A stretch of DNA of 64,000 nucleotides from Cyanobium sp. AMD-g (GTDB lineage: Bacteria; Cyanobacteriota; Cyanobacteriia; PCC-6307; Cyanobiaceae), in NCBI RefSeq assembly GCF_024346395.1, contig NZ_JAGQCW010000002.1, forward strand, positions 186,001-250,000, read 5' to 3'. The position numbers and the translations under genes are program-made. Below are positions 1 to 64,000 of this stretch, one piece after another. The notes beneath the pieces are model-generated. The model saw only the letters and a program-made list of their open reading frames with translations, searched no databases and was not told the origin of the DNA. Every line of letters starts with the position of its first letter. The first letter of the stretch is position 1.

Positions 1-67
1 CCTTCGCTGGAACCTGATTCGTTACGGCCTTGATCATCGGATGAGAGACCACGGCAGGGACCGGCCG

Positions 68-598
68 TCAACCCTCATGGAAGAACGGGTCCGGCAGCGA
101 CGGATTTCTCAACTTGGCGGCGGCACCGGCGCCAACAACGGGGAGACCCTTCGGATCGAGCAAACCCAACTGCACCAGAACACTCGCCTGATCCCAGAGG
201 ATGTGTTCATAGGCAACCTTGTCGTCTTCGAATCCAACGATCACGACAAACACGGCTTCCACCCTGCGCCCAGTGGGTTCAACCCCGGGCAGGATATGGT
301 CCATCTTGATGGTGTGCGTGAAGGAGATGATCAGTTCATCCACGAGTCGTTGTTCGCCATAGGTTCGCGACACCGTTTCAAAAACGACATCGGGCGGAAA
401 GAACTGACCAATCAGCCGCTTGGCATAGAACCTGCGCACACCCTGCGGACCCTGACCGCCCACCATGGTGGGAACATTCACGAGATGGGGATCCGGCGAC
501 ATGGTCGCCAGCGTCTCGTCGAGGTCGCCAGCCAGTTCTGCCTGCAGATGCGCGTTGAAGATCGCATCCAGTTTCTCGTGCAAAGCGTGCGTGCTCAT
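68..598 (-). CDS. SnoaL/NTF2-like protein
   Basis: This 176-residue protein resembles the SnoaL-like branch of the NTF2 fold: an N-terminal helix (residues 1-35, EKLDAIFNAHLQAELAGDL), a VNVPTMVGG segment, then strand-rich sequence with FTHTIKMDHILPG near residues 92-105. Members are small cone-shaped domains acting as isomerases, hydrolases or ligand binders, and no substrate can be named here. There is no signal peptide. The gene stands alone upstream of a decayed membrane gene. The ATG at 598 is the only good start, giving a normal family length. The fold assignment is fairly safe; the function is unknown. Confidence 0.7.
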   Translation of the reverse strand: MSTHALHEKLDAIFNAHLQAELAGDLDETLATMSPDPHLVNVPTMVGGQGPQGVRRFYAKRLIGQFFPPDVVFETVSRTYGEQRLVDELIISFTHTIKMDHILPGVEPTGRRVEAVFVVIVGFEDDKVAYEHILWDQASVLVQLGLLDPKGLPVVGAGAAAKLRNPSLPDPFFHEG

Positions 599-727
599 CG
601 TGTCTGATGTCCCGAGCTTGAGTGCGTCAACCGTTTTTTCGCAGCCGCCGCAGCCACGGACAACATCAGTTTACCGATCATTCGAGGCGGATGACCGCTG
701 AAATATGTTGTCGGGCCAGCGACGCCA

Positions 728-1222
728 TCAAAGCGACGCCAGCAACATCAGGACCGAACAAGCCTGGTCAAGCTGTCGCCTGCCAGATACGGGATCATCG
801 AAGCGGCTTCGATCACGGCCGCCGTCAACGCAAAGACGATGACCGCTCCTACGGGGGCTGACGGGTCGGTCGCATACCCCCGCATCCGTACGAAGAGACT
901 CGGGCCGGTGCGGGCCTGCTTTGCCGCCCGGCGTGCGGCACGACGCTCCTTGCCGGCCTTCGTCCAGGGCTGCATGCGTGCACCGAGCGCCATCAGTCCG
1001 ATACCGGCGCCCAGCTGGGCGATCCTCAGCGGTTGTGAGTCTCCCGCCTGCTGCAACAGATCGAGCAGCATCGAAGCTCCAAGGAGCAACGCCATCCCCA
1101 ACAGCAGATAGACCGCGGCGACCGTGCCAAGGAACAACACAATCCTCCCGGTGCAACGTGCCGAAGCTCGTGCTGTCGATCAATGCCAGGGCAACAAGCG
1201 CAGCAAGCCGTTCGATGGTCAT
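728..1222 (-). pseudogene. GAP-family membrane protein, broken
   Basis: Two overlapping minus-strand frames together resemble a GAP/Sap-type (sulfolipid-addressing-like) multispanning membrane protein. The frame starting at 1222 gives LALIDSTSFGTL, a typical family start. The continuation, IVLFLGTVAAVYLLLG, lies in another frame ending at 748. About ten family residues that should link the two are missing at about 1150, so there is a deletion plus a frameshift. The distal frame stops soon after VIEAASMIPYLAG, about 60 residues before the usual family end. An intact 130-residue frame (748-1140) remains, but it lacks the first helix and the C-terminal helices. I read this as a pseudogene. Confidence 0.6.
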
Positions 1223-1380
1223 CGATGGCCTCCGCAGCTTCCATCAGCATCCTTCCAGTCCAGTGTCCTTCCCCCTTCCGGTTGAGCCATGCGTTTGGCG
1301 ACACACCACCCGGCCGGGAGAGGGAGCAGATCTTTCGCGACGTGGCGAAGGGCAGGACGGAACGGCGGGGAGAACCCGCC

Positions 1381-1610
1381 AGCGCCCTGCTCCAGGTGGG
1401 GACGGTGCACAGGGAGCTGGGTCAGGAGCCCCAGTCCCTGGGCCCGAACCAGGAGGCTGTGGCCCTGCTGCGGGCGCTGGCGGCCTCCGACACAAGCCAA
1501 CGCGGGAATCTCGGCCGCGCCTGGATCTGGCCATTGCGCTCAACAACCTCGGTCTGGCCGACGGCGATGCGGGCCGCCGTCAGGAGGCCTTAGCTGTGGA
1601 GTGCCGCCAG
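1381..1610 (+). pseudogene. TPR protein remnant
   Basis: The 1223-1770 stretch has no intact gene but carries a decayed tetratricopeptide-repeat fragment. One frame (from about 1385) reads LLQVGTVHRELGQ and later EAVALLRALA. A second frame (from about 1520) reads LAIALNNLGLADGDAGRRQ followed by EALA, which is a canonical TPR helix pair. A single frameshift near 1500-1515 would join them. No convincing start or flanking repeats survive. The rest of 1223-1770 shows nothing I recognise. Confidence 0.5.
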
Positions 1611-1809
1611 GTTTGGCCGGCCCACACCAATCGGTCAGCAGCCTGATGCGGCAGCCTCGCGTTGAGGACAGGAGCCTGGCTCAACGGACTGGAGCGCTCT
1701 CGTTTTGCAGCAACTGCATCAGGCCCTAGGTGTCCCGCGACAACCTGATGGATGCAGCCCGTCAACCTGATTGACACGGGACAGGCCACCGGCTCCCACG
1801 GCAGCCAGT

Positions 1810-3003
1810 ATGGGGAGCACTTTTGTGAAGCCTCCCTCTCGCGTGAACAGCGAAGCGACCGCCCGAGCCTGGGACGAGGCGCTGGCCGCCCTCGACCTGG
1901 CGGAGCAGCTCGAGACCCTCTGCCGCGACATGCCGCAGGTGGGCCCCGCCATCGCCCCGCCAACCTCCGCCTCGGAGCTGTTCCGGCGCATCGACCGCAA
2001 CGCTGACGGACGCATCGACCTGGAAGAGCTCGCCGGCCTGCTGGAAGGGGCGGGTCGGAGAGCTGATCCCACACGGCTGCAGGAACTGGTGGCACGGATC
2101 ACGGGCCGGGTGGAGGCCACTGACCTGGGACCGGCGGAACTCGCGGTGCTGCTGCGCCTGGATCGCATCGCCGATCCCGGCCAGCGGCTGCAGGAACGCT
2201 TCCGCCTGCTGGATCGCGATGGTTCCGGTCATGTCTCGCCGGATGAACTGCGCCTCTGTCTTGAGGCCCTGGGCCTGGCCGTAGCGGAGGAGAGCGGCGG
2301 GATGGATGCCCTGATCGCTGCCGTCGACAGGGATGCGGACGGCCGTGTGGATGCCGAGGAATTCCGGCGGCTGTTCCAGGACGCAGAGAATCGCCAGCGG
2401 CGCTGTTCCAACACCTCGATGCCCGACCGGGACTGGTGGGGAAGCCTCTGGCCCGAGCCCGCCGACACGCTGCTGCAGATGGGATTGCGTCCCGGCATGG
2501 CGATGCTGGACGTGGGGTGCGGCTATGGCCTGTTCACGATCCCGGCCGCTCGGCTCGTGGAGTCCCGGCCGGTGGTGGGTCTCGACATCGACGCGGATGT
2601 GCTGGAGCAAGGAAGGAGCCTGGGCTCCGGTCTGGCCAACTGTTCCTGGGTTTGGGGGGATCTCCGCCAGCTACGCCAGACCTTCACCACACCCTTCGAG
2701 ATGGTGTTCCTGCACAGCACCCTGCACGGCATCGATGACAAGGTCGGCCTGGTGCGCGAGGTGCATGCCCTGCTGGCCCCGGGGGGCCGCTTCGCGGTGG
2801 TGAACTGGCTGCCGATTCCCCGCGAGCAGACCATCTGGCTGGGGCTTCCGCGCGGACCGAAGCAGGAGGTGCGCATGGGGGCTGAGGCCACCGCGGATCT
2901 GGTGCTGGGCGCCGAACCGGAACTGCGGCTGGAGCGCACCGTTCCTCTGCCTCCCTTCCATTACGGCCTGATCTTCACCAAGGCCGACGGAGCAATCGCC
3001 TAG
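1810..3003 (+). CDS. EF-hand / SAM-methyltransferase fusion protein
   Basis: The 397-residue product joins a calcium-binding half to a class I methyltransferase. Three canonical EF-hand loops are visible at about residues 62-73 (DRNADGRIDLEE), 135-146 (DRDGSGHVSPDE) and 173-184 (DRDADGRVDAEE). From about residue 204 (MPDRDWWGSLWPEP) it looks like the native N-terminus of a stand-alone methyltransferase, with SAM motif DVGCGYG at 234-240, acidic GLDID at 257-261 and LLAPGGRFAVV at 321-331. The substrate is unknown. A TTG start at 1771 is possible, but ATG 1810 is preferred. It is cytoplasmic and stands alone between decayed genes and the integron array. Calcium control of the enzyme is inference. 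Confidence 0.75.
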   Translation: MGSTFVKPPSRVNSEATARAWDEALAALDLAEQLETLCRDMPQVGPAIAPPTSASELFRRIDRNADGRIDLEELAGLLEGAGRRADPTRLQELVARITGRVEATDLGPAELAVLLRLDRIADPGQRLQERFRLLDRDGSGHVSPDELRLCLEALGLAVAEESGGMDALIAAVDRDADGRVDAEEFRRLFQDAENRQRRCSNTSMPDRDWWGSLWPEPADTLLQMGLRPGMAMLDVGCGYGLFTIPAARLVESRPVVGLDIDADVLEQGRSLGSGLANCSWVWGDLRQLRQTFTTPFEMVFLHSTLHGIDDKVGLVREVHALLAPGGRFAVVNWLPIPREQTIWLGLPRGPKQEVRMGAEATADLVLGAEPELRLERTVPLPPFHYGLIFTKADGAIA

Positions 3004-3041
3004 GAGCGTCTGGCGCATCGCCCGACCCCAGGCCTTGAAAA

Positions 3042-3091
3042 GATGCCACTGAATGATCTCTCTCAGCAGGCTGTTCAGTGGCAAGTGGGTG
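3042..3091. repeat. Hairpin beyond the last cassette
   Basis: A 9-bp stem (GCCACTGAA pairing with TTCAGTGGC) with a loop of roughly 20 nt lies between the EF-hand gene and the SnoaL-like cassette. It could be a convergent-gene terminator or a degenerate recombination site. It lacks clear GTTRRRY boxes, so I do not call it attC. Confidence 0.4.
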
Positions 3092-3182
3092 TGAGGCCGC
3101 AACTTGAACAAGACCCATTGTCTGCCGCCGAACTCTTTATCAGGCGGCCTGCGGGTATGCGGAGTAGCGATTTAGCTTTCGA

Positions 3183-3593
3183 TTAGGCTAAGCCAAGTTG
3201 ATGGAGCATGAGCGGCTGATCGAACTGCTCCCAGCGTTCTTGCACCTTGCCATCAACCAGCCGGTCGATGACGAGCCCTTCGATTGCCATTTCTTTCCCT
3301 GTCGCAGGCACCGAGTCGAGCGGACCTTTGTGCGTTCCCGTGCCACGCCAACGAAATGCCACCGAGTCACCTTCGATTAGTTGCTGTTCAACACTTAGGT
3401 GTAAATCGGGAAAAGCGCACAGAAAACCAGAGATGAACTCTTTCCATGGTCCGACGCCACGAATAGGCTCTGGAAAGCCAGTGACATGAAAAATGCAGTC
3501 TGGCAGGAATACTTCGTCGGCTGCTGAGACATCACCACGATTGAGGCCCTCGATCCAGACCCTCTCGTACGCAAGCAAGGAAGTAACGGGCAT
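3183..3593 (-). CDS. SnoaL-like polyketide-cyclase family protein
   Basis: This 136-residue protein is of the SnoaL-like ester-cyclase type. It has an N-terminal helix with YERVWIEGLNRGD, a central IRGVGPWKEFISGF and FPDLHLSVEQ, then the family-typical FRWRGTGTHKGPL, in which H and K often line the pocket, and a C-terminal VQERWEQFD. Substrate and role are unknown. It lies on the minus strand in line with the toxin-antitoxin cassettes and starts 93 bp from an attC-like palindrome, so it is probably the distal cassette of the integron, although no clear attC follows its stop. The surrounding GC content is lower than in the housekeeping genes. Confidence 0.7.
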   Translation of the reverse strand: MPVTSLLAYERVWIEGLNRGDVSAADEVFLPDCIFHVTGFPEPIRGVGPWKEFISGFLCAFPDLHLSVEQQLIEGDSVAFRWRGTGTHKGPLDSVPATGKEMAIEGLVIDRLVDGKVQERWEQFDQPLMLHQLGLA

Positions 3594-3686
3594 GGTCAGC
3601 TTTCAGTAGAAACGGACGACTGATAATCTATCTTATGGAGACACCAAGAAACCACGCCGAAAATCTGACCGGTGTTGCGATCGGCT

Positions 3687-3773
3687 GTCTAACGCTCAAG
3701 ATCAGAAGCGGGTGAGCAAACATGGGCATTGCCGATTCCCTCTGCTCCCGCCTTCTGCATTTTGATGTTAGAA
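3687..3773 (-). other. attC-like site 1 (after RelE/RHH cassette)
   Basis: This 87-bp imperfect palindrome is bounded by GTCTAAC (3687-3693) and GTTAGAA (3767-3773). Read on the minus strand it runs from R'' TTCTAAC to R' GTTAGAC, the latter a full match to GTTRRRY. Inner arms pair CTCAAGATCAGAAGCGGG with an imperfect complement on the other side, leaving unpaired bases as in attC stems. It begins 8 bp after the toxin stop codon. Confidence 0.72.
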
Positions 3774-3780
3774 CGTCCAT

Positions 3781-4044
3781 TCATCGATAGACATCTCCCC
3801 TGTGGCCGACCTTAACAACGTCGACAACGCGCGAATTATCATCGACAGAGTAGATTACCCGATAGTTGCCTTGACGAATACGATAAAGGTTCTGCCTGCC
3901 CGCGAGCTTTTCAGATCCTGAAGGCCGCGGCTGGGCAGCCAGAGACTTGATTTTCTCAATCAATCGACTCAGAGTCGCCTTATCAGATATTGCCTGAAGC
4001 TCTTTAGCGGCCGATGGCTTAATCGTGAAGCTATAATCGGCCAC
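3781..4044 (-). CDS. RelE/ParE-family toxin
   Basis: The 87-residue protein has the full RelE/ParE pattern: FTIKPSAAKELQAI at the N-terminus, the middle SGSEKLAGRQNLYRIRQGNYRVIYSV, and the terminal VVDVVKVGHRGDVYR. RelE-type members cleave mRNA on the ribosome and ParE-type members poison gyrase; the sequence does not settle which this is. The conserved arginines (YRIRQGNYRV) and the C-terminal HRGDVYR are present, so it is probably functional. Its start overlaps the antitoxin gene end by 14 bp, the usual antitoxin-first operon. It is carried as one integron cassette bounded by two attC-like sites. Confidence 0.9.
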   Translation of the reverse strand: MADYSFTIKPSAAKELQAISDKATLSRLIEKIKSLAAQPRPSGSEKLAGRQNLYRIRQGNYRVIYSVDDNSRVVDVVKVGHRGDVYR

Positions 4045-4261
4045 TATCTCTTAGGCTTGTGACAAACTCTTCGAAGCTAGAGCTTGGCTCAGCCTGCCTC
4101 TGATCAGCATCTTTCAAATCGTCCGCATCTTCGACCAATGTCATCCGAACTGCTTCATTGACCATGTCCGATATCGAGCGGTTGCATGCAGCAGCTCTCA
4201 GCCGCAGTGCACGATGCACATGCGCGTCAAAGTAGATGGTAGCCCGCTTCGTTTCATCCAT
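4031..4261 (-). CDS. Ribbon-helix-helix (CopG-like) antitoxin
   Basis: This 76-residue protein begins with a ribbon-helix-helix DNA-binding domain (residues 5-41: RATIYFDAHVHRALRLRAAA, then SISDMVNEAVRM). A charged, probably disordered tail ending SSFEEFVTSLRDSGRL would wrap the toxin. It should neutralise the RelE-like protein encoded directly downstream and repress their shared promoter. The ATG at 4261 is the only plausible start. Upstream lies an AT-rich stretch containing TTAACGTCAAGACGTCAAGA, whose repeated GTCAAGA words could be the operator. Confidence 0.85.
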   Translation of the reverse strand: MDETKRATIYFDAHVHRALRLRAAACNRSISDMVNEAVRMTLVEDADDLKDADQRQAEPSSSFEEFVTSLRDSGRL

Positions 4262-4327
4262 TCCTTGACCTTAGCGCTTTAACGTCAAGACGTCAAGACA
4301 GTGGCGCTATCGGCTTTCTTCTGATCC

Positions 4328-4412
4328 TTCTAACGCTCAAGATCAGAAGCGGGCGGTGGCCGTGGCATTAGCGACACCATCCGCTCCCGTCTTCGAAATC
4401 TTGATGCTAGGC
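4328..4412 (-). other. attC-like site 2 (after BrnTA cassette)
   Basis: This 85-bp imperfect palindrome is close kin to attC-like site 1: both share TCTAACGCTCAAGATCAGAAGCGGG-type left arms and CGCTCCCG..CTTC right arms. On the minus strand it runs from GCCTAGC (one mismatch to RYYYAAC) to GTTAGAA. The upstream R'' contains the TAG that would end a read-through BrnA. Confidence 0.7.
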
Positions 4413-4718
4413 CTCCTTCGCATCGCCAGTGGAGTGAGCTACGACATAATCCTTGAGCACAGCATCCATACGAGCTTGCCAACCAGCTCCTGAAGCCCTG
4501 AATTAGTCAATAACCTCAGGGCTATATCGGATTGAAACAAGCTTCTTTTTACTCGCCAACTTTGGACGGCCGCGCAGCACCCGAATGGGGACCATCGCGC
4601 TCATCTGCTCGTCTGTAAGCGGAAGGACATCAGGATCTGACTCTGCTGCCGCTGAAATCAACTGATCTTCCTCAAGTGTCGGCATCTTCAGGCTGATCCT
4701 ATTTAAAGGCTTTGACAT
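4407..4718 (-). pseudogene. brnA: BrnA antitoxin with in-frame stop
   Basis: From ATG 4718 the frame encodes 71 residues of a BrnA antitoxin (GRPKLASKKKLVSIRYSPEVID) and stops at TAA 4503-4505. The same frame then continues FRASGAGWQARMDAVLKDYV and a short tail to TAG at 4407-4409, which is exactly the missing C-terminal half of the BrnA DNA-binding domain (family pattern YFRATGpGWQ). One change, TAY (Tyr) to TAA, therefore explains the truncation. The upstream toxin frame looks intact. Either the antitoxin is made short, or the stop is read through, or the position is a sequencing error. The start overlaps the toxin end by 20 bp. Confidence 0.75.
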
Positions 4719-4971
4719 AGTGACTGACCTCGCGGCGATTGGCGCTGCGTAGACCAATAACTCTCCTTACCGGCACGCGATCTACAAAGGCGACAAAACA
4801 GAGTATGGCTCCAATTGGAGCCAAGGCAACCATCCTTACTTCACCATAATCAGCCCGATGATCAATCCAGACGAGTGCTGCATCCCAGCCAAGCTCAGCT
4901 GCGGCCGCTATGGAGAGGCCATGCTTGCTCAGATTGGTCGCGTCCTTGCCAGGGTCGAAATCAAACTGCAC
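4699..4971 (-). CDS. brnT: BrnT-family toxin
   Basis: This 90-residue BrnT ribonuclease toxin is recognisable from FDFDPGKDATNLSKHGLS at the N-terminus (family pattern FDPxKxxxNxxKHGxSF), then EVRMVALAPIGAILCFVAFVD and the C-terminal VIGLRSANRREVSHYVKA. The family fold is RelE-like and cuts mRNA. The gene precedes its antitoxin, as is normal for brnTA, with a 20-bp overlap if BrnA starts at 4718. It forms the second toxin-antitoxin cassette of the integron. No frame damage is seen. Confidence 0.88.
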   Translation of the reverse strand: MQFDFDPGKDATNLSKHGLSIAAAAELGWDAALVWIDHRADYGEVRMVALAPIGAILCFVAFVDRVPVRRVIGLRSANRREVSHYVKAFK

Positions 4972-5034
4972 ACTTTACCGTAGCTACAAGAAGACCGCCC
5001 GTCAACATTGACTCAACAGGCAGCCTTCAGGCGG

Positions 5035-5123
5035 GCCTAAAGCTGCCCTTGAGTGGCAGGCAAGAAGCTATGGCTATCGATGCAGACTTCAAGCGGCCTG
5101 TCCACTCCAAGGGCATGTTATCC
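5035..5123 (-). other. attC-like site 3 (after HicAB cassette)
   Basis: This 89-bp palindrome has arms GCCTAAAGCTGCCCTTGAGTG and CACTCCAAGGGCATGTTATCC, pairing with a one-base bulge, and a second inner stem of CAGGC..GAAG with CTTC..GCCTG. On the minus strand it starts GGATAAC and ends TTTAGGC, so the R' box lacks the usual G. It lies just after the hicB stop. Confidence 0.62.
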
Positions 5124-5129
5124 ATTCCT

Positions 5130-5462
5130 CTATGCCGTGACACTTCTCTGGAGTGCTTCCTGAGCGAGCGTGTTGATACTCTTCCCCTGCACCTCCGCAG
5201 TCATCGCGAGCTTCTCGTGCAGTTCAGGAGGAATTCGAAGATTGAACTTGCCTGAATACTGTCTACGTGGCTTGATTCCTTGCTCCTTGCAGACCTCAAG
5301 AAAAACCTCCAGTGATTTCTTGAACTCACGTCGAAGCTCATCCGGGCTTGATCCATAGAAGTCCGCCCCTCCAGAAATCCCAAGAATCTCCCCGCGAAAC
5401 TGATCTGTTTCCTCGTCGTACTCAATTTTGGCGTGGTAGCCGTCCACATTCATCAGATTCAT
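5130..5462 (-). CDS. hicB: HicB-family antitoxin
   Basis: The protein has the two-part HicB layout: a degenerate RNase-H-like domain (KIEYDEETDQFRGEILGISG, then FYGSSPDELRREFKKSLEVF) and a C-terminal ribbon-helix-helix segment (FNLRIPPELHEKLAMTAEVQ, then KSINTLAQEALQRSV). It should bind the HicA toxin and the operon promoter. I place the start at ATG 5462, eight bases after the hicA stop, giving 110 residues; an ATG at 5489 overlapping hicA would add nine. An attC-like site follows directly. Confidence 0.88.
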   Translation of the reverse strand: MNLMNVDGYHAKIEYDEETDQFRGEILGISGGADFYGSSPDELRREFKKSLEVFLEVCKEQGIKPRRQYSGKFNLRIPPELHEKLAMTAEVQGKSINTLAQEALQRSVTA

Positions 5463-5470
5463 GGTGTCAC

Positions 5471-5716
5471 TCAGTGTTCTTCGAACCATTTGCGGATTGA
5501 AGCAACAGCACCCTTGTCTGTATCGGGCGATGGGTGGGGTCTGTGGAAGACCCTGACTTCGCCAAACAGAACGACCGCGACTCGGCTGCCCGCCCTCTCG
5601 CTTACCTCCCCACCAAGCTCCTGAAACAGGGCTTCAATGTCCCTCCACGGCAAGCTGCCGCTTACAGGTCGGGAGAAGATCAGCTCAAGGGTGCGCTGCT
5701 GCTTCCGCTTCATCAC
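5471..5716 (-). CDS. hicA: HicA-family toxin
   Basis: This 81-residue mRNA interferase has the small dsRBD-like HicA fold. It shows an N-terminal helix (LELIFSRPVSGSLPWRDIEALF) and the conserved C-terminal VFHRPHPSPDTDKGAVASIRKWFEE, in which the first histidine of HRPHP is the expected catalytic residue. It is translated just before hicB, the usual toxin-first order. The 60 bp upstream lead straight into an attC-like palindrome, so its promoter must be short or supplied from the integrase side. Confidence 0.9.
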   Translation of the reverse strand: MMKRKQQRTLELIFSRPVSGSLPWRDIEALFQELGGEVSERAGSRVAVVLFGEVRVFHRPHPSPDTDKGAVASIRKWFEEH

Positions 5717-5774
5717 AGCATAGTACCGTCTGCTGGTACCAGGCTCGGCTTTTGTTCAGCGGTTTGCAGGACAC

Positions 5775-5859
5775 GGATAACTAGGAGCTGAGCCGCACCG
5801 CCGTTCTACCGAACGGCGTTCGGCTAGCAGGCGGTGTCGGCTCCAGCGAGAAGTTGGTA
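5775..5859 (-). other. attC-like site 4 (before HicAB cassette)
   Basis: This is an inverted-repeat element of about 85 bp: GGAGC..CCGCACCGCC pairs with GGCGGTGTCGGCTCC, and an inner CCGAACGGCGTTCGG palindrome sits at its centre. On the minus strand it ends with GTTATCC (5775-5781). The outer R'' box is weak. It would close the first, nearly gene-free cassette. Confidence 0.55.
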
Positions 5860-6085
5860 TGCCGCGCAAATATCCTACGCAACCCACACAACCGTAAAAG
5901 CGCGGACAAATCAACTCTTTATTGGGAGGTTCCGTGAACCACGGAATTTCCTTCATCCCTTTCCGTGAACCGCAGCTGACGCCAGTGAACCATCGGTCGA
6001 GAATCCTTTCCTGCACTGCGATCTTAGTTGGAAGGCCAAGTCGTGGGCCGTGGTTCACGGGTCCGATAACCACATGTAGCCATGG
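5860..6085 (-). other. Putative attI region and ORF-poor first cassette
   Basis: Between intI and attC-like site 4 there is no convincing gene; one 105-codon minus frame (5756-6073) runs through the palindrome and has no recognisable domain. The stretch holds four copies of a GTGAACC(A/G) word: CCGTGAACCACGG at 5932-5944, CCGTGAACCGC near 5963, AGTGAACCA near 5984, and an inverted CCGTGGTTCACGG at 6048-6060. GTTATCG at 6064-6070 (minus strand) resembles the GTTATCC end of site 4 and could be the attI crossover. Repeated integrase-binding words are a known attI trait; the assignment is inference. Confidence 0.45.
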
Positions 6086-7018
6086 CTAGATCATGTCTGC
6101 TGGGCTGCAGACACCGAGAGTCCCCCTATTGAGCACATGGGTGTAGATCATGGTGGTACTCACGTCCTGATGACCCAGCAGTTCCTGGATCGTGCGGATG
6201 TCCTGCCCCCGTTCCAGCAGGTGGGTCGCGAAGGAGTGGCGGAAGGTGTGGCAACTGGCCGCCTTCGTAAGTCCTACCTCAGCCACAGCCCGCTTCACGG
6301 CCTTCTGCACCACGCTCGGATCGAGACGGTTCTGTTGGGGAAACACCCACTGCCAGGCCCACTCCCGATCCGCGTTGGGATATTTCCTCGCCAGGGCGTA
6401 GGGCATCACCACCCGGCCCCAGCCCGCCACCAGATCACCCCGATGCAGCTGGCACACCTTCAGCAAATGCTCCTGCAGCTGAAGCACCAAGCTCTGGGGC
6501 AGCACGGTCAGCCGGTCCTTTCTTCCTTTGCCATCGCGCACCGTGAGTTCACACCGCTCAACATCCAGATCCTTCACGCGCAAGCGCAGCGCCTCCATCA
6601 ACCTGAGCCCGCTTCCATACAGCAGCCCCACCACCAGGGCCGCCTCTCCCTCCAGTCGCTGGCGAACTGCCCGCACCTCCGCCTCGCTGAGCACCACCGG
6701 CAGCCGGCGCCGTGTCCGCGCCCGCACCACCCCCTCCAGCTCCAGATCCCGCTCCAGCAGCTCCCGGTACAGAAACAGCAGAGCCGCCAGCGCCTGGTTC
6801 TGGGTGGAGGCCCTCACCTGCAGCTCCACTGCCAGATGGCTCAGAAAGGCATTCACCTCCGCACTGCCCATCTCGCGCGGGTGACGCCTGCCGTGAAACC
6901 GCAGGAATCGCCGCAGCCACTGCTCGTAGGTGTTCACGGTGCGGCGTGCGTAATGGCGCACCTGCAGCTCCTCGCGATAACGCTGGATCAGACCGGGGGC
7001 CCGGCTGGCGTCGGCCAT
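6086..7018 (-). CDS. intI: Integron integrase IntI
   Basis: This 310-residue tyrosine recombinase has an N-terminal SAM-like DNA-binding domain (residues 8-95) and a catalytic domain with Arg139 ([10 protein letters not shown]), His257 and Arg260 ([12 protein letters not shown]), His283 ([15 protein letters not shown]) and nucleophile Tyr292. It also carries the insertion that separates integron integrases from Xer[22 protein letters not shown] at about 207-226, just as in IntI1 (ALERKYPRAGHSWPWFWVF). It should recombine attC with attI. It is transcribed toward the cassettes, not away from them. The only start I see is ATG 7018, with GAGGAGG about 20 bp upstream. All catalytic residues are present. 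Confidence 0.93.
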
Positions 7019-7102
7019 GGCCTCGAAAGTGTGGGGGCCTCCTCAGGGTTCCCCGCTACAGCCTGTCCTCGGCGATGGCGTGAGCCTCAACCCCAGAACC
7101 CG

Positions 7103-7987
7103 ATGCCCTCCGCCCTCACCATCCGCCCCCTGCAGAGCGCCGACATCGCCACCATCACCGGCTGGGCCCGCCAGGAGGGCTTCGCGCCGGGCGTGGGCGA
7201 TGTGGCCATCTACCGCCAGACCGACCGCCAGGGCCTCTGGGTGGGCTGGCTCGGCGACGAGCCGGTGGGGTGCATCGCCGGGGTCCGCTACAACGCCTCC
7301 TACGGCTTCATCGGCCTGTTCCTGGTGGTGCCCGCCCAGCGGGGCCGGGGCTACGGGGTGCAGCTGTGGCGCCACGCCCTCCAGCACCTGGCCGATGTGC
7401 CCTGCATCGGCCTGGAGGCCGCCCCCGACCGGATCGACGACTACGCCGGCTGGGGCTTCGCGCCCGCCTCCCCCACCACCCGCTGGCAGCGGCTCGCCGA
7501 CCACGGCGCCCCAGCCCCGCCGCCGGCCGCGCTGGAGCCCCCCTGGTGCCTGCTGGAGGGCGGTGCCATCCCGGCAACGGCTGTCCAGCGCTTCGATGCC
7601 GAGCGGGAACCCTCGCCCCGCCCCCACTTCCTGCGCCAGTGGCTCCGCCATCCGGCCGGCACGGTGCTGGCCCTGGTGAACCGCCGGGGCGACTGCCACG
7701 GCTTCGGCCGGGTGCGGCCCTGCCTGCTGGCCGATGGCGAGGGCTGGCGCGTCGGGCCCCTGGTGGCCGACAGCCCCGCCGCCGCCCGGGCCCTGCTGGA
7801 GGGCCTGCTGCAGCGCCATCCCGGCACGGTGCTGATCGATGCCCCCGGCGCCAATGCCGCCGCCGCCCCGCTGCTGGCGTCGGTGGGCTTCGCCCCCGTC
7901 TCCCGCACCCTGCGCATGTACCGGGGCGCCCCGCCGGCGGTGTCGCTGGCGGACGTCTACGGCCTGGCCTGTCTGGAGCTCGGCTGA
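7103..7987 (+). CDS. GNAT acetyltransferase with C-terminal GNAT-like domain
   Basis: This protein of about 294 residues starts at ATG 7103 (MPSALTIRPLQSADIATITG). The N-terminal GNAT domain contains the acetyl-CoA loop in FLVVPAQRGRGYGVQLW (R/QxxGxG/A pattern). The C-terminal part (LADGEGWRVGPLVADSPAAA, then VLIDAPGANAAAAPLLASVG) resembles the second acetyltransferase-like domain (Acetyltransf_18 type) of YitH-like proteins. The acceptor substrate is unknown. It is divergent from intI with an 84-bp gap, marking the return to normal chromosome composition. Confidence 0.8.
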   Translation: MPSALTIRPLQSADIATITGWARQEGFAPGVGDVAIYRQTDRQGLWVGWLGDEPVGCIAGVRYNASYGFIGLFLVVPAQRGRGYGVQLWRHALQHLADVPCIGLEAAPDRIDDYAGWGFAPASPTTRWQRLADHGAPAPPPAALEPPWCLLEGGAIPATAVQRFDAEREPSPRPHFLRQWLRHPAGTVLALVNRRGDCHGFGRVRPCLLADGEGWRVGPLVADSPAAARALLEGLLQRHPGTVLIDAPGANAAAAPLLASVGFAPVSRTLRMYRGAPPAVSLADVYGLACLELG

Positions 7988-8054
7988 CCCCAACCCGCCG
8001 AAGACTCCCCTACCTTCCAACCAGAGCCGCCCCACCCCAGCGCCCGCAGCCGCC

Positions 8055-8822
8055 GTGATCACGCGCAAGCCATCCCCGTGCCCCGGCCTGGTGCTGCTGT
8101 CGCTGGCCCTGGCGGCACCGCTGGCGGCCGGGCGCCTGCGGGCGGCGCCGATCCCCCTGATGGAGCCCGCCGGCATGGAGCTGCTGGTGGGCAGCGGGGC
8201 GCGGACCGACTACGGCCCCCTGGCCGAGCAGTTCCTCACCCAGGCCAACCTCGCCTACTGCGGCGTGGCCAGCACCGCCATGGTGCTCAACAGCCTCGCC
8301 GTGCCCGCCCCGGCCGTGCCGGGCTATGGCCGTTACCGCTTCTGGACCCAGGAGAACGTCTTCCAGGTGCCGGCCGGCAGCCAGGTGGTGAGCGCCGAGG
8401 TGGTGCGGCGCCAGGGCATGACCCTGGCCGAGCTGACCGCCCTGCTGGGGGCCCACGGGGTGAAGGCCGAAGCGATCCACGGCGACCAGCTCAGCCTGGA
8501 GCAGTTCCGCGCCCTGCTGCGCGCCAACCTCAGCCAGCCCGGCGACCGCCTGCTCGCCAACTACGACCGGCCCTCCCTCGGCCAGGCCGGCGGCGGCCAC
8601 ATCGCCCCGCTGGCCGCCTTCCACGCCCCCTCCGACCGGGTGCTGATCCTCGATGTGGCCCGCTACCGCTACCCCTCGGTGTGGGTCCCGGTCGCCGACC
8701 TCTGGACCGCGATCCGCACCCTTGATTCCACCTCGGGCCGCAGCCGCGGCCTGGTCACGATCCGGCGGCTGCCGGGGGCGACACCGCCTCCAGGAACCGT
8801 TCCGCCACCCGGTCCCAGCTGA
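8055..8822 (+). CDS. Secreted phytochelatin-synthase-like peptidase
   Basis: This 255-residue protein of the phytochelatin synthase family starts at GTG 8055. It has an N-terminal hydrophobic signal segment (GLVLLSLALAAPLAAG). The papain-like triad is visible: Cys69 in ANLAYCGVAS, His182 in GGGHIAPL, Asp200 in VLILDVARYRY. Prokaryotic members lack the C-terminal metal-sensing half of the plant enzymes, and the studied ones mainly hydrolyse glutathione to gamma-Glu-Cys. Export to the periplasm is suggested by the signal. Its 3' end overlaps the convergent glycosyltransferase gene by 68 bp. Confidence 0.85.
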   Translation: MITRKPSPCPGLVLLSLALAAPLAAGRLRAAPIPLMEPAGMELLVGSGARTDYGPLAEQFLTQANLAYCGVASTAMVLNSLAVPAPAVPGYGRYRFWTQENVFQVPAGSQVVSAEVVRRQGMTLAELTALLGAHGVKAEAIHGDQLSLEQFRALLRANLSQPGDRLLANYDRPSLGQAGGGHIAPLAAFHAPSDRVLILDVARYRYPSVWVPVADLWTAIRTLDSTSGRSRGLVTIRRLPGATPPPGTVPPPGPS

Positions 8823-9861
8823 ACGGGCCCACGTGCTCGCGGCCGAAGGCCCGCTGCTGGGCCTGCAGCGCGGGATCGGTGAGCAACGTCAGAAGGGCCT
8901 CGGCCAGTGCCGCCGGATCGCGCGGCGGCACCAGCAGCCCGGCCCGTCCATGAGGCACCACCTCGGGGATCGCCGTGGCCGTGGTGCTCACCACCGGCAG
9001 TCCACTGGCCATCGCCTCGAGGAACACGATCCCGAAGCCCTCCTGGATCGACGGCAGGCAGAACACCGCACTGCGGCGGTACCACTCCCGTACGGCACCG
9101 TCGTCGGGCAGGGCCCCCAGCAGCTGCACCACCTCCCCCAGCCCCAGCCGCTGCACCAGCTGCCGCAGCGCCCCGTGCTCCGGCCCGTCGCCGATGACCA
9201 CCAGCCGGGCACCCGGCAGCCGCTGCTGCACGCTCTGGAACGCCGTGATCAGGTCCGCCACCCGCTTGCGCGGGTACTGGCGCGCCACGCAGAGCACCGT
9301 GTGGGGCTCACGGGCCCCATCCAAGGCGGCCAGGGCGGCAGCGTCCCCACCCGCCGGGTTCCAGAGCCCAACATCGATCCCCTCCGGCACCAGCCGCAGC
9401 CGCTCGGCCGGCACCCCGTAGTGGGCCTCGATGCGCTCGCAGCAGTAGCGGCTGGTGGAGAGCACCCGCGGCGCCCGGCGGGCGTTGAGCCGCTCCAGCC
9501 GCGACAGGCCCCAGAGCATCAGCCGCGGCCAGCCGCTCTCGCAGCGCGACTCTTCCGCCAGCACCCCCTTGATGCAGCACACGTAGGGCACCGGGCAGCG
9601 GTGCGCCACCCGGAAGCCATCGATGTCGAAGCCCACCACCAGGTCGTAGCGGCCTTCGGCAGCCGCAAGGCGCCGGGGCAGGGTGAGGTTGAACCAGAGG
9701 CGGCGCAGCAGCAGATTCCGGGGCCAGGCCCCCTCCGGCACCAGCCGCTCCACCGTGTGGCCCCGGGCGATCAGGGCCCCGGCCAGGCCGCCGATGGCCG
9801 CCGCCGTGCCGCTGCCCTCGGCCACGTCCTGCAGCCAGGAATCGAGAAAGGCGATGCGCAT
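8755..9861 (-). CDS. Family 4 glycosyltransferase
   Basis: This 368-residue GT-B glycosyltransferase has an N-terminal Rossmann half beginning MRIAFLDSWLQDV and a C-terminal half with VLCVARQYPRKRVADLITAF, LVVIGDGPEHGAL and the donor-binding EGFGIVFLEAMASGLPVVS (EX7E motif). It should transfer a sugar from a nucleotide donor to a cell-surface glycan or lipid; the acceptor is unknown. It lies 20 bp downstream of purF on the same strand, so co-transcription is possible, but function links it more to envelope synthesis. Confidence 0.88.
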   Translation of the reverse strand: MRIAFLDSWLQDVAEGSGTAAAIGGLAGALIARGHTVERLVPEGAWPRNLLLRRLWFNLTLPRRLAAAEGRYDLVVGFDIDGFRVAHRCPVPYVCCIKGVLAEESRCESGWPRLMLWGLSRLERLNARRAPRVLSTSRYCCERIEAHYGVPAERLRLVPEGIDVGLWNPAGGDAAALAALDGAREPHTVLCVARQYPRKRVADLITAFQSVQQRLPGARLVVIGDGPEHGALRQLVQRLGLGEVVQLLGALPDDGAVREWYRRSAVFCLPSIQEGFGIVFLEAMASGLPVVSTTATAIPEVVPHGRAGLLVPPRDPAALAEALLTLLTDPALQAQQRAFGREHVGPFSWDRVAERFLEAVSPPAAAGS

Positions 9862-9881
9862 GGTGCGGCCGGCCGCCGGGC

Positions 9882-11417
9882 CTACACCCGCGCCGCCAGG
9901 CCGGTGGGCTCGAGCATCAGCTTGCTGTTGCGCACCTCCTCATCCATCTCGATCGGGTAGTTGCCGTCGAAACAGGCGGTGCAGAAATGGCTGGAGTTGG
10001 CCTGGGCCGCCTCCACCATGCCCTCCTTGCTCAGGTAGCTGAGCGAGTCGACGCCCAGGTGCCGCTCGATCTCCTCCAGCGTCAGCCGGGCGGCGATCAG
10101 GTGATCCTGGGTGTCGGTGTCGATGCCGTAGAAGCAGGGGTGGGTGACGGGCGGCGAGCTGATCCGCATGTGCACTTCGGTGGCACCGGCATCCCGCAGG
10201 GCCGCCACCAGCTTGCGGCTGGTGGTGCCACGCACGATCGAGTCGTCGATCACCACCACCCGTTTGCCGGAGAGCACGTCGGGCAGGGGGTTGAGCTTCA
10301 CGCGGATGCCCGCCTCGCGCATCGCCTGGGTGGGCTGGATGAAGGTGCGGCCCACATAGCGGTTCTTGATCAGGCCATCGGCGAAGGGGATGCCGCTGGT
10401 GTGCGAATAGCCGATCGCCGCCGGGATGCCCGAATCGGGCACGCCGATGACGATGTCAGCCGCCACCGGGTTCTCCCGGGCCAGCACCTCACCGATCCGC
10501 ACCCGGTAGCTGTAGAGCGATTCGCCGAAGAAGCGGCTGTCAGGCCGGGCGAAATAGATCATCTCGAAGACACACAGCTTGCTGGGCTCCTCACACCAGC
10601 GCTGCCGCTCGGGGATCGGATCGGCCTGGCGGAAGTGGATCAGCTCGCCGGGTTGCACATCATCCACAAAGCTGGCGCCGATGATGTCGAGGCCGCAGCT
10701 CTCGCTGCTGGCCACCCACTGGCCCTGCTCCGGTTCGCCCAGCATCCCGAACACCAGGGGCCGGATGCCGTGGCCGTCCCGCAGGGCGAACAGGCCGTCC
10801 GGGGTGCCGATCACCAGGCTGAAGGCGCCGCGGCAGCGGGCCGCCGCCGCCCGGATCGCCGCGTTCCAGCCCAGGCCGGAATCCACCGCCTCCTGCAGCG
10901 CGAAGGCGATCAGTTCCGAGTCGGTGGTGGAGGTGAACTCCCCGGCCATGTGCGCGAGCGAGTCCCGCAGCTCCGCCGCATTCACCAGGTTGCCGTTGTG
11001 GGCCAGGGCCAGTGGCCCCAGCCGCGTCATCAGCACCACCGGCTGGGCGTTGCAGACCTTGCTGCTGCCGGTGGTGGAATAGCGGTTGTGGCCGACCGCC
11101 AGCTGGCCCGGCATCCGCTCCAGCACCTCCTGGTCGAACACCTGGCTCACCAGGCCCATGTCCTTGTGCAGCCGCACCTTCACGTCATCGAAGACGGCGA
11201 TGCCGGCCGACTCCTGTCCCCGGTGCTGCAGGGCATACAGCCCGAAGTAGGTGAGGTTGGCCACCGCCTGCCCCGGCGCCAGCACGGCGAACACGCCGCA
11301 GGCCTCCTCCGGCTTGTCGGGGCGTTCGCTCTCGGTGATTGCCGTGTTCTGCGCATCGCGTTGATCGGCGCAGGGCACGGGGCGTCTCACGATGGGGGAA
11401 GGTTCATCTTCGCCCAT
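9882..11417 (-). CDS. purF: Amidophosphoribosyltransferase PurF
   Basis: It catalyses the first step of purine synthesis, making phosphoribosylamine from PRPP and glutamine. Cys40 after a 39-residue propeptide (EEACGVFAV) is the N-terminal nucleophile of the class II glutaminase, exposed by cleavage. The phosphoribosyltransferase half has the PRPP loop VVVIDDSIVRGTTSRKL. Cysteines in CVFEMIYFARPDS, THPCFYGID and FCTACFDGNYP match the Fe-S ligands of the Bacillus-type enzyme. The start overlaps the purL stop by one base (TAATG), so the two are translationally coupled. Confidence 0.97.
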   Translation of the reverse strand: MGEDEPSPIVRRPVPCADQRDAQNTAITESERPDKPEEACGVFAVLAPGQAVANLTYFGLYALQHRGQESAGIAVFDDVKVRLHKDMGLVSQVFDQEVLERMPGQLAVGHNRYSTTGSSKVCNAQPVVLMTRLGPLALAHNGNLVNAAELRDSLAHMAGEFTSTTDSELIAFALQEAVDSGLGWNAAIRAAAARCRGAFSLVIGTPDGLFALRDGHGIRPLVFGMLGEPEQGQWVASSESCGLDIIGASFVDDVQPGELIHFRQADPIPERQRWCEEPSKLCVFEMIYFARPDSRFFGESLYSYRVRIGEVLARENPVAADIVIGVPDSGIPAAIGYSHTSGIPFADGLIKNRYVGRTFIQPTQAMREAGIRVKLNPLPDVLSGKRVVVIDDSIVRGTTSRKLVAALRDAGATEVHMRISSPPVTHPCFYGIDTDTQDHLIAARLTLEEIERHLGVDSLSYLSKEGMVEAAQANSSHFCTACFDGNYPIEMDEEVRNSKLMLEPTGLAARV

Positions 11418-13783
11418 TACCTGTCGGGTGGGGGCCCGGCTTTCCGCAACCGGCCTGGGATCGCCTGCTCGTAGGTGTCGCGCAGCTGCTCCACCGCCCG
11501 CTCCAGCAGCGGCTGGCCGCCCCTCGCCACCACCAGGCGGGATTCCGCCGTCACGGTGCCCAGGGGCTGGGCCGGCACGGCCTCACCGGCCTCGGCGAGG
11601 GCGGCCTGCCAGGCCGCCTCCTGCGCGGGGGCCACACTCACCAGCAGCCGCGCGCCGCCCTCGGCGAACAGCAAACGGTCGGGCCGCGACGCACCGGCGG
11701 GCAGCTCCAGACGGGCGCCCAGGCCGGAGGCGATGCAGGCCTCCGCCAGCGCCAGCGCCAGGCCGCCATCGGAGAGGTCGTGGGCGGAGCGCACCAGGCC
11801 CGCCGCGATCGCCTGGCGCAGGAAGCCCTGCACCCGCCCCTCCAGGGCCAGATCGACCAGCGGCGGGCGGCCCGTGAGCCGGCCGTGCACCACCTCCAGG
11901 TAGCTGCTGCCCCCCAGCCCCAGGCGGTCGTCGCCGTTCTCCTGCAGCGGCACCCCCAGCAGCCAGATGGCATCACCGGCCTGGCGCCAGGCCAGCCCCG
12001 TCACGTGGGTCAGATCGTGCACCAGCCCCACCATGCCCACCACCGGGGTGGGGTGGATCGGCTGCATGCGGCCATCGGGCAGGCGGGTCTCGTTGTACAG
12101 CGAGACATTGCCGCCGGTGACCGGCGTGGCCAGGGCGCTGCAGGCTGCCGACAGGCCCCGGCAGGCCATCGCCAGCTGCCAGTAGCCGGTGGCGGTGTCG
12201 GGCGAGGGGAAGTTGAGGTTGTCGGTGACCGCCAAGGGCTCGGCACCGGTGCAGGAGAGGTTGCGGGCCGCCTCCGCCACCGCCGCCATGGCGCCCCGCT
12301 CCGGATCGAGGGCCACCCAGCGGTTGGGACAGTCCACCGTCGCCGCCACGCCGCGGGTCGCCGCCGCCATCGCCCCCTCCCCCTGCTGGGGCCGCAGCCG
12401 GATCACGGCCGCATCCGCGCCGCCGGGCAGCACCACGGTGTTGGCCTGCACCTGGTGGTCGTACTGGCGGTACACCCAGCGCTTGCTGGCGATGGTGGGG
12501 TCATCGAGCAGGCGCAGCAGGGCGTCGCCCCAGCCGAGCAGCCCGTCGGCCATCTCCAGGCCACCGGCCGCCGCAGCGGGCAACTCGGCTTCGCGCCAGG
12601 TCCAGTGGGCCTGGAGGTCGGCGGGGGGTTCGGCCAGCAGCGCGTGGTGGTTGATCGGCGTGTCGTCCGCCAGGGCGCTGGCGGGCACCTCGGCCGCCAC
12701 CTCGCCGTGCTGCAGCACCCGCACCACGTTCTCCTGCAGCACCCGGCCCACCACCGCCGCCTGCAGACCCCAGCGGCGGAAGCGGGCCATCAGGGGCTCC
12801 TCCCGCCCCGCCGCCACCACGAACAGCATCCGCTCCTGGGATTCACTCAGCAGGAATTCGTAGGCGGTCATCCCGCTCTCCCGCGCCGGCACCCGGTCGA
12901 GGTCGAGCTCGATGCCCAGCCCGCCCTTGGCGGCCATCTCCGAGCAGCTGCAGGTGAGGCCGGCGGCGCCCATGTCCTGGGCCGCCACCACATCACCGCT
13001 CTGGAAGGCCTCCAGGCAGGCCTCGATCAACCCCTTCTCCAGGAACGGATCGCCCACCTGCACGGCGGGCCGGTCGTCGAGGGAGGCCTCGGTGAGCTCG
13101 GCACTGGCGAAGCTGGCCCCGCCCATGCCGTCGCGGCCGGTGGTGCTGCCCACGTAGACCACCGGATTACCCACACCCACCGCCCCGGAGCAGACGATGT
13201 CGTCGGTCTCCATCAGGCCCAGGGCCATGGCGTTCACCAGCGGGTTGCCGCCGTAGCTGGGGTCGAAGGCCACCTCACCGCCCACCGTCGGCACGCCGAC
13301 GCAGTTGCCGTAGTGGGCGATGCCGGCCACCACCCCCTCCATCAGGCCCACGTTGCGCTCGTCCTCCAGCGGCCCGAAGCGCAGGGCGTTGAGCAGGGCG
13401 ATCGGGCGCGCCCCCATGGTGAAGATGTCCCGCAGGATGCCCCCCACCCCGGTGGCCGCCCCCTGGAAGGGCTCCACCGCCGAGGGGTGGTTGTGGCTCT
13501 CGATCTTGAAGGCCAGCCGCTGGCCCTCGCCCAGGTCCACCACGCCGGCGTTCTCGCCCGGCCCCACCAGGATGCGGGGCCCGCTGGTGGGGAACTGGCC
13601 CAGCAGGGGGCGGGAGTTGCGGTAGCAGCAGTGTTCCGACCACATCACCCCGAACATGCCCAGTTCGGCCCGGTTGGGGGGCCGGCCGAGACGACGCACG
13701 ATCTCGTCGTAATCGCTCTGGCTCAGGCCCTCCTTGCGCAGGGCCTCGGGCACCGAGAAGGACGGGGTCGAGGCAGGAACCAC
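11417..13783 (-). CDS. purL: FGAM synthase, large subunit PurL
   Basis: This is the small-type PurL of about 788 residues that works with PurS and PurQ to convert FGAR to FGAM. Landmarks are [20 protein letters not shown] near the N-terminus, [20 protein letters not shown], the two AIRS-like halves, and [13 protein letters not shown] choose GTG 13783 ([19 protein letters not shown]), which leaves 28 bp to the PRC-barrel gene; the open frame extends further but only as antisense-like sequence over that gene. purS and purQ are not in the window. Confidence 0.95.
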
Positions 13784-13811
13784 CGGGGGGCGCGGCAACG
13801 GCCCTCCAGTA

Positions 13812-14714
13812 TCAGATCCAGGGGTCGTCGTCCCGGTGGGGCTCCCGGCCCCGGTAGCGGTCGCGGCGGGGCGCCGGCTCCTGCGGGGGCGGCTGGCGGG
13901 GCTCCCTGAACTCCCTGGGCTCCTCCAGCGGCTCCTCCTCTTCGGGCCAGTCTTCGAGCGGGTCGGGTTCGTCCGGCTCGCCGGCGTAACGATCCTCCGC
14001 GTTGGGGTCGGGCCCGCCTGGGTCCTCGTCGTAGGGGTCGCGGCGTTCCCGGGCGGGGTCCCGCTCACGCTCGGGCCAGGGGATCTCCTCGCGGAAGGCC
14101 TCCGGCCAGGGGGGCTCCTCCAGCCAGCCCTCCAGCCGCTCCTCGACGCGGCCGCCCACCTCCTGCACCTGCTCCTTCCAGCGGCGCGAGCGGCGCAGCA
14201 GCTGCTGGCGCACGCTGGCCCGGGCCACCGGCAGGTCATCGAGGCCCCGCAGGGCGGTGAACACCCGGCCGGGCTGCTGGTCGACGATCCGATCGGGGCT
14301 CAGGCGCCAGCGGCTGGTGCCCGGCAACCGCGGGTCGCTGCGGGCCACCAGGTAGTGCAGGATGCGGCCGCTGCGCAGCTCCACGGCGGCGTCGGCCACC
14401 AGCCCCAGGGGCAGGTCATCGGCGCCGGTGAGGGCGGCATCGATCAGGGTGGGCAGCCGCTCCAGGGTGACCGCGTCCGTCTCCGCCGGCTCCCCCTTGA
14501 CGAACACCTCCTGCTCCCCCAGCCCGCGCAGCTGGTCGAGCCGCCAGACCAGCCGCCGCTGGGCGAAGGCCGATGGGCGGCTGGCCCAGCCCAGCAGCCG
14601 GTGCACCGGCGGGTGCATCCAGGCCAACACCCCCGCTCCACGCTCAAGGCCCTGATCGCAACGCACCTGCCGCCGCAGCAGATCGCTCAACAGCAGCTGC
14701 TCGGGAAGGCCCAC
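13812..14714 (-). CDS. PRC-barrel domain protein
   Basis: The 300-residue protein begins with a PRC-barrel-like region ([18 protein letters not shown]; a second copy around [18 protein letters not shown]). It ends in a long low-complexity tail rich in Pro, Glu, Arg and Asp (about residues 200-300), probably disordered. Its position between dnaN and purL is conserved in marine Synechococcus and Prochlorococcus, as I recall. PRC-barrels occur in photosynthetic reaction-centre H subunits and in RimM; no function is established for this family. It starts 4 bp from the dnaN stop, so it is in the dnaN operon. Confidence 0.8.
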
Positions 14715-14718
14715 GCGC

Positions 14719-15891
14719 TCAGCTGGTACGGATCTGGACCGGCATCACCAGGTAGGTGAAGGCCTCATCGGCCCCCACCGGCGCCAGCACGGCCGGGGTG
14801 GTGGCGGCATTGCACTGCAGCACCACCTGGTCGGAGCCCATGGCCTTGAGGCCATCGAGCAGATAGCGAACGTTGAAAGCGATCTCAATCGCATCCCCCT
14901 CGATCGTGGCCGCCAGCGATTCGGAGCCGCTGCCCACATCCTGGGCGTCGGCCCGGATCGTGGCCGTGCCGGCAGCGGGGTCGGCGCTGATCTTGACCAC
15001 GTTGTTGTGCTGATCCGCCAGCACCGCCACCCGCTCCAGGGCGGCGATGAAGGCGCGGCGATCGAGCACCAGGCGACGCTGGAACGACGGGGGAATCAGC
15101 TGGCGGTAGTTGGGGTAGGTGCCATCGAGGCTGCGGCTGGTGAGCACCTGGTCGGCGGAGAGCACCACCACCTGGCCACGCTCGCAGAACAGGCTCAGGG
15201 GCTCCTGGGAGCCGCGGCCCGAGAGGATCCGCTCCAGCTCCCGCAGCGAGCGGGCCGGCACCGTGACGGCAAAATCCGCACCCTCGGCGCCACCGGCCTC
15301 CGCCTCGGGGCCGGCGGCGGTCTCCACCGCATGGGAGAGGCGCTGCACGGCCAGACGGTGGCCATCGGTGGCGGCGCACTCCAGGCCTTCGCCGTCGAGG
15401 CGCAGGTGCACGCCGGTCAGCAGTTGCTTGTTCTCATCCGGGCTGCTGGCGAAGAGGGTGGCCCGCAGCCCCTTCACCAGGGCCTCGGCGTGGAAGCGGA
15501 TCGGCGTGCCGCTCTGGGCCAGGGGCAGATCCGGGTAGTCGTCGGCGGGCATCCCCCGCATCCGGTAGCTGCCGGAGAGGTTGGTCAGCTCCAGCTGCTC
15601 CTCGCCTTCCGGGCAGCTGAGGCTGATGGGGCTGTCGGTGGCCAGGCGCGCCACGATCTCGCCGAACATCTTCGCCGGCAGGGTGATGGCACCGCTGGTC
15701 TCGACGGCGGCGGGCAGGCTCGTCTGGATGCCGAGGCTGAGATCGAAGCCGGTGAGGCTGAGGCGACCGGTGCCCGCATCGGCGGTGAGCAGCACGTTGG
15801 CCAGCACCGGGTGGGTGGGCCGCGTCGCCACCGCCCGGCTGACCAGCTGGAGGCTGGCGTTGAGTTCAGCCTGGGAGCAGACCAGCTTCAT
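14719..15891 (-). CDS. dnaN: DNA polymerase III beta clamp DnaN
   Basis: The 390-residue sliding clamp starts MKLVCSQAELNASLQLVSRA and ends in the family C-terminus FTYLVMPVQIRTS. The three-domain repeat is evident, with TDGHRLAVQRLS in the second domain and VRYLLDGLKAM in the third. It tethers the replicative polymerase to DNA. It heads the dnaN-PRC-barrel-purL-purF run. An unusually word-rich 388-bp intergenic stretch precedes it, which may hold replication or promoter signals. Confidence 0.97.
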   Translation of the reverse strand: MKLVCSQAELNASLQLVSRAVATRPTHPVLANVLLTADAGTGRLSLTGFDLSLGIQTSLPAAVETSGAITLPAKMFGEIVARLATDSPISLSCPEGEEQLELTNLSGSYRMRGMPADDYPDLPLAQSGTPIRFHAEALVKGLRATLFASSPDENKQLLTGVHLRLDGEGLECAATDGHRLAVQRLSHAVETAAGPEAEAGGAEGADFAVTVPARSLRELERILSGRGSQEPLSLFCERGQVVVLSADQVLTSRSLDGTYPNYRQLIPPSFQRRLVLDRRAFIAALERVAVLADQHNNVVKISADPAAGTATIRADAQDVGSGSESLAATIEGDAIEIAFNVRYLLDGLKAMGSDQVVLQCNAATTPAVLAPVGADEAFTYLVMPVQIRTS

Positions 15892-16279
15892 GGCGGGTGC
15901 CGGCGACGGCAGAACGGCGTTCTAGAGGCCCCACGGTTTCACAGGGCGCGGCAAAGCGCAACGGGGGGTCTCCCGACTGTTCAAAGGATCAATCAAGGTT
16001 GGAAGAGAAGAAAAACAGCCCGTCGTCGTAGGGGCGGGGGAAAACGGGTAAACAGGTTGTCTCCCCCTGCCCTTACTGGCTTTTGCCGGGGTCAGGGCTG
16101 GGGAAAGGGCTGAACAAGTCAGCCCTTTTGAGCTGTTTTCCCCCGAATCCCTGGCCTGGGGAATACGTCCACGGGCCAAGGGGGTATCCCCTCCCCGGAC
16201 TCTCCAGTCCGAAAGGGCAGAAACTCCCAGGATTTCCCCAGACGGTTGGGCCAGCGGCAGGCGCTCCAAGGGAGCCTGC
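15892..16279. other. dnaN-thrC intergenic region, possible origin element
   Basis: This 388-bp gene-free stretch contains repeated TGGGGAAA-like words on both strands: CGGGGGAAAAC at 16035-16045 and its exact inverse at 16135-16145, TGGGGAAAG at 16099-16107, TGGGGAATAC at 16157-16166, TATCCCC at 16185-16191 and TTTCCCCA at 16233-16240. These are one base from high-GC versions of the DnaA box (TTWTCCACA). No canonical box is seen. Origins in this lineage lie next to dnaN, so origin function is possible but unproven. Confidence 0.35.
16104..16129 (-). terminator. Hairpin after thrC
   Basis: A perfect 10-bp stem, AAAGGGCTGA with TCAGCCCTTT and a 5-nt loop, lies 150 bp beyond the thrC stop. There is only a short T run (CTTTT on the plus strand, TTT on the minus), so it may be a weak terminator or a structural element of the intergenic region. 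Confidence 0.4.
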
Positions 16280-17410
16280 TCAGAAGCCCATCACCTTGGC
16301 CACGGTCTCGGTTTCCGGGGCGATGCCGGTGTGGAAGGTGGCGTCGTTGTTCTCGATCGCCGTCGTCGGGTCCTTGAGGCCGTTGCCCGTGAGCACGCAC
16401 ACCACCGTCGCGCCGGCTGGCACCTCCTCCCGTCGCTTCAGCAGGCCCGCCACCGAGGCGGCGCTGGCGGGTTCGCAGAAGATGCCCTCCCCCTGGCCGA
16501 GCAGCTTGTAGGCCTCGATGATCTCGGCGTCGGTGACGGCCATGAAATCGCCGTTGCTTTCCTTGCGAACGTTGAGCGCGTTCTCCTTGTTCACGGGATT
16601 GCCGATGCGGATCGCCGTGGCGATCGTGTCCGGCTGCTCCACCGTGTGCCCCAGCACCATCGGCGCCGCACCCGCGGCCTGGAAGCCCATCATTCGCGGC
16701 AGGACCGTGCTGTGGCCCGCCTGGCGGTACTCCTTGAAGCCCATCCAGTAGGCGCTGATGTTGCCGGCGTTGCCCACCGGGATGCACAGCCAGTCGGGGG
16801 CCTCGCCGAGGGCATCGATCACCTCGAAGGCGGCCGTCTTCTGCCCCTGCAGCCGGTAGGGGTTGAGCGAGTTCACCAGGGTCACCGGGTAGCGGTCGGC
16901 CACGTCCCGCACGATCGCCAGGGCCCGGTCGAAGTTGCCCTGCACGGCCAGCACCTCGGCGCCGTAGAGCAGGGCCTGGGCCAGCTTCCCCTGGGCCACG
17001 TAGCCATCCGGAATCAGCACGAAGGCCCGCATGCCGCCGCGGCGGGCATAGGCCGCCGCCGCCGCCGAGGTGTTGCCGGTGCTGGCGCAGATCACCGCCT
17101 CCGAGCCCGCCTCCTTGGCCTTGCTGATGGCCATCGTCATGCCCCGGTCCTTGAAGGAGCCGGTGGGGTTGAGGCCGTCGTATTTGAGGAACACCTTCAC
17201 GCCCCGGCCCACCCGTTCGGCGATCACCGGTGCCGGAATCAGGGGCGTGGCCCCCTCCCGCAGGGTCACCACCGGCGTGGCATCACTGACGGGCAACCAG
17301 GAGCGGTAGGCCTCGATCAGCCCTGGCCAGTCCTGCATGGTGGGCTGCCGGCCCAGGCGTCGCAGGGCTCGTAGCAGGGGCACAGGGGACAGCGGCGAGG
17401 CTGACGTCAA
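16280..17410 (-). CDS. thrC: Threonine synthase ThrC
   Basis: This 376-residue PLP enzyme converts O-phosphohomoserine to threonine. The PLP lysine is Lys87 in NPTGSFKDRGM. The phosphate-binding loop appears as PVGNAGNISAYWMGF, and ASTGNTSAAAAAYA supplies the cofactor contacts. Length fits the short bacterial (ThrC-Bsu) class. The ATG at 17410 gives a leader MTSASPLSPVPLLRALRRLG; a shorter start is possible at Met25. The DUF1400 gene ends 22 bp upstream on the same strand. Confidence 0.95.
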   Translation of the reverse strand: MTSASPLSPVPLLRALRRLGRQPTMQDWPGLIEAYRSWLPVSDATPVVTLREGATPLIPAPVIAERVGRGVKVFLKYDGLNPTGSFKDRGMTMAISKAKEAGSEAVICASTGNTSAAAAAYARRGGMRAFVLIPDGYVAQGKLAQALLYGAEVLAVQGNFDRALAIVRDVADRYPVTLVNSLNPYRLQGQKTAAFEVIDALGEAPDWLCIPVGNAGNISAYWMGFKEYRQAGHSTVLPRMMGFQAAGAAPMVLGHTVEQPDTIATAIRIGNPVNKENALNVRKESNGDFMAVTDAEIIEAYKLLGQGEGIFCEPASAASVAGLLKRREEVPAGATVVCVLTGNGLKDPTTAIENNDATFHTGIAPETETVAKVMGF

Positions 17411-17432
17411 TGTAAGGCTCCGGTCTGGGACG

Positions 17433-18029
17433 TCAGGGGGCGGGTTTGGTTGGGGCGGCTGGGGCCGCCTGGGGCTCGTTGCCCCGCAGACCGTCGAGGG
17501 GGGATTCGGAGAAGAAGCGCACCAGTTCGCTGATCGAGGAGGCCTTGGACGCCAGCGCCAGCAGGGCCGGAATGCTCACCTCCAGCTCCCGGGTCGGGTA
17601 GGCCCGCAGGAAGGTGATCGCCGAGAGCGACCCCTTGCCCTCGTAGGTGCCCAGCACCATGGCGGCGCGCAGGGCGGGCACGCCGGCCTCCGGGGCCCGC
17701 AGGGGGAACAGGATCCGGGCCAGGCGGGCCAGGATCGCCTCACCGATGCGGGTGTTGAGCAGGCGGCTCATCAGCACGATCGGCAGCTGCACCGATTCGT
17801 TTAGCAGCTTGCTGACGTCCTTGGGGTTCTGGCGGCCGAGGCGCAGCACGTCAGCCAGCAGGCCCCGGGCTTCGCCGGTGGTGGCCAGATGCTCCAGATC
17901 CGCCACGGGGATCGAGCGGCGGAAGGCCCCGCTGGTGAACACCAGGTTCTCGGTGGCGAAGGCCGCGGGAGTCGACCAGCACAGCCCCAGACCCAGGACA
18001 GCGGCCACAAGCCTTCGCCGCTTGTTCAC
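17433..18029 (-). CDS. DUF1400 (alpha/beta-hydrolase-associated) exported protein
   Basis: The 198-residue protein has a signal peptide (RRRLVAAVLGLGLCWSTPAAFA) followed by the DUF1400 domain, found in cyanobacteria alone or in front of an alpha/beta hydrolase. Recognisable parts are LVFTSGAFRRSIPVADLEHL and QNPKDVSKLLNESVQLPIVL. No hydrolase domain follows, so this is the stand-alone form with a Pro/Ala tail. Its role is unknown; it should be periplasmic or lumenal. It lies between the ABC1 kinase and thrC on one strand. Confidence 0.8.
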   Translation of the reverse strand: MNKRRRLVAAVLGLGLCWSTPAAFATENLVFTSGAFRRSIPVADLEHLATTGEARGLLADVLRLGRQNPKDVSKLLNESVQLPIVLMSRLLNTRIGEAILARLARILFPLRAPEAGVPALRAAMVLGTYEGKGSLSAITFLRAYPTRELEVSIPALLALASKASSISELVRFFSESPLDGLRGNEPQAAPAAPTKPAP

Positions 18030-18065
18030 AGATGACTCCCTTGGATTGAACCGACTCTACGGATC

Positions 18066-20006
18066 TCAGGCACCGGAGACACCGGCGGCCTGGCGCACCG
18101 CGGGGGTCACCAGCACATCCCGCAGCAGGTGCACCACGCCCCGCTCCGCCAGACCCCTGGCCACCTGCAGCCCCATGCGGCGCAGGTCGGGCTCCCCCAG
18201 CACCCGCGGCAGGCGCTTCAGCAGCAGGGATGGCTCAAAGCCCGGCAGGTCGCGCAGGATCGCCAGCAGCTCCTGGATCGGTTCGAGATCCAGCAGCGGT
18301 GTTGACGCCGGGGCGGGGGGCAGGGCCCGCAGCCCCGGTGGCAGGAAGCGGCTCGGCAGCCGCCGGCCGAGCCGCAGGGTGGTGTTCCAGGCCAGGGCAT
18401 CCATCTGCAGCACCAACGCGTCGACGAGCTGCTGGCGCAGCAGGCCACCGGTGGGGGAGAAGAGGAAATCGAGCACCTGGTCGAGCAGACCCTCCAGGTC
18501 GAGCTGCTCCTGGAGCGAGGCGCTGGCCACCAGGCTCTCCAGCCGCTGCCAGCGGAATTCATCGCCGTCGTAGAGCATCTCCCGCAGGCTGCGGCGCAGC
18601 TCCGGATCGGGATCCTCCATCAGCCGGCGGGCGAAGTAGGGGTAGGCGGCGCCGAGGATCTTGAAGTCCGGGTCGACACTCAGGGCGATGCCTTCCAGGG
18701 TTACCAGGGAGCGGATGATCAGGGCGTAATAGGGAGGAACCTGGAAGGGGAAGCGGTACATCACTCCGGAGAGGTCGTCGGTGACCGCCTTGAAATCCAT
18801 GCGGCTGACGCCCATCTCCAGGGCCTGGCCGAACACCGTTTCGAAAGCCGGCACGATCGGTTCGAGATCCACCGCCTCGCCCAGGAAGCCGAGCTGCACG
18901 AAGTCCTTCGAGAGGGCCCCGAAATTGCGGTTCACCAGGTGCACCACCGCCTGGATCAGGCCGGTGCGCGCCTCCCGCGACACCTCACTCATCATGCCGA
19001 AATCCAGGTAGGCGAGGCGCCCGTCCGGAAGGGCCAGCAGGTTGCCGGGGTGGGGATCGGCGTGGAAGAACCCATGCTCCAGGAGCTGTTGCAGGCTGCA
19101 GTTCACCCCCACCTCCACCATGTGGTCGGGGTCGACCCCGAGGGCGCGCACCGCGTCGAGGTTGGTGAGCTTGACGCCGTCGATCCACTCCATCGTCAAC
19201 ACCCGGCGGCTGGTGGCCTGGCGGTAGATGGCGGGGACGGCGATGCGGGGATTGTGGCTGTGCAGGCGGGCGAAGGTTTCGGCGTTGCTGGCCTCGTTGA
19301 TGTAGTCCATCTCCTCGAAGACCCGCTTGCCGAGTTCATCGATCAGCCCCACCAGATCGCTCTTGATCAGCCCCACATTCCGGTTCAGCCAGGCGGCGAT
19401 GTTGCGGACGATGTAGAGGTCGAGGGTGATCTGCTCCCGGAGTCCCGGCCGCTGCACCTTCACCGCCACCCGCTCGCCGCTCATCAGCACGCCCCGGTGC
19501 ACCTGGCCGAGGGAGGCGGCGGAAATCGGTTCCTTCTCCAGCGACGCGAAGATCGTTTCAACCGGCGCCTGCAGGTCCTCCTCGATGCAGGCCATGGCCA
19601 GGGCACTGTCGAAGCCCGGCAGCTGGTCCTGCAGCTGGGCCAGCTCCTCCAGCAGCACCGGCGGAACGATGTCCGGACGGGTGGACAGGGCCTGGCCGGC
19701 CTTGATGAAGGCGGGGCCGAGGGCCACCAGCAGTTCGGCGCACTCCCGGGCCCGCTGCCGCGCCCGGCCGGGGTTGGCCAACTGGCCGGTGACCTTGTCG
19801 ACGCCCACCCCCAGCAGATAGAGGCCGATCGGCACGAGCGTCTGCCAGACCCGCCGCACCAGGCGCATCGGGTGGCCGGCGTAGATCCGGGTGATGGCGG
19901 CCGGGTCGTAACTGAGCAGGCCAGCCGCCTCCAGGAAATCACCCATCTCGACCTCGGCGGTCAGGCGCTCGGGGGTCGCGGCAGGGGCTGGGGGGGAAGA
20001 AACCAT
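18066..20006 (-). CDS. ABC1/ADCK/UbiB-family kinase-like protein
   Basis: The 646-residue atypical kinase has an alanine-rich loop and KxGQ motif (GPAFIKAGQALSTRPDIVPP), EKEPISAASLGQVHRGVL, VAVKVQRPG (the ATP-binding lysine), FHADPHPGNLL (catalytic loop) and AYLDFGMMSEV (DFG-like). Cyanobacterial and plastid relatives affect prenylquinone metabolism and stress tolerance; bacterial UbiB supports ubiquinone synthesis. The C-terminal 200 residues are less conserved and hydrophobic. It is divergent from recN with a 104-bp gap. Confidence 0.92.
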   Translation of the reverse strand: MVSSPPAPAATPERLTAEVEMGDFLEAAGLLSYDPAAITRIYAGHPMRLVRRVWQTLVPIGLYLLGVGVDKVTGQLANPGRARQRARECAELLVALGPAFIKAGQALSTRPDIVPPVLLEELAQLQDQLPGFDSALAMACIEEDLQAPVETIFASLEKEPISAASLGQVHRGVLMSGERVAVKVQRPGLREQITLDLYIVRNIAAWLNRNVGLIKSDLVGLIDELGKRVFEEMDYINEASNAETFARLHSHNPRIAVPAIYRQATSRRVLTMEWIDGVKLTNLDAVRALGVDPDHMVEVGVNCSLQQLLEHGFFHADPHPGNLLALPDGRLAYLDFGMMSEVSREARTGLIQAVVHLVNRNFGALSKDFVQLGFLGEAVDLEPIVPAFETVFGQALEMGVSRMDFKAVTDDLSGVMYRFPFQVPPYYALIIRSLVTLEGIALSVDPDFKILGAAYPYFARRLMEDPDPELRRSLREMLYDGDEFRWQRLESLVASASLQEQLDLEGLLDQVLDFLFSPTGGLLRQQLVDALVLQMDALAWNTTLRLGRRLPSRFLPPGLRALPPAPASTPLLDLEPIQELLAILRDLPGFEPSLLLKRLPRVLGEPDLRRMGLQVARGLAERGVVHLLRDVLVTPAVRQAAGVSGA

Positions 20007-20110
20007 GGCTGGGAAGCACCGCCGCGGCGCCGGCAGGCGAAACCCCCTTCTAAACGAAAGTCACAGCCGCTACGGTCGGGCCACGTACCGATCGCTCACC
20101 GGAGGCCTGG

Positions 20111-21829
20111 GTGCTCACGGGTCTGCGCCTCGAGAACATCGCCCTGATCGAGCGGCTGGAGCTGGCGTTCTCCACCGGGTTCACCGTGCTCACCGGCGAG
20201 ACCGGTGCCGGCAAGTCGATCCTGCTCGATGCCCTCGATGCCCTGCTCGGCGGCGCCCAGGGCAGCCAGGGGGCCCGTCTGCTTCGCCGTGGCGCTGAGC
20301 GGGGCCGCATCGAGGCCAGCTTCGGCCTCTCTCCCCCGGTGCGCGACTGGCTGGAGCGCCAGGAGCTGGAGGCCGAGGAGGGCGAGTTGCTGCTGAGCCG
20401 GGACTGGCGGCTCCAGGAGGGCCGGCTCACCAGCCGCCACCGGCTCAATGGCGTGGTGGTGGGCCGCGGCCAGGTGCTGGAGCTGAGGCCGCTGCTGCTC
20501 GATCTCACCGTCCAGGGCCAGACCCAGCAGCTGGGCCGCCCTGGCCAGCAGCGCCGCTGGCTGGACCGCTTCGCCGGTGAGGGCCTGGCCGAGGCCCTCG
20601 AAGCCACCCGTTCCGCCTGGCTGCAGTGGAAGGGGGAGGCCGCAGCCCTGGCGCGGGCCCGAGCCGACCGGGAGCGCTTCGCCATGGAGCGGGACCGCCA
20701 GGAGGAACTGCTGGCCGAGCTGGAGGCCGCGGCGCTCGAGGATCCCGCTGAACGCCAGCGGCTCCAGGGGGAGCAGGACCGGCTGGCCCATGCGGTGCGG
20801 CTGCAGGAGGGGGTGATGGCCCTGATCGGCCGACTGGTGGAAGGGGCCGAGGCCGCCCCGTCGGTGCTGGACCACCTGGCGGCCTGCGACCAGGAGCTGC
20901 AGACCATGGCCGGCCTCGACGCCGGCGTGGTGGCCCTGCACGGGGCCTGCGCCGACGCCCTGGCCGGGCTGCAGGACCTGGCCCGGGATCTGGATCGCTA
21001 CGGCTCCCTGCTGGAGAGCGACCCGGAGAGCCTGGCCCTGCTGCAGGAGCGCATGGCCCAGCTCAAGGCCCTGGAGCGCCGCCACGGCCAGAGCCTGCCC
21101 GAACTGATCGCCCGCCGCGACAGCCTGCGGGAGCAGCTGGCCGGGGCGGAGGCCGAGGCCGCCCTGGCGGGCCTGGAGGCCGCCGAAGCCGCCGCCCGCC
21201 AGGGGCGTGATCGGGCCAATGCCGCGCTCACCCGTGCCCGCACCACCGCCGCCCGCGACCTCGAGGGCCAGCTGATGGCGGCCCTGCGGCCGATGGGACT
21301 GGCCAACGTGCGCTTCGCCGTGGCCCTGGCCGCCGCCGAGCCCGGCGAGGAGGGGGCCGATGCGGTGCAGTTCCTGTTCTCCGCCAACCCTGGCCAGCCC
21401 CCGGCTCCCCTGGCCGAGGTGGCCTCCGGCGGTGAGATGAGCCGCTTCCTGCTGGCGCTGAAAACCTGCCTGGCCGCGGCCGACCCCCACGTCACGTTGC
21501 TCTTCGATGAGATCGATGCGGGTGTGAGCGGCCGCGTCAGCGGCGCCATGGCCCAGCTGCTGCGGCGCCTGGCGGAGCAGCGCCAGGTGTTCTGCATCAC
21601 CCACCAGCCCCTGGTCGCTGCCGCGGCCCAGCACCACTTCCGGGTCAGCAAGAGCGTCGAGGCGGGCCTTACCCACACGCGGGTGTCCCACCTGCGGGAC
21701 ACTCACGAGCGCCAGGCGGAGCTGGCGGAACTGGCCGGAGGCGATTCCGGCGAGGCCCACAGCTACGCCGCCAGCCTGCTGGGCGTTGAGGGCACGAACG
21801 ATTCCGACAAGGTGAACCGGGCGGCTTGA
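20111..21829 (+). CDS. recN: DNA repair ATPase RecN
   Basis: This 572-residue SMC-like repair protein has Walker A GETGAGKS at about residues 29-36, long coiled coils (residues 150-380), the ABC signature VASGGEMSRFLLALK and Walker B TLLFDEIDAGVSGRV. It acts in recombination repair of double-strand breaks. It starts at GTG 20111 with GGAGG eight bases upstream. It stops 20 bp before the convergent radical SAM gene. It sits beside the ABC1 gene, which I recall as usual for picocyanobacteria. Confidence 0.96.
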   Translation: MLTGLRLENIALIERLELAFSTGFTVLTGETGAGKSILLDALDALLGGAQGSQGARLLRRGAERGRIEASFGLSPPVRDWLERQELEAEEGELLLSRDWRLQEGRLTSRHRLNGVVVGRGQVLELRPLLLDLTVQGQTQQLGRPGQQRRWLDRFAGEGLAEALEATRSAWLQWKGEAAALARARADRERFAMERDRQEELLAELEAAALEDPAERQRLQGEQDRLAHAVRLQEGVMALIGRLVEGAEAAPSVLDHLAACDQELQTMAGLDAGVVALHGACADALAGLQDLARDLDRYGSLLESDPESLALLQERMAQLKALERRHGQSLPELIARRDSLREQLAGAEAEAALAGLEAAEAAARQGRDRANAALTRARTTAARDLEGQLMAALRPMGLANVRFAVALAAAEPGEEGADAVQFLFSANPGQPPAPLAEVASGGEMSRFLLALKTCLAAADPHVTLLFDEIDAGVSGRVSGAMAQLLRRLAEQRQVFCITHQPLVAAAAQHHFRVSKSVEAGLTHTRVSHLRDTHERQAELAELAGGDSGEAHSYAASLLGVEGTNDSDKVNRAA

Positions 21830-21849
21830 GCCCCCCACCGTTCAGATCC

Positions 21850-23448
21850 TTACGGCGATGTGCCCGTGGCGATCTCCATCAGTGGACGATCCAACAGCGC
21901 CAGGCGAGCCAGCTCCTGTTCATGGCCATAGGCGGCCAACTGCGTTTCGATCTGCAGCCGCACGATGTCTCGATACTCCATGAAATGCTCGTTGTGGGCG
22001 CAGACAGCGAGGTATTGCTCCGCCACCTTGGGGTTGGCCCAGAGAATGTGGAGCAGGTGGTGCCAGAAGGCCCAACGGGTGGAGCGTTTGAGACCCTGGC
22101 GCCAGCAGACGATCAGCAGTGCCCTGAGCACCGCCAGCTCGGGAAGCTTGAAGCTGCTCTTCACCCTGGGGGGGCCGAGTTTCAGGAAGTAGCGATGGAC
22201 CCGATCGAGATACCTGTGGGGTTCGTAGAGCTGGCAGAACGCCTCCACATACTCCTGGGCAATGCCTTCCACCGGCCGGGTCGGCACGAAGTTCATCAGG
22301 GTGGTCTGGTTGATGTTGCCGACCTTGTCGATCAGGCGCCCTTCCTTCTCCAGCCTGTGCCAAAGGGCCGTATGGGGCAACGCCTGCAACATGGCGAACG
22401 TGGTCGTGGGGATCCCCGCGGCTTCCGAGAAGGCGACGATCCGCTGGCCAGCGCCCTCCTTTTCGCCATCGAAGCCGATGATGAATCCCGCGATCACCCG
22501 CAGGCCTGAGCGAGTCACCTTGTCGACGGATTCGAGCAGGGGTGAGCGCGTGTTCTGGAACTTCATCGTGGCGGCCAGGCTATCCGTGTCCGGTGTCTCG
22601 ATGCCCATGAAGACGGCCGCAAAGTTGCAGGCCAGCATCTGATCAATGAGCTCCTGGTCATCAGCCAGATCAAGGGAGGCCTCCGTATCGAAGCGGAAGG
22701 GATAACCATGCTGTTTCTGCCACTGCTCAAGCGCAGTGAGCATCATCTTGACGTTTCGCTTGTTGCCGATGAAGTTGTCATCCACCATGAACACGCCACC
22801 ACGCCAGCCGATGGCGTAGAGGCGGTTGAGTTCGCTGATCAGTTGCTCCGGCGTCTTGGTGCGGGGTTTGCGGCCATAGAGCACGATGATGTCGCAGAAT
22901 TCGCATTGGAAGGGACAGCCACGCGAAAACTGCACGCTCATCGAGTCGTAGGCACTGAGCTCGAGCAGGTCGTAGCGGGGGATGGGTGTGGCGGTGACAT
23001 CCGGTTTCACGCCCTCGGAGCTGAAACGGCCGCCGTTGTCGCCCCGATTCCAGGCTTCGACGAACAGCGGCAGGGTGATCTCCCCTTCATCGAGGATCAG
23101 GAAATCGGCCCCAGCGGCCACGAGTTCTTCCGGGGTGGAGCTTGGATAGGGTCCACCGACAGCCACCGGCTTGCCGTGGTGCCTGGCCAGATTGATCTGG
23201 CGAATGATGTCGTCCTTCTGGACGATCATTGCCGACATGATCACGAGATCAGCCCACTGCCATTCCTGCTCCGAGACGGGCCTGATATTGACGTCCGCCA
23301 GCTTGAAGTTCCAGTCCTGGGGAAGAATGGCGGCGACAGTGATCAGGCCGAGTGGTGGCAGCAGAACCTTTCGGTTCACCAATTCAAGGATCTTCTCGTA
23401 GCTCCAAAATGTTTTCGGAAATTCTGGGTAGACGAGCAGAACGTTCAA
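21850..23448 (-). CDS. B12-binding radical SAM protein with DUF4070
   Basis: This 532-residue protein has an N-terminal cobalamin-binding domain (MNVLLVYPEFPKTFWSYEKI; VAVGGPYPSSTPEELV), a radical SAM core with the CxxxCxxC motif in SRGCPFQCEFCDI, and a C-terminal DUF4070-like region (YLDRVHRYFLKL). Class B radical SAM enzymes of this layout methylate or rearrange unactivated carbons; HpnP and HpnR are relatives acting on hopanoids. The substrate here is unknown. It is alone on its strand. A perfect 16-bp palindrome lies 67 bp upstream of its start. Confidence 0.9.
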   Translation of the reverse strand: MNVLLVYPEFPKTFWSYEKILELVNRKVLLPPLGLITVAAILPQDWNFKLADVNIRPVSEQEWQWADLVIMSAMIVQKDDIIRQINLARHHGKPVAVGGPYPSSTPEELVAAGADFLILDEGEITLPLFVEAWNRGDNGGRFSSEGVKPDVTATPIPRYDLLELSAYDSMSVQFSRGCPFQCEFCDIIVLYGRKPRTKTPEQLISELNRLYAIGWRGGVFMVDDNFIGNKRNVKMMLTALEQWQKQHGYPFRFDTEASLDLADDQELIDQMLACNFAAVFMGIETPDTDSLAATMKFQNTRSPLLESVDKVTRSGLRVIAGFIIGFDGEKEGAGQRIVAFSEAAGIPTTTFAMLQALPHTALWHRLEKEGRLIDKVGNINQTTLMNFVPTRPVEGIAQEYVEAFCQLYEPHRYLDRVHRYFLKLGPPRVKSSFKLPELAVLRALLIVCWRQGLKRSTRWAFWHHLLHILWANPKVAEQYLAVCAHNEHFMEYRDIVRLQIETQLAAYGHEQELARLALLDRPLMEIATGTSP

Positions 23449-23514
23449 GCTTGGGTATCCATTTCTGGCGCTGAGTATCAGCAGAATTTAACCAGATAAA
23501 ATCCTTCCTAGCAC

Positions 23515-23530
23515 GGAAAGCGCGCTTTCC
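23515..23530. repeat. Perfect 16-bp palindrome
   Basis: The sequence GGAAAGCGCGCTTTCC is fully self-complementary and lies 67 bp upstream of the radical SAM start, where an operator could be. The 23449-23681 gap shows nothing else clear. Binding by a dimeric regulator is inference. Confidence 0.4.
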
Positions 23531-23681
23531 CATTCCAGCCGAGGAACAGGCATCCTGCCAGGGCCAGGAGCAGCCGACAGGACCCACTCGATGGCGGGAT
23601 CTGGCTGCTGTCGATGATGGAGTGCTTTGAAGATGGCCAGGATGCATTGATTGCGTTTTTTGGATCATTTGTTTGGTGTCT

Positions 23682-24179
23682 TCAAGGCGTTTCGGAATGA
23701 TTCGCTGGCTTGGAGATTGGCGGCCTCAACCTGCAGCGATCCGCCACCGCCGCCAGCAGAAGGGCCACTGCGGTGGTGATCAGCACCGTGACGATCTGGG
23801 AAGCCTGCAGGGATGCCAGGCTCAGCAGCCGTTGCAACCCGGGAGTGGCCATCAGCAGCAGCCACAACCCCACCGCCTCGGTGATCGCGGCATCGGCCGC
23901 CACCCGGTCCCCCTCCTCCAGGCGCAGCAGATCGCCCAGGCGCACCTGATCGGTCGCGAGCTCCAGGTCCTTGCCATCGCGGCGCCCGCGGGCGCGGGGT
24001 GCCGACAGGCGGGCCAGTTCCGCCAGGGCGTGGCTGCTGCGTTGCTGCTGGACGGCATCGAGCAGGCTGATGCCCAGCACGAACACCAGCAGGATCGCCG
24101 CATCCATCCACTCCCCCATCAGGCCGTAGAGGAGGGCGCAGGCCAGCAGCAGCAGATTGGTGGGCTCGAGCCAGGACAT
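23682..24179 (-). pseudogene. P-type ATPase with catalytic core deleted
   Basis: This frame starts like a cation P-type ATPase: EPTNLLLLACALLYGLMGEW, LLVFVLGISLLDAVQQQRSS, and the actuator-domain DLLRLEEGDRVAADAAITEA. At VGLWL, where the family continues DESLLTGES, it jumps to LLLMATPGLQRLLSLASLQA and a last hydrophobic segment, which look like the extreme C-terminal helices. The phosphorylation (DKTG) and nucleotide domains are absent. About 600 residues seem to have been lost in frame at 23861-23873. It cannot pump ions. ATG 24179 gives 165 codons. Confidence 0.65.
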
Positions 24180-24237
24180 CGGCTTGCGACATGGCCTCCT
24201 TTCCCAAGCTGAGCCGTCCGTCCCCACCGGAGCGCCA

Positions 24238-26232
24238 ATGACACCAACTTCAACGCCCATGTCGCCGCCGGCGGCCGTGGTGCGTTTCGGCAGCGAGATC
24301 TGCGGCGATCCCCGCCTGGCCGCCGAGCGGGAGTGGCTGGTCACCAACGGCCTCGGCGGTTACGCCATGGGCACCGTGTCAGGGGCGCCGAGCCGCAGCT
24401 ACCACGGCCTGCTGATCGCGGCCCTGACGCCGCCGGTGGAGCGCACCCTGCTGCTGAGCCAGCTGCAGGAGTCGGTGGATGGGGATCCGGATGGCTGCGG
24501 ACCCCTGCGGATCGTGTCCTTTGCCCTGGAGGGCAGCGTGCCCCGCTGGCGTTTCGCCTGGGGGGAGACCCTGCTGGAGAAGCGGATCTGGATGGCCCAG
24601 GGGGCCAACACCACCCATGTGAGCTACCGGCTGGTGCGCGGTGGCCCGATCCAACTCAGCCTGACGGCCTGGGTGCAGCACCGCTCGCCCCACGGCGGCG
24701 AGCGCCCCGAGCTGACCCTGGCGTCCCTGGCCAGGGGGGTGGAGGTGCGTCCGCTGGCGGCGGCGCCGTTCGTGCTGCTCAGCGACCGGGGCCACTGGTG
24801 CCTGGAGGAGCCCCCGCTCTGGGTGGAAGGCGTGCCCCTGGTGGCGGAGGCCGTGCGGGGGCTGACGAGCACGGCCGAGCACCTGCGGGCGGCCACCCTC
24901 ACCGTCACCCTCCGCGATCCACACCCGGGCGTCACCATCGTGGCCAGCACCTGCCGGGACGCCTGCACCGACGGTGATCGGGCGCTGGCTGAGCGCCGCG
25001 ACCACGAGGACGGGCTGTTGCGCTCCTGGGTCGCCGCCCAGCCCGCCCTGGCGCCGGCCGCACCCGCCTGGATCCGCCAGCTGGTGCTGGCAGCCGATGC
25101 CTTCGTGGTCGAACGCGCCCCGGAGGGCGCCTCGCTGATCGCCGGCTACCCCTGGTTCAACGACTGGGGTCGCGACACGATGATCAGCCTGGCGGGGCTC
25201 ACCCTGGCGACGGGCCGCTGCGAGCGGGCCGAGCGCATCCTGCGCACCTACGCCGCCCATAGCAGCCACGGGCTGATCCCCAACAGTTTCCCCGACCGGG
25301 CTGACCAACCCCTGGATCAGCGCGCGTACAACACGGTGGACGCCACGCTCTGGTTCTTCCAGGCGCTGGCGGAGCACCGGCAGGCCAGTGGCAGCGATGC
25401 CCTGGTGCGGGACCTCTTTCCCCAGCTGGTGGGGATCGTGGAGCACCACATCGCCGGCACCTGGTTCGGGATCCGCATGGATCCGGCCGATGGGCTGCTG
25501 GCCGCCGGGGAGGGGGAAACCCAGCTCACCTGGATGGATGCCAAGCCCGGCGACCGGGCCATCACCCCCCGCCACGGCAAGGCGGTGGAGGTGAATGCCC
25601 TGTGGATCAACGCCCTGCGCTCCATGGCCGGCTTCTCGCGATTCACCGGGGCCGATCCGGGCCCCTGGCAGGCGCTGGCGGACCAGGCCGCGGCGGGCTT
25701 CCGGCGTTTCTGGAACCCCCGGATGGGCTGCTGCTTCGATGTCATCGATGGCCCCTCCGGCGGCCCCGATGGGCGGCTGCGTCCTAACCAGCTGCTCGCC
25801 CTGTCGCTGCCGGAGCCCCTGCTCAGCCCGGCCCAGGCCGCCAGCGTGCTGGCGCTCTGCGGCCGGCGGCTGCTGACGCGCCACGGGCTGCGCAGCCTGG
25901 ATCCTGCCGATCCCGACTACCGCGGCCACTACGGCGGTCACGTCCAGCGGCGCGATCGGGCCTACCACCAGGGCACGGTGTGGGCCTGGTGGCTGGGGCC
26001 CTTCGCCCGGGCCCATTTCAGGCTGCACGGCGATGCGGCCCTGGCGCTCTCGTTCCTGGAGCCCATGGCCGATCACCTGGGCGCGGCGGGGCTGGGCAGC
26101 CTCAGCGAGATCTTCGACGGCGACGCCCCCCATGCCCCGCGCGGCTGCATCGCCCAGGCCTGGTCGGTGGCCCAGGTGCTGGCGGCCTGGACGGCGATCA
26201 GTGGTGGAACCCCGAGAGCTCCGGGCCGTTGA
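24238..26232 (+). CDS. Amylo-alpha-1,6-glucosidase (GDE family)
   Basis: This enzyme of about 664 residues is of the archaeal/bacterial glycogen-debranching type. The N-terminal domain has [20 protein letters not shown] and [10 protein letters not shown]; the catalytic (alpha/alpha)6 GH133-like domain has [20 protein letters not shown], where the Asp of WGRD is conserved, and [13 protein letters not shown] near the end ([13 protein letters not shown]-like). It removes branch-point glucose from glycogen. ATG 24238 with AGGAG-like bases nearby is preferred; an earlier ATG at 24157 would run over the ATPase remnant. Its end overlaps convergent gadB by 35 bp. Confidence 0.92.
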
Positions 26233-27604
26233 GGGCGCCCTGGCTGGGGTGGCTCGCGAAGCCATCGAGCGACTGGCGGATGTTCTCCAGCAGCAGATTG
26301 GCCAGGTCCCGGCTGACGCCATGGCGCACCAGGATGCGTTGCACCGTGATGTCCTGGCAGTGGGCGGGAAGGGTGTAGGCCGGCACCTGCCAACCCCGCA
26401 CCCGCAGCCGGTCGGCGAGGGCGTAGAGGCTGAAATTCACCTCACTCCCCGCGCGGATTTTCCAGCAGAGGGCGGGAATGCCCGATTGATCATCGCCGCC
26501 GTAGAGGATCTCGAACGGTCCCAGCCTGGCGATCTCCCGAGCCAGGTACTGGGCCGTGGCGTAACAGGCGGCATGCACCTTGCGATAACCCTCCCGGCCC
26601 AGGCGCAGAAAGTTGTAGTACTGGCAGATCACCTGGCCACCCGGCCTGGAGAAGTTGAGGGTGAGGTCGCGCATGTTGCCGCCCAGGTAATTCACCCAGA
26701 ACACCATTTCCTCGGGTAGATCGGTGGTTTCCCGCCACAGCACCCAACCCACCCCCAGGGGCGCCAGGCCGAACTTGTGGCCGGAGGCATTGATCGAGCG
26801 CACCCGCGGCAGGCGGAAATCCCACACCAGATCGGGGGCGCAGAAGGGAGCCAGGAAGCCGCCGCTGGCTGCGTCCACGTGGATGGGGATGTCGAGGCCG
26901 GTGCGGGCCTCCAGGCCATCGAGGGCGGCAGCCAGGGCCTGGACTGGTTCGTACTGACCGGTGAAGGTGACCCCCAGGGTGGGCACCACGCCGATGGTGT
27001 TCTCGTCGCAGAGCTCAAGGGCTGCCTCGGGGGTCAGCAGAAGATGATCCGGCTGCATCGGGATTTCACGGTGCTCGATGTCCCAGTAGCGGCAGAACTT
27101 GTGCCAGCAGATCTGCACCGGCCCGGTCACCAGGTTGGGCCGGTCGATCGGTTTCCCCTGCCCCTGGCGCCGAGCCTCCCAGCGGCGCTTCATCGCCAGG
27201 CCCCCGAGCATGGCCGCCTCGCTGGAGCCGGTGGTGGAGCAGCCGATGGCCCCCTCGATCGCGGGGGCGTGCCACAGGTCGGCCACCATCCGGGCGCAGC
27301 GGGCTTCGATCTCAGCGGTCTGGGGATACTCGTCCTTGTCCTCGATGTTCTTGTCGATGCACAGATCCATCAGGGCGTGCACTTCGTCTTCCACCCAGGT
27401 CTGGCAGAAGGTGGCCAGGTTCTGGCGGGAATTGCCATCCAGCATCAGTTCGTCGCGAATGGCGGCGAAGACGGCGCGGGAATTGTGCTCCTTGCTGGGA
27501 AAATGGCTCTTCGGCAGGGTGACCGATAGATCGGAAGAGGAGTAGATGTCGTCCTCCAGGGAGTATCGGGTCGCCGGCTTTTCGTGGAGGGTCATCGATC
27601 GCAA
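26198..27604 (-). CDS. gadB: Glutamate decarboxylase
   Basis: This 468-residue PLP enzyme converts glutamate to GABA and CO2, consuming a proton. Lys277 in INASGHKFG is the PLP lysine (Lys276 in E. coli GadB). [17 protein letters not shown] and [14 protein letters not shown] are cofactor-binding segments. The C-terminal [15 protein letters not shown] and the His near the end resemble the E. coli pH-gating tail. In cyanobacteria it may feed the GABA shunt as well as acid resistance. No antiporter gene is next to it. ATG 27595 is an alternative start. Confidence 0.95.
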
Positions 27605-27667
27605 CGGCGCTCACCTGGCCGGTTCAGGCTAGGAGCCGCGCTGGCCCCATGCCGCCGGCTTTCCCCT

Positions 27668-29467
27668 TCAAGGGGAGGGGGTGGTGCCTCCGCGCCCGGG
27701 AGCCCCTCCGAACCGCCAGCGCAGACCACCGCCGTAGGAGATCTCGTTGCCATTGCTCCAGAAGGAGCCACCCACATCGGCATAGAGCGACAGGCTTTCG
27801 GAGGCTTCGAATTCGACATTCAGGCCCACATCCAAGGCACTGGCGCCGCGGTTCTGACCCAGGAGGGTCAGCGATCCGGGCTCCGGAACCTGGGCGAAGG
27901 AGGCCGTGAGCTGGTGCTCTTCGTTGGCATTCCCCATCACGTCGTACTCGTAGCCAAGGCTGAGCCGTGGAATCAGCCGCGACTGCCGCGACAATCTGAT
28001 CGGCACTTCCAGGGTGCCCCCGAGGCCGAGGACGAGGGAATCAGCGGTGTGGCTGTTGACCGCCAGATTCAGGGAGTTGGCGCCGGTTTCGTTGATGGCT
28101 CCCTGGTTGTATTTGGCGTAGGACACCAGAGCCCGTGGCTTGAATCGGATGGCGTCGCTCTGGGGGGCCGCTTGGCTCTCGCCGGGCGCCGGCCGGGCCG
28201 GGTTCAGCACCCAGTCGTATTCAGAGGTCAAGGCCAGGCTGAGGCCGTTGCCGGTCCATCCGGCCTGGGCGGTGCGGTCAATCGTCCCGAACTGAATCGG
28301 ACGATTGGACCGGTTCTCGAACCTGGTGTAGCCAGCCAGGGCGGCGATCTTCCAGGCCGGTCCGGGCGTGTAGAGGCCGTACACGGCACCTGAATAGGTG
28401 TCCGCATCGATGGTCACGTTGCTGAACTGGTAGTTGGACAGTCCGCTGGTTCCATAGCCGAAGACGCCACCGATGCGCCAATCGGGGGCAAGGCGATACT
28501 CCAGGCCATAGGTGGACTGGAAGATCTGATAGTCCAGGGAGGCCAGCCCACCGGTGCCCCTCAGGGACGCCTGGGTGTTGGAGGCATCCAGCATCAGGGC
28601 CCAGCGGTGACCCTCCCGTCCGGTGCACGCCGGTGAGGGGGCGGTCGGGCCGGAGGCACCTGGCTGGCCGTCAGCCTCGTCCGCAGTTGGCCGGGGCGGG
28701 CAGGCGCCGGAGCCGAAGGACACCTTCTGGGTGGACAGGGCCAGTTCCAGGGCGTCCTGGCGGAAGCGCTCCAGGGTCTCCAGGCCCACCGAGATCTGGC
28801 TTGCGTAGGGCTCGGCGATCACCTGCTCGAAGGACCGATTGACGGCCGCCTGGCTGGGCAGGGCGTTCACGGCCGCCAGGACCCCATTGAAGTCGGCGTT
28901 GCTGGTGGCGCCGATCACCGTCGGCTGACCCGCCGTGCCGGTGACGACCGATCCGGCCACCCCCTGGCCCAGGCCGGTGGCGATGGGCTGCTGGGGGCCG
29001 GGGGAGTTGGCCAGGATGCTGGAGGCGGCGCCACTCACATTCGGGTTCGTCGAGGTCGGCACGGCCTGATAGTTCAGGATCAGCAGATCAACGGTTCGGC
29101 CCGTGCATCGGGAACTGGACCCCACGGGTTCCCAGTAGCAGAGGTCCCAGGTGCCGCGCACGAACAGGGGCCGGTAGGCATAGGCGGCGCCGAGGGGCGT
29201 CTGCAACAGTGTGACCGTGCTTTCGGCGGCCTGTTGCTGTCCCCACCAGGCGGTGTTCAGCAACCGTGGATCGATGTCTCTGGACGAATCCGGTGCCTGG
29301 AACTGCTCGTAGTTGATCTGATACTGGACGCCGTTGGAGCCGATCGAGAGAAGGGTATCCGCCATCGCCGGGACCGGGCTGCCGATCAGGGCACCGAGGC
29401 TCAACAGGCCACCGATTCTGGAGGCAGACGGGCGCTTCCGTTCGTGGACCATGCCAGCGATTGCCAT
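27668..29467 (-). CDS. Autotransporter-like outer-membrane beta-barrel protein
   Basis: This 599-residue exported protein has a signal sequence (GGLLSLGALIGSPVPAMA) and a passenger-like region (about 40-290) with low similarity to anything I know. A C-terminal autotransporter-type barrel (about 300-599) follows, with alternating strands such as YGLEYRLAPDWRIGGVFGYG and IPRLSLGYEYDVMG, and the end YGGGLRWRF, where a terminal aromatic is expected before the short tail. Four Cys lie in the passenger. Such barrels are uncommon in picocyanobacteria. It is divergent from an AraC regulator, which may control it. Confidence 0.82.
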   Translation of the reverse strand: MAIAGMVHERKRPSASRIGGLLSLGALIGSPVPAMADTLLSIGSNGVQYQINYEQFQAPDSSRDIDPRLLNTAWWGQQQAAESTVTLLQTPLGAAYAYRPLFVRGTWDLCYWEPVGSSSRCTGRTVDLLILNYQAVPTSTNPNVSGAASSILANSPGPQQPIATGLGQGVAGSVVTGTAGQPTVIGATSNADFNGVLAAVNALPSQAAVNRSFEQVIAEPYASQISVGLETLERFRQDALELALSTQKVSFGSGACPPRPTADEADGQPGASGPTAPSPACTGREGHRWALMLDASNTQASLRGTGGLASLDYQIFQSTYGLEYRLAPDWRIGGVFGYGTSGLSNYQFSNVTIDADTYSGAVYGLYTPGPAWKIAALAGYTRFENRSNRPIQFGTIDRTAQAGWTGNGLSLALTSEYDWVLNPARPAPGESQAAPQSDAIRFKPRALVSYAKYNQGAINETGANSLNLAVNSHTADSLVLGLGGTLEVPIRLSRQSRLIPRLSLGYEYDVMGNANEEHQLTASFAQVPEPGSLTLLGQNRGASALDVGLNVEFEASESLSLYADVGGSFWSNGNEISYGGGLRWRFGGAPGRGGTTPSP

Positions 29468-29628
29468 CTCCGGGCACCCTATGCAAGGCGTTCTGCAGCA
29501 GCAAGAAGGTCAGTGATGTTGTTGATCATTCCCAGGATGAATGGGCGGCCAATGTAAGAAATACGCAAGTCCTGCCCGTTCGACGCGATGCTCCCAGGCT
29601 GTCGACGGTCCCTGCCCAGCCCCTGATG
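29468..29628. promoter_or_regulatory. Divergent autotransporter/araC control region
   Basis: About 160 bp separate the two divergent starts. The stretch is more AT-rich than its surroundings and contains GTTGTTGATCATTCC, but I see no confident -35/-10 pair or operator. Calling it regulatory rests on the gene arrangement only. Confidence 0.35.
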
Positions 29629-30645
29629 GCGGCGGCCGTTGTCCTGCTGCGTGTCCTGCCGCGGTACAACGGAAGCAGCCGAATCAGCGCCCTGGCCGGT
29701 TGGAAACCGCTGCAGTTGCTGGAGGCCCCTGGCCTGAGCACCGTTTTGCGCAGCGATGATTTCGGCGCCTGGGACAGCCTCATCGCCGGCAGCCTCGGCC
29801 ATCACCGCAGCCGTCTGCTGCCGGGTTCACCCCCCTTCAGGGCCCACATCCGTCGGGGGGCTGTGGCGGAATTTGAGGTGCTGCTGCTGCACGGATGTGG
29901 CCGGGTGGAGCTGCAGCGGCAGCAGGAGGGCCACGGGGTGCTCTGGCTGCCGCTGCAGGGGCTGACGCAGGAATGGGTCAACGGGGTCGAGCGGGTGGCC
30001 GAACCGGGCATGGCCCTGCTGTTCCGTCCCGGCGATGCCATGCGGGGTTTCACCAGCGACACCATCACCGGTCTTTCGATCCTGATCCCCGAGGCTTGCC
30101 TGCCCTGGGTTGCACCGCCCTCACCCCTGCTTGACCAGGGGCCTGTGCATCGTCGGCTGATCGCAGCAGGGCTGCAGCTGGCCATGGCCGCGGCCTGGCA
30201 ACCCCCAGGTTCCGAGCATGCCGCCGCGGACCTGGAGGAGGCGCTGCGGCAGTGGGGCCATCCTCCCGATCCCGGTCGGCGCCGGGAATCCCTCACCGCC
30301 TGCCGCCACCGGCAGACCGTGGCCGAGGCCTGCCGCTGGATGGAGGACCACCTCTTCCGCCGCTTCAGCCTTGAGGAGCTGGGTCTTGCCATGGGTCTGT
30401 CCGTTCGGACCCTGCAGTACGGCTTCCGGGAGCAGCTGGGCCGCTCGCCGATGGCGGAGCTGAAGCGGCGGCGTCTGCGGCGCCTGCGGCAGCTCCTTCA
30501 GGTGGCCGACCACGACCACCAAAGCGTCGCCGAACTGATGCAGACCGCCGGACTGCTGGCCTGCGGCGCCACCGCGGCGGACTATGGCCACTGCTGGGGG
30601 GAATCCCCACGCCGAACGCGCCAGCGACGGACAATGGACCTCTGA
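29629..30645 (+). CDS. AraC-family transcriptional regulator
   Basis: The C-terminal part has an AraC-type double helix-turn-helix (RFSLEELGLAMGLSVRTLQY, then FREQLGRSPMAELKRRRLRR), and the N-terminal part matches the AraC-binding-like ligand/dimerisation domain (LRSDDFGAWDSLIAGSLGHH and YNGSSRISALAGWKPLQLLE). The second helix-turn-helix looks eroded. I use ATG 29629 (about 338 residues); the open frame begins at 29461. The natural target is probably the divergent autotransporter, the DUF4334 gene 14 bp downstream, or both. Confidence 0.82.
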   Translation, partial: AAAVVLLRVLPRYNGSSRISALAGWKPLQLLEAPGLSTVLRSDDFGAWDSLIAGSLGHHRSRLLPGSPPFRAHIRRGAVAEFEVLLLHGCGRVELQRQQEGHGVLWLPLQGLTQEWVNGVERVAEPGMALLFRPGDAMRGFTSDTITGLSILIPEACLPWVAPPSPLLDQGPVHRRLIAAGLQLAMAAAWQPPGSEHAAADLEEALRQWGHPPDPGRRRESLTACRHRQTVAEACRWMEDHLFRRFSLEELGLAMGLSVRTLQYGFREQLGRSPMAELKRRRLRRLRQLLQVADHDHQSVAELMQTAGLLACGATAADYGHCWGESPRRTRQRRTMDL

Positions 30646-30659
30646 CGCGCGACCCCGCC

Positions 30660-31214
30660 GTGGGTTCTCCCCTTCCCATCGCCACCACTGCCGAGGCCTT
30701 TGCCCGCTTCGACGGGCTCCCCCCCGTGGAGATCCCGTTCATGCTTGGGGCCTGGACAGGGGAGAGCGTCCCTACCGGCCACCCCCTCGACGGCGCCCTG
30801 GAGGCGTTCCACTGGCATGGCAAGCGCTTCGACAGTGCGGAGGCGGTGTACCCCCTGGTGTTCACCACCCTCGGCGGCGGCCTGACCTGCCTGGAGCCGA
30901 AGGCGCTGGGGCCCGGGCTGCGGCTGAGCGACCGTTTCCCCGTCCCCAAATCAGCCCTGGCCGGCCGCCTCTTCCAGTTGCTGATGCCCCTGCTCAGCAC
31001 CGCCCACTCCAGCGCCCGGCTGCGGATGACCAGCTACCGCGGCGTGGTCAGCGCCACCATGGTCTATGACCACCTCCCCATCAACGACGTCTTCCGCCGG
31101 CTGGACGACGACAGCGTGCTGGGGGTGATGGATTTCAAGGGCATGGAGACCCCGTTCTTCTTCCTGCTGCGCCGCGAAGGACCGGGTCCGTCACATTCCG
31201 TTACGATTTCCTGA
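30660..31214 (+). CDS. GXWXG / DUF4334 protein
   Basis: The 184-residue protein has an N-terminal GXWXG domain (MLGAWTGESVPTGHPLDGAL, then HWHGKRF) and a C-terminal DUF4334 domain (SARLRMTSYRGVVSATMVYD, then LPINDVFRRLDDDSVLGVMD). Many of these proteins are small and uncharacterised. No catalytic residue can be named. It starts at GTG 30660, 14 bp after the AraC stop, and probably shares its transcript; the short-chain dehydrogenase follows 59 bp on. Confidence 0.82.
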   Translation: MGSPLPIATTAEAFARFDGLPPVEIPFMLGAWTGESVPTGHPLDGALEAFHWHGKRFDSAEAVYPLVFTTLGGGLTCLEPKALGPGLRLSDRFPVPKSALAGRLFQLLMPLLSTAHSSARLRMTSYRGVVSATMVYDHLPINDVFRRLDDDSVLGVMDFKGMETPFFFLLRREGPGPSHSVTIS

Positions 31215-31273
31215 GGGAGGCCCGCTCCGGGTGATGGCTTTCTCCCCAACGCTCTGCCCTTCTGCTGATCACC

Positions 31274-32209
31274 ATGCCCTGGACTGCCGCCGACATCCCT
31301 GACCAGTCCGGACGGATCGCCCTGGTCACCGGTGCCAACAGTGGACTCGGCCTGGAAACGGCCCGGGCCCTGGCCGCCAGGGGCGCCACCGTGCTGCTGG
31401 CCTGCCGTTCGCTGGCGAAGGCGGAGCAGGCCCGTGAGGAGCTGCTCACCTCCGCGTCCTCCACCGGTGCCCTCGACGTGCTGCACCTCGACCTGGCCGA
31501 CCTGGCCAGCGTGGCGGCCGCCGCCGGGACCGTTGCGGAGCGCTATGGGCGCCTCGATCTGCTGATCAACAACGCCGGCGTGATGGCGCCGCCCCGCCGC
31601 CTCACCCGCCAGGGTTTCGAACTCCAGTTCGGCACCAACCACCTGGGCCACTTCGCCCTCAGCCTCGCCCTGCTGCCCCTGCTGCGTGACCAGCCCGGTG
31701 CCCGGGTGGTCACTGTCACCTCCGGGGCCCAGTACTTCGGCCGCATCGCCTTTGACGACCTCCAGGGAGAGCGCCGCTACGACCGCTGGGGCGCCTACGG
31801 CCAGAGCAAGCTGGCCAATGTGATGTTTGCTCTGGAGTTGCAGCGCCGCCTGGCTGAGCAGGGCAGCCCGGTCCTCTCCCTGGCCGCCCACCCCGGCGTC
31901 GCCCGCACCAACCTCCAGCCCGCTTCCATCGCCGCCACCGGCTCCCGCCTCGAGCCCCTTGCCTACCGTCTGATGGATCCCCTGTTCCAGAGCGCCGCCA
32001 TGGGGGCCCTGCCGCAGCTGTTCGCCGCCACGGCCCCTGGGGCCAAACCCGGTGGCCACTACGGCCCCGACCAGTGGGGCGGCATGCGGGGCTGGCCCAC
32101 CGAGGTGCGCATCGCCCCGGCCGCCCTCGACGCCGACCAGTGCCGGCGCCTCTGGGATGTGAGCCAGGAGCTCTGCGCCAAAGCCGCCCCGCTGCCGGCC
32201 CTGGCCTGA
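31274..32209 (+). CDS. Short-chain dehydrogenase/reductase
   Basis: This classical-type SDR has 311 residues: TGANSGLG cofactor loop at about 19-26, NNAGVM, catalytic Ser in TVTSGAQYFG and the YGQSK (YxxxK) pair. The sequence resembles the retinol-dehydrogenase/protochlorophyllide-reductase-like branch (LQFGTNHLGHFALSLALLPL), but it lacks a reason to be called Por; a substrate cannot be given. The NADP versus NAD preference is unresolved. It is followed by uvrA after a 51-bp gap. Confidence 0.88.
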   Translation: MPWTAADIPDQSGRIALVTGANSGLGLETARALAARGATVLLACRSLAKAEQAREELLTSASSTGALDVLHLDLADLASVAAAAGTVAERYGRLDLLINNAGVMAPPRRLTRQGFELQFGTNHLGHFALSLALLPLLRDQPGARVVTVTSGAQYFGRIAFDDLQGERRYDRWGAYGQSKLANVMFALELQRRLAEQGSPVLSLAAHPGVARTNLQPASIAATGSRLEPLAYRLMDPLFQSAAMGALPQLFAATAPGAKPGGHYGPDQWGGMRGWPTEVRIAPAALDADQCRRLWDVSQELCAKAAPLPALA

Positions 32210-32260
32210 GCTTGTCCCAGGGCAGACCCCCGTAGACTCATCGGCTGCCGACCATCCCTT

Positions 32261-35200
32261 ATGCCCCGCGCCCGCGCCGGATCCACCAGCAAGAGCGCGG
32301 CCCCTGGAAACGGCACCTCCGGCGAGCCCCCGGAAGAGGCCCTGCGCACCCTGAACGGCGGCAGCCTCGAGGATGTGATCCGGGTGCGGGGCGCCCGTCA
32401 GCACAACCTGCGCAACATCGATCTCACCATCCCGCGCAACCGCATGGTGGTGTTCACGGGGGTGAGCGGCAGCGGCAAGAGCTCCCTCGCCTTCGACACG
32501 ATCTTCGCCGAGGGTCAGCGGCGCTATGTGGAGAGCCTCTCCGCCTACGCCCGCCAGTTCCTCGGCCAGGTGGACAAGCCGGATGTGGATGCGATCGAAG
32601 GGCTGTCTCCCGCGATCTCGATCGACCAGAAGTCCACCAGCCACAACCCCCGTTCCACGGTCGGCACGGTCACCGAGATCCAGGACTACCTGCGCCTGCT
32701 GTATGGCCGCGCCGGCGAACCCCACTGCCCCCAGTGCAGCCGCTCGATCCGGCCCCAGTCCATCGACGAGATGGTGGACCAGATCCTCACCCTGCCCGAA
32801 GGCACCCGCTACCAGCTGCTCGCCCCCGTGGTGCGGGGCAAGAAGGGCACCCACGTGAAGCTGCTGGCGGGACTGGTGGCCGAGGGTTTCGCCAGGGTGC
32901 GGATCAACGGCGAGGTGCGCGAGCTGGCCGACAACATCGAGCTCGACAAGAACCACGCCCACCACATCGAGGTGGTGGTCGACCGGCTGGTGGCCCGTGA
33001 GGGCATCAACGAACGGCTCACCGATTCCCTGCGCACGGCCCTGAAGCGTGGCGAGGGCCTGGCCCTGGTGGAGGTGGTGCCCAAGGCCAACGAGCCCCTG
33101 CCCGAGGGCGTGGAACGGGAGCGCCTGTATTCCGAAAACTTCGCCTGCCCCGTGCATGGCGCGGTGATGGAGGAGCTCTCCCCCCGCCTGTTCTCCTTCA
33201 ACAGCCCCTACGGCGCCTGCCCCGACTGCCACGGCATCGGTCACCTGCGCAAGTTCACGGTGGAGCGGGTGGTGCCCGATCCCTCCCTGCCGGTGTATGC
33301 CGCCATCGCCCCCTGGAGCGATAAGGAGAACAGCTACTACTTCTCGCTGCTGTTCAGCGTCGGTGAGGCCTTCGGCTTCGAGCTCAAGACCCCCTGGAAC
33401 CAGCTCAGCGAGGAGCAGCGTCAGGTGTTGCTGCAGGGCAGCCAGGAGCCGATCGCCATCAAGGCCGACAGCCGCTACCGCAAGAGCGAGGGCTATGTGC
33501 GGCCCTTCGAGGGGATCCTGCCGATCCTGGAGCGCCAGCTGCGCGACGCCAGTGGCGAATCCGTGCGTCAGAAGCTGGAGAAGTACCTGGAGCTGGTGCC
33601 CTGCGAAAGCTGCCATGGCCTGCGGCTGCGGCCCGAAGCCCTGGCGGTGCGGGTGGGGCCTTACGCCATCCACGAGCTCACCTCCGTGAGTGTGGCCGTC
33701 ACCCTGGAGCGCATCGAGGCGCTGATGGGCGTCGGGGCCAGTGAAGGGGCCGAGCCCCTGCTCAGCAGCCGCCAGATCCAGATCGGCGATCTGGTGCTGC
33801 GGGAGATCCGCATGCGCCTGCGCTTCCTGCTCGATGTGGGCCTCGATTACCTGAGCCTGGATCGGCCCGCCATGACCCTCTCCGGCGGAGAGGCCCAGCG
33901 GATCCGCCTGGCCACCCAGATCGGCGCCGGCCTCACCGGCGTGCTTTATGTGCTCGACGAGCCCAGCATCGGCCTGCACCAGCGCGACAACGACCGCCTG
34001 CTGGCCACCCTCACCAAGCTGCGTGACCTGGGCAACACCCTGATCGTGGTGGAGCACGACGAGGACACGATCCGCGCCGCCGACTACCTGGTGGACATCG
34101 GTCCCGGGGCCGGGGTCCATGGCGGCCACATCGTCGCCGAGGGCTCCCTCGACGACCTGCTCAATGCCGAGGACTCGCTCACCGGGGCCTACCTGAGCGG
34201 CCGCCGCTCCATTCCCACCCCCGCCGAACGCCGCGATGCCGGCAGCCGCCGGCTCACCCTGTCCAACTGCACCCGCAACAACCTCCAGGGCATCGATGTG
34301 GAGATCCCGCTCGGCCGGCTGGTGTGTGTCACCGGGGTGAGCGGCAGCGGCAAGAGCACCCTGGTGAACGAGCTGCTGCATCCGGCCCTTGAGAACCGCC
34401 TCGGCCTCAAGGTGCCTTTTCCCTCAGGGCTCGAGGAACTGCGGGGCATCAAGGCGATCGACAAGGTGATCGTCATCGACCAGTCGCCGATCGGCCGCAC
34501 CCCCCGCTCCAACCCCGCCACCTACACCGGCGCCTTCGATCCGATCCGCCAGGTGTTCGCCGCCACGGTGGAGGCCAAGGCCCGCGGCTACCAGGTGGGC
34601 CAGTTCAGCTTCAACGTCAAGGGGGGACGCTGTGAGGCCTGCAGCGGCCAGGGGGTGAACGTGATCGAGATGAACTTCCTGCCCGACGTCTATGTCCAGT
34701 GCGACGTCTGCAAGGGGGCCCGCTACAACCGCGAAACCCTGCAGGTCACCTTCCGGGGCCACACCATCGCCGATGTGCTGGAGATGACGGTGGAGCAGGC
34801 CGCCGAGGTGTTCGCCGCCATCCCCCAGGCCGGCGACAGGCTCAGCACCCTGGTGGACGTGGGGCTCGGCTACATCAAGCTGGGCCAGCCGGCGCCCACC
34901 CTCTCCGGCGGTGAGGCCCAGCGGGTGAAGCTGGCCACCGAGCTCTCCCGCCGCGCCACCGGCAAGACCCTCTACCTGATCGACGAGCCGACCACGGGCC
35001 TCAGCTTCTACGACGTCCACAAGCTGATGGATGTGATGCAGCGTCTGGTGGACAAGGGCAATTCGATCCTGGTGATCGAACACAACCTCGATGTGATCCG
35101 CTGCGCCGACTGGCTGATCGACCTGGGCCCGGAGGGCGGCGACAAGGGTGGTCACATCGTCGCCATCGGCACCCCCGAGTCCGTGGCCGAGAATGCCGCC

Positions 35201-35266
35201 AGCCACACCGGCCGCTACCTGCGGCACGTGCTGGAGCAGCATCCCCCCATTCCCCACGCGGCCTGA
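32261..35266 (+). CDS. uvrA: Excinuclease ABC subunit A
   Basis: The 1001-residue damage-recognition ATPase of nucleotide excision repair has two ABC cassettes: Walker [10 protein letters not shown] at about 67-75 and GVSGSGKST in the second half, signatures [13 protein letters not shown] and [13 protein letters not shown], and Walker [14 protein letters not shown] and [11 protein letters not shown]. Zinc-binding cysteines appear in CPVHG..CPDC and CEAC..CDVC modules. The first 37 residues form a variable, Ala/Gly/Ser-rich leader. The TerB-like gene starts 3 bp after the stop. Confidence 0.97.
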
Positions 35267-35269
35267 CCC

Positions 35270-35764
35270 ATGGCTGAACTCACTCCCGCCCAGGCGGCCC
35301 TGCTGCGCATCGTCTGCACCGTCGCCTGGGCCGACGGCGAATGTTCCACCGCCGAGCGGGAGTTGCTCGCCGAACAGGTGGCCACCCATCTGCACGGTGA
35401 CAGCCCCAGTGGCCTCGGTGAAGCCCAGCTGGAGGCCTTTCTGGCCGAGCGGCTGCCCGTTGCCGGCCTCGATGCTCTGGTGGCCCAGCTCAGCGGCAGC
35501 GATGCCCGCCAGCTGGCCCTGAAGCTCAGCTACATGATGGTGCGGGTGGGGCGGCGCTCACCGGCCGAGCCCAGCATCAACGCCCAGGAGCGGGTTGCCT
35601 ATCGCCATCTGGCGGAGCTGCTGGGCCTGGAGGACGCCAGGATCCAGGAGATCGAGTGGGCGGCCGAGGCCGACCTGCCGAAGAAGGAGGGGCTGGCCCA
35701 GCTGCTGGCCGAGCTCACCGCTGGCTGGCGCACCCCGGACGACGGCCGGGGCCCCATCGCCTGA
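35270..35764 (+). CDS. TerB-like protein
   Basis: The 164-residue all-helical protein has the TerB pattern: AALLRIVCTVAWADGECSTA (helix followed by the acidic ADGxxSxxE turn) and ERVAYRHLAELLGLED in the second half. TerB-type domains bind metal ions and occur in tellurite-resistance and stress proteins. No other ter genes are present, so the role is unknown. It is translationally close to uvrA and ends one base from the convergent LCP gene. Confidence 0.75.
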   Translation: MAELTPAQAALLRIVCTVAWADGECSTAERELLAEQVATHLHGDSPSGLGEAQLEAFLAERLPVAGLDALVAQLSGSDARQLALKLSYMMVRVGRRSPAEPSINAQERVAYRHLAELLGLEDARIQEIEWAAEADLPKKEGLAQLLAELTAGWRTPDDGRGPIA

Positions 35765-35765
35765 C

Positions 35766-36767
35766 TCAGGGCAGCGGTTCCTCGCCGCTGCCGCTCGGGT
35801 GCGCCTGGTTGCTGTCGGGCATCCAGTAGCTGAGGTCGTTGTGCCAGTAGAGCCGGCCGGGCACCCGCTGGGTGCTCAGCTTGGTCTTGCCGAGGGCGGA
35901 CATCAGCTGGGTCATCTCGATCGGCGACAGGTCGGTGACCATGTCGTTGCCGGCGATCTCCAGCAGGGCCGGCAGCTTGGCGATTGTGGCCGGCTGGGCC
36001 AGCTTGCTGAACACCTGGGCCATCACCAGGCGCTGGCGCTCCATCCGGCCCAGGTCGCCCTGCTCGTCGTTGCGGAACCGCAGGAAGCCCTCCAGCTCCT
36101 TGCCCTTGAGAAGTTGCCGGCCGGGGTAGAGGTCGATGTAGAGGCCCTGGGCATTGTCGACGTAGTACATGCGCTTGGGCACATCCACCTCGACGCCTCC
36201 GAGGGCCTCGGCCAGCTTGTTGACCGCGTCGAGGTTCACCTTGAGATAGCGCTCCACCGGGGTGGCGAGCAGGTGGCCCACTTCCGCCTTGGCAGTCTGG
36301 ATGCCGCCGAGGGCGAACAGGGAGTTGGCCTTCACCACCCCCAGCTGGGGCGATTCGATGAAGGTGTCCCGCGGCACCTGGGTGATGTGGGTGATGTCAC
36401 CGTCGAGCCGTACGGTGAACATCACGTCGGTGTTTTCGCCCACGGAGTCGCGGCCGAGCACGAGGATCGGACGGTTCTCGATCGAGAGGGGATTCAGCAC
36501 CGCCCCGATGCCGCGGGGGGCGGGGATCAGGCCGGCCAGGTACGGGGCCAGCCGTGCCGGCAGCGGCCCGGCCATCAGGGCACCGACGGCCACGCCGATG
36601 CCGAAGGTGACCATGGGCCGGCGCCGGGACCGTTGCGGGGCGGGGGGCCGCTGCTTCGGATCGGGCCTGGTGCCGGTGTTCTCAGGCAGCGACACCGCCC
36701 CGAGTTCCCTCTTCTGCCGGGCCTTCCGGGAGCGAGAGAGCCTCGACGGTGAATGGGCCTGAGTCAT
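35766..36767 (-). CDS. LytR-CpsA-Psr (LCP) family protein
   Basis: This 333-residue membrane-anchored enzyme has a basic cytoplasmic tail (residues 1-50), one TM segment (MVTFGIGVAVGALMAGPLPA) and an external LCP domain with VLGRDSVGENTDVMFTVRLD, ITQVPRDTFI, and the FLRFRNDEQGDLGRMERQRL signature holding the catalytic arginines. LCP enzymes attach polymers from polyprenyl-phosphate carriers to peptidoglycan. In cyanobacteria the transferred glycan is not settled. The short gap to purT suggests a shared transcript. Confidence 0.92.
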   Translation of the reverse strand: MTQAHSPSRLSRSRKARQKRELGAVSLPENTGTRPDPKQRPPAPQRSRRRPMVTFGIGVAVGALMAGPLPARLAPYLAGLIPAPRGIGAVLNPLSIENRPILVLGRDSVGENTDVMFTVRLDGDITHITQVPRDTFIESPQLGVVKANSLFALGGIQTAKAEVGHLLATPVERYLKVNLDAVNKLAEALGGVEVDVPKRMYYVDNAQGLYIDLYPGRQLLKGKELEGFLRFRNDEQGDLGRMERQRLVMAQVFSKLAQPATIAKLPALLEIAGNDMVTDLSPIEMTQLMSALGKTKLSTQRVPGRLYWHNDLSYWMPDSNQAHPSGSGEEPLP

Positions 36768-36830
36768 TGTGCTACCCGCAGGGGCGCACCATAGGGCTCG
36801 AAGCGGCGAAAAACCAGTGGTGGCGACGGT

Positions 36831-38036
36831 TTATCGGCTGGTCTGCGCTTGCACGAGCGCGGCGGCCCCGTCGGCGCGCCCGCGCGCGTCCGCCTCATCG
36901 TCGCCGCGGGCCAGGGCCACCCCCAGGCGCCGCCAGGGCCGGACCTCCGGTTTGCCGAAGATCAGTACCTGGGTGTCCGGCACCGCCAGGGCCTGCTCCA
37001 GCCCCAGGTAGGTGGGGGTTCCGGCTCCCTGGGGGACGTCCGGTCCAGCCAGGATCACCCGGGACGCCGCCGCTCCAAGGCTGCGGATCTCGGGGATCGG
37101 CAGTCCCAGCACCGCCCGCAGGTGCAGCTCGAATTCGCTCAGGTTCTGGCCCACCAGCGTCACCAGGCCTGTGTCATGGGGCCGGGGCGAGAGCTCTGAG
37201 AACACCACCTCCTCGGCGCCGGGCTCGCCGCAGAGGAAGAACTCCACCCCGAACAGGCCGGCGCCGCCCAGGTTGTCGGTGACGGTTTTCGCCATCGCCT
37301 GGGCCGCCGCCAGCTGGGTCTCCCCCAGCTGGGCAGGCTGCCAGCTGCACTGGTAATCGCCCCGCTCCTGGATGTGGCCGATCGGCGGGCAGAACAGGGT
37401 GGGTCCCTGCCACTGGCGCACCGTCAGCAGGGTGATCTCCAGGCTGAAACGCAGGAACTCCTCCACGATCACGCGGGCGCCGGTCCCGCGGGCTCCGGCC
37501 ATGGCCCCGTCCCAGGCGGCTTCGATGCCGTCGGGGCCATGCACCACGCTCTGCCCCTTGCCGGAGGAACTCATCACCGGTTTCACCACCACGGGCCAGC
37601 CCAGGGGGGCCGCCGCTGCCGCCAGTTCCGCGGCGCTTTCGGCATAGGCGAAACGGGCGGTGCGCAGCCCCAGATCCCCTGCGGCCAGGTCACGGATGCG
37701 GTCACGGTTCATGGTCACCGCCGTGGCCCGTGCGGTGGGAATCACCGTGAGGCCTTCCGCCTCCAGTTCCGCCAGGGCGTCCACCGCCAGGGCTTCGATC
37801 TCAGGGATCACCACGTCGGGGCGATGGCGCCGCACCACCGCCTTGAGGGCGTCGGGGTCGGCCATGGCCACCACCTCGCTCACCTGCGCCACCGCCATCG
37901 CGGGGGCCTCGGCGTAGCGGTCGACGGCGATCACGCGGCAGCCGAGCCGCTGGGCGGCGATGGCCACCTCCTTGCCGAGTTCACCGCTGCCCAGCAGCAT
38001 CACGGTCCGCGGGAAGGGGGAGGGGCCTGGTGCCAT
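36831..38036 (-). CDS. purT: Formate-dependent GAR transformylase PurT
   Basis: This 401-residue ATP-grasp enzyme makes formyl-GAR from GAR, formate and ATP. It shows the N-terminal MLLGSGELGKEVAIAAQRLG, PVVKPVMSSSGKGQSVVHGP (ATP loop), FSLEITLLTVRQW, and VEFFLCGEPGAEEVVFSELS with the metal-binding Glu, then SPRPHDTGLVTL. It gives a folate-independent route for the third purine step. purU, whose product liberates formate, is 10 kb away in this window; purN is not seen. Confidence 0.96.
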   Translation of the reverse strand: MAPGPSPFPRTVMLLGSGELGKEVAIAAQRLGCRVIAVDRYAEAPAMAVAQVSEVVAMADPDALKAVVRRHRPDVVIPEIEALAVDALAELEAEGLTVIPTARATAVTMNRDRIRDLAAGDLGLRTARFAYAESAAELAAAAAPLGWPVVVKPVMSSSGKGQSVVHGPDGIEAAWDGAMAGARGTGARVIVEEFLRFSLEITLLTVRQWQGPTLFCPPIGHIQERGDYQCSWQPAQLGETQLAAAQAMAKTVTDNLGGAGLFGVEFFLCGEPGAEEVVFSELSPRPHDTGLVTLVGQNLSEFELHLRAVLGLPIPEIRSLGAAASRVILAGPDVPQGAGTPTYLGLEQALAVPDTQVLIFGKPEVRPWRRLGVALARGDDEADARGRADGAAALVQAQTSR

Positions 38037-38097
38037 GGGGGGGGAGCGGATCGGGCGATCCTGACGCGGCGAGAGCCCTTTCCCCTAACGTGCCGCG

Positions 38098-38289
38098 ATG
38101 CTTCTGGCCCTCCTCCCCCTGCCCACCGGCGTTGGCCCTCTCGCTTTCAGCACCGTCGGCGATGCGGCCAACGGGGTGCTGCCCTTCGGCTGGGATGTGG
38201 CCGGCTTCCAGAAATGGACGCTGATCTACCTGGGCGTCTCGTCCCTGGCTTTCGTGGTGGTCTGGCTGGTGGGCTACCTGCGCCGCTGA
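38098..38289 (+). CDS. Small single-pass membrane protein
   Basis: This is a 63-residue protein with an N-terminal hydrophobic stretch (MLLALLPLPTGVGPLAF) and a strong C-terminal TM helix (IYLGVSSLAFVVVWLVGYLR). The middle (LPFGWDVAGFQKW) has the look of small thylakoid proteins, but I do not recognise it as a known Psb, Psa or Pet subunit. ATG 38098 is the sole start. It is divergent from purT with a 61-bp gap. Codon use is like its neighbours, so I count it as real. Confidence 0.6.
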   Translation: MLLALLPLPTGVGPLAFSTVGDAANGVLPFGWDVAGFQKWTLIYLGVSSLAFVVVWLVGYLRR

Positions 38290-38320
38290 GCGTACGGGCC
38301 CCCCACGCGCCTGGACCCCC

Positions 38321-38569
38321 TCAGCAGGCGGGCCCGTCCAGCAGGGTGAGCTGGCTCTCGGCCGATTCCTCGCTCACGAACCCGTAGGCATCGAACACGG
38401 CGGGATCGGGGTGGGTGATGCGCTGCCCCTCCGGGTGGCGCTCCACCTTGAAGCCCTCATCGGCCATGCGGCGCATCAGGGCCGCCGCCTCCTCGAACCG
38501 TGCCGCCATCGCCTCCAGGCTGGCGCAGTCGGCGGTGAGTCCCGTTTCCTTCCAGGTGAAAAACGCCAT
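38321..38569 (-). CDS. Conserved hypothetical protein
   Basis: The 82-residue acidic soluble protein begins MAFFTWKETGLTADCASLEA and has helices AARFEEAAALMRRMADEGFK, then ITHPDPAVFDAYGFVSEESA. It has no known domain that I can name. It lies between a small membrane protein and mraY, on the mraY strand, with a 61-bp gap. Composition and codon use look native. Confidence 0.6.
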   Translation of the reverse strand: MAFFTWKETGLTADCASLEAMAARFEEAAALMRRMADEGFKVERHPEGQRITHPDPAVFDAYGFVSEESAESQLTLLDGPAC

Positions 38570-38630
38570 GGGCCCGGGTGCGACGGTGGGGTCGGCGGGG
38601 TCGCCGCGATCGACGACAGGCAGCGGCTGC

Positions 38631-39707
38631 TCAGGGCAGCAGCACCAATCCCACCAGCACCAGTATCAGGCTGGCGCCCCACAGAGCGAGAACCACCCGC
38701 TGCTCCGGCAGTCCCCCCAGTTCGAAGTGGTGGTGCAGCGGCGCCATGCGGAACAGGCGCCGCCCCTGGCCGTCGGCCCCTTTGGTGGCTTTGAACACCC
38801 CCACCTGCAGGATCACCGAGAGGGATTCAGCCAGGAACACGCCCCCCATCAGCAGCAGGGGCCAGAGGCTGTCGGTCAGCAGGGCCACGGAGGACAGGGC
38901 AGCCCCCATGGCCAGGGAGCCCGTGTCGCCCATGAACACCCGGGCCGGGTGCCGGTTCTGGCTGAGGAAGCCGAGCCAGCAGCCCGCCATGGCCGTGCAG
39001 AAGGCGGCCAGCACCGGATCCCCCCCGTGCCCCCGCAGCATCAGTTGCAATCCCATGCCGGTGAACACGATGGCGCCGCAGCCGGCGGCCAGGCCATCGA
39101 GCCCGTCGGTGAGGTTGGTGGCGTTGCTCTCGGCCAGGAATACGAACAGGGCCAGGGGCCAGATCAGCAGTCCGAGGGTGAGCACCCGGCCGAAGGGCAG
39201 CCCCAGATCCCCCGGTACCCCGCCCCCCAGCCAGCCGCCCTGGTGGGCCCAGACCAGGAAACCGACGGCGGCCAGGGCCTGGAGCAGCAGCTTGCCCCGG
39301 GGGCTCAGGCCCGTGTTGGTGCGGCGGGTGAGGCTGCGCCAGTCGTCGACGGCACCGATCGCCATGTAGGCCAGGGTGACCGCCGCCACCGCCAGCAGGC
39401 GGGGATCCTGCGGGCTGATCAGCCCCCCCACCAGCACCCCCACGGGCACCACCAGCAGGCCGCCCATGGTGGGGGTGCCCGCCTTGCTGTGGTGGGCCTG
39501 GGGGCCTTCGTCCCGGATCACCTGGCCGAGCTTCAGGGCCCGCAGGCGGGGCACCCCGAGGGCTGCCACACCAGCGCTGACCAAAGCCGCCACCACCAGC
39601 GGCAGGGTCAGCATGGAATTGGCCACCAGGGCGTCGCTGGCCAGGCAGGCGGCCAGCAGGATCAGGGCGAGCAGGGCCGCAGGCGTGCGGCCGTCGCGGG
39701 AAGCCAT
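38631..39707 (-). CDS. mraY: MraY (phospho-MurNAc-pentapeptide translocase)
   Basis: This integral membrane enzyme moves phospho-MurNAc-pentapeptide onto undecaprenyl phosphate to make lipid I. Signature loops are [34 protein letters not shown] (the DDxx aspartates), [29 protein letters not shown] and [12 protein letters not shown]. About ten TM segments are visible. I use ATG 39707 (358 residues); the frame is open to 39773 but the added residues are not family-like. Confidence 0.96.
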
Positions 39708-39741
39708 CGGAGGGGCTGCAGGGTGGTGACGGATCGGACCG

Positions 39742-39993
39742 TCAGTCCTCCCAGTCTTCCTCCGAGGGCTCATCGGCCGGGCTGTAATCCTCTTTCTCGC
39801 CCATCAGCGCCGACAGCTCCTCCTCTTCCACCGTGCTCACATCGGTGCTGGCGGTTTCCTCATCGGCCACCAGGCGGCCGCTGGCTTCCAGCAGGCTCAG
39901 CAGATCGGGCTCATCCCGCAATGGCAGCACCGGCGCCGGCTCGTTGCGCCGGTAGCGGGTCAGGGAGGGGTTGATCGTGTCGAGAATGCTCAT
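39742..39993 (-). CDS. DUF3134 protein
   Basis: The 83-residue protein matches the cyanobacterial DUF3134 type: N-terminal [20 protein letters not shown], then [15 protein letters not shown], and a very acidic tail (SEEDWED). The function is unknown; the family is restricted to cyanobacteria and supports the host assignment. It sits 34 bp upstream of the mraY start on the same strand. Confidence 0.8.
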
Positions 39994-40044
39994 GCCGTCA
40001 GGCTAGGTCGTCAAGGACCGACTCAACACCCTACCGCGCCGCCC

Positions 40045-40302
40045 ATGAACACCGCCAAGATCCTGGAAGTGGGCCGTCTCTGGTCGGCGGCCCTCATCCT
40101 CAGCACCCTGCTGGCCGCGGCCGCCATCCGCTGGCCCCAGCCCCTGCCGATCGTGCCGGCGGTGGTGGTGGCCCTGGTGCTCGGACCCCCCCTCCTGCTG
40201 GCCCTGGTGGTTCTGCTTCGCTGGCGCCTGCCGGCGGCGGACCAGGGGGGAGAATGGCCCCAGGCGACAGAATCGATCGCCACTGAGCAGGAGCGTCACT
40301 GA
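40045..40302 (+). CDS. Small two-TM membrane protein
   Basis: This 85-residue protein has two hydrophobic helices ([17 protein letters not shown] and [20 protein letters not shown]) and a short polar tail. Its stop TGA shares a base with the argG start (TGATG), so the two are translationally coupled. The product is not recognised. It may be an accessory of the arginine pathway only by position. Confidence 0.6.
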
Positions 40303-41558
40303 TGGCGGAGTTGGGGCAGCAGGCGGCGGGTGGTGCACCGCAGACAGGAACGCCGCGTGCCGAGCGGGTCGTGCTCGCCTATTCCGGTGGTGTCGACACC
40401 AGCGTCTGCATCCCCTACCTGATGCGGGAGTGGGGGGTGAAGGAGGTGATCACCTTCGCCGCCGACCTGGGCCAGGGCGATGAGCTCGAGCCGATCCGGC
40501 TCAAGGCCCTGGCGGCCGGCGCCAGCCGCTCCCTGGTCGACGACCTGATCGATCCCTTCATCCGCGAGTTCGCTTTCCCCGCCATCCGGGCCAATGCCCT
40601 CTATGAGGGCCGCTATCCCCTGTCCACGGCCCTGGCCCGCCCCCTGATCGCCCGTCGCCTCGTCGAGGTGGCCCGCGAGGTGGGTGCCGATGCGGTGGCC
40701 CACGGCTGCACCGGCAAGGGCAACGATCAGGTGCGCTTCGATGTCGCCATCGGTGCCCTGGCCCCCGACCTCAAGGTGCTGGCTCCGGCGCGGGAATGGG
40801 GCATGAGCCGGGAAGAGACGATCGCCTACGGCGAGCGCTGTGACATCCCGGCGCCGGTGAGCAAGAAATCCCCCTATTCGATCGACCTCAACCTGCTGGG
40901 CCGCAGCATCGAGGCTGGCCCCCTGGAGGACCCGATGGTGGAGCCGCCGGAGGAGGTCTTTGCCATGACCCGCTCGGTGGCGGACGCTCCGACCGAGGGG
41001 CAGGTGGTGGAGATCGCCTTCGAGCAGGGCAATCCGGTGGCGATCGACGGTGAGCGTCTCGACCCGGTGGCCCTGATCCGGCGGGCCAATGCCCTGGCGG
41101 GGACCCATGGCTTCGGCCGCCTCGACATGATCGAGAACCGGGTGGTGGGCATCAAGAGCCGGGAGATCTACGAAACCCCCGGCCTGCTGCTGCTGATCCG
41201 CGCCCACCAGGAGCTGGAGAGCCTCACCCTGGCCGCCGACGTGCTCCGCTACAAGCGCCAGATCGAGATGAGCTGGGCGGACCTGGTGTATCAGGGTCTC
41301 TGGTTCGGCCCCCTCAAGGACGCCCTTGACGGCTTCCTCGACCGCACCCAGGCCACGGTGAACGGCCTGGTGCGGATCCGGCTCCAGAAGGGCAGCGCCA
41401 CCGTGGTGGGGCGCTCCAGCGCCAGCGACAGCCTCTATGTGCCCGACATGGCCACCTATGGCGCCGAGGATCTCTTCGACCACCGCGCCGCCGAGGGCTT
41501 CATCTACGTCTGGGGGATGCCTACGCGGTTATGGGCCGCCCGTCGTCGTGGCGACTGA
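40302..41558 (+). CDS. argG: Argininosuccinate synthase
   Basis: The 418-residue enzyme condenses citrulline and aspartate with ATP. The N-type ATP-pyrophosphatase loop is [10 protein letters not shown] at about 26-35, and [21 protein letters not shown] and [13 protein letters not shown] are substrate segments. The C-terminus ends [20 protein letters not shown], whose last residues overlap the convergent coiled-coil gene by 38 bp and look like a recent extension. The ATG at 40302 overlaps the upstream stop. Confidence 0.96.
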
Positions 41559-42261
41559 TCTTCTGGAGTGTCCCCTCGCCCGGACGTCCGTTGGCGTCTG
41601 GGCCGCCCAGCCGCAGGGCCCGCTTCAGGGCCTGGCCCCAGCCTTCCTTCCTGACCACCGTGGACAGCAGCAGGGGCTGGGGGCGGCCTGAGCCAGGCGG
41701 TGGACCGTCGGCGGCAGCCGGATTGAGGCTGTACAGCCGCTCCCGCAGGGCCTGGTTGTCGTCGAGCAGATGCTTCTGGTGCTCCATCACTGTGGCCAGG
41801 CGCTGCTGAAACTTGCGCTCGAAGATCTCGGGAAGGTCTTCGAGCATTTCGTGCAGCGCCTTGAGCTCATCGCGGGCGGCTGCCAGCTCCATTTCGAGCT
41901 GGTGGGCATCCGGGCCGGTGGTGGTGATGGCGAGGCTCGAGGCCGCCGCTGCCGCCTGGGGGGCCTTGGCCGCAGCCGGTGGCGCGACTGGGTCCAGCAG
42001 GATCGGCTCGGCGTCGATCGGCTCGCGGGGGATGGGCGCCGCGGTGTCAGCGCCGGCGGCAGGCACCTCGCCAAAGCTGAAGCTGGCCGGCTGTGGGGGC
42101 GCCAGAGGGGCCACAGGCTGGCCGGGGGTCAGCACGCTCGGAGCAGGCGCTGCCTGATTGGCGGGCCAACCTGAAGGGGTGTAGGCCGGCTGGGCCGGCA
42201 CCACACGGGATGGTGGGAGGGTTCCCTCCGGATGGGCGTCCTCCTTGTCCGAAGCTGTCAT
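41521..42261 (-). CDS. Coiled-coil conserved hypothetical
   Basis: The 246-residue protein has a Pro/Ala-rich low-complexity N-terminal half (1-115), a coiled coil at about 118-175 ([20 protein letters not shown], then [18 protein letters not shown]), and a C-terminal segment [20 protein letters not shown]. No enzymatic domain is seen. It is probably a structural or scaffold protein of unknown partner. It runs on the strand of rpsF, 57 bp from it, and overlaps argG convergently. Confidence 0.65.
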
Positions 42262-42318
42262 CGCCTAGCACCCATTGGGCGGACTGTAGGCCCAGCGCTC
42301 AGGGATGAACAGCCGGGA

Positions 42319-42681
42319 TCAGACCGCCGCCGGTTCGGTGGGGGCCACTTCGACGGCGGCGCCGGGGACGCTGCGGGGGGGAGGCATGGGGCCGTCCTGG
42401 ATCACGGTCAGGTAGCGGATGACGTCTTCAGAGAGCCGCATTGCCCGCTCGAGCACGGCCACCTGCTGGCCGTCGCCGCTGTGGTTGAGCTGCACGTAGA
42501 TGCCTTCCCGGTGCTTGGCGATCGGATAGGCCAGCCGGCGCTTGCCGCGCATCTGGGTGTCGAGAACTTCGGCGCCGGCCTCGATCACGAGGTCGCGGTA
42601 CTTGGCGACGTGGGTTTCGACTTCCTCTTCCGGAATGTCCGGCCGGAGGATGTACATGGTCTCGTAATAGGGCTGCGTCAT
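42319..42681 (-). CDS. rpsF: 30S ribosomal protein S6
   Basis: The 120-residue S6 protein has the usual [20 protein letters not shown] start, [40 protein letters not shown] and VIRYLTV. A short Pro/Val-rich tail ([17 protein letters not shown]) is typical of cyanobacterial S6. It binds 16S rRNA with S18 in the platform. rpsR is not beside it. The Tic20 gene ends 90 bp further up the same strand. Confidence 0.97.
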
Positions 42682-42772
42682 GGTCGCCTGTGGAGGGGCT
42701 GATGGGCACGGAGCCCTTCAGCGACGGATCTAGGAACCTATCGCAGCGTCGTCGCCGCGCCTCCAGGAACGT

Positions 42773-43255
42773 TCAGAACAGCTGCATCCGCACGGCTTCG
42801 GAGACGGTGGGAATGTCGGCTTCCTTGCCCCGCAGGCTCTGGATCACCGAGAACAGCACCAGCAGCAGGGTGCCGAGGAAGATCGTGTTGGAGAGGGTGC
42901 GGATGGCGAAGCCGGCGCCGAGGGGGGCCAGCAGTGTGTCGAAGGCGAGGCTGAGCAGCACCAGCACGATGTCGATCAGGATCGCCTGCAGCACGTTGAA
43001 GCGGATCGGGTAGGGCACCCTGGGGTTGCGCACCACCAGCAGGAACAGGAGCAGGAACAGCACCAGCCCGCCGAAGGGGATGGCCTGCTCCAGCACCACC
43101 AGGGGCAGGGCCGGCACGGCGACCCACTGCAGCAGCGGGAACATGTCGAACAGGGCCTGGCCGAAGCGCAGGGCGTCGCTCAGGGGCAGCAGGTAGGCCA
43201 GGGCTCCCAGCAGCCGCTGCCAGATCGGAGGACCTTCCATGGGGGCTCTGGGCAA
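42773..43255 (-). CDS. Tic20-family membrane protein
   Basis: The 160-residue protein has four TM segments and the Tic20 pattern: WQRLLGALAYLLPLSDALRF, VVRNPRVPYPIRFNVLQAIL and a C-terminal IQSLRGKEADIPTVSEAVRM. Plastid Tic20 is a core part of the inner-envelope protein channel; the role of the cyanobacterial homologues is not defined. ATG 43240 is an alternative start. It follows aroE by 21 bp on one strand. Confidence 0.9.
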   Translation of the reverse strand: MPRAPMEGPPIWQRLLGALAYLLPLSDALRFGQALFDMFPLLQWVAVPALPLVVLEQAIPFGGLVLFLLLFLLVVRNPRVPYPIRFNVLQAILIDIVLVLLSLAFDTLLAPLGAGFAIRTLSNTIFLGTLLLVLFSVIQSLRGKEADIPTVSEAVRMQLF

Positions 43256-43276
43256 AGGCAGGAGAGTGAGCGCAGG

Positions 43277-44191
43277 CTAGGGGGCCTCCAGCCGGGCCAG
43301 GGCGGCGGCCCGCATGGCAACGACCGGCATCTCCTGCCGTCCGCTCCAGAGCCGCAGGGAGGCGGCCCCTTGCTGCACCAGCATCTCCAGGCCGTCGATG
43401 CTGCGGCAGCCCTGCTGGCGGGCCAGGCGCAACAGGGCCGTGGGTCTGGGTGTGTAGATGAGGTCGTAGACCGTGGTCGCCGGTGACAGGGCCGCGATCT
43501 GGTCGGCGCGCAGGGGCGAGCGCTCCGCGGCGGCCGGATCGCCCGTTGAGGCCATGCCCACCGGGGTGGTGTTGACGACCAGATCGGCGCTCGCCAACGC
43601 CACGCCCAGGGGGTCCGCTGGGCCGGTGCTGTCGGGTTCCCAGACCAGGGGCACCAGGCCGGGGGCCCAGTCGGCGCAGGAGCGGATGAACAGCTCCAGG
43701 CGCATGGCGTCACGGCCCGCCACCCGGATGCAGTCCAGGCCCAGGTCCACCAGGCCCGCCACCACCGCCCGGGCACTGCCGCCGTAGCCCAGCACCAGCG
43801 CTTCACGGGCGGCCAGGGGCCGCAGCGGCGCCAGAAAACCCTCCACATCGGTGTTGGTGCCAAGCCAGCCGCCGCCATCGCGACGCACCAGGGTGTTCAC
43901 GGCCCCCAGCCGCTGGGCCAGCGGTGTCAGCGCGTCCGCCAGTTCGGCGGCGGCCTGCTTGTGGGGCAGGGTGACATTCAGGCCGCGGCAGCCGATCGCC
44001 GCCAGGGCCCGCAGCACCACGGCGAGGTCGGAGGCCGCCACCGGCAGGGCCAGGTAGGCCCAGTCGAGGCCCAGCTCGGCGATGGCGGCGTTGTGCATCG
44101 CCGGCGAAAGGGAATGGCGCACCGGATCCCCCAGCACCCCCACCAGGGCGGTGCCGCCACCGATCACCGGTGCTGTCGGGGGGGTCGCCAT
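43277..44191 (-). CDS. aroE: Shikimate dehydrogenase
   Basis: The enzyme of about 304 residues reduces 3-dehydroshikimate with NADPH. It shows [20 protein letters not shown] (shikimate-binding Ser residues), [10 protein letters not shown] with the catalytic Lys, GTNTDVEGF with the catalytic Asp, [13 protein letters not shown] nucleotide loop, and VNTTPVGM. I use ATG 44191; the frame is open to 44308. The nucleotide loop reads GYGGSARA, where AroE usually has GAGGAxxA. Confidence 0.95.
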
Positions 44192-44367
44192 GGGCTCGCG
44201 CGGGCAGCTGCCGCCCGACCGTAGATCCGCCGGATCCCAGGCTCCGACAGGCGGCCGGCCCCGTCCCGGTACGGCACCGGTTCGGGAACCACCCCTCGCC
44301 TGGGTCAACCCCGGATGCGGAAGATGGCGGAAGCCAGAAATTCATTCACACCAGGAGTCGGTCATCC

Positions 44368-46272
<1,905 letters not shown>

Positions 46273-46305
46273 TCCCTGGGCCGCCCGGCCCGGATCCATC
46301 TGCAC

Positions 46306-46330
46306 CAAGCCCCCCTCGGGGGGCTTTTTC
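46306..46330 (+). terminator. Intrinsic terminator after dnaK
   Basis: The stem AAGCCCCCC / GGGGGGCTT with loop TC is followed by TTTTT. It is the clearest Rho-independent terminator in the window, and the 3' AAG/CTT flanks allow it to stop the convergent oxidase gene as well. Confidence 0.92.
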
Positions 46331-46347
46331 ATGGGCTGCTCTGTCGT

Positions 46348-47457
46348 TCAGGCGCCGTGGCGGCCGGCCTCGATCCGGTCGGCCACCCAGGCGGCGCTGG
46401 CCGGTGCCAGCAGCACGCCGTTGCGGTAGTGGCCCGCCGCCAGCAGCAGCCCCGGTGCCGGCTGCTCCAGCAGCGGGGCCGGCCGGCCCAGGGGCCGCGG
46501 CCGCAGGCCCTGCCAATGGCGCACCACCCGTGCCTCCCGCAACCACTGCGGCGCCGCACCGCCCAGCTGGCGCAGCTGGGCGAGCTGGGCCGGATCGGCC
46601 CTGTCGCCGGGTTCCAGGGTCGCCCCCAGCCACAGCCGCCGGCCGCCCTCCAGGTCGGGACGGGGCACCAGATTCACGCCGCGCCACACCACCGTCCCGG
46701 GCCAGTGGGTGGGAAGGGGCGCCTCCAGCTCCAGCTCCAGGGCCTGGCCCAGCACCGGCTCCAAGGTCCAGCGGCCACGCTCGATGCCAGAGACACCCTC
46801 GAGCAGGGCGCCGGCGGCGGTTCCCGCTGCCAGCACCACCCAGGCTGCCCGCTCCGATCCACCGGCGGCCAGCTCCACCCGCCAGCCGCCCTGATCGGGC
46901 CGGAGGGCCACGGCCGCCTCTCCCCGCAGGCTCAGGCCCCGTTGCCGGCCGTCCGCCGCCAGGGCGGCCAGGGCGGAGCCTGGATCGAGCTGGCCATCGC
47001 GGCCGCAGTGGAGCCCCGCCAGGGAAGGCTGGGGCAGGGTGGGCTGGAGCGGCTCCAGCCGCCGCCGGTCCCAGGGTTCCAGGGGCAGGCCCAGGGCCCG
47101 TTTGTGTGCCCCCAGCGCCGCCAGGCGTTCCTCCTCGGCGCCATCGGCGGCCAGCAGCAGCACCCCTGCCCGGTAGGGGATCGGATGTCCCCGTTGCGCC
47201 AGCTCGCGGCGCCACTGGCTCCAGAGCTCCTGGCTGCGCTGACGCAGGTCCCAGGCCCGGCCCCGGTCGCGGTGGAAGCTGTCGGCCATCAGCACGCCGA
47301 GGGCGGCCCGGCTGCCGCTGCGCCACTCGCCCCCGGGATCGGGAACGCCCGGGGAATCACCGGAAAGAGCCGGATCCAGCAGCAACACCTGGTGGCCCCG
47401 GCCCTGGAGCCACCAGGCGCAGGCCAGGCCCACGATGCCGGCCCCCACCACGATCAC
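46348..47457 (-). CDS. FAD-dependent oxidoreductase (ThiO/DAO-like)
   Basis: This 369-residue D-amino-acid-oxidase-superfamily enzyme has an N-terminal Rossmann loop VVGAGIVGLACAWWLQGRGH, a substrate region near RAGVLLLAAD, and the C-terminal RPRPLGRPAPLLEQPAPGLLLAAGHYRNGVLLAPAS-type flavin contact (GHYRNGVLLAP matches ThiO). Glycine oxidase, making the thiazole precursor iminoglycine, is the most likely activity. The start is GTG 47457. It is 43 bp downstream of psbQ. Confidence 0.82.
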   Translation of the reverse strand: MIVVGAGIVGLACAWWLQGRGHQVLLLDPALSGDSPGVPDPGGEWRSGSRAALGVLMADSFHRDRGRAWDLRQRSQELWSQWRRELAQRGHPIPYRAGVLLLAADGAEEERLAALGAHKRALGLPLEPWDRRRLEPLQPTLPQPSLAGLHCGRDGQLDPGSALAALAADGRQRGLSLRGEAAVALRPDQGGWRVELAAGGSERAAWVVLAAGTAAGALLEGVSGIERGRWTLEPVLGQALELELEAPLPTHWPGTVVWRGVNLVPRPDLEGGRRLWLGATLEPGDRADPAQLAQLRQLGGAAPQWLREARVVRHWQGLRPRPLGRPAPLLEQPAPGLLLAAGHYRNGVLLAPASAAWVADRIEAGRHGA

Positions 47458-47500
47458 CGTGGTGGCGCCGCCGGCTGGCGGATCGTTCCGGGGCCTGGCC

Positions 47501-48097
47501 TCAGGCGTCGTCGCTCACCGAGACGGGCTGGGGGGCGGGGGTGGAGGCGGAGGGGGCCGGGGGCACGGCGTTGGACACCTTGGCTTCGGCGGCGAAGGCT
47601 TCGGCCATGGCGACGGCCTCGGCCGGGATCACCTCGGCGTAGGCGCTGAAGCCGGTGGCCACCTTGATGTAGTCCTTGCGCAGGTTCTCGCCGTCCTGCA
47701 GACGGGCGGCCTCATCAAGCTTGGCCAGGGAGGACTTGAGCTTGGTGGCCCGCTTGCCGGCCTCGGCCCTGTCGGCTGGAAGCAGGCGCTGGTTGATGTA
47801 GAGCATCTGGCGACCCAGATCCTGCATCGGACCATGGATCAGGTTGCGGGTGAAGACCCAGTTGCGGTCGTTGACCAGATCGGCCAGTTCGGGCAGGCGC
47901 TCCTTGGAGGCCAGGAACCCTTCGGCCTGACGGGCGATCAGGGTCATGTCGGCGGGGCTGATCGTCGGGGGCTTGCGGGTCTGGTCACCCGAGCAGGCCA
48001 CCAGCGAAAGGCTGAGCAGCAGGGCCACGGCGAGCAGGCCGAGGCGGCGCAGGCCTGCCATCAGGGAGATGGGGGCGGGGATCGACGCGACGGCCAT
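47501..48097 (-). CDS. psbQ: Photosystem II protein PsbQ (CyanoQ)
   Basis: The 198-residue lipoprotein has the lipobox LSLVAC, with Cys35 to be lipidated, then a helical bundle with ARQAEGFLASKERLPELADL, NDRNWVFTRNLIHGPMQDLG and LLPADRAEAGKRATKLKSSL. Members sit on the lumenal side of photosystem II and help the oxygen-evolving complex. It carries a Pro/Ala/Ser tail beyond the bundle. A start at Met13 would give a shorter signal. It marks the host as cyanobacterial. Confidence 0.93.
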   Translation of the reverse strand: MAVASIPAPISLMAGLRRLGLLAVALLLSLSLVACSGDQTRKPPTISPADMTLIARQAEGFLASKERLPELADLVNDRNWVFTRNLIHGPMQDLGRQMLYINQRLLPADRAEAGKRATKLKSSLAKLDEAARLQDGENLRKDYIKVATGFSAYAEVIPAEAVAMAEAFAAEAKVSNAVPPAPSASTPAPQPVSVSDDA

Positions 48098-48190
48098 GGG
48101 ACGGTGCTGTGACGTGGCTGGCGCCGTGACTTTACCGGCCCGACTGCGCCACCATGACGGTCCCGCCCACGCTCCATTTCGGAATCATCG

Positions 48191-49045
48191 ATGCGTTCTC
48201 CCACGGCGATCCTGCAGCTGATCTGCCCTGATCGGCCAGGGCTGGTGAGCGAACTCTCGGGCTGGGTGGCCGCCAACGGCGGCAACATCGTGCATGCCGA
48301 TCACCACACCGATGCGGGGGCGGGGCTGTTCCTGAGCCGGATCGAATGGGCCCTGGAGGGCTTCGGCCTGCCGCGCGAGGCGATCGTGCCGGCGGTGGCG
48401 GCCCTGGCGGGGCGCCTCGGCGGCGAGGGCCAGGTGCATTTCTCCGATGCCCTGCCCCGGGTGGCGATCTTCGCCAGCCGCCAGGACCACTGCCTGGTGG
48501 ACCTGCTCTGGCGCACCCGCTCCGGGGAACTGCCGATGCTGGTGCCCCTGGTGGTCTCCAACCATCCGGACCTGGCGTCGCTGGCGGCTGATTTCGGCGC
48601 CCGCTTCGTGCATCTGCCGATCACGGCGGCCTCCCGTTCGGAGGTGGAGCAGGCGCAGCTGGACCTGCTGGCGGAGGAGGGGATCGAGCTGGTGGTGCTG
48701 GCCAAGTACATGCAGGTGCTCAGCCCGGCGTTCCTGGCCCGCTTTTCCCAGGTGATCAACATCCACCACTCCTTCCTGCCCGCCTTCCAGGGGGCCCAGC
48801 CGTACCACCGCGCCTGGGAGCGCGGCGTCAAGCTGATCGGCGCCACCGCCCACTTCGTCACCGAGGAGCTGGACGGGGGCCCGATCATCGAGCAGGCCAC
48901 CATGCACGTGGGTCACCGGGACGAGGTGGAGGACCTGATCCGCAAAGGTCGGGACACCGAACGGCTGGCCCTGGCCCGGGCGGTGCGCCTGTTTCTGCGG
49001 CGACAGGTGATGGTCTACCGCGGCCGAACCGCCGTGTTTGATTGA
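48191..49045 (+). CDS. purU: Formyltetrahydrofolate deformylase PurU
   Basis: The 284-residue enzyme has an N-terminal ACT domain (AILQLICPDRPGLVSELSGW) and a C-terminal formyltransferase-fold domain with VLAKYMQVLSPAFLARF, INIHHSFLPAFQGAQPYHRA (active-site HHS..P) and GPIIEQATMHVGHRD (Asp). It hydrolyses formyl-THF to THF and formate, which PurT can use. It starts at ATG 48191, 93 bp from the divergent psbQ start. Confidence 0.95.
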   Translation: MRSPTAILQLICPDRPGLVSELSGWVAANGGNIVHADHHTDAGAGLFLSRIEWALEGFGLPREAIVPAVAALAGRLGGEGQVHFSDALPRVAIFASRQDHCLVDLLWRTRSGELPMLVPLVVSNHPDLASLAADFGARFVHLPITAASRSEVEQAQLDLLAEEGIELVVLAKYMQVLSPAFLARFSQVINIHHSFLPAFQGAQPYHRAWERGVKLIGATAHFVTEELDGGPIIEQATMHVGHRDEVEDLIRKGRDTERLALARAVRLFLRRQVMVYRGRTAVFD

Positions 49046-49094
49046 GCCTTCCCCCGGGACCCGCCGCCGGTCCCCCGTTGCCGCCGCCGCTTCG

Positions 49095-50375
49095 GTGAAC
49101 CGTTTTTCCGCTCTCGACGACCGCCTGCTGGCGCATCGGCCCGCCGCCGCCACACCGCTGGGCTGGCGCTGTTTCCAGCTGGGGATGTTCCTGCTGGCCA
49201 GCAGTGCCTTTCTGGGTGGCCTGGCCCTGCTGCTGGCCCTGATCCTGGGCAGCCGCGGCCGCCGCCCCGTCCTGGAGGACCGCGCCAATGGTGTGCTTCT
49301 GGCAACGGCGGTGCTGATGCTGCTCGGCTGCTTCCGGGCCGCCAGCAACGAACTGGCCTGGCTGGGGATGGGCAACTGGCTGCCCTTCTTCTGGGGCTTC
49401 TGGGGCTTCCAGGTGTATCTCGGCACCCCCGCCGCCCGCCGCCGGGTGGCCCTGGCCCTGGTGGCCGGCACGGTGCCGGTGATCCTCACCGGCCTGGGCC
49501 AGCTCTGGTGGGGCTGGAGCGGACCGTTCCAGTGGCTGGGGGGCCTGATCATCTGGCACATCAAGGCGGGTGGCAATCCGCCGCAGCGGCTGGCGGGCCT
49601 GTTCGATTACGCCAACATCGCCGGGGCCTGGATGGTCCTGGCCTGGCCCTTCACCCTGGCGGCCCTGCTGGACGCCCGCCAGGGGTGGCGGCGCCGGGGG
49701 GTGGTGCTGGTGATCGCCGCCAGCCTGGTGGCGGCGGTGTTTCTCACCGATTCCCGCAATGCCTGGGGGGCCCTGATGCTGGCGGTGCCCCTGGTGGCGG
49801 GGCCGCTCAGCTGGGTGTGGCTGCTGCCGGTGCTGCTGGTGGTGCTGGCGGTGATCGGCCTGGCCACCCTGCCCTGGGTGCCGGCCGCCCCGCAGGAGCT
49901 GGCCCGCCAGCTGGTGCCCGAGGCGATCTGGGGCCGGCTGATCGACCTGGACTCCGGCGGTCAGCGGCCGCTGGCGATCACCCGCCTGGCCCAGTGGCAG
50001 GTGGCCGTGGGGCTGATTGCCGAACGGCCCTGGCTGGGTTGGGGGGCGGCCGCCTTCAGCATCATTTACCCGATGCGCACCGGCTTCTGGCATGGCCACC
50101 CCCACAACCTGCCGATCGATCTGGCCTTGAGCCACGGGGTGCCGGTCGCCGTGCTTGTGGTGGGGCTGGTGCTGTGGCTGCTGGGCCGGGCCGGCTGGCT
50201 GGGCATGGCCGGCGGCAGCCTGTTCGACCGGGCCTGGTGGGCGGCGACCCTGGTGCTGGTGGCCCTCCACGCCACCGATATTCCCCTTTACGACAGCCGC
50301 GTCAATGTGGCGGGCTGGGTGCTGCTGGCGGGTCTGCGTTGCTATCGCCAGCCAGGGCCTCCTGCCGGTGCCTGA
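49095..50375 (+). CDS. O-antigen-ligase-like membrane protein
   Basis: This protein of about 426 residues has 10-11 TM segments. The typical Wzy_C segment is visible: FLTDSRNAWGALMLAVPLVA, then RLAQWQVAVGLIAERPWLGW and GHPHNLPIDLALSHGVPVAV (periplasmic loop with His). Such proteins join or polymerise O-polysaccharide at the inner membrane. I use GTG 49095; an earlier TTG at 49038 would overlap purU. It ends inside the convergent radical SAM gene (74-bp overlap). Confidence 0.82.
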   Translation: MNRFSALDDRLLAHRPAAATPLGWRCFQLGMFLLASSAFLGGLALLLALILGSRGRRPVLEDRANGVLLATAVLMLLGCFRAASNELAWLGMGNWLPFFWGFWGFQVYLGTPAARRRVALALVAGTVPVILTGLGQLWWGWSGPFQWLGGLIIWHIKAGGNPPQRLAGLFDYANIAGAWMVLAWPFTLAALLDARQGWRRRGVVLVIAASLVAAVFLTDSRNAWGALMLAVPLVAGPLSWVWLLPVLLVVLAVIGLATLPWVPAAPQELARQLVPEAIWGRLIDLDSGGQRPLAITRLAQWQVAVGLIAERPWLGWGAAAFSIIYPMRTGFWHGHPHNLPIDLALSHGVPVAVLVVGLVLWLLGRAGWLGMAGGSLFDRAWWAATLVLVALHATDIPLYDSRVNVAGWVLLAGLRCYRQPGPPAGA

Positions 50376-51915
50376 GCAGGGTGGCTGGGGGCAGGGGCCC
50401 CTCCAGATGGCTCCAGGGCAGGACCCTCTCCTCAGCCCAGGTGGCGCGGACCACCTCCTCCCAGGGGGGCGGCAGCGGCAGGGGACATGGCAGATCCGCC
50501 GGTGCGGCCACCTCGCCGGCCCGGGCCGCCCGGTAGGCCTTCTTCCAGCCGCCCTGGCTGTCGTGCTGGCCCCGCGCCGCGGCGATCACCGGTGCCAGGC
50601 GGCGGTCGCTGCGGGAGAGCAGGGCCTGGATGACGCTCCAGCCATAGCTCTCCGGCCGCAGCTCGATGCCCTTCGGCTGCAGGCGCCGCGCCAGCCGCTG
50701 CAGGCGCTTCTCCGCCTCCGGCCGCACCCCTTCCCACTGGAAGGGCGTATGGGCCTTGGGCACGAAGGTGCTCACCCCCAGGCTGAGCCGCAGGCCCGGG
50801 GTGGCTTTCTTGAGGGCCAGCAGCAGGTCGGCGGTGGCCTCGATGTCGGCGTCGTCTTCGCTGGGCAGCCCGGCCATGCCATAGAGCTTCAGGCCGCTGA
50901 GGCCACCCTCTTTGGCGTAGCGGGCCGCGGCGAAGATTTCCTCGCCGCTCAGCTTCTTGTTCACCACCCGGCGCATGCGTTCGCTGCCGCTTTCAATCGC
51001 GATCGTGAGTGACTTGCTCCCCCGCCGGGCCAGGATCCGGCCCAGCTGGGGCGTCACGGTGGCGGCCCGCACCGAGCTGACGCTGACCCGCGTGCCCTCG
51101 AAACGGTCCTGATCCAACCAGCTGAGCAGGTCGGCGAACTGGGGGTGCTGGGTCACCGAGGCCCCCAGCAGGCCCAGCCGCTGCGTCACCGCCAGCCCCG
51201 TCTCCACCGCCGGGATCAGCCCGTCGTCGAGGGAGGCGGTGCGGAACGGCAGGGTCAGGTAGCTGGCCAGGCAGAAGCGGCACAGCTCCGGGCAGCTGCG
51301 GGCCACCTCCACCATGTGGATCGACGGCCAGGCCGCCTCCGGTGTGATCACGGTGGAATGGCTCAGGGTGTTGCCGCGCCAGGTCTGCTTGGCGATGGTG
51401 GCCGGCAGATCCGCAGCGGTGGGCTCCACGGCCAGCAGGGCTCCTTCACTGTCGTAGCGGGGGGCGTAGAGCGCCGGCACATAGACCCCGGGAACCCGGG
51501 CCAGCTGCCGCAGGCGCTCGGGCCGGGGCAGGGTGCGGCTGGCCTGGAGCGCGTCGATGAAGGCGGGCAGCAGCAGCTCGCCATCGCCAAGCAGCACCAC
51601 GTCGAAGAAGGGGGCCAGCGGTTCGGGGTTGGCGGTGAGCACCGGGCCGCCGCCGAACACGATCGGGTCGTCCTCCCCCCGCTGGTGGCTCCACAGGGGG
51701 ATGCCCTGGCGCTCCAGCAGGTCGAGCAGCACCGGTCCGTCCAGCTCCCAGCTCAGCGACAGGCCGAACAGGTCGCAGGAGCGGTGCGGCGGGTCCCCCT
51801 GATCCGTGAACAGCCGCCGCACATCGAGGTCGCTGCGGCGCGCCAGGCTGGCCCACACCACCTGATAGCCCAGGCTGGTGATTCCCACCGAATAGCTGCT
51901 GGGGAAGGCGAGCAC
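50302..51915 (-). CDS. B12-binding-type radical SAM protein
   Basis: The protein has an N-terminal B12-domain-like fold (VLAFPSSYSVGITSLGYQVV; FGGGPVLTANPEPLAPFFDV) and a radical SAM core with CxxxCxxC in VARSCPELCRFC. It also has KLYGMAGLPSEDDADIEATA and a C-terminal extension with YGWSVIQALLSRSDRRL. The substrate is unknown. The first standard start codon in a family-like region is GTG 51915; conserved-looking residues (FQPARPAVDALRT) lie just upstream, where only CTG codons are available, so the true start may be up to about 60 bp earlier. Confidence 0.85.
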   Translation of the reverse strand: MLAFPSSYSVGITSLGYQVVWASLARRSDLDVRRLFTDQGDPPHRSCDLFGLSLSWELDGPVLLDLLERQGIPLWSHQRGEDDPIVFGGGPVLTANPEPLAPFFDVVLLGDGELLLPAFIDALQASRTLPRPERLRQLARVPGVYVPALYAPRYDSEGALLAVEPTAADLPATIAKQTWRGNTLSHSTVITPEAAWPSIHMVEVARSCPELCRFCLASYLTLPFRTASLDDGLIPAVETGLAVTQRLGLLGASVTQHPQFADLLSWLDQDRFEGTRVSVSSVRAATVTPQLGRILARRGSKSLTIAIESGSERMRRVVNKKLSGEEIFAAARYAKEGGLSGLKLYGMAGLPSEDDADIEATADLLLALKKATPGLRLSLGVSTFVPKAHTPFQWEGVRPEAEKRLQRLARRLQPKGIELRPESYGWSVIQALLSRSDRRLAPVIAAARGQHDSQGGWKKAYRAARAGEVAAPADLPCPLPLPPPWEEVVRATWAEERVLPWSHLEGPLPPATLLRHRQEALAGDSNADPPAAPSPPH

Positions 51916-52061
51916 GGTGCGCAGGGCATCGACGGCGGGCCGGGCGGGTTGGAACAGCAGGGTTTCCTGATTCAGGGGGGGCGGCGGGACGGGGAGATCC
52001 AGCGTGTCACTTCCGGCGACGCGGTGGTGTCTCCCTAAGATCGAGCGCTTTACGACAGCCC

Positions 52062-53156
52062 GTGATGCCTTCGCTGCCCAGTTCCGTCGAGATCCTCCTC
52101 GGCATCCTGGTGCTGTTCGGAGGCGGGGAGCTGTTCGTGGCCGGTTCCGTCGCCCTGTCCCTGCTGCTCGGCATCCCCCAGCTGGTGATCGGCCTGACGG
52201 TGGTGTCCCTGGGCACCAGCACGCCGGAACTGTTCGTGAGCCTGATCTCCACATTCAACGGCGATGCCGACCTGGCCGTCAGCAACGTGGTGGGCAGCAA
52301 CATCTTCAACATCCTGGTGGTGCTGGGCGCCAGCGCGGCCATCGTTCCCCTGCGGGTGAAGAGCCGTCTGGTGCGCAGGGACGTGCCCCTGCTGCTGGGC
52401 ATCTCGATGGCCGTGTGGGGCATGGCCTCGGGGGGCCGGCTCACCTGGCAGGCGGGGGTGGCGCTGCTGTTCGCGATGGTGGCCAATCTCGTCTGGGAGA
52501 TCCGCACCGCCTCGGAGGATTCCGAGGACGACGAGGACAACGAAGCGGAACGGGCCACCCCGCTGGTGGCTGCCCTCAAGCTGGCGGCCGGCCTGGCCCT
52601 GCTGGTGATCGGCTCCCAGCTGCTGGTGCGGGGGGCCACCACGGCCGCCGTGGCCCTGGGGGTGAGCCAGACGGTGATCGGCCTGACGATCGTGGCGGCC
52701 GGCACCTCCATGCCCGAGCTGGTCACCTCGGTGGTGGCCGCCTACCGGGGCAAGGCCGACCTGGCCATCGGCAACGTGGTGGGCAGCAACCTGCTCAACC
52801 AGGTGGTGATCCTGGGTCTGTGCGCCGTGGTGTCCGGCGGCAAGGGGCTGGCGGTGGACCCGGTGATGGTGAGCCGGGACCTGCCGATCATGGTGGCCAC
52901 CACCCTGGCCTGCCTGCCGATCTTCTGGAGCAACGGGACGATCAGCCGCCTCGAAGGCTGGTTGCTGCTGGGTCTTTATGGGCTCTATCTGGTGGAGCAG
53001 GTTCTGGCCGCCACCGCCGGCGGCGAGATCGTCGACAACACCTACCGGTTCGTGGTGCTGGTGGCGGTGCTGCCCCTGCTGATGGTGTTCCTGGTCTGGC
53101 AGGTGCTGCGCTGGAAGCAGCAGCGCAAGCTGCTGGCCGTCCAGGCAGGCGACTAG
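52062..53156 (+). CDS. CaCA-family sodium/calcium antiporter
   Basis: This 364-residue YrbG-like exchanger has ten or so TM helices. The two inverted alpha repeats are clear: TVVSLGTSTPELFVSLISTF with SNVVGSNIFNILVVLG, and TIVAAGTSMPELVTSVVAAY with GNVVGSNLLNQVVILG. A charged loop (SEDSEDDEDNEAERAT) connects the halves. It should exchange calcium or another cation for sodium or protons across the cytoplasmic membrane. GTG 52062 or ATG 52065 starts it. It is divergent from the radical SAM gene. Confidence 0.93.
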   Translation: MMPSLPSSVEILLGILVLFGGGELFVAGSVALSLLLGIPQLVIGLTVVSLGTSTPELFVSLISTFNGDADLAVSNVVGSNIFNILVVLGASAAIVPLRVKSRLVRRDVPLLLGISMAVWGMASGGRLTWQAGVALLFAMVANLVWEIRTASEDSEDDEDNEAERATPLVAALKLAAGLALLVIGSQLLVRGATTAAVALGVSQTVIGLTIVAAGTSMPELVTSVVAAYRGKADLAIGNVVGSNLLNQVVILGLCAVVSGGKGLAVDPVMVSRDLPIMVATTLACLPIFWSNGTISRLEGWLLLGLYGLYLVEQVLAATAGGEIVDNTYRFVVLVAVLPLLMVFLVWQVLRWKQQRKLLAVQAGD

Positions 53157-53194
53157 GAACGGGTAGGTGGGGTCAGCGGCGGTAGCGTTTGGCC

Positions 53195-53614
53195 ATGGTC
53201 TCCGCCTCCGCACAGCCGTTCGTGCCGCCCGCGATTCCCTGGCGTGAGCCCCGGGGGCTGGCGCCGCTGCCGGATCTCGGCCCCGGCCTGGATCCGGAGG
53301 CTTGTCGCCTGGCCCTGGCAAGGCTCTGTGACGACGCCGAGGTGAGGGCGGTCCTGGCGTTCGGCTCGCGGGCCCGGGGTGAGGCGCGCCCCGATTCCGA
53401 CCTTGACCTGGCGGTGATCGTGGGCCGCGCCAAGCTCCCCCCCGCCGAGAAGGCCTCCTGCTGGCAGCGTTTTCGAGCGGCCCTCGGGCCCCTCGGCGTC
53501 AGGGTGGACCTGGTGGTGGCCGGTGCCGCCGACGCCGAACGGTTGAGTGGCTCCCGCTGGCACGTGTTCGGCGATGTGGCCCGCGAGGGGAAGGTGCTCT
53601 ATGTCGCCGGCTGA
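53195..53614 (+). CDS. mntA: MNT-type minimal nucleotidyltransferase (antitoxin)
   Basis: The 139-residue protein has the Pol-beta-like NTase signature FGSRARGEARPDSDLDLAVI (GSxxRG..DSDLD) and a third acidic strand in VRVDLVVAG. In MNT-HEPN systems the nucleotidyltransferase adds AMP to the HEPN toxin and disables it. The N-terminal 35 residues are Pro-rich and variable. The HEPN gene overlaps its end by 14 bp. ATG 53195 is the only good start. Confidence 0.85.
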   Translation: MVSASAQPFVPPAIPWREPRGLAPLPDLGPGLDPEACRLALARLCDDAEVRAVLAFGSRARGEARPDSDLDLAVIVGRAKLPPAEKASCWQRFRAALGPLGVRVDLVVAGAADAERLSGSRWHVFGDVAREGKVLYVAG

Positions 53615-53972
53615 GGACGCGGCCCTGCTGCTGGCGATCGTGCGCCGCCATCTGAGGACCTTGCGGATCGGGCTCGATCCTGCGTATCCGGAGGAGGACT
53701 GGGGCTTCACCGCCCAGCAGGTGGTGGAGAAGCTGCTCAAGGCCTGGATCGTGCTGAGTGATCGCCGGCCACCACGGGTGCATGAGCTGAGCGACCTCGC
53801 CTCTGTGGCGGGACAGGTTCTGGAGCCCCGGCTGGCGGCGCTGCAGGAATTCGCCGTGGAGGCCCGCTACGAGGCAGGGCCCTTCCCGCTGCCGGCCGAG
53901 CGATCGGAGCTGCTGGCCTTGTTGGAGATCGAACTGGAACGCTGCGAGCGGGCTGTGGCGGGGCTCGGTTGA
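53601..53972 (+). CDS. hepT: HEPN-domain toxin
   Basis: The protein of about 123 residues is helical, with AEDAALLLAIVRRHLRTLRI and FTAQQVVEKLLKAWIVLSDR. The candidate RNase motif is RRPPRVH (R, spacer, H; the HEPN pattern is R-x4-6-H). Overlap with the MNT gene by 14 bp supports a toxin-antitoxin pair; HEPN proteins of this kind are ribonucleases. ATG 53601 starts it. Composition is that of the host, unlike the DUF2806 gene downstream. Confidence 0.82.
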   Translation: MSPAEDAALLLAIVRRHLRTLRIGLDPAYPEEDWGFTAQQVVEKLLKAWIVLSDRRPPRVHELSDLASVAGQVLEPRLAALQEFAVEARYEAGPFPLPAERSELLALLEIELERCERAVAGLG

Positions 53973-54326
53973 TCGGCCAAGCAAGCGGGCGCCCGCGGTT
54001 CAGCGCTTCGAGGGTGACGCTGGGTGGAGCTTCGTGCTGAGTTTTTCCGTAAGAACCGGCCCCAATGCGGGGGGATTGGGTGCAACCAGTCCTTGTATCG
54101 AGTGTTTGCGGATGGCCAGGTTGAGCCACCACACCAGCGGATTGTTCCTCCGGGTCTGCCTAAGTCGACGGGGTTATGTGGCGCCGAAAGGTGAGCCCAG
54201 ACCATGTCAGGGGTTTGGCGGCGTTGCCCTAGGGAAAACTCGCGTTTATAATGCCGACGATCGAAGATTGGGGACTTAGATGGTTCCGCCCAAGAAGGGT
54301 TAGACTTCAGTTCACACGGACATTAA
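53973..54326. other. Gap between HEPN and DUF2806 genes
   Basis: This 354-bp stretch has no gene that I can support. It contains GGCCCCAATGCGGGGGGATT-like GC runs early and turns AT-richer toward 54230. It holds the promoter listed below and the left copy of an 11-bp inverted repeat (GTTAGACTTCA at 54299-54309). Confidence 0.5.
54224..54252 (+). promoter_or_regulatory. Sigma-70 promoter for the DUF2806 gene
   Basis: TTGCCC (54224-54229) and TATAAT (54247-54252) are separated by exactly 17 bp. The expected start site is near 54259, leaving a leader of about 68 nt to the ATG at 54327. It is the best promoter match in the window. Confidence 0.7.
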
Positions 54327-55337
54327 ATGGATTTTCCAGGTGAAAAACTAGTTATCAAACTCTGGGAGACCGTGGCCGAAAAAGGCGTAGGGAATTTGTT
54401 TAAGCCGTGGCAGATGCGACGAGAAGGCAGAGTTTCAATACAGCTTAAAAGCGAAGAGTTGATTATGATAGCTCAAGCGGAGCGCCATGCAGACCTGATC
54501 AGGAAAGGAGAGGCAATAATAGATGCCTCGAGGAATCTTTTGTTGTCTACAGCACCCGACAACACTCCTCAGGAAAACAAAGGAGACGCCAGGCTGAATC
54601 CTGAGCTCGCTAATGCAGCATGTGAGATTTCAGTGGCAGATACTCTGCGCCGAGAAATAAACACAACAAGGGCACTCTTATGTGCCGAAGAAGCATTGCA
54701 GGATGATACGCAAGAACCGCCAAATACTAAAGTGGATGATGATTGGCTGTTCCGATGGAGAGATAGTGCGAGCGAAGTCTCCAGCGAAGAACTCCAATTT
54801 CTATGGGGCAAGGTTCTTGCGGGAGAAGTAAAAGCTCCTGGTTCTTTTTCCCTTCGAACTCTAGAGTTCATTCGAAACCTCTCAACTCATGAAGCCGAAG
54901 CAATCGCAACTCTGTCAGAGTTCATAGTCGCTGGTGTCATCTATCGAGATGCGAAGGAGAATCTGGAGGAAAGGGGAGTGATTTTCGACACTCTGTTGTC
55001 CATGCAGGACATTGGCGTACTATCTGGGGTTGAAGCAATTGGGATGTCAATGAACTGGAAGTCCCTGGACGAGAGCAGTTTCAAGCAAGTACTGACATCA
55101 AATTCTATGGCGCTAATTCTATCGGGAGATGATCCTAGTGTAACGATCAGTCTGCCCATATACAAGCTGACAACAATAGGACAGCAGGTTTTACGGCTTG
55201 GGAAATTTGGGCCAAATATTGATTATTTGAACAAGGTTGGTCAGCACCTGAAAGGTCAGGGAGTTAATGTTGTCTTGGCTAAATACTTTGATGTGGCACC
55301 TGGTCAAATCCAGTGGTTTGATGGTCGCAATCTATGA
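54327..55337 (+). CDS. DUF2806 protein
   Basis: The 336-residue protein fits DUF2806: an N-terminal amphipathic start (LVIKLWETVAEKGVGNLFKP), RREINTTRALLCAEEALQ, and the strongest family segment DDDWLFRWRDSASEVSSEEL, then QFLWGKVLAGEVKAPGSFSL. The C-terminal half has YKLTTIGQQVLRLG. The function is unknown; family members are often found with mobile or defence genes, and that link is inference here. Its base composition and codon use are far more AT-rich than the neighbours, a sign of transfer. An 11-bp inverted repeat frames it, ending on its own stop codon. Confidence 0.8.
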   Translation: MDFPGEKLVIKLWETVAEKGVGNLFKPWQMRREGRVSIQLKSEELIMIAQAERHADLIRKGEAIIDASRNLLLSTAPDNTPQENKGDARLNPELANAACEISVADTLRREINTTRALLCAEEALQDDTQEPPNTKVDDDWLFRWRDSASEVSSEELQFLWGKVLAGEVKAPGSFSLRTLEFIRNLSTHEAEAIATLSEFIVAGVIYRDAKENLEERGVIFDTLLSMQDIGVLSGVEAIGMSMNWKSLDESSFKQVLTSNSMALILSGDDPSVTISLPIYKLTTIGQQVLRLGKFGPNIDYLNKVGQHLKGQGVNVVLAKYFDVAPGQIQWFDGRNL

Positions 55338-55496
55338 CGTCTAACATGAAGATGCAACGGAAGGAATTGGCAAAGGCTTTCTTCCTATGCTCAGAGCTCA
55401 TGCCCGCCCGCTGATCTTGGACTTGACTCAAGAGTTCACTCCACTCTTCTCAACAAACCGGCACTGCCCACCCAGTCCTTCCATCTGCGGTCAGAA

Positions 55497-56294
55497 ATGT
55501 TCCCGGGAGCAAGCGAGGTAGGGTTTGCCTTGGCCCCGAGCAAGAGACCAGTGCGTGCTCCCCTCGCCTTAGCTGCCGCTGGCCTTCTGGCACTGACCAT
55601 TCCGGCTGGGGTTGGACTGGCCCAGGCCGCGATCGAAAGTCAAAGGGTCACGTTTCGAGCCGGAGCTGATTCCACCCTGCTGAAGGGCCAGCTCAAGGGC
55701 GACCAGACCGTCGACTACAGGCTTCGGGCCGGCGCCGGTCAGACCCTGACCGTGGAACTCAAGGGTTCCAACGTGCAGAACTACTTCAATGTGATGGCGG
55801 CCGGGACCGACACCGCCCTGTTCATTGGCAGCAGCTCCGGCGATCGCTTCCGTGGGCCTTTGCCCAGCGATGGCGATGTCAGGGTGAGGGTGTATCTGAT
55901 GCGGCCGGCGGCGCGCCGCAACGAAGCCAGCACCTACAGCCTCAAGGTGGGGATCAGTGGCGCTCCCCTCGCCCCAGTGCCCGCGTCCCGCGATGCGCTG
56001 ATCCCAGGCACTCCGTACCACGCCTCTGCGGAGGTGCCCTGTGGGTCCGGCAGCAGCGGTAAGGCCACCAGGTGCAAGGCCTCCGTGATTCGCCGGGCCA
56101 ACAACAGCGCCACGGTGGTGGTGCTGAACCCCGAGGGCCAGAAACGCCAGTTCCTGTTCGTCAAGGGCAAGGCTGTTGCTTCCGATCAGCCCGAGAAGCT
56201 CTCGGTTCAGCGGCGCGGGGATGTGTCGGTGCTGGTGCTTGGTGAGATCTTCGAGCGCTACGAGATCGTCGACGCTCTGGTGGTGGGGGGTTGA
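55497..56294 (+). CDS. Secreted protein, g-type lysozyme inhibitor-like
   Basis: The 265-residue exported protein has a signal segment (LALAAAGLLALTIPAGVGLA), then a domain (residues 45-155) with VDYRLRAGAGQTLTVELKGS, NYFNVMAAG and VRVRVYLMRPAARR, resembling the PliG fold. A second domain contains two Cys (VPCGSGSSGKATRCKASVIR) that may form a disulfide, and EGQKRQFLFVKGKA. Lysozyme inhibition is a weak guess; periplasmic location is firmer. It lies 29 bp before the TNase-like gene. Confidence 0.65.
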   Translation: MFPGASEVGFALAPSKRPVRAPLALAAAGLLALTIPAGVGLAQAAIESQRVTFRAGADSTLLKGQLKGDQTVDYRLRAGAGQTLTVELKGSNVQNYFNVMAAGTDTALFIGSSSGDRFRGPLPSDGDVRVRVYLMRPAARRNEASTYSLKVGISGAPLAPVPASRDALIPGTPYHASAEVPCGSGSSGKATRCKASVIRRANNSATVVVLNPEGQKRQFLFVKGKAVASDQPEKLSVQRRGDVSVLVLGEIFERYEIVDALVVGG

Positions 56295-56323
56295 GGCCCC
56301 AGCCCGTGGGGAGGGAAGGCGCC

Positions 56324-56803
56324 GTGAATCGCACGTTGGTTGGTGTGGCCGCCCTGCTCCTTTCCATGTCGGGGGCTCCGGTACTTGCCATTCCCCCGCC
56401 CCCTCCCAACGATGTTCGAATCGTGCGGGTGCTGGATGGCCACACAATCGTCGTAACCCCCTACGGCGACCCGTTCAAGGTGCGGCTGGCCTGCATCCGG
56501 GCCCCGCAATTCCCGCAGGGCAGTTCTGCCCTGGCCGCCAAGGCCGCCCTTGAGGCCCTTCTCCAGCCCGGCGCCTGGGTGAGTCTGTCGACGCGCAGCA
56601 AGGCCGCTGACGGCGTCGATCTGGCGGAGATCACTCCAGTTGGTTCGAGGGTGCCGATCAACCTGAGCCTGGTGCAAGTCGGCTTGGCGGCGCTGGATCC
56701 CCTGGCCGCGAGCCCGTGCAACCAGGAGATCTACCGAGAGGCGGAGTTGAGAGCCAAAGCCATGCAACTTGGACTCTGGAGGCCATCGCCGGGAACCCGA
56801 TAG
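56324..56803 (+). CDS. Exported thermonuclease-like (TNase) protein
   Basis: This protein of about 159 residues has a signal segment (TLVGVAALLLSMSGAPVLA) and a staphylococcal-nuclease fold: VRIVRVLDGHTIVVTPYGDP, FKVRLACIRAPQFPQGSSAL and NLSLVQVGLAALDP. Of the catalytic set in staphylococcal nuclease (Arg35, Asp40, Glu43, Arg87), Arg is kept in VRLACI, but the IDxPE positions read IRAPQ, and no clear Arg87 follows (DGVDLAEI). It is therefore probably non-catalytic. The start may be GTG 56324 or ATG 56291. Confidence 0.72.
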   Translation: MNRTLVGVAALLLSMSGAPVLAIPPPPPNDVRIVRVLDGHTIVVTPYGDPFKVRLACIRAPQFPQGSSALAAKAALEALLQPGAWVSLSTRSKAADGVDLAEITPVGSRVPINLSLVQVGLAALDPLAASPCNQEIYREAELRAKAMQLGLWRPSPGTR

Positions 56804-56810
56804 GGGCAGC

Positions 56811-59432
56811 TCAGACCTCCGCCAGCACCTTCTGCTCCTCCTCCACGCTCACCACCCGCCCGGCATCCTCGAAGCCATCGATCTGGTCGAAGTTGAGGTA
56901 GCGGTAGAGCTGGTCGGAGAGGGGGTCGATCTTGGCCGCCGCGATCTCCAGGTATTCGGCCGGGCTGGGAATGCGCCCTAGCAGGGCGCACACCGCCGCC
57001 AGTTCGGCGCTGCCCAGGTACACCTGGGCGCCGTTGCCGAGGCGGTTGTTGAAGTTGCGGGTGCTGGTGGAGAACACGGTGGTGTTGTCCTCCACCCGGG
57101 CCTGGTTGCCCATGCACAGGGAGCAGCCGGGCAGCTCCATGCGGGCGCCGGCGGTTTCGAACTTGGCGGTGTAGCCCTCGGCCCGCAGCACTTCGTCGTC
57201 CATGCGGGTGGGCGGACACACCCACAGCCGGGCGGCGCTGGTGCCGGCCCCGTCCAGCACCGTGGCGGCGGCGCGGTAGTGGCCGATGTTGGTCATGCAG
57301 GAGCCGATGAACACCTCATCGATCCGGTCGCCGGCCACCTCGCTCAGCAGCTTGACGTTGTCCGGGTCGTTGGGGCAGGCCAGGATCGGCTCGCTCAGCT
57401 CGTCCAGGTTGATGTCGATCACCGCCGCGTACTCGGCGTCGGCATCGGCCTCCATCAGCACCGGATCCGCCAGCCAGGCCTCCATCGCCTTGATCCGGCG
57501 CGCCATGGTGCGGGCATCGCTGTAGCCCCGGGCGATCATGTTCTTGAGCAGCGCCACGTTGCTGCGCAGGTATTCGCTCACTGTCTCGACGCTCAGCTTG
57601 ATCGTGCTGCCGGCGCAGGAGCGTTCGGCGGTCGCGTCCGTCAGTTCAAACGCCTGCTCCAGCTTCAGATCCGGCAGCCCTTCGATTTCCATGATCCGGC
57701 CGCTGAAGATGTTCTTCTTGCCGGCCTTCTCCACCGTCAGCAGACCCTGCTGGATGGCCACATAAGGGATGGCGTTGACCACGTCCCGCAGGGTGACGCC
57801 GGGCTGCAGGGAGCCGGAGAAGCGCACCAGCACCGACTCGGGCATGTCGAGCGGCATGGCGCCGATGGCGGCGGCGAAGGCCACCAGGCCGGAGCCGGCC
57901 GGGAAGGAGATGCCGAGCGGGAAGCGGGTGTGGCTGTCACCGCCGGTACCCACCGTGTCCGGCAGCAGCATGCGGTTGAGCCAGCTGTGGATGATGCCGT
58001 CGCCGGGGCGCAGGGCGACGCCACCGCGGGAGCTGATGAAGTCGGGCAGCTCGGCGTGGGTCTTGAGGTCGACCGGCTTGGGGTAGGCGGCGGTGTGGCA
58101 GAAGCTCTGCATCACCAGATCGGCGGAGAAGCCCAGGCAGGCCAGCTCCTTCATCTCGTCGCGGGTCATCGGCCCGGTGGTGTCCTGGCTGCCGACGCTG
58201 GTCATCAGCGGTTCGCAGCTCGTGCCGGGGCGCACGCCGGCCAGGCCGCAGGCCTTGCCCACCATCTTCTGGGCCAGGGTGAAGCCCTTGCCCGTGTCGA
58301 CCGGGGCCACCGGCCGGATGAAGGCCTCCGAGGGGGGCAGGCCCAGCTGCAGCCGCACCTTGTCGGTGAGCGAGCGGCCGATCAGCAGGGGGATGCGGCC
58401 ACCGGCCCGCACCTCGTCGGCGATGGTGCTGGGCTTGAGCTCGAAGCGGGCCACCACCTCCCCGGCCCCCGGCTGGCCGGCGGCCCGCTCGATCATGCCG
58501 GCGTGGGGCCGGATCGTGATCACGTCGCCACTGTTGAGCCCGCTGACGTCGCACTCGATCGGCAGGGCGCCGGAGTCCTCGGCGGTGTTGAAGAAGATCG
58601 GCGCGATCTTGCCCCCGAGCACCACCCCGCCGCTGCGCTTGTTGGGCACGTGGGGGATGTCGGTGCCGATGTGCCAGAGCACCGAATTGATGGCGGATTT
58701 CCGCGAGCTGCCCGTGCCCACCACATCGCCCACGTAGGCGAGCGGATGGCCCTTGGCCTTGAGTTCGGCGATCAGGGCCAGCCCTTCGGGCATGCGCGTC
58801 TCCAGCATCGCCTGGGCGTGCAGGGGGATGTCGGGGCGGGTGGTGGCGTGGGTGGCCGGCGAGAGGTCGTCGGTGTTGGTTTCCCCGGTCACCTTGAACA
58901 CCGTGACGGTGATCGCCTCCGGCAGGGGCGGCCGGGCGTGGAACCATTCCGCCGCCGCCCAGCTGTCCACCACCTGGCGGGCCAGGGGGTTGGTCTCGGC
59001 CAGCTCCAGCACGTCGTGGAAGGCGTCGTACACCAGCAGGGTGCGGCTCAGTCCCCGGGCCGCCTCGGCGGCGATGGCGGCCTCCGGGCAGGAGAGCAGC
59101 GCGATCAGGGCGCCGACGTTGTAGCCGCCGATCATCGTGGCCAGCAGCCGGGTGGCCTCCAGGGGGCTGACCAGGGGGCTGGTCGTGCTGCCCTGGGCCA
59201 CGGCGCTGAGCCAGCCGGCCTTCACGTAGGCAGCCTCATCCACCCCAGGCGGGATGCGTTCGCTCAGCAGGTGCAGCAGAAAGGCCTCTTCGCCGGCGGG
59301 GGGGTGCTCCAGCAACTCGGTGAGGGCCTGGGCCTCGGGTGCCGTCAGCGGCAGGGGCGGCACGCCGAGGGCTTCGCGGGCGGCGGCGGCTTCGCGGTAG
59401 GTGGGCAGCAGGTCGGCGGGCAAGAGGGACAT
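56811..59432 (-). CDS. acnB: Aconitate hydratase B
   Basis: This AcnB of about 873 residues interconverts citrate and isocitrate in the TCA cycle. It has the N-terminal HEAT-like domain ([20 protein letters not shown]), a swivel domain, then [51 protein letters not shown] and the Fe-S cysteines in [14 protein letters not shown] and [16 protein letters not shown] use ATG 59432 ([20 protein letters not shown]); the frame opens to 59483. It ends 7 bp from the convergent TNase-like gene. Confidence 0.96.
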
Positions 59433-59624
59433 GGGGGCGTGGGTCCGGGTCGTACCCCCGGATGGCATGGGCATGACCCCCATTGTTCTTCCCCGCGGGG
59501 CCGCCCTCTGGTGACGACGGCTGCAGAAGTCGTCGCTGCCACGTTGGCGCCAGGGTGGCGAAGGGGGTCTGGAACGTCAGTTCGTAGGCTGGAGGGTCTG
59601 ACCAATCCCCGCCGGCCGCCGCGC

Positions 59625-60698
59625 ATGATCCCCACCTCCGATCTCCACGTGGTGGAAACCCGGCCGCTGGTGCCGCCGGCGGTGCTGCATGCGGAGTTGC
59701 CCCTGTCCGAGCAGGCCGCCCGCACCGTGCAGCAGGCGCGCGAACGCATCAAGGCCATCCTGCATGCCGGTGACCAGCGGGTGCTGGTGATCGTCGGCCC
59801 CTGTTCGGTCCATGACGTGGCCGCCGCCCGTGAGTACGCCGAGGCCATCGCCCAGGCCCAGCGCCGGCACCGCAGCGAGCTGGAGATCGTGATGCGGGTC
59901 TACTTCGAGAAGCCCCGCACCACCGTGGGCTGGAAAGGAATGATCAACGATCCCCATCTCGACGGCAGCTACGACATCAACACCGGCCTGCGCCGGGCCC
60001 GTTCCCTGCTGCTGCACCTGGCGGAGATGGGCTTGCCGGCGGCCACCGAGGTGCTCGATCCGGTGGTGCCCCAGTACCTCGCCGATCTGATCAGCTGGAC
60101 CGCCATCGGCGCCCGCACCACCGAAAGCCAGACCCACCGCGAGATGGCCTCGGGCCTGTCGATGCCGATCGGCTTCAAGAACGGCACCGACGGCAGCGCC
60201 GCCACCGCCATCAATGCCATGGAGGCGGCCGCCCGGCCGCACCATTTTCTGGGCATCAACAAGGAGGGCCAGGCCGCCATCGTCTCCACCACCGGCAACC
60301 CGGATGGCCACCTGGTGCTGCGGGGGGGCAAGAGCGGCCCCAACTACCACGCCGAGGCGGTCGAGGCCGCAGCGGCCCTGCTGGCCAAGGACGGTCTGCC
60401 GGCCCGGCTGATGGTGGATTGCAGCCACGGCAATTCCAACAAGGACTACCGCCGCCAGGGGGAGGTCCTGCGGCAGGTGGCCGACCAGGTGCGCCAGGGT
60501 TCTGTCCATGTGATGGGGGTGATGGTGGAGAGCCATCTGGTGGAAGGAAACCAGAAGATCTCCGCCGATCTTTCCTCCCTCACCTATGGCCAGAGCATCA
60601 CCGATGCCTGCATCGATCTGGACACCACCCTGGGCCTGCTGGTTGAACTCGCCGAGGCCGTCCAGCAGGCCCAGGCCCGAAGCCTTGCCCTGGCCTGA
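59625..60698 (+). CDS. aroG: DAHP synthase, class I (AroF/G/H type)
   Basis: The 357-residue enzyme begins the shikimate pathway, joining PEP and erythrose 4-phosphate. Landmarks are LVIVGPCSVHDVAAAREYAE, MRVYFEKPRTTVGWKGMIND, GARTTESQTHREMASGLSMP, GFKNGTDGS and VDCSHGNSNKDYRRQ. It is of the E. coli type, whose members differ in feedback inhibition by Phe, Tyr or Trp; the sequence does not decide which, so the symbol is by type only. The ATG at 59625 is divergent from acnB. Confidence 0.95.
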   Translation: MIPTSDLHVVETRPLVPPAVLHAELPLSEQAARTVQQARERIKAILHAGDQRVLVIVGPCSVHDVAAAREYAEAIAQAQRRHRSELEIVMRVYFEKPRTTVGWKGMINDPHLDGSYDINTGLRRARSLLLHLAEMGLPAATEVLDPVVPQYLADLISWTAIGARTTESQTHREMASGLSMPIGFKNGTDGSAATAINAMEAAARPHHFLGINKEGQAAIVSTTGNPDGHLVLRGGKSGPNYHAEAVEAAAALLAKDGLPARLMVDCSHGNSNKDYRRQGEVLRQVADQVRQGSVHVMGVMVESHLVEGNQKISADLSSLTYGQSITDACIDLDTTLGLLVELAEAVQQAQARSLALA

Positions 60699-60704
60699 GG
60701 GGCA

Positions 60705-60735
60705 AATCAGCACTCCAATGCTGTGAGTGCTGATT
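60705..60735. repeat. 11-bp inverted repeat after the DAHP synthase
   Basis: AATCAGCACTC and GAGTGCTGATT pair perfectly around a 9-nt loop, six bases after the stop codon. No T run follows, so it could be a processing or stability hairpin more than a classical terminator. Confidence 0.6.
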
Positions 60736-60823
60736 CGATCGTCTGCAACAGACTGTTCTTGATGAACAGCTGACTGGCGCGCCCTGGGTACGTTTGGATC
60801 GGCAAGATCAACGAGGTTCGCTG

Positions 60824-61192
60824 ATGTCCTATCTCCTGCAGTTCTGCGGGTTGTCGGATCCCTTGCAGTTGTTTTACCTCGAACAGAATTCCGCCGGCCC
60901 CGTCTCCGGCAGACCCACCTCTGGCAGCCCCATCTCCGGCCCGATCTACGGAGGCTTCCGCCCGTTCCAGCTGGATGATCTGCTGGGCTGGGCCCTCGAC
61001 ACCGCCCGGGGCCGCAGCTGGGACGGCGAGGCCATCCAGCGGCTGGTGCTCGACGTCTGGATGGAGCGGGCCGATGTGATCCGCCAGTGGCAGCGGCGGC
61101 TGCGGGAGGAGCCGGCGGAGCGGATGCTGGTGGCGGGGATCGGCACCCAGCGCGACTGGGAATTCCGCTGCGAACAGCTGCTACGGGCCTGA
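60824..61192 (+). CDS. Conserved hypothetical protein
   Basis: The protein of about 122 residues begins MSYLLQFCGLSDPLQLFYLE. A Gly/Ser/Pro-rich linker (SGRPTSGSPISGPIYGG) joins it to a helical C-terminal part (LDDLLGWALDTARGRSWDGE; WMERADVIRQWQRRLREEPA). No domain is recognised. I prefer ATG 60824 to the earlier TTG 60794. It ends 28 bp from the convergent channel gene. Confidence 0.6.
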   Translation: MSYLLQFCGLSDPLQLFYLEQNSAGPVSGRPTSGSPISGPIYGGFRPFQLDDLLGWALDTARGRSWDGEAIQRLVLDVWMERADVIRQWQRRLREEPAERMLVAGIGTQRDWEFRCEQLLRA

Positions 61193-61220
61193 GCCGCAGC
61201 TCTCCCTGTCTGCGGCCGGC

Positions 61221-62684
61221 TCAGTCGACCTGGATGCCGAACAGGTCCCGCATGCGCTCCAGGATGGAGGTCTGGCGCCGGGCCGCATCCGGCGAAGAGA
61301 GCTTCTCCAGTTCCGAGCGCCGTTGGCCCACGATCGCCGCCAGGGCATCCAGCACGCCGGCGTCGTCCTCCACCAGGGGCATGAAGTCGTCCCGCTCCAC
61401 TTCCAGCAGCACGCATTCGCCGCGAGCCCGCACCGTGGCCGTGCGCGGTTCGCCCGTGCACACGGTCATCTCCCCGAAGATCTGATCACGGCCCAGCACC
61501 GCCACCGAGCGTCCCAGCGGGGAGCCATCGGCCTTGAACACCTCCACCTCGCCGTCCACCACCTGGAACAGGGCGTCGCCCTCTTCCCCCTCTCCCACGA
61601 TTGTTTCGCCGGAGCCGAAGCGCAGGCAGCGCACCTCCGGGGCGAGCCGATTCACCTGCTCGGGATCCAGTTGGGCGAACAGCCAGCTGCGCTGCAGCAG
61701 TTGCGCCGTCAGGGAAGCATCCACGCCGGTGGGGTGGGCCGGGTCCCGCTGCCTCTGGCGGCGCTTGAGCTCCCGCACCGGATAGGGCAGCTCCCAGCCC
61801 TGCCGCTCCAGGGCGTACCAGATCTGCTCCAGCAGTTCGCTGCGCAGCCGCATCCGATCGCCCTCCGAGGGGCCCTGCTGGGAAGCCTGCAGTTCGTAGC
61901 GGATGAGGGAGTCCTCGTAGGACATGATCAGCACCTCCGGTGCCGGATCGACCAGCACCAGGGGGTTGTCAGCCATCACCCGCAGCAGCAACTGGCGGGC
62001 CCGGGCCGGCGGGATTTCGTAGCCCAGGGCGATCGCGAAGCAGTTCCCCACCGGCTCGTGCTGGCTGAACCGCCGCATCGGGTTGTCCGCCACCGTGTTG
62101 TTGGGCAGGTTCACGGTGGAGCCGTCCTTGCGGCGCAGGCGGGTGCTCATCAGATGCAGCGATTCCACCACGCCGTTCTCCTCGCCGACGCTGATCCAGT
62201 CCCCCTCCCGGAAGGGCGGATCCAGCTGCAGTTCGATGCCGGCGAACAGATCTTTGAGTGTTTCCTGGGCCGCCAGGCCGATGACGGCGGTGAGCACCGC
62301 CGAGGTGGTCACCAGTCCCACCAGGTTGAGGTTGGCCAGGCGCTGCAGCACCAGCACCGTGGCCAGCGCCGACAGCCCCAGGCTGAGCAGGTCGCGCAGG
62401 ATCTTGGCGGTGGGCCGCCACCAGCCCAGGGCTTCCGGGCACTCCAGGGCCAGCCAGGCGAGAAGGGCGATCAGGGCGTAGGCGGTGGCCAGTTCGTCCA
62501 TGGCACCCAGCCACTGCATCCCGGCCGGTCGGGTGATGTTGCCGAGGACGCACCAGAGCAGCACCGCCACCAGGGGCAGGAGCAGCGGTGGCGCCGGCAG
62601 GCGGAAGCGACGGGTGGCCAGCCGCAGGCCCAGCAGGACCGCCACCAGGGCCAGGCCGATGAGGATCCGCTCGATCGGTCCCAT
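61221..62684 (-). CDS. MscS-type channel with cyclic-nucleotide-binding domain
   Basis: The protein of about 487 residues has four or so N-terminal TM helices, an MscS pore and beta domain (IGLAAQETLKDLFAGIELQL, PPFREGDWISVGEENGVVES), and a C-terminal cNMP-binding domain (about 350-470: LAPEVRCLRFGSGETIVGEG; FGEMTVCTGEPRTATVRARG). The last motif is the phosphate-binding cassette. It should release solutes on osmotic shock, under control of cAMP or cGMP. Its ATG shares a base with the preceding gene's stop (TGATG), so the pair is coupled. Confidence 0.92.
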   Translation of the reverse strand: MGPIERILIGLALVAVLLGLRLATRRFRLPAPPLLLPLVAVLLWCVLGNITRPAGMQWLGAMDELATAYALIALLAWLALECPEALGWWRPTAKILRDLLSLGLSALATVLVLQRLANLNLVGLVTTSAVLTAVIGLAAQETLKDLFAGIELQLDPPFREGDWISVGEENGVVESLHLMSTRLRRKDGSTVNLPNNTVADNPMRRFSQHEPVGNCFAIALGYEIPPARARQLLLRVMADNPLVLVDPAPEVLIMSYEDSLIRYELQASQQGPSEGDRMRLRSELLEQIWYALERQGWELPYPVRELKRRQRQRDPAHPTGVDASLTAQLLQRSWLFAQLDPEQVNRLAPEVRCLRFGSGETIVGEGEEGDALFQVVDGEVEVFKADGSPLGRSVAVLGRDQIFGEMTVCTGEPRTATVRARGECVLLEVERDDFMPLVEDDAGVLDALAAIVGQRRSELEKLSSPDAARRQTSILERMRDLFGIQVD

Positions 62685-63361
62685 CAGCTCAGCACCTGCC
62701 ACAGACCGGCCACCGCCATCGGCACGCTGAAGTTATCAATCCCCAGCAGGGCCCATTGCTCCAGCCCCGTGGCCACCAGAGCGATCAGGGCCATCTCCGC
62801 CGCGGCGGGCGAGGGGTCGCCGCCCAGTTGCCCCAGGGCCAGCAGCACGGTGAGGCTGGCCAGGGCCATCGCGCCGGTGCCCGCCAGGGAACGCCGCTCC
62901 CCGAACACGTTCCAGGAGGGCGAAGCGATCAACGGCCCCAGCAGGCCGGCCAGGCCGTCACCGAACGCCATCACCAGAACGCCGGCCGCCACCGTGGCGG
63001 GATGGGCGGGCCACCAGAGCCACAGCAGCAGGGTGATGGAGGCGCCGTAGGCGATCGTGCCGTAGCTGCGCCGTTCCACGTCCTCGATCGCCGGCAGCAC
63101 CCGCACCCGGTGATTGAGGGCTGCCAGCAGGGTGATGGCGCCGGCGGCGGGCACCGCGATCAGCTTGTCCACCCCGAAGGCCCAGGCGATCAGCACCACC
63201 GGCCCGGCACCGATGTGCACCAGTTTGCGGCTCCATTCCCGTTGCTCGGGCCAGCGGCGGCGCAGCAGCAGGGCAGCACCGCTGAGCAGGGCCAGCCAAC
63301 CAGCCACCACCAGCACGCCGATGAGCTGGGCAACCCCGCCCTGTTGTGGCGGAAGGACCAA
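62684..63361 (-). CDS. Phytol/dolichol-kinase family (VTE5-like)
   Basis: The 225-residue protein has six or seven TM helices of the SEC59/VTE5 family, with REWSRKLVHIGAGPVVLIAW near the N-terminus, NHRVRVLPAIEDVERRSYGT and MAFGDGLAGLLGP (CTP-binding region, G-D-G), then GERRSLAGTGAMALASL. Phytol kinase recycles phytol from chlorophyll into tocopherol and chlorophyll, with CTP as donor in known cases. It precedes the MscS gene in one operon and follows the sigma factor gene by 20 bp. Confidence 0.88.
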   Translation of the reverse strand: MVLPPQQGGVAQLIGVLVVAGWLALLSGAALLLRRRWPEQREWSRKLVHIGAGPVVLIAWAFGVDKLIAVPAAGAITLLAALNHRVRVLPAIEDVERRSYGTIAYGASITLLLWLWWPAHPATVAAGVLVMAFGDGLAGLLGPLIASPSWNVFGERRSLAGTGAMALASLTVLLALGQLGGDPSPAAAEMALIALVATGLEQWALLGIDNFSVPMAVAGLWQVLS

Positions 63362-63381
63362 CGCCAGCAGGGAAGGTGGGG

Positions 63382-64000
63382 TCAGGCGGCCTGGTGGAGA
63401 TTGCTCATCAAGCGCAGCTTCATGATCGCCTTGGCTTCCAGCTGCCGCACCCGCTCACGGGAGACGTTGATCTGACGGCCGATCTCCGCGAGGGTGAGGG
63501 GTTCGGCGCCCTCCAGGCCGAAGCGCAGCCTGAGGATCTTCTGTTCGCGCTCGTTGAGCTGGGAGAGCCAGGCACCGAGGTGCTCCTTCTGAAGATGGCG
63601 GTCCATCGAATCGAAGTGCTCGTTGCTGGCCGGGTCGGCAATCAGTTCCCCCAGGGTGCTGCGATCTTCCTCGCCCCGGGCATGGGCATCAAGGGAGGCG
63701 CAGGGGGCGCTCTGGGTCATCAGTTCCTCGAGCTCTTCGGGCTGCATGCCCATGGCGTGGGCCAACTCGAGGCGATTGGGCTGGCGCCCCAACCGATGGG
63801 AAAGCTCGCGGGTGATGCGCCGCATCTTCGAGAGCTTCTCGCTGATGTGAATCGGCAGACGGATTGTGCGGGCGCTGTTATCGATGGCCCGGGTCATGCC
63901 CTGGCGGATCCACCAGTAGGCGTAGGTGGAGAACTTGTAGCCCATGGCAGGGTCGAATTTGTCGACGGCCCGCTCAAGGCCGATCGCCCCTTCCTGAACC
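63382..64000 (-). CDS. SigA/RpoD-family sigma factor (partial)
   Basis: The gene runs off the right edge. Visible are region 2.3-2.4 ([40 protein letters not shown]), region 3 ([20 protein letters not shown]) and region 4 with the helix-turn-helix [20 protein letters not shown]. It is a group 1 or group 2 sigma factor; the group cannot be decided without the N-terminus. The frame from the window edge to ATG 63945 is open and continues the domain, so the apparent ATG is internal. Confidence 0.93.

Follow-up and report, generated by a model that had tools for sequence, protein, structure and literature searches.

Integrons can carry gene cassettes with toxin-antitoxin (TA) pairs, as in the superintegrons of Vibrio. 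The closest described relative of the pair studied here is BrnTA of Brucella abortus (PF04365/PF14384), which acts as a 2:2 complex (PMC5086665) and whose antitoxin, BrnA, carries a C-terminal RHH (PMC11980606). In the Brucella toxin, the residues D6, E7, K9, K16, H17, R41, R72 and E78 are important, as cited in the reviews PMC5086665 and PMC13284704. We analyzed a stretch of 64,000 nucleotides from Cyanobium sp. AMD-g (the window), in which a brnTA pair shares with the Brucella module the toxin-first overlapping operon, the BrnT fold and, in the antitoxin of its relatives, the C-terminal RHH. It differs in that the antitoxin stops inside the RHH, in that the pair lies in an integron cassette, and in that a putative operator sits inside its promoter. 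Like the TA cassettes of the Vibrio superintegrons, this cassette bears a promoter, ends in attC and belongs to an array that holds further TA pairs and adjoins an integrase gene; unlike them, it is found in the Cyanobium clade, its integrase lies on the array strand and it is often decayed.

The brnTA operon and its interrupted antitoxin gene

The operon has the following features.

4699-4971, minus strand: brnT toxin gene, GTG start at 4971, 90 aa, open, 3' end overlapping the start of brnA, S73G in the I-S-x-R motif
4407-4718, minus strand: antitoxin gene brnA, start ATG at 4718, TAG at 4409-4407 as the ancestral end, product of 71 aa owing to an internal TAA
4503-4505, minus strand: in-frame TAA, codon 72 of brnA, TAT/TAC (Tyr) in all relatives covering the codon
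4410-4502, minus strand: preserved brnA frame 3' of the stop, codons 73-103, comprising the remainder of RHH helix A together with helix B and the tail

The brnT gene (4971-4699) comes first and overlaps brnA (4718-4407), which is the toxin-first layout of BrnTA. On the minus strand, 4727-4407 translates as ...MSKPLNRISLKMPTLEEDQLISAAAESDPDVLPLTDEQMSAMVPIRVLRGRPKLASKKKLVSIRYSPEVID*FRASGAGWQARMDAVLKDYVVAHSTGDAKEA*, where the first asterisk is the TAA at 4505-4503, the sole internal stop; the 71-aa product ends in ...RYSPEVID, and the frame 3' of the stop is FRASGAGWQARMDAVLKDYVVAHSTGDAKEA. The in-frame TAA in brnA, with an open frame beyond it, was thereby confirmed. Relatives at 83-91% identity have the same frame without the stop, so the interrupted frame is not a chance one, and Tyr72 to stop needs a single base change. 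The Tyr-to-stop change proposed by an earlier reading of the letters (the sequence-only reading) was borne out when the related alleles were compared, with TAT or TAC in every relative covering codon 72. The preservation of the remaining frame, claimed by the same reading, was also upheld: the 71-aa form matched Pfam BrnA (PF14384) with 29 bits (cut-off 26.1) over profile positions 1-47 of 68 only, while the sequence with the stop read as a residue reached 70.4 bits over positions 1-68, as a full-length BrnA. As that reading had it, the frame ends in an attC box, with the ancestral TAG (4409-4407) inside GCCTAGC.

A comparison of the window brnA with the closest allele gave 4 non-synonymous to 9 synonymous differences over codons 8-71 and 1 to 3 over codons 73-97, all of them small numbers. 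Because the codons beyond the stop still look constrained, with little time to drift, the stop looks recent on the window branch. A model of the read-through BrnA, whose overall confidence was low and was better in the two helices concerned, placed the RHH helices at residues 67-75 and 80-94. Codon 72 falls within the first of these predicted helices and the second is lost, and, judged by this prediction, the window BrnA does not have the complete C-terminal RHH of a BrnTA antitoxin. The stop takes away most of the predicted RHH and keeps the N-terminal part of BrnA, which would be left for toxin binding; the N-terminal half is strongly conserved. Loss of autorepression would be the expected outcome of this truncation, and loss of neutralization is not certain. 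The operon is BrnTA by ancestry and its present antitoxin product is incomplete; RNase activity neutralized by the antitoxin and autoregulation are putative functions of the pair. A sequence search of the PDB for a BrnA chain found none.

The cassette and its copies in other genomes

The cassette and its surroundings comprise the following features.

4974-5005, minus strand: promoter of the brnTA cassette, TTGACG-17 bp-TACGGT, overlapping the palindrome GTAGCTAC (putative BrnA operator)
4330-4413, minus strand: attC of the brnTA cassette, an imperfect hairpin with the 5' box GCCTAGC, which holds the ancestral brnA stop, and the 3' box GTTAGAA
5036-5041, minus strand: 3' box of the preceding attC, TTTAGG versus GTTAGG in most relatives, G to T at the crossover base 5041
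5130-5489, minus strand: hicB antitoxin of the neighboring cassette, PF05534
5471-5716, minus strand: hicA toxin of the neighboring cassette, PF07927
4031-4261, minus strand: RHH antitoxin-like gene of the next cassette, RHH family matches below their cut-offs
3781-4044, minus strand: ParE-family toxin of the next cassette, PF05016
6086-7018, minus strand: tyrosine recombinase of 310 aa resembling integron integrases, encoded on the strand of the cassette array

The brnTA pair makes up an integron cassette that brings its own promoter and a putative operator and ends in an attC. Between the -10 hexamer and the GTG start of brnT lie 5 nt, an arrangement kept in about ten distinct relatives, and this spacing makes a leaderless brnT mRNA probable in the window and its relatives. 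The palindrome within the promoter is a likely operator. The attC, which a custom finder missed and which was settled instead by alignment and folding, gave a fold z of -2.6 to -2.8 and is conserved in relatives; its 5' box with the brnA stop reads GCCTAGC in the window and GCCTAAC in most relatives. The cassette sequence is common up to GTTAG, beyond which the flanks are unrelated in most relatives, placing the copies in different contexts. On the side of the preceding attC, the cassette may no longer be excisable, since the crossover position has lost its G. The cassette lies between a HicAB and a ParE/RHH pair, the neighboring genes of the array are open, and the array (3183-5716) is rich in TA pairs. 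The recombinase, which we take to be IntI from a stretch resembling its extra domain, shares its strand with the cassettes past its 3' end, opposite to the divergent arrangement that is usual. A search of Rfam gave no match.

A scan of the genome collection with a BrnT query gave no match; repeated with a BrnA alignment, it found relatives. Counting the window's own genome, relatives of the window BrnA are held by 21 of the 300 genomes of the family sample and by 21 of the 42 of the genus sample, and the named ones are Cyanobium and freshwater Synechococcus-type genomes; a plasmid search gave no match. We read each copy, leaving out those cut by contig ends. Both genes are open in nine copies (L003, L004, L005, L006, L009, L011, L014, L060 and L070), a broken or truncated toxin accompanies an open antitoxin in five (L007, L008, L083, L012 and L064), and both genes are broken in at least nine. 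An open toxin with a stopped antitoxin was seen in the window only, among the copies read. Decay is common and repeated in the brnTA cassette of the Cyanobium clade, with nonsense mutations, frameshifts and truncations scattered over the copies of one module as in decaying chromosomal TA modules, which include solitary toxins, solitary antitoxins and pseudogenes; unlike in the other half-broken copies, it is the antitoxin that is hit in the window while the toxin frame is open, the reverse order. Since the cassette decays often in picocyanobacterial genomes, its presence alone is no evidence of active function there. One copy is split (L010 and L039, G072:C1, at about 233.0 kb and 242.4 kb), with the N-terminal part of brnT about 9 kb away from the remainder.

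A phylum-wide check covered 291 genomes, and each of the other BrnA frames with a flagged stop was read singly; none repeated the window arrangement. Two of the flagged frames (L154 and L158) proved intact on reading, and three (L155, L156 and L157) were solitary BrnAs with no BrnT seen alongside.

Toxin residues and short reading frames beside a second BrnT

The window BrnT matched PF04365 with 61.2 bits (cut-off 34.5) and also matched 3u97 by sequence, and its AlphaFold2 model (mean pLDDT 92.1) had as its best PDB match 7vd7 (TM 0.81), the toxin from a toxin-antitoxin complex of Salmonella. When the Brucella residues were mapped onto it by alignment, seven of the eight were kept, namely D6, K9, K16, H17, R46 (Brucella R41), R75 (R72) and E81 (E78), and the position of E7 is Pro throughout the window BrnT subfamily. 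The sequence-only reading had called the toxin intact, which is only partly right: the frame is open and the key residues other than E7 are kept, and S73 is replaced by Gly. Of the 84 unique BrnTs aligned, 81 have Ser at this position, and the only Gly besides that of the window is in L013 and L038, both decayed copies. As S73 lies two residues before R75 on the same predicted strand, the two side chains should point to the same face. The window BrnT is probably weakened by this substitution at a nearly family-invariant Ser, a role for S73 being suggested by its conservation. R76S was also considered as a lesion and was rejected, the Brucella BrnT likewise having Ser there, so that S73G alone was kept. 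Branch dN/dS was run for both brnT and brnA on the window lineage; the omega of the brnT branch was 0.42 versus a background of 0.18, a difference that is not significant (2dlnL 2.5; 2.8 against omega = 1), and pairwise brnT values among intact relatives are similar to those of the window.

The genome encodes one other BrnT (G000:C5), about 32% identical to that of the window, and no second PF14384 protein elsewhere. Downstream of this second BrnT, and overlapping its 3' end, lies a conserved 60-aa ORF (L159:839-1021; G000:C5:133438-133617), which has relatives in 25 of the 300 family genomes, this genome included. The short ORFs next to this BrnT lineage (L159, L046, L048-L051, L053, L055-L057 and L160-L189) are 60-68 aa long in most copies, with a median omega of 0.13, and gave no significant Pfam match and no RHH. 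Their alignment to full-length cyanobacterial BrnA covers the part preceding the RHH (profile score 32.4, versus 15.9 for the best of 40 column shuffles); a profile comparison with the window BrnA subfamily gave no direct match. These ORFs possibly encode an undescribed RHH-less BrnA-type antitoxin.

Explanations for a stopped antitoxin beside an open toxin

We favor the explanation that the stop is a recent nonsense allele in a repeatedly decaying cassette, tolerated since the toxin is probably weakened, and we give it an even chance of being right. A single-base mutation of Tyr72 would recently have hit the antitoxin of the cassette-borne module, as an early step in the decay that recurs in the Cyanobium clade. 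From its C-terminal RHH, the 71-aa BrnA would be missing helix B and a portion of helix A; it would keep its N-terminal part and presumably no longer dimerize on, or repress, the palindrome of its own promoter. The cell would survive most likely as BrnT was already weakened by S73G, and residual neutralization by the 71-aa stub may help. Against this explanation stand the lack of clear relaxation in brnT, the presence of all Brucella key residues bar E7, and the toxin-first order of decay in the other half-broken copies, which is reversed here. The sequence-only reading held that such a stop would be hard to tolerate; the stop does lie beside an open toxin frame, but S73G and the confinement of the loss to the RHH make it less hard to tolerate than claimed. 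Its proposal that the toxin is silent gains support from S73G together with the repeated decay of the cassette in the clade.

Decay is favored over a functional short antitoxin, and the two could coexist as a weakened toxin with a partly working stub. A tentative alternative, with a smaller chance than decay, is that the 71-aa BrnA is still a working antitoxin whose N-terminal segment masks BrnT, with RHH promoter binding and autorepression alone lost, leaving a deregulated and safe pair. The strong conservation of the N-terminal half argues for it, as do the C-terminal location of the RHH (PMC11980606), which would free the N-terminal part for toxin binding, the alignment of the 60-aa RHH-less ORF beside the second BrnT to pre-RHH BrnA, and a window BrnT without a lesion at the known toxicity residues. 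The claim that the short form still works is plausible to this extent, in that the stop removes only the C-terminal RHH and RHH-less BrnA-like ORFs stand beside the other BrnT. However, the natural short ORFs are putative antitoxins only and lack a direct profile match to the window BrnA subfamily, RHH dimerization may be needed for the stability of the 2:2 complex (PMC5086665), and no other cassette copy pairs an open toxin with a truncated BrnA. We consider it rather unlikely that the truncation is functional in the fuller sense, with the N-terminal segment of BrnA alone neutralizing BrnT and the loss of the RHH having turned an autoregulated module constitutive; if it were so, the RHH-less BrnA-like ORFs beside the other BrnT lineage would be a stable outcome of the same route.

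The remaining explanations have small chances. A sequencing or assembly error, or a polymorphism in the culture, would involve one base only, in the single genome available for its species, but none of the 53 ABC-transporter domains matched in this assembly contains an internal stop and the nearby array genes are open, which makes this improbable. Neutralization of the window BrnT by another antitoxin, be it HicB, the RHH protein from the next cassette or the ORF partnering the second BrnT, is less probable still: several antitoxins are encoded close by, yet they belong to different families, the genome has no other PF14384 match, and its one further BrnT shares about 32% identity and comes with a partner ORF of its own, which makes the cover by another antitoxin suggested in the sequence-only reading unlikely. 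Least probable is that ribosomes pass the stop, by suppression or read-through, at a rate sufficient to yield full-length BrnA. The frame beyond the stop is preserved and looks constrained, but a recent mutation accounts for that, TAA is the ordinary end of brnA in most relatives, and the same 53 ABC domains show no in-frame stops elsewhere. Moreover, the brnA stop is UAA followed by U, which is not a leaky stop context, and read-through, also raised by the sequence-only reading, found no support.

With close intact and broken alleles at hand, the window allele provides a natural test of which half of BrnA restrains BrnT. Among the solitary BrnAs of the phylum, L157 (G354:C116) has a TAG in RHH helix A (RIDSDV*EWFKSQG); the site corresponding to the window stop lies two codons further downstream.
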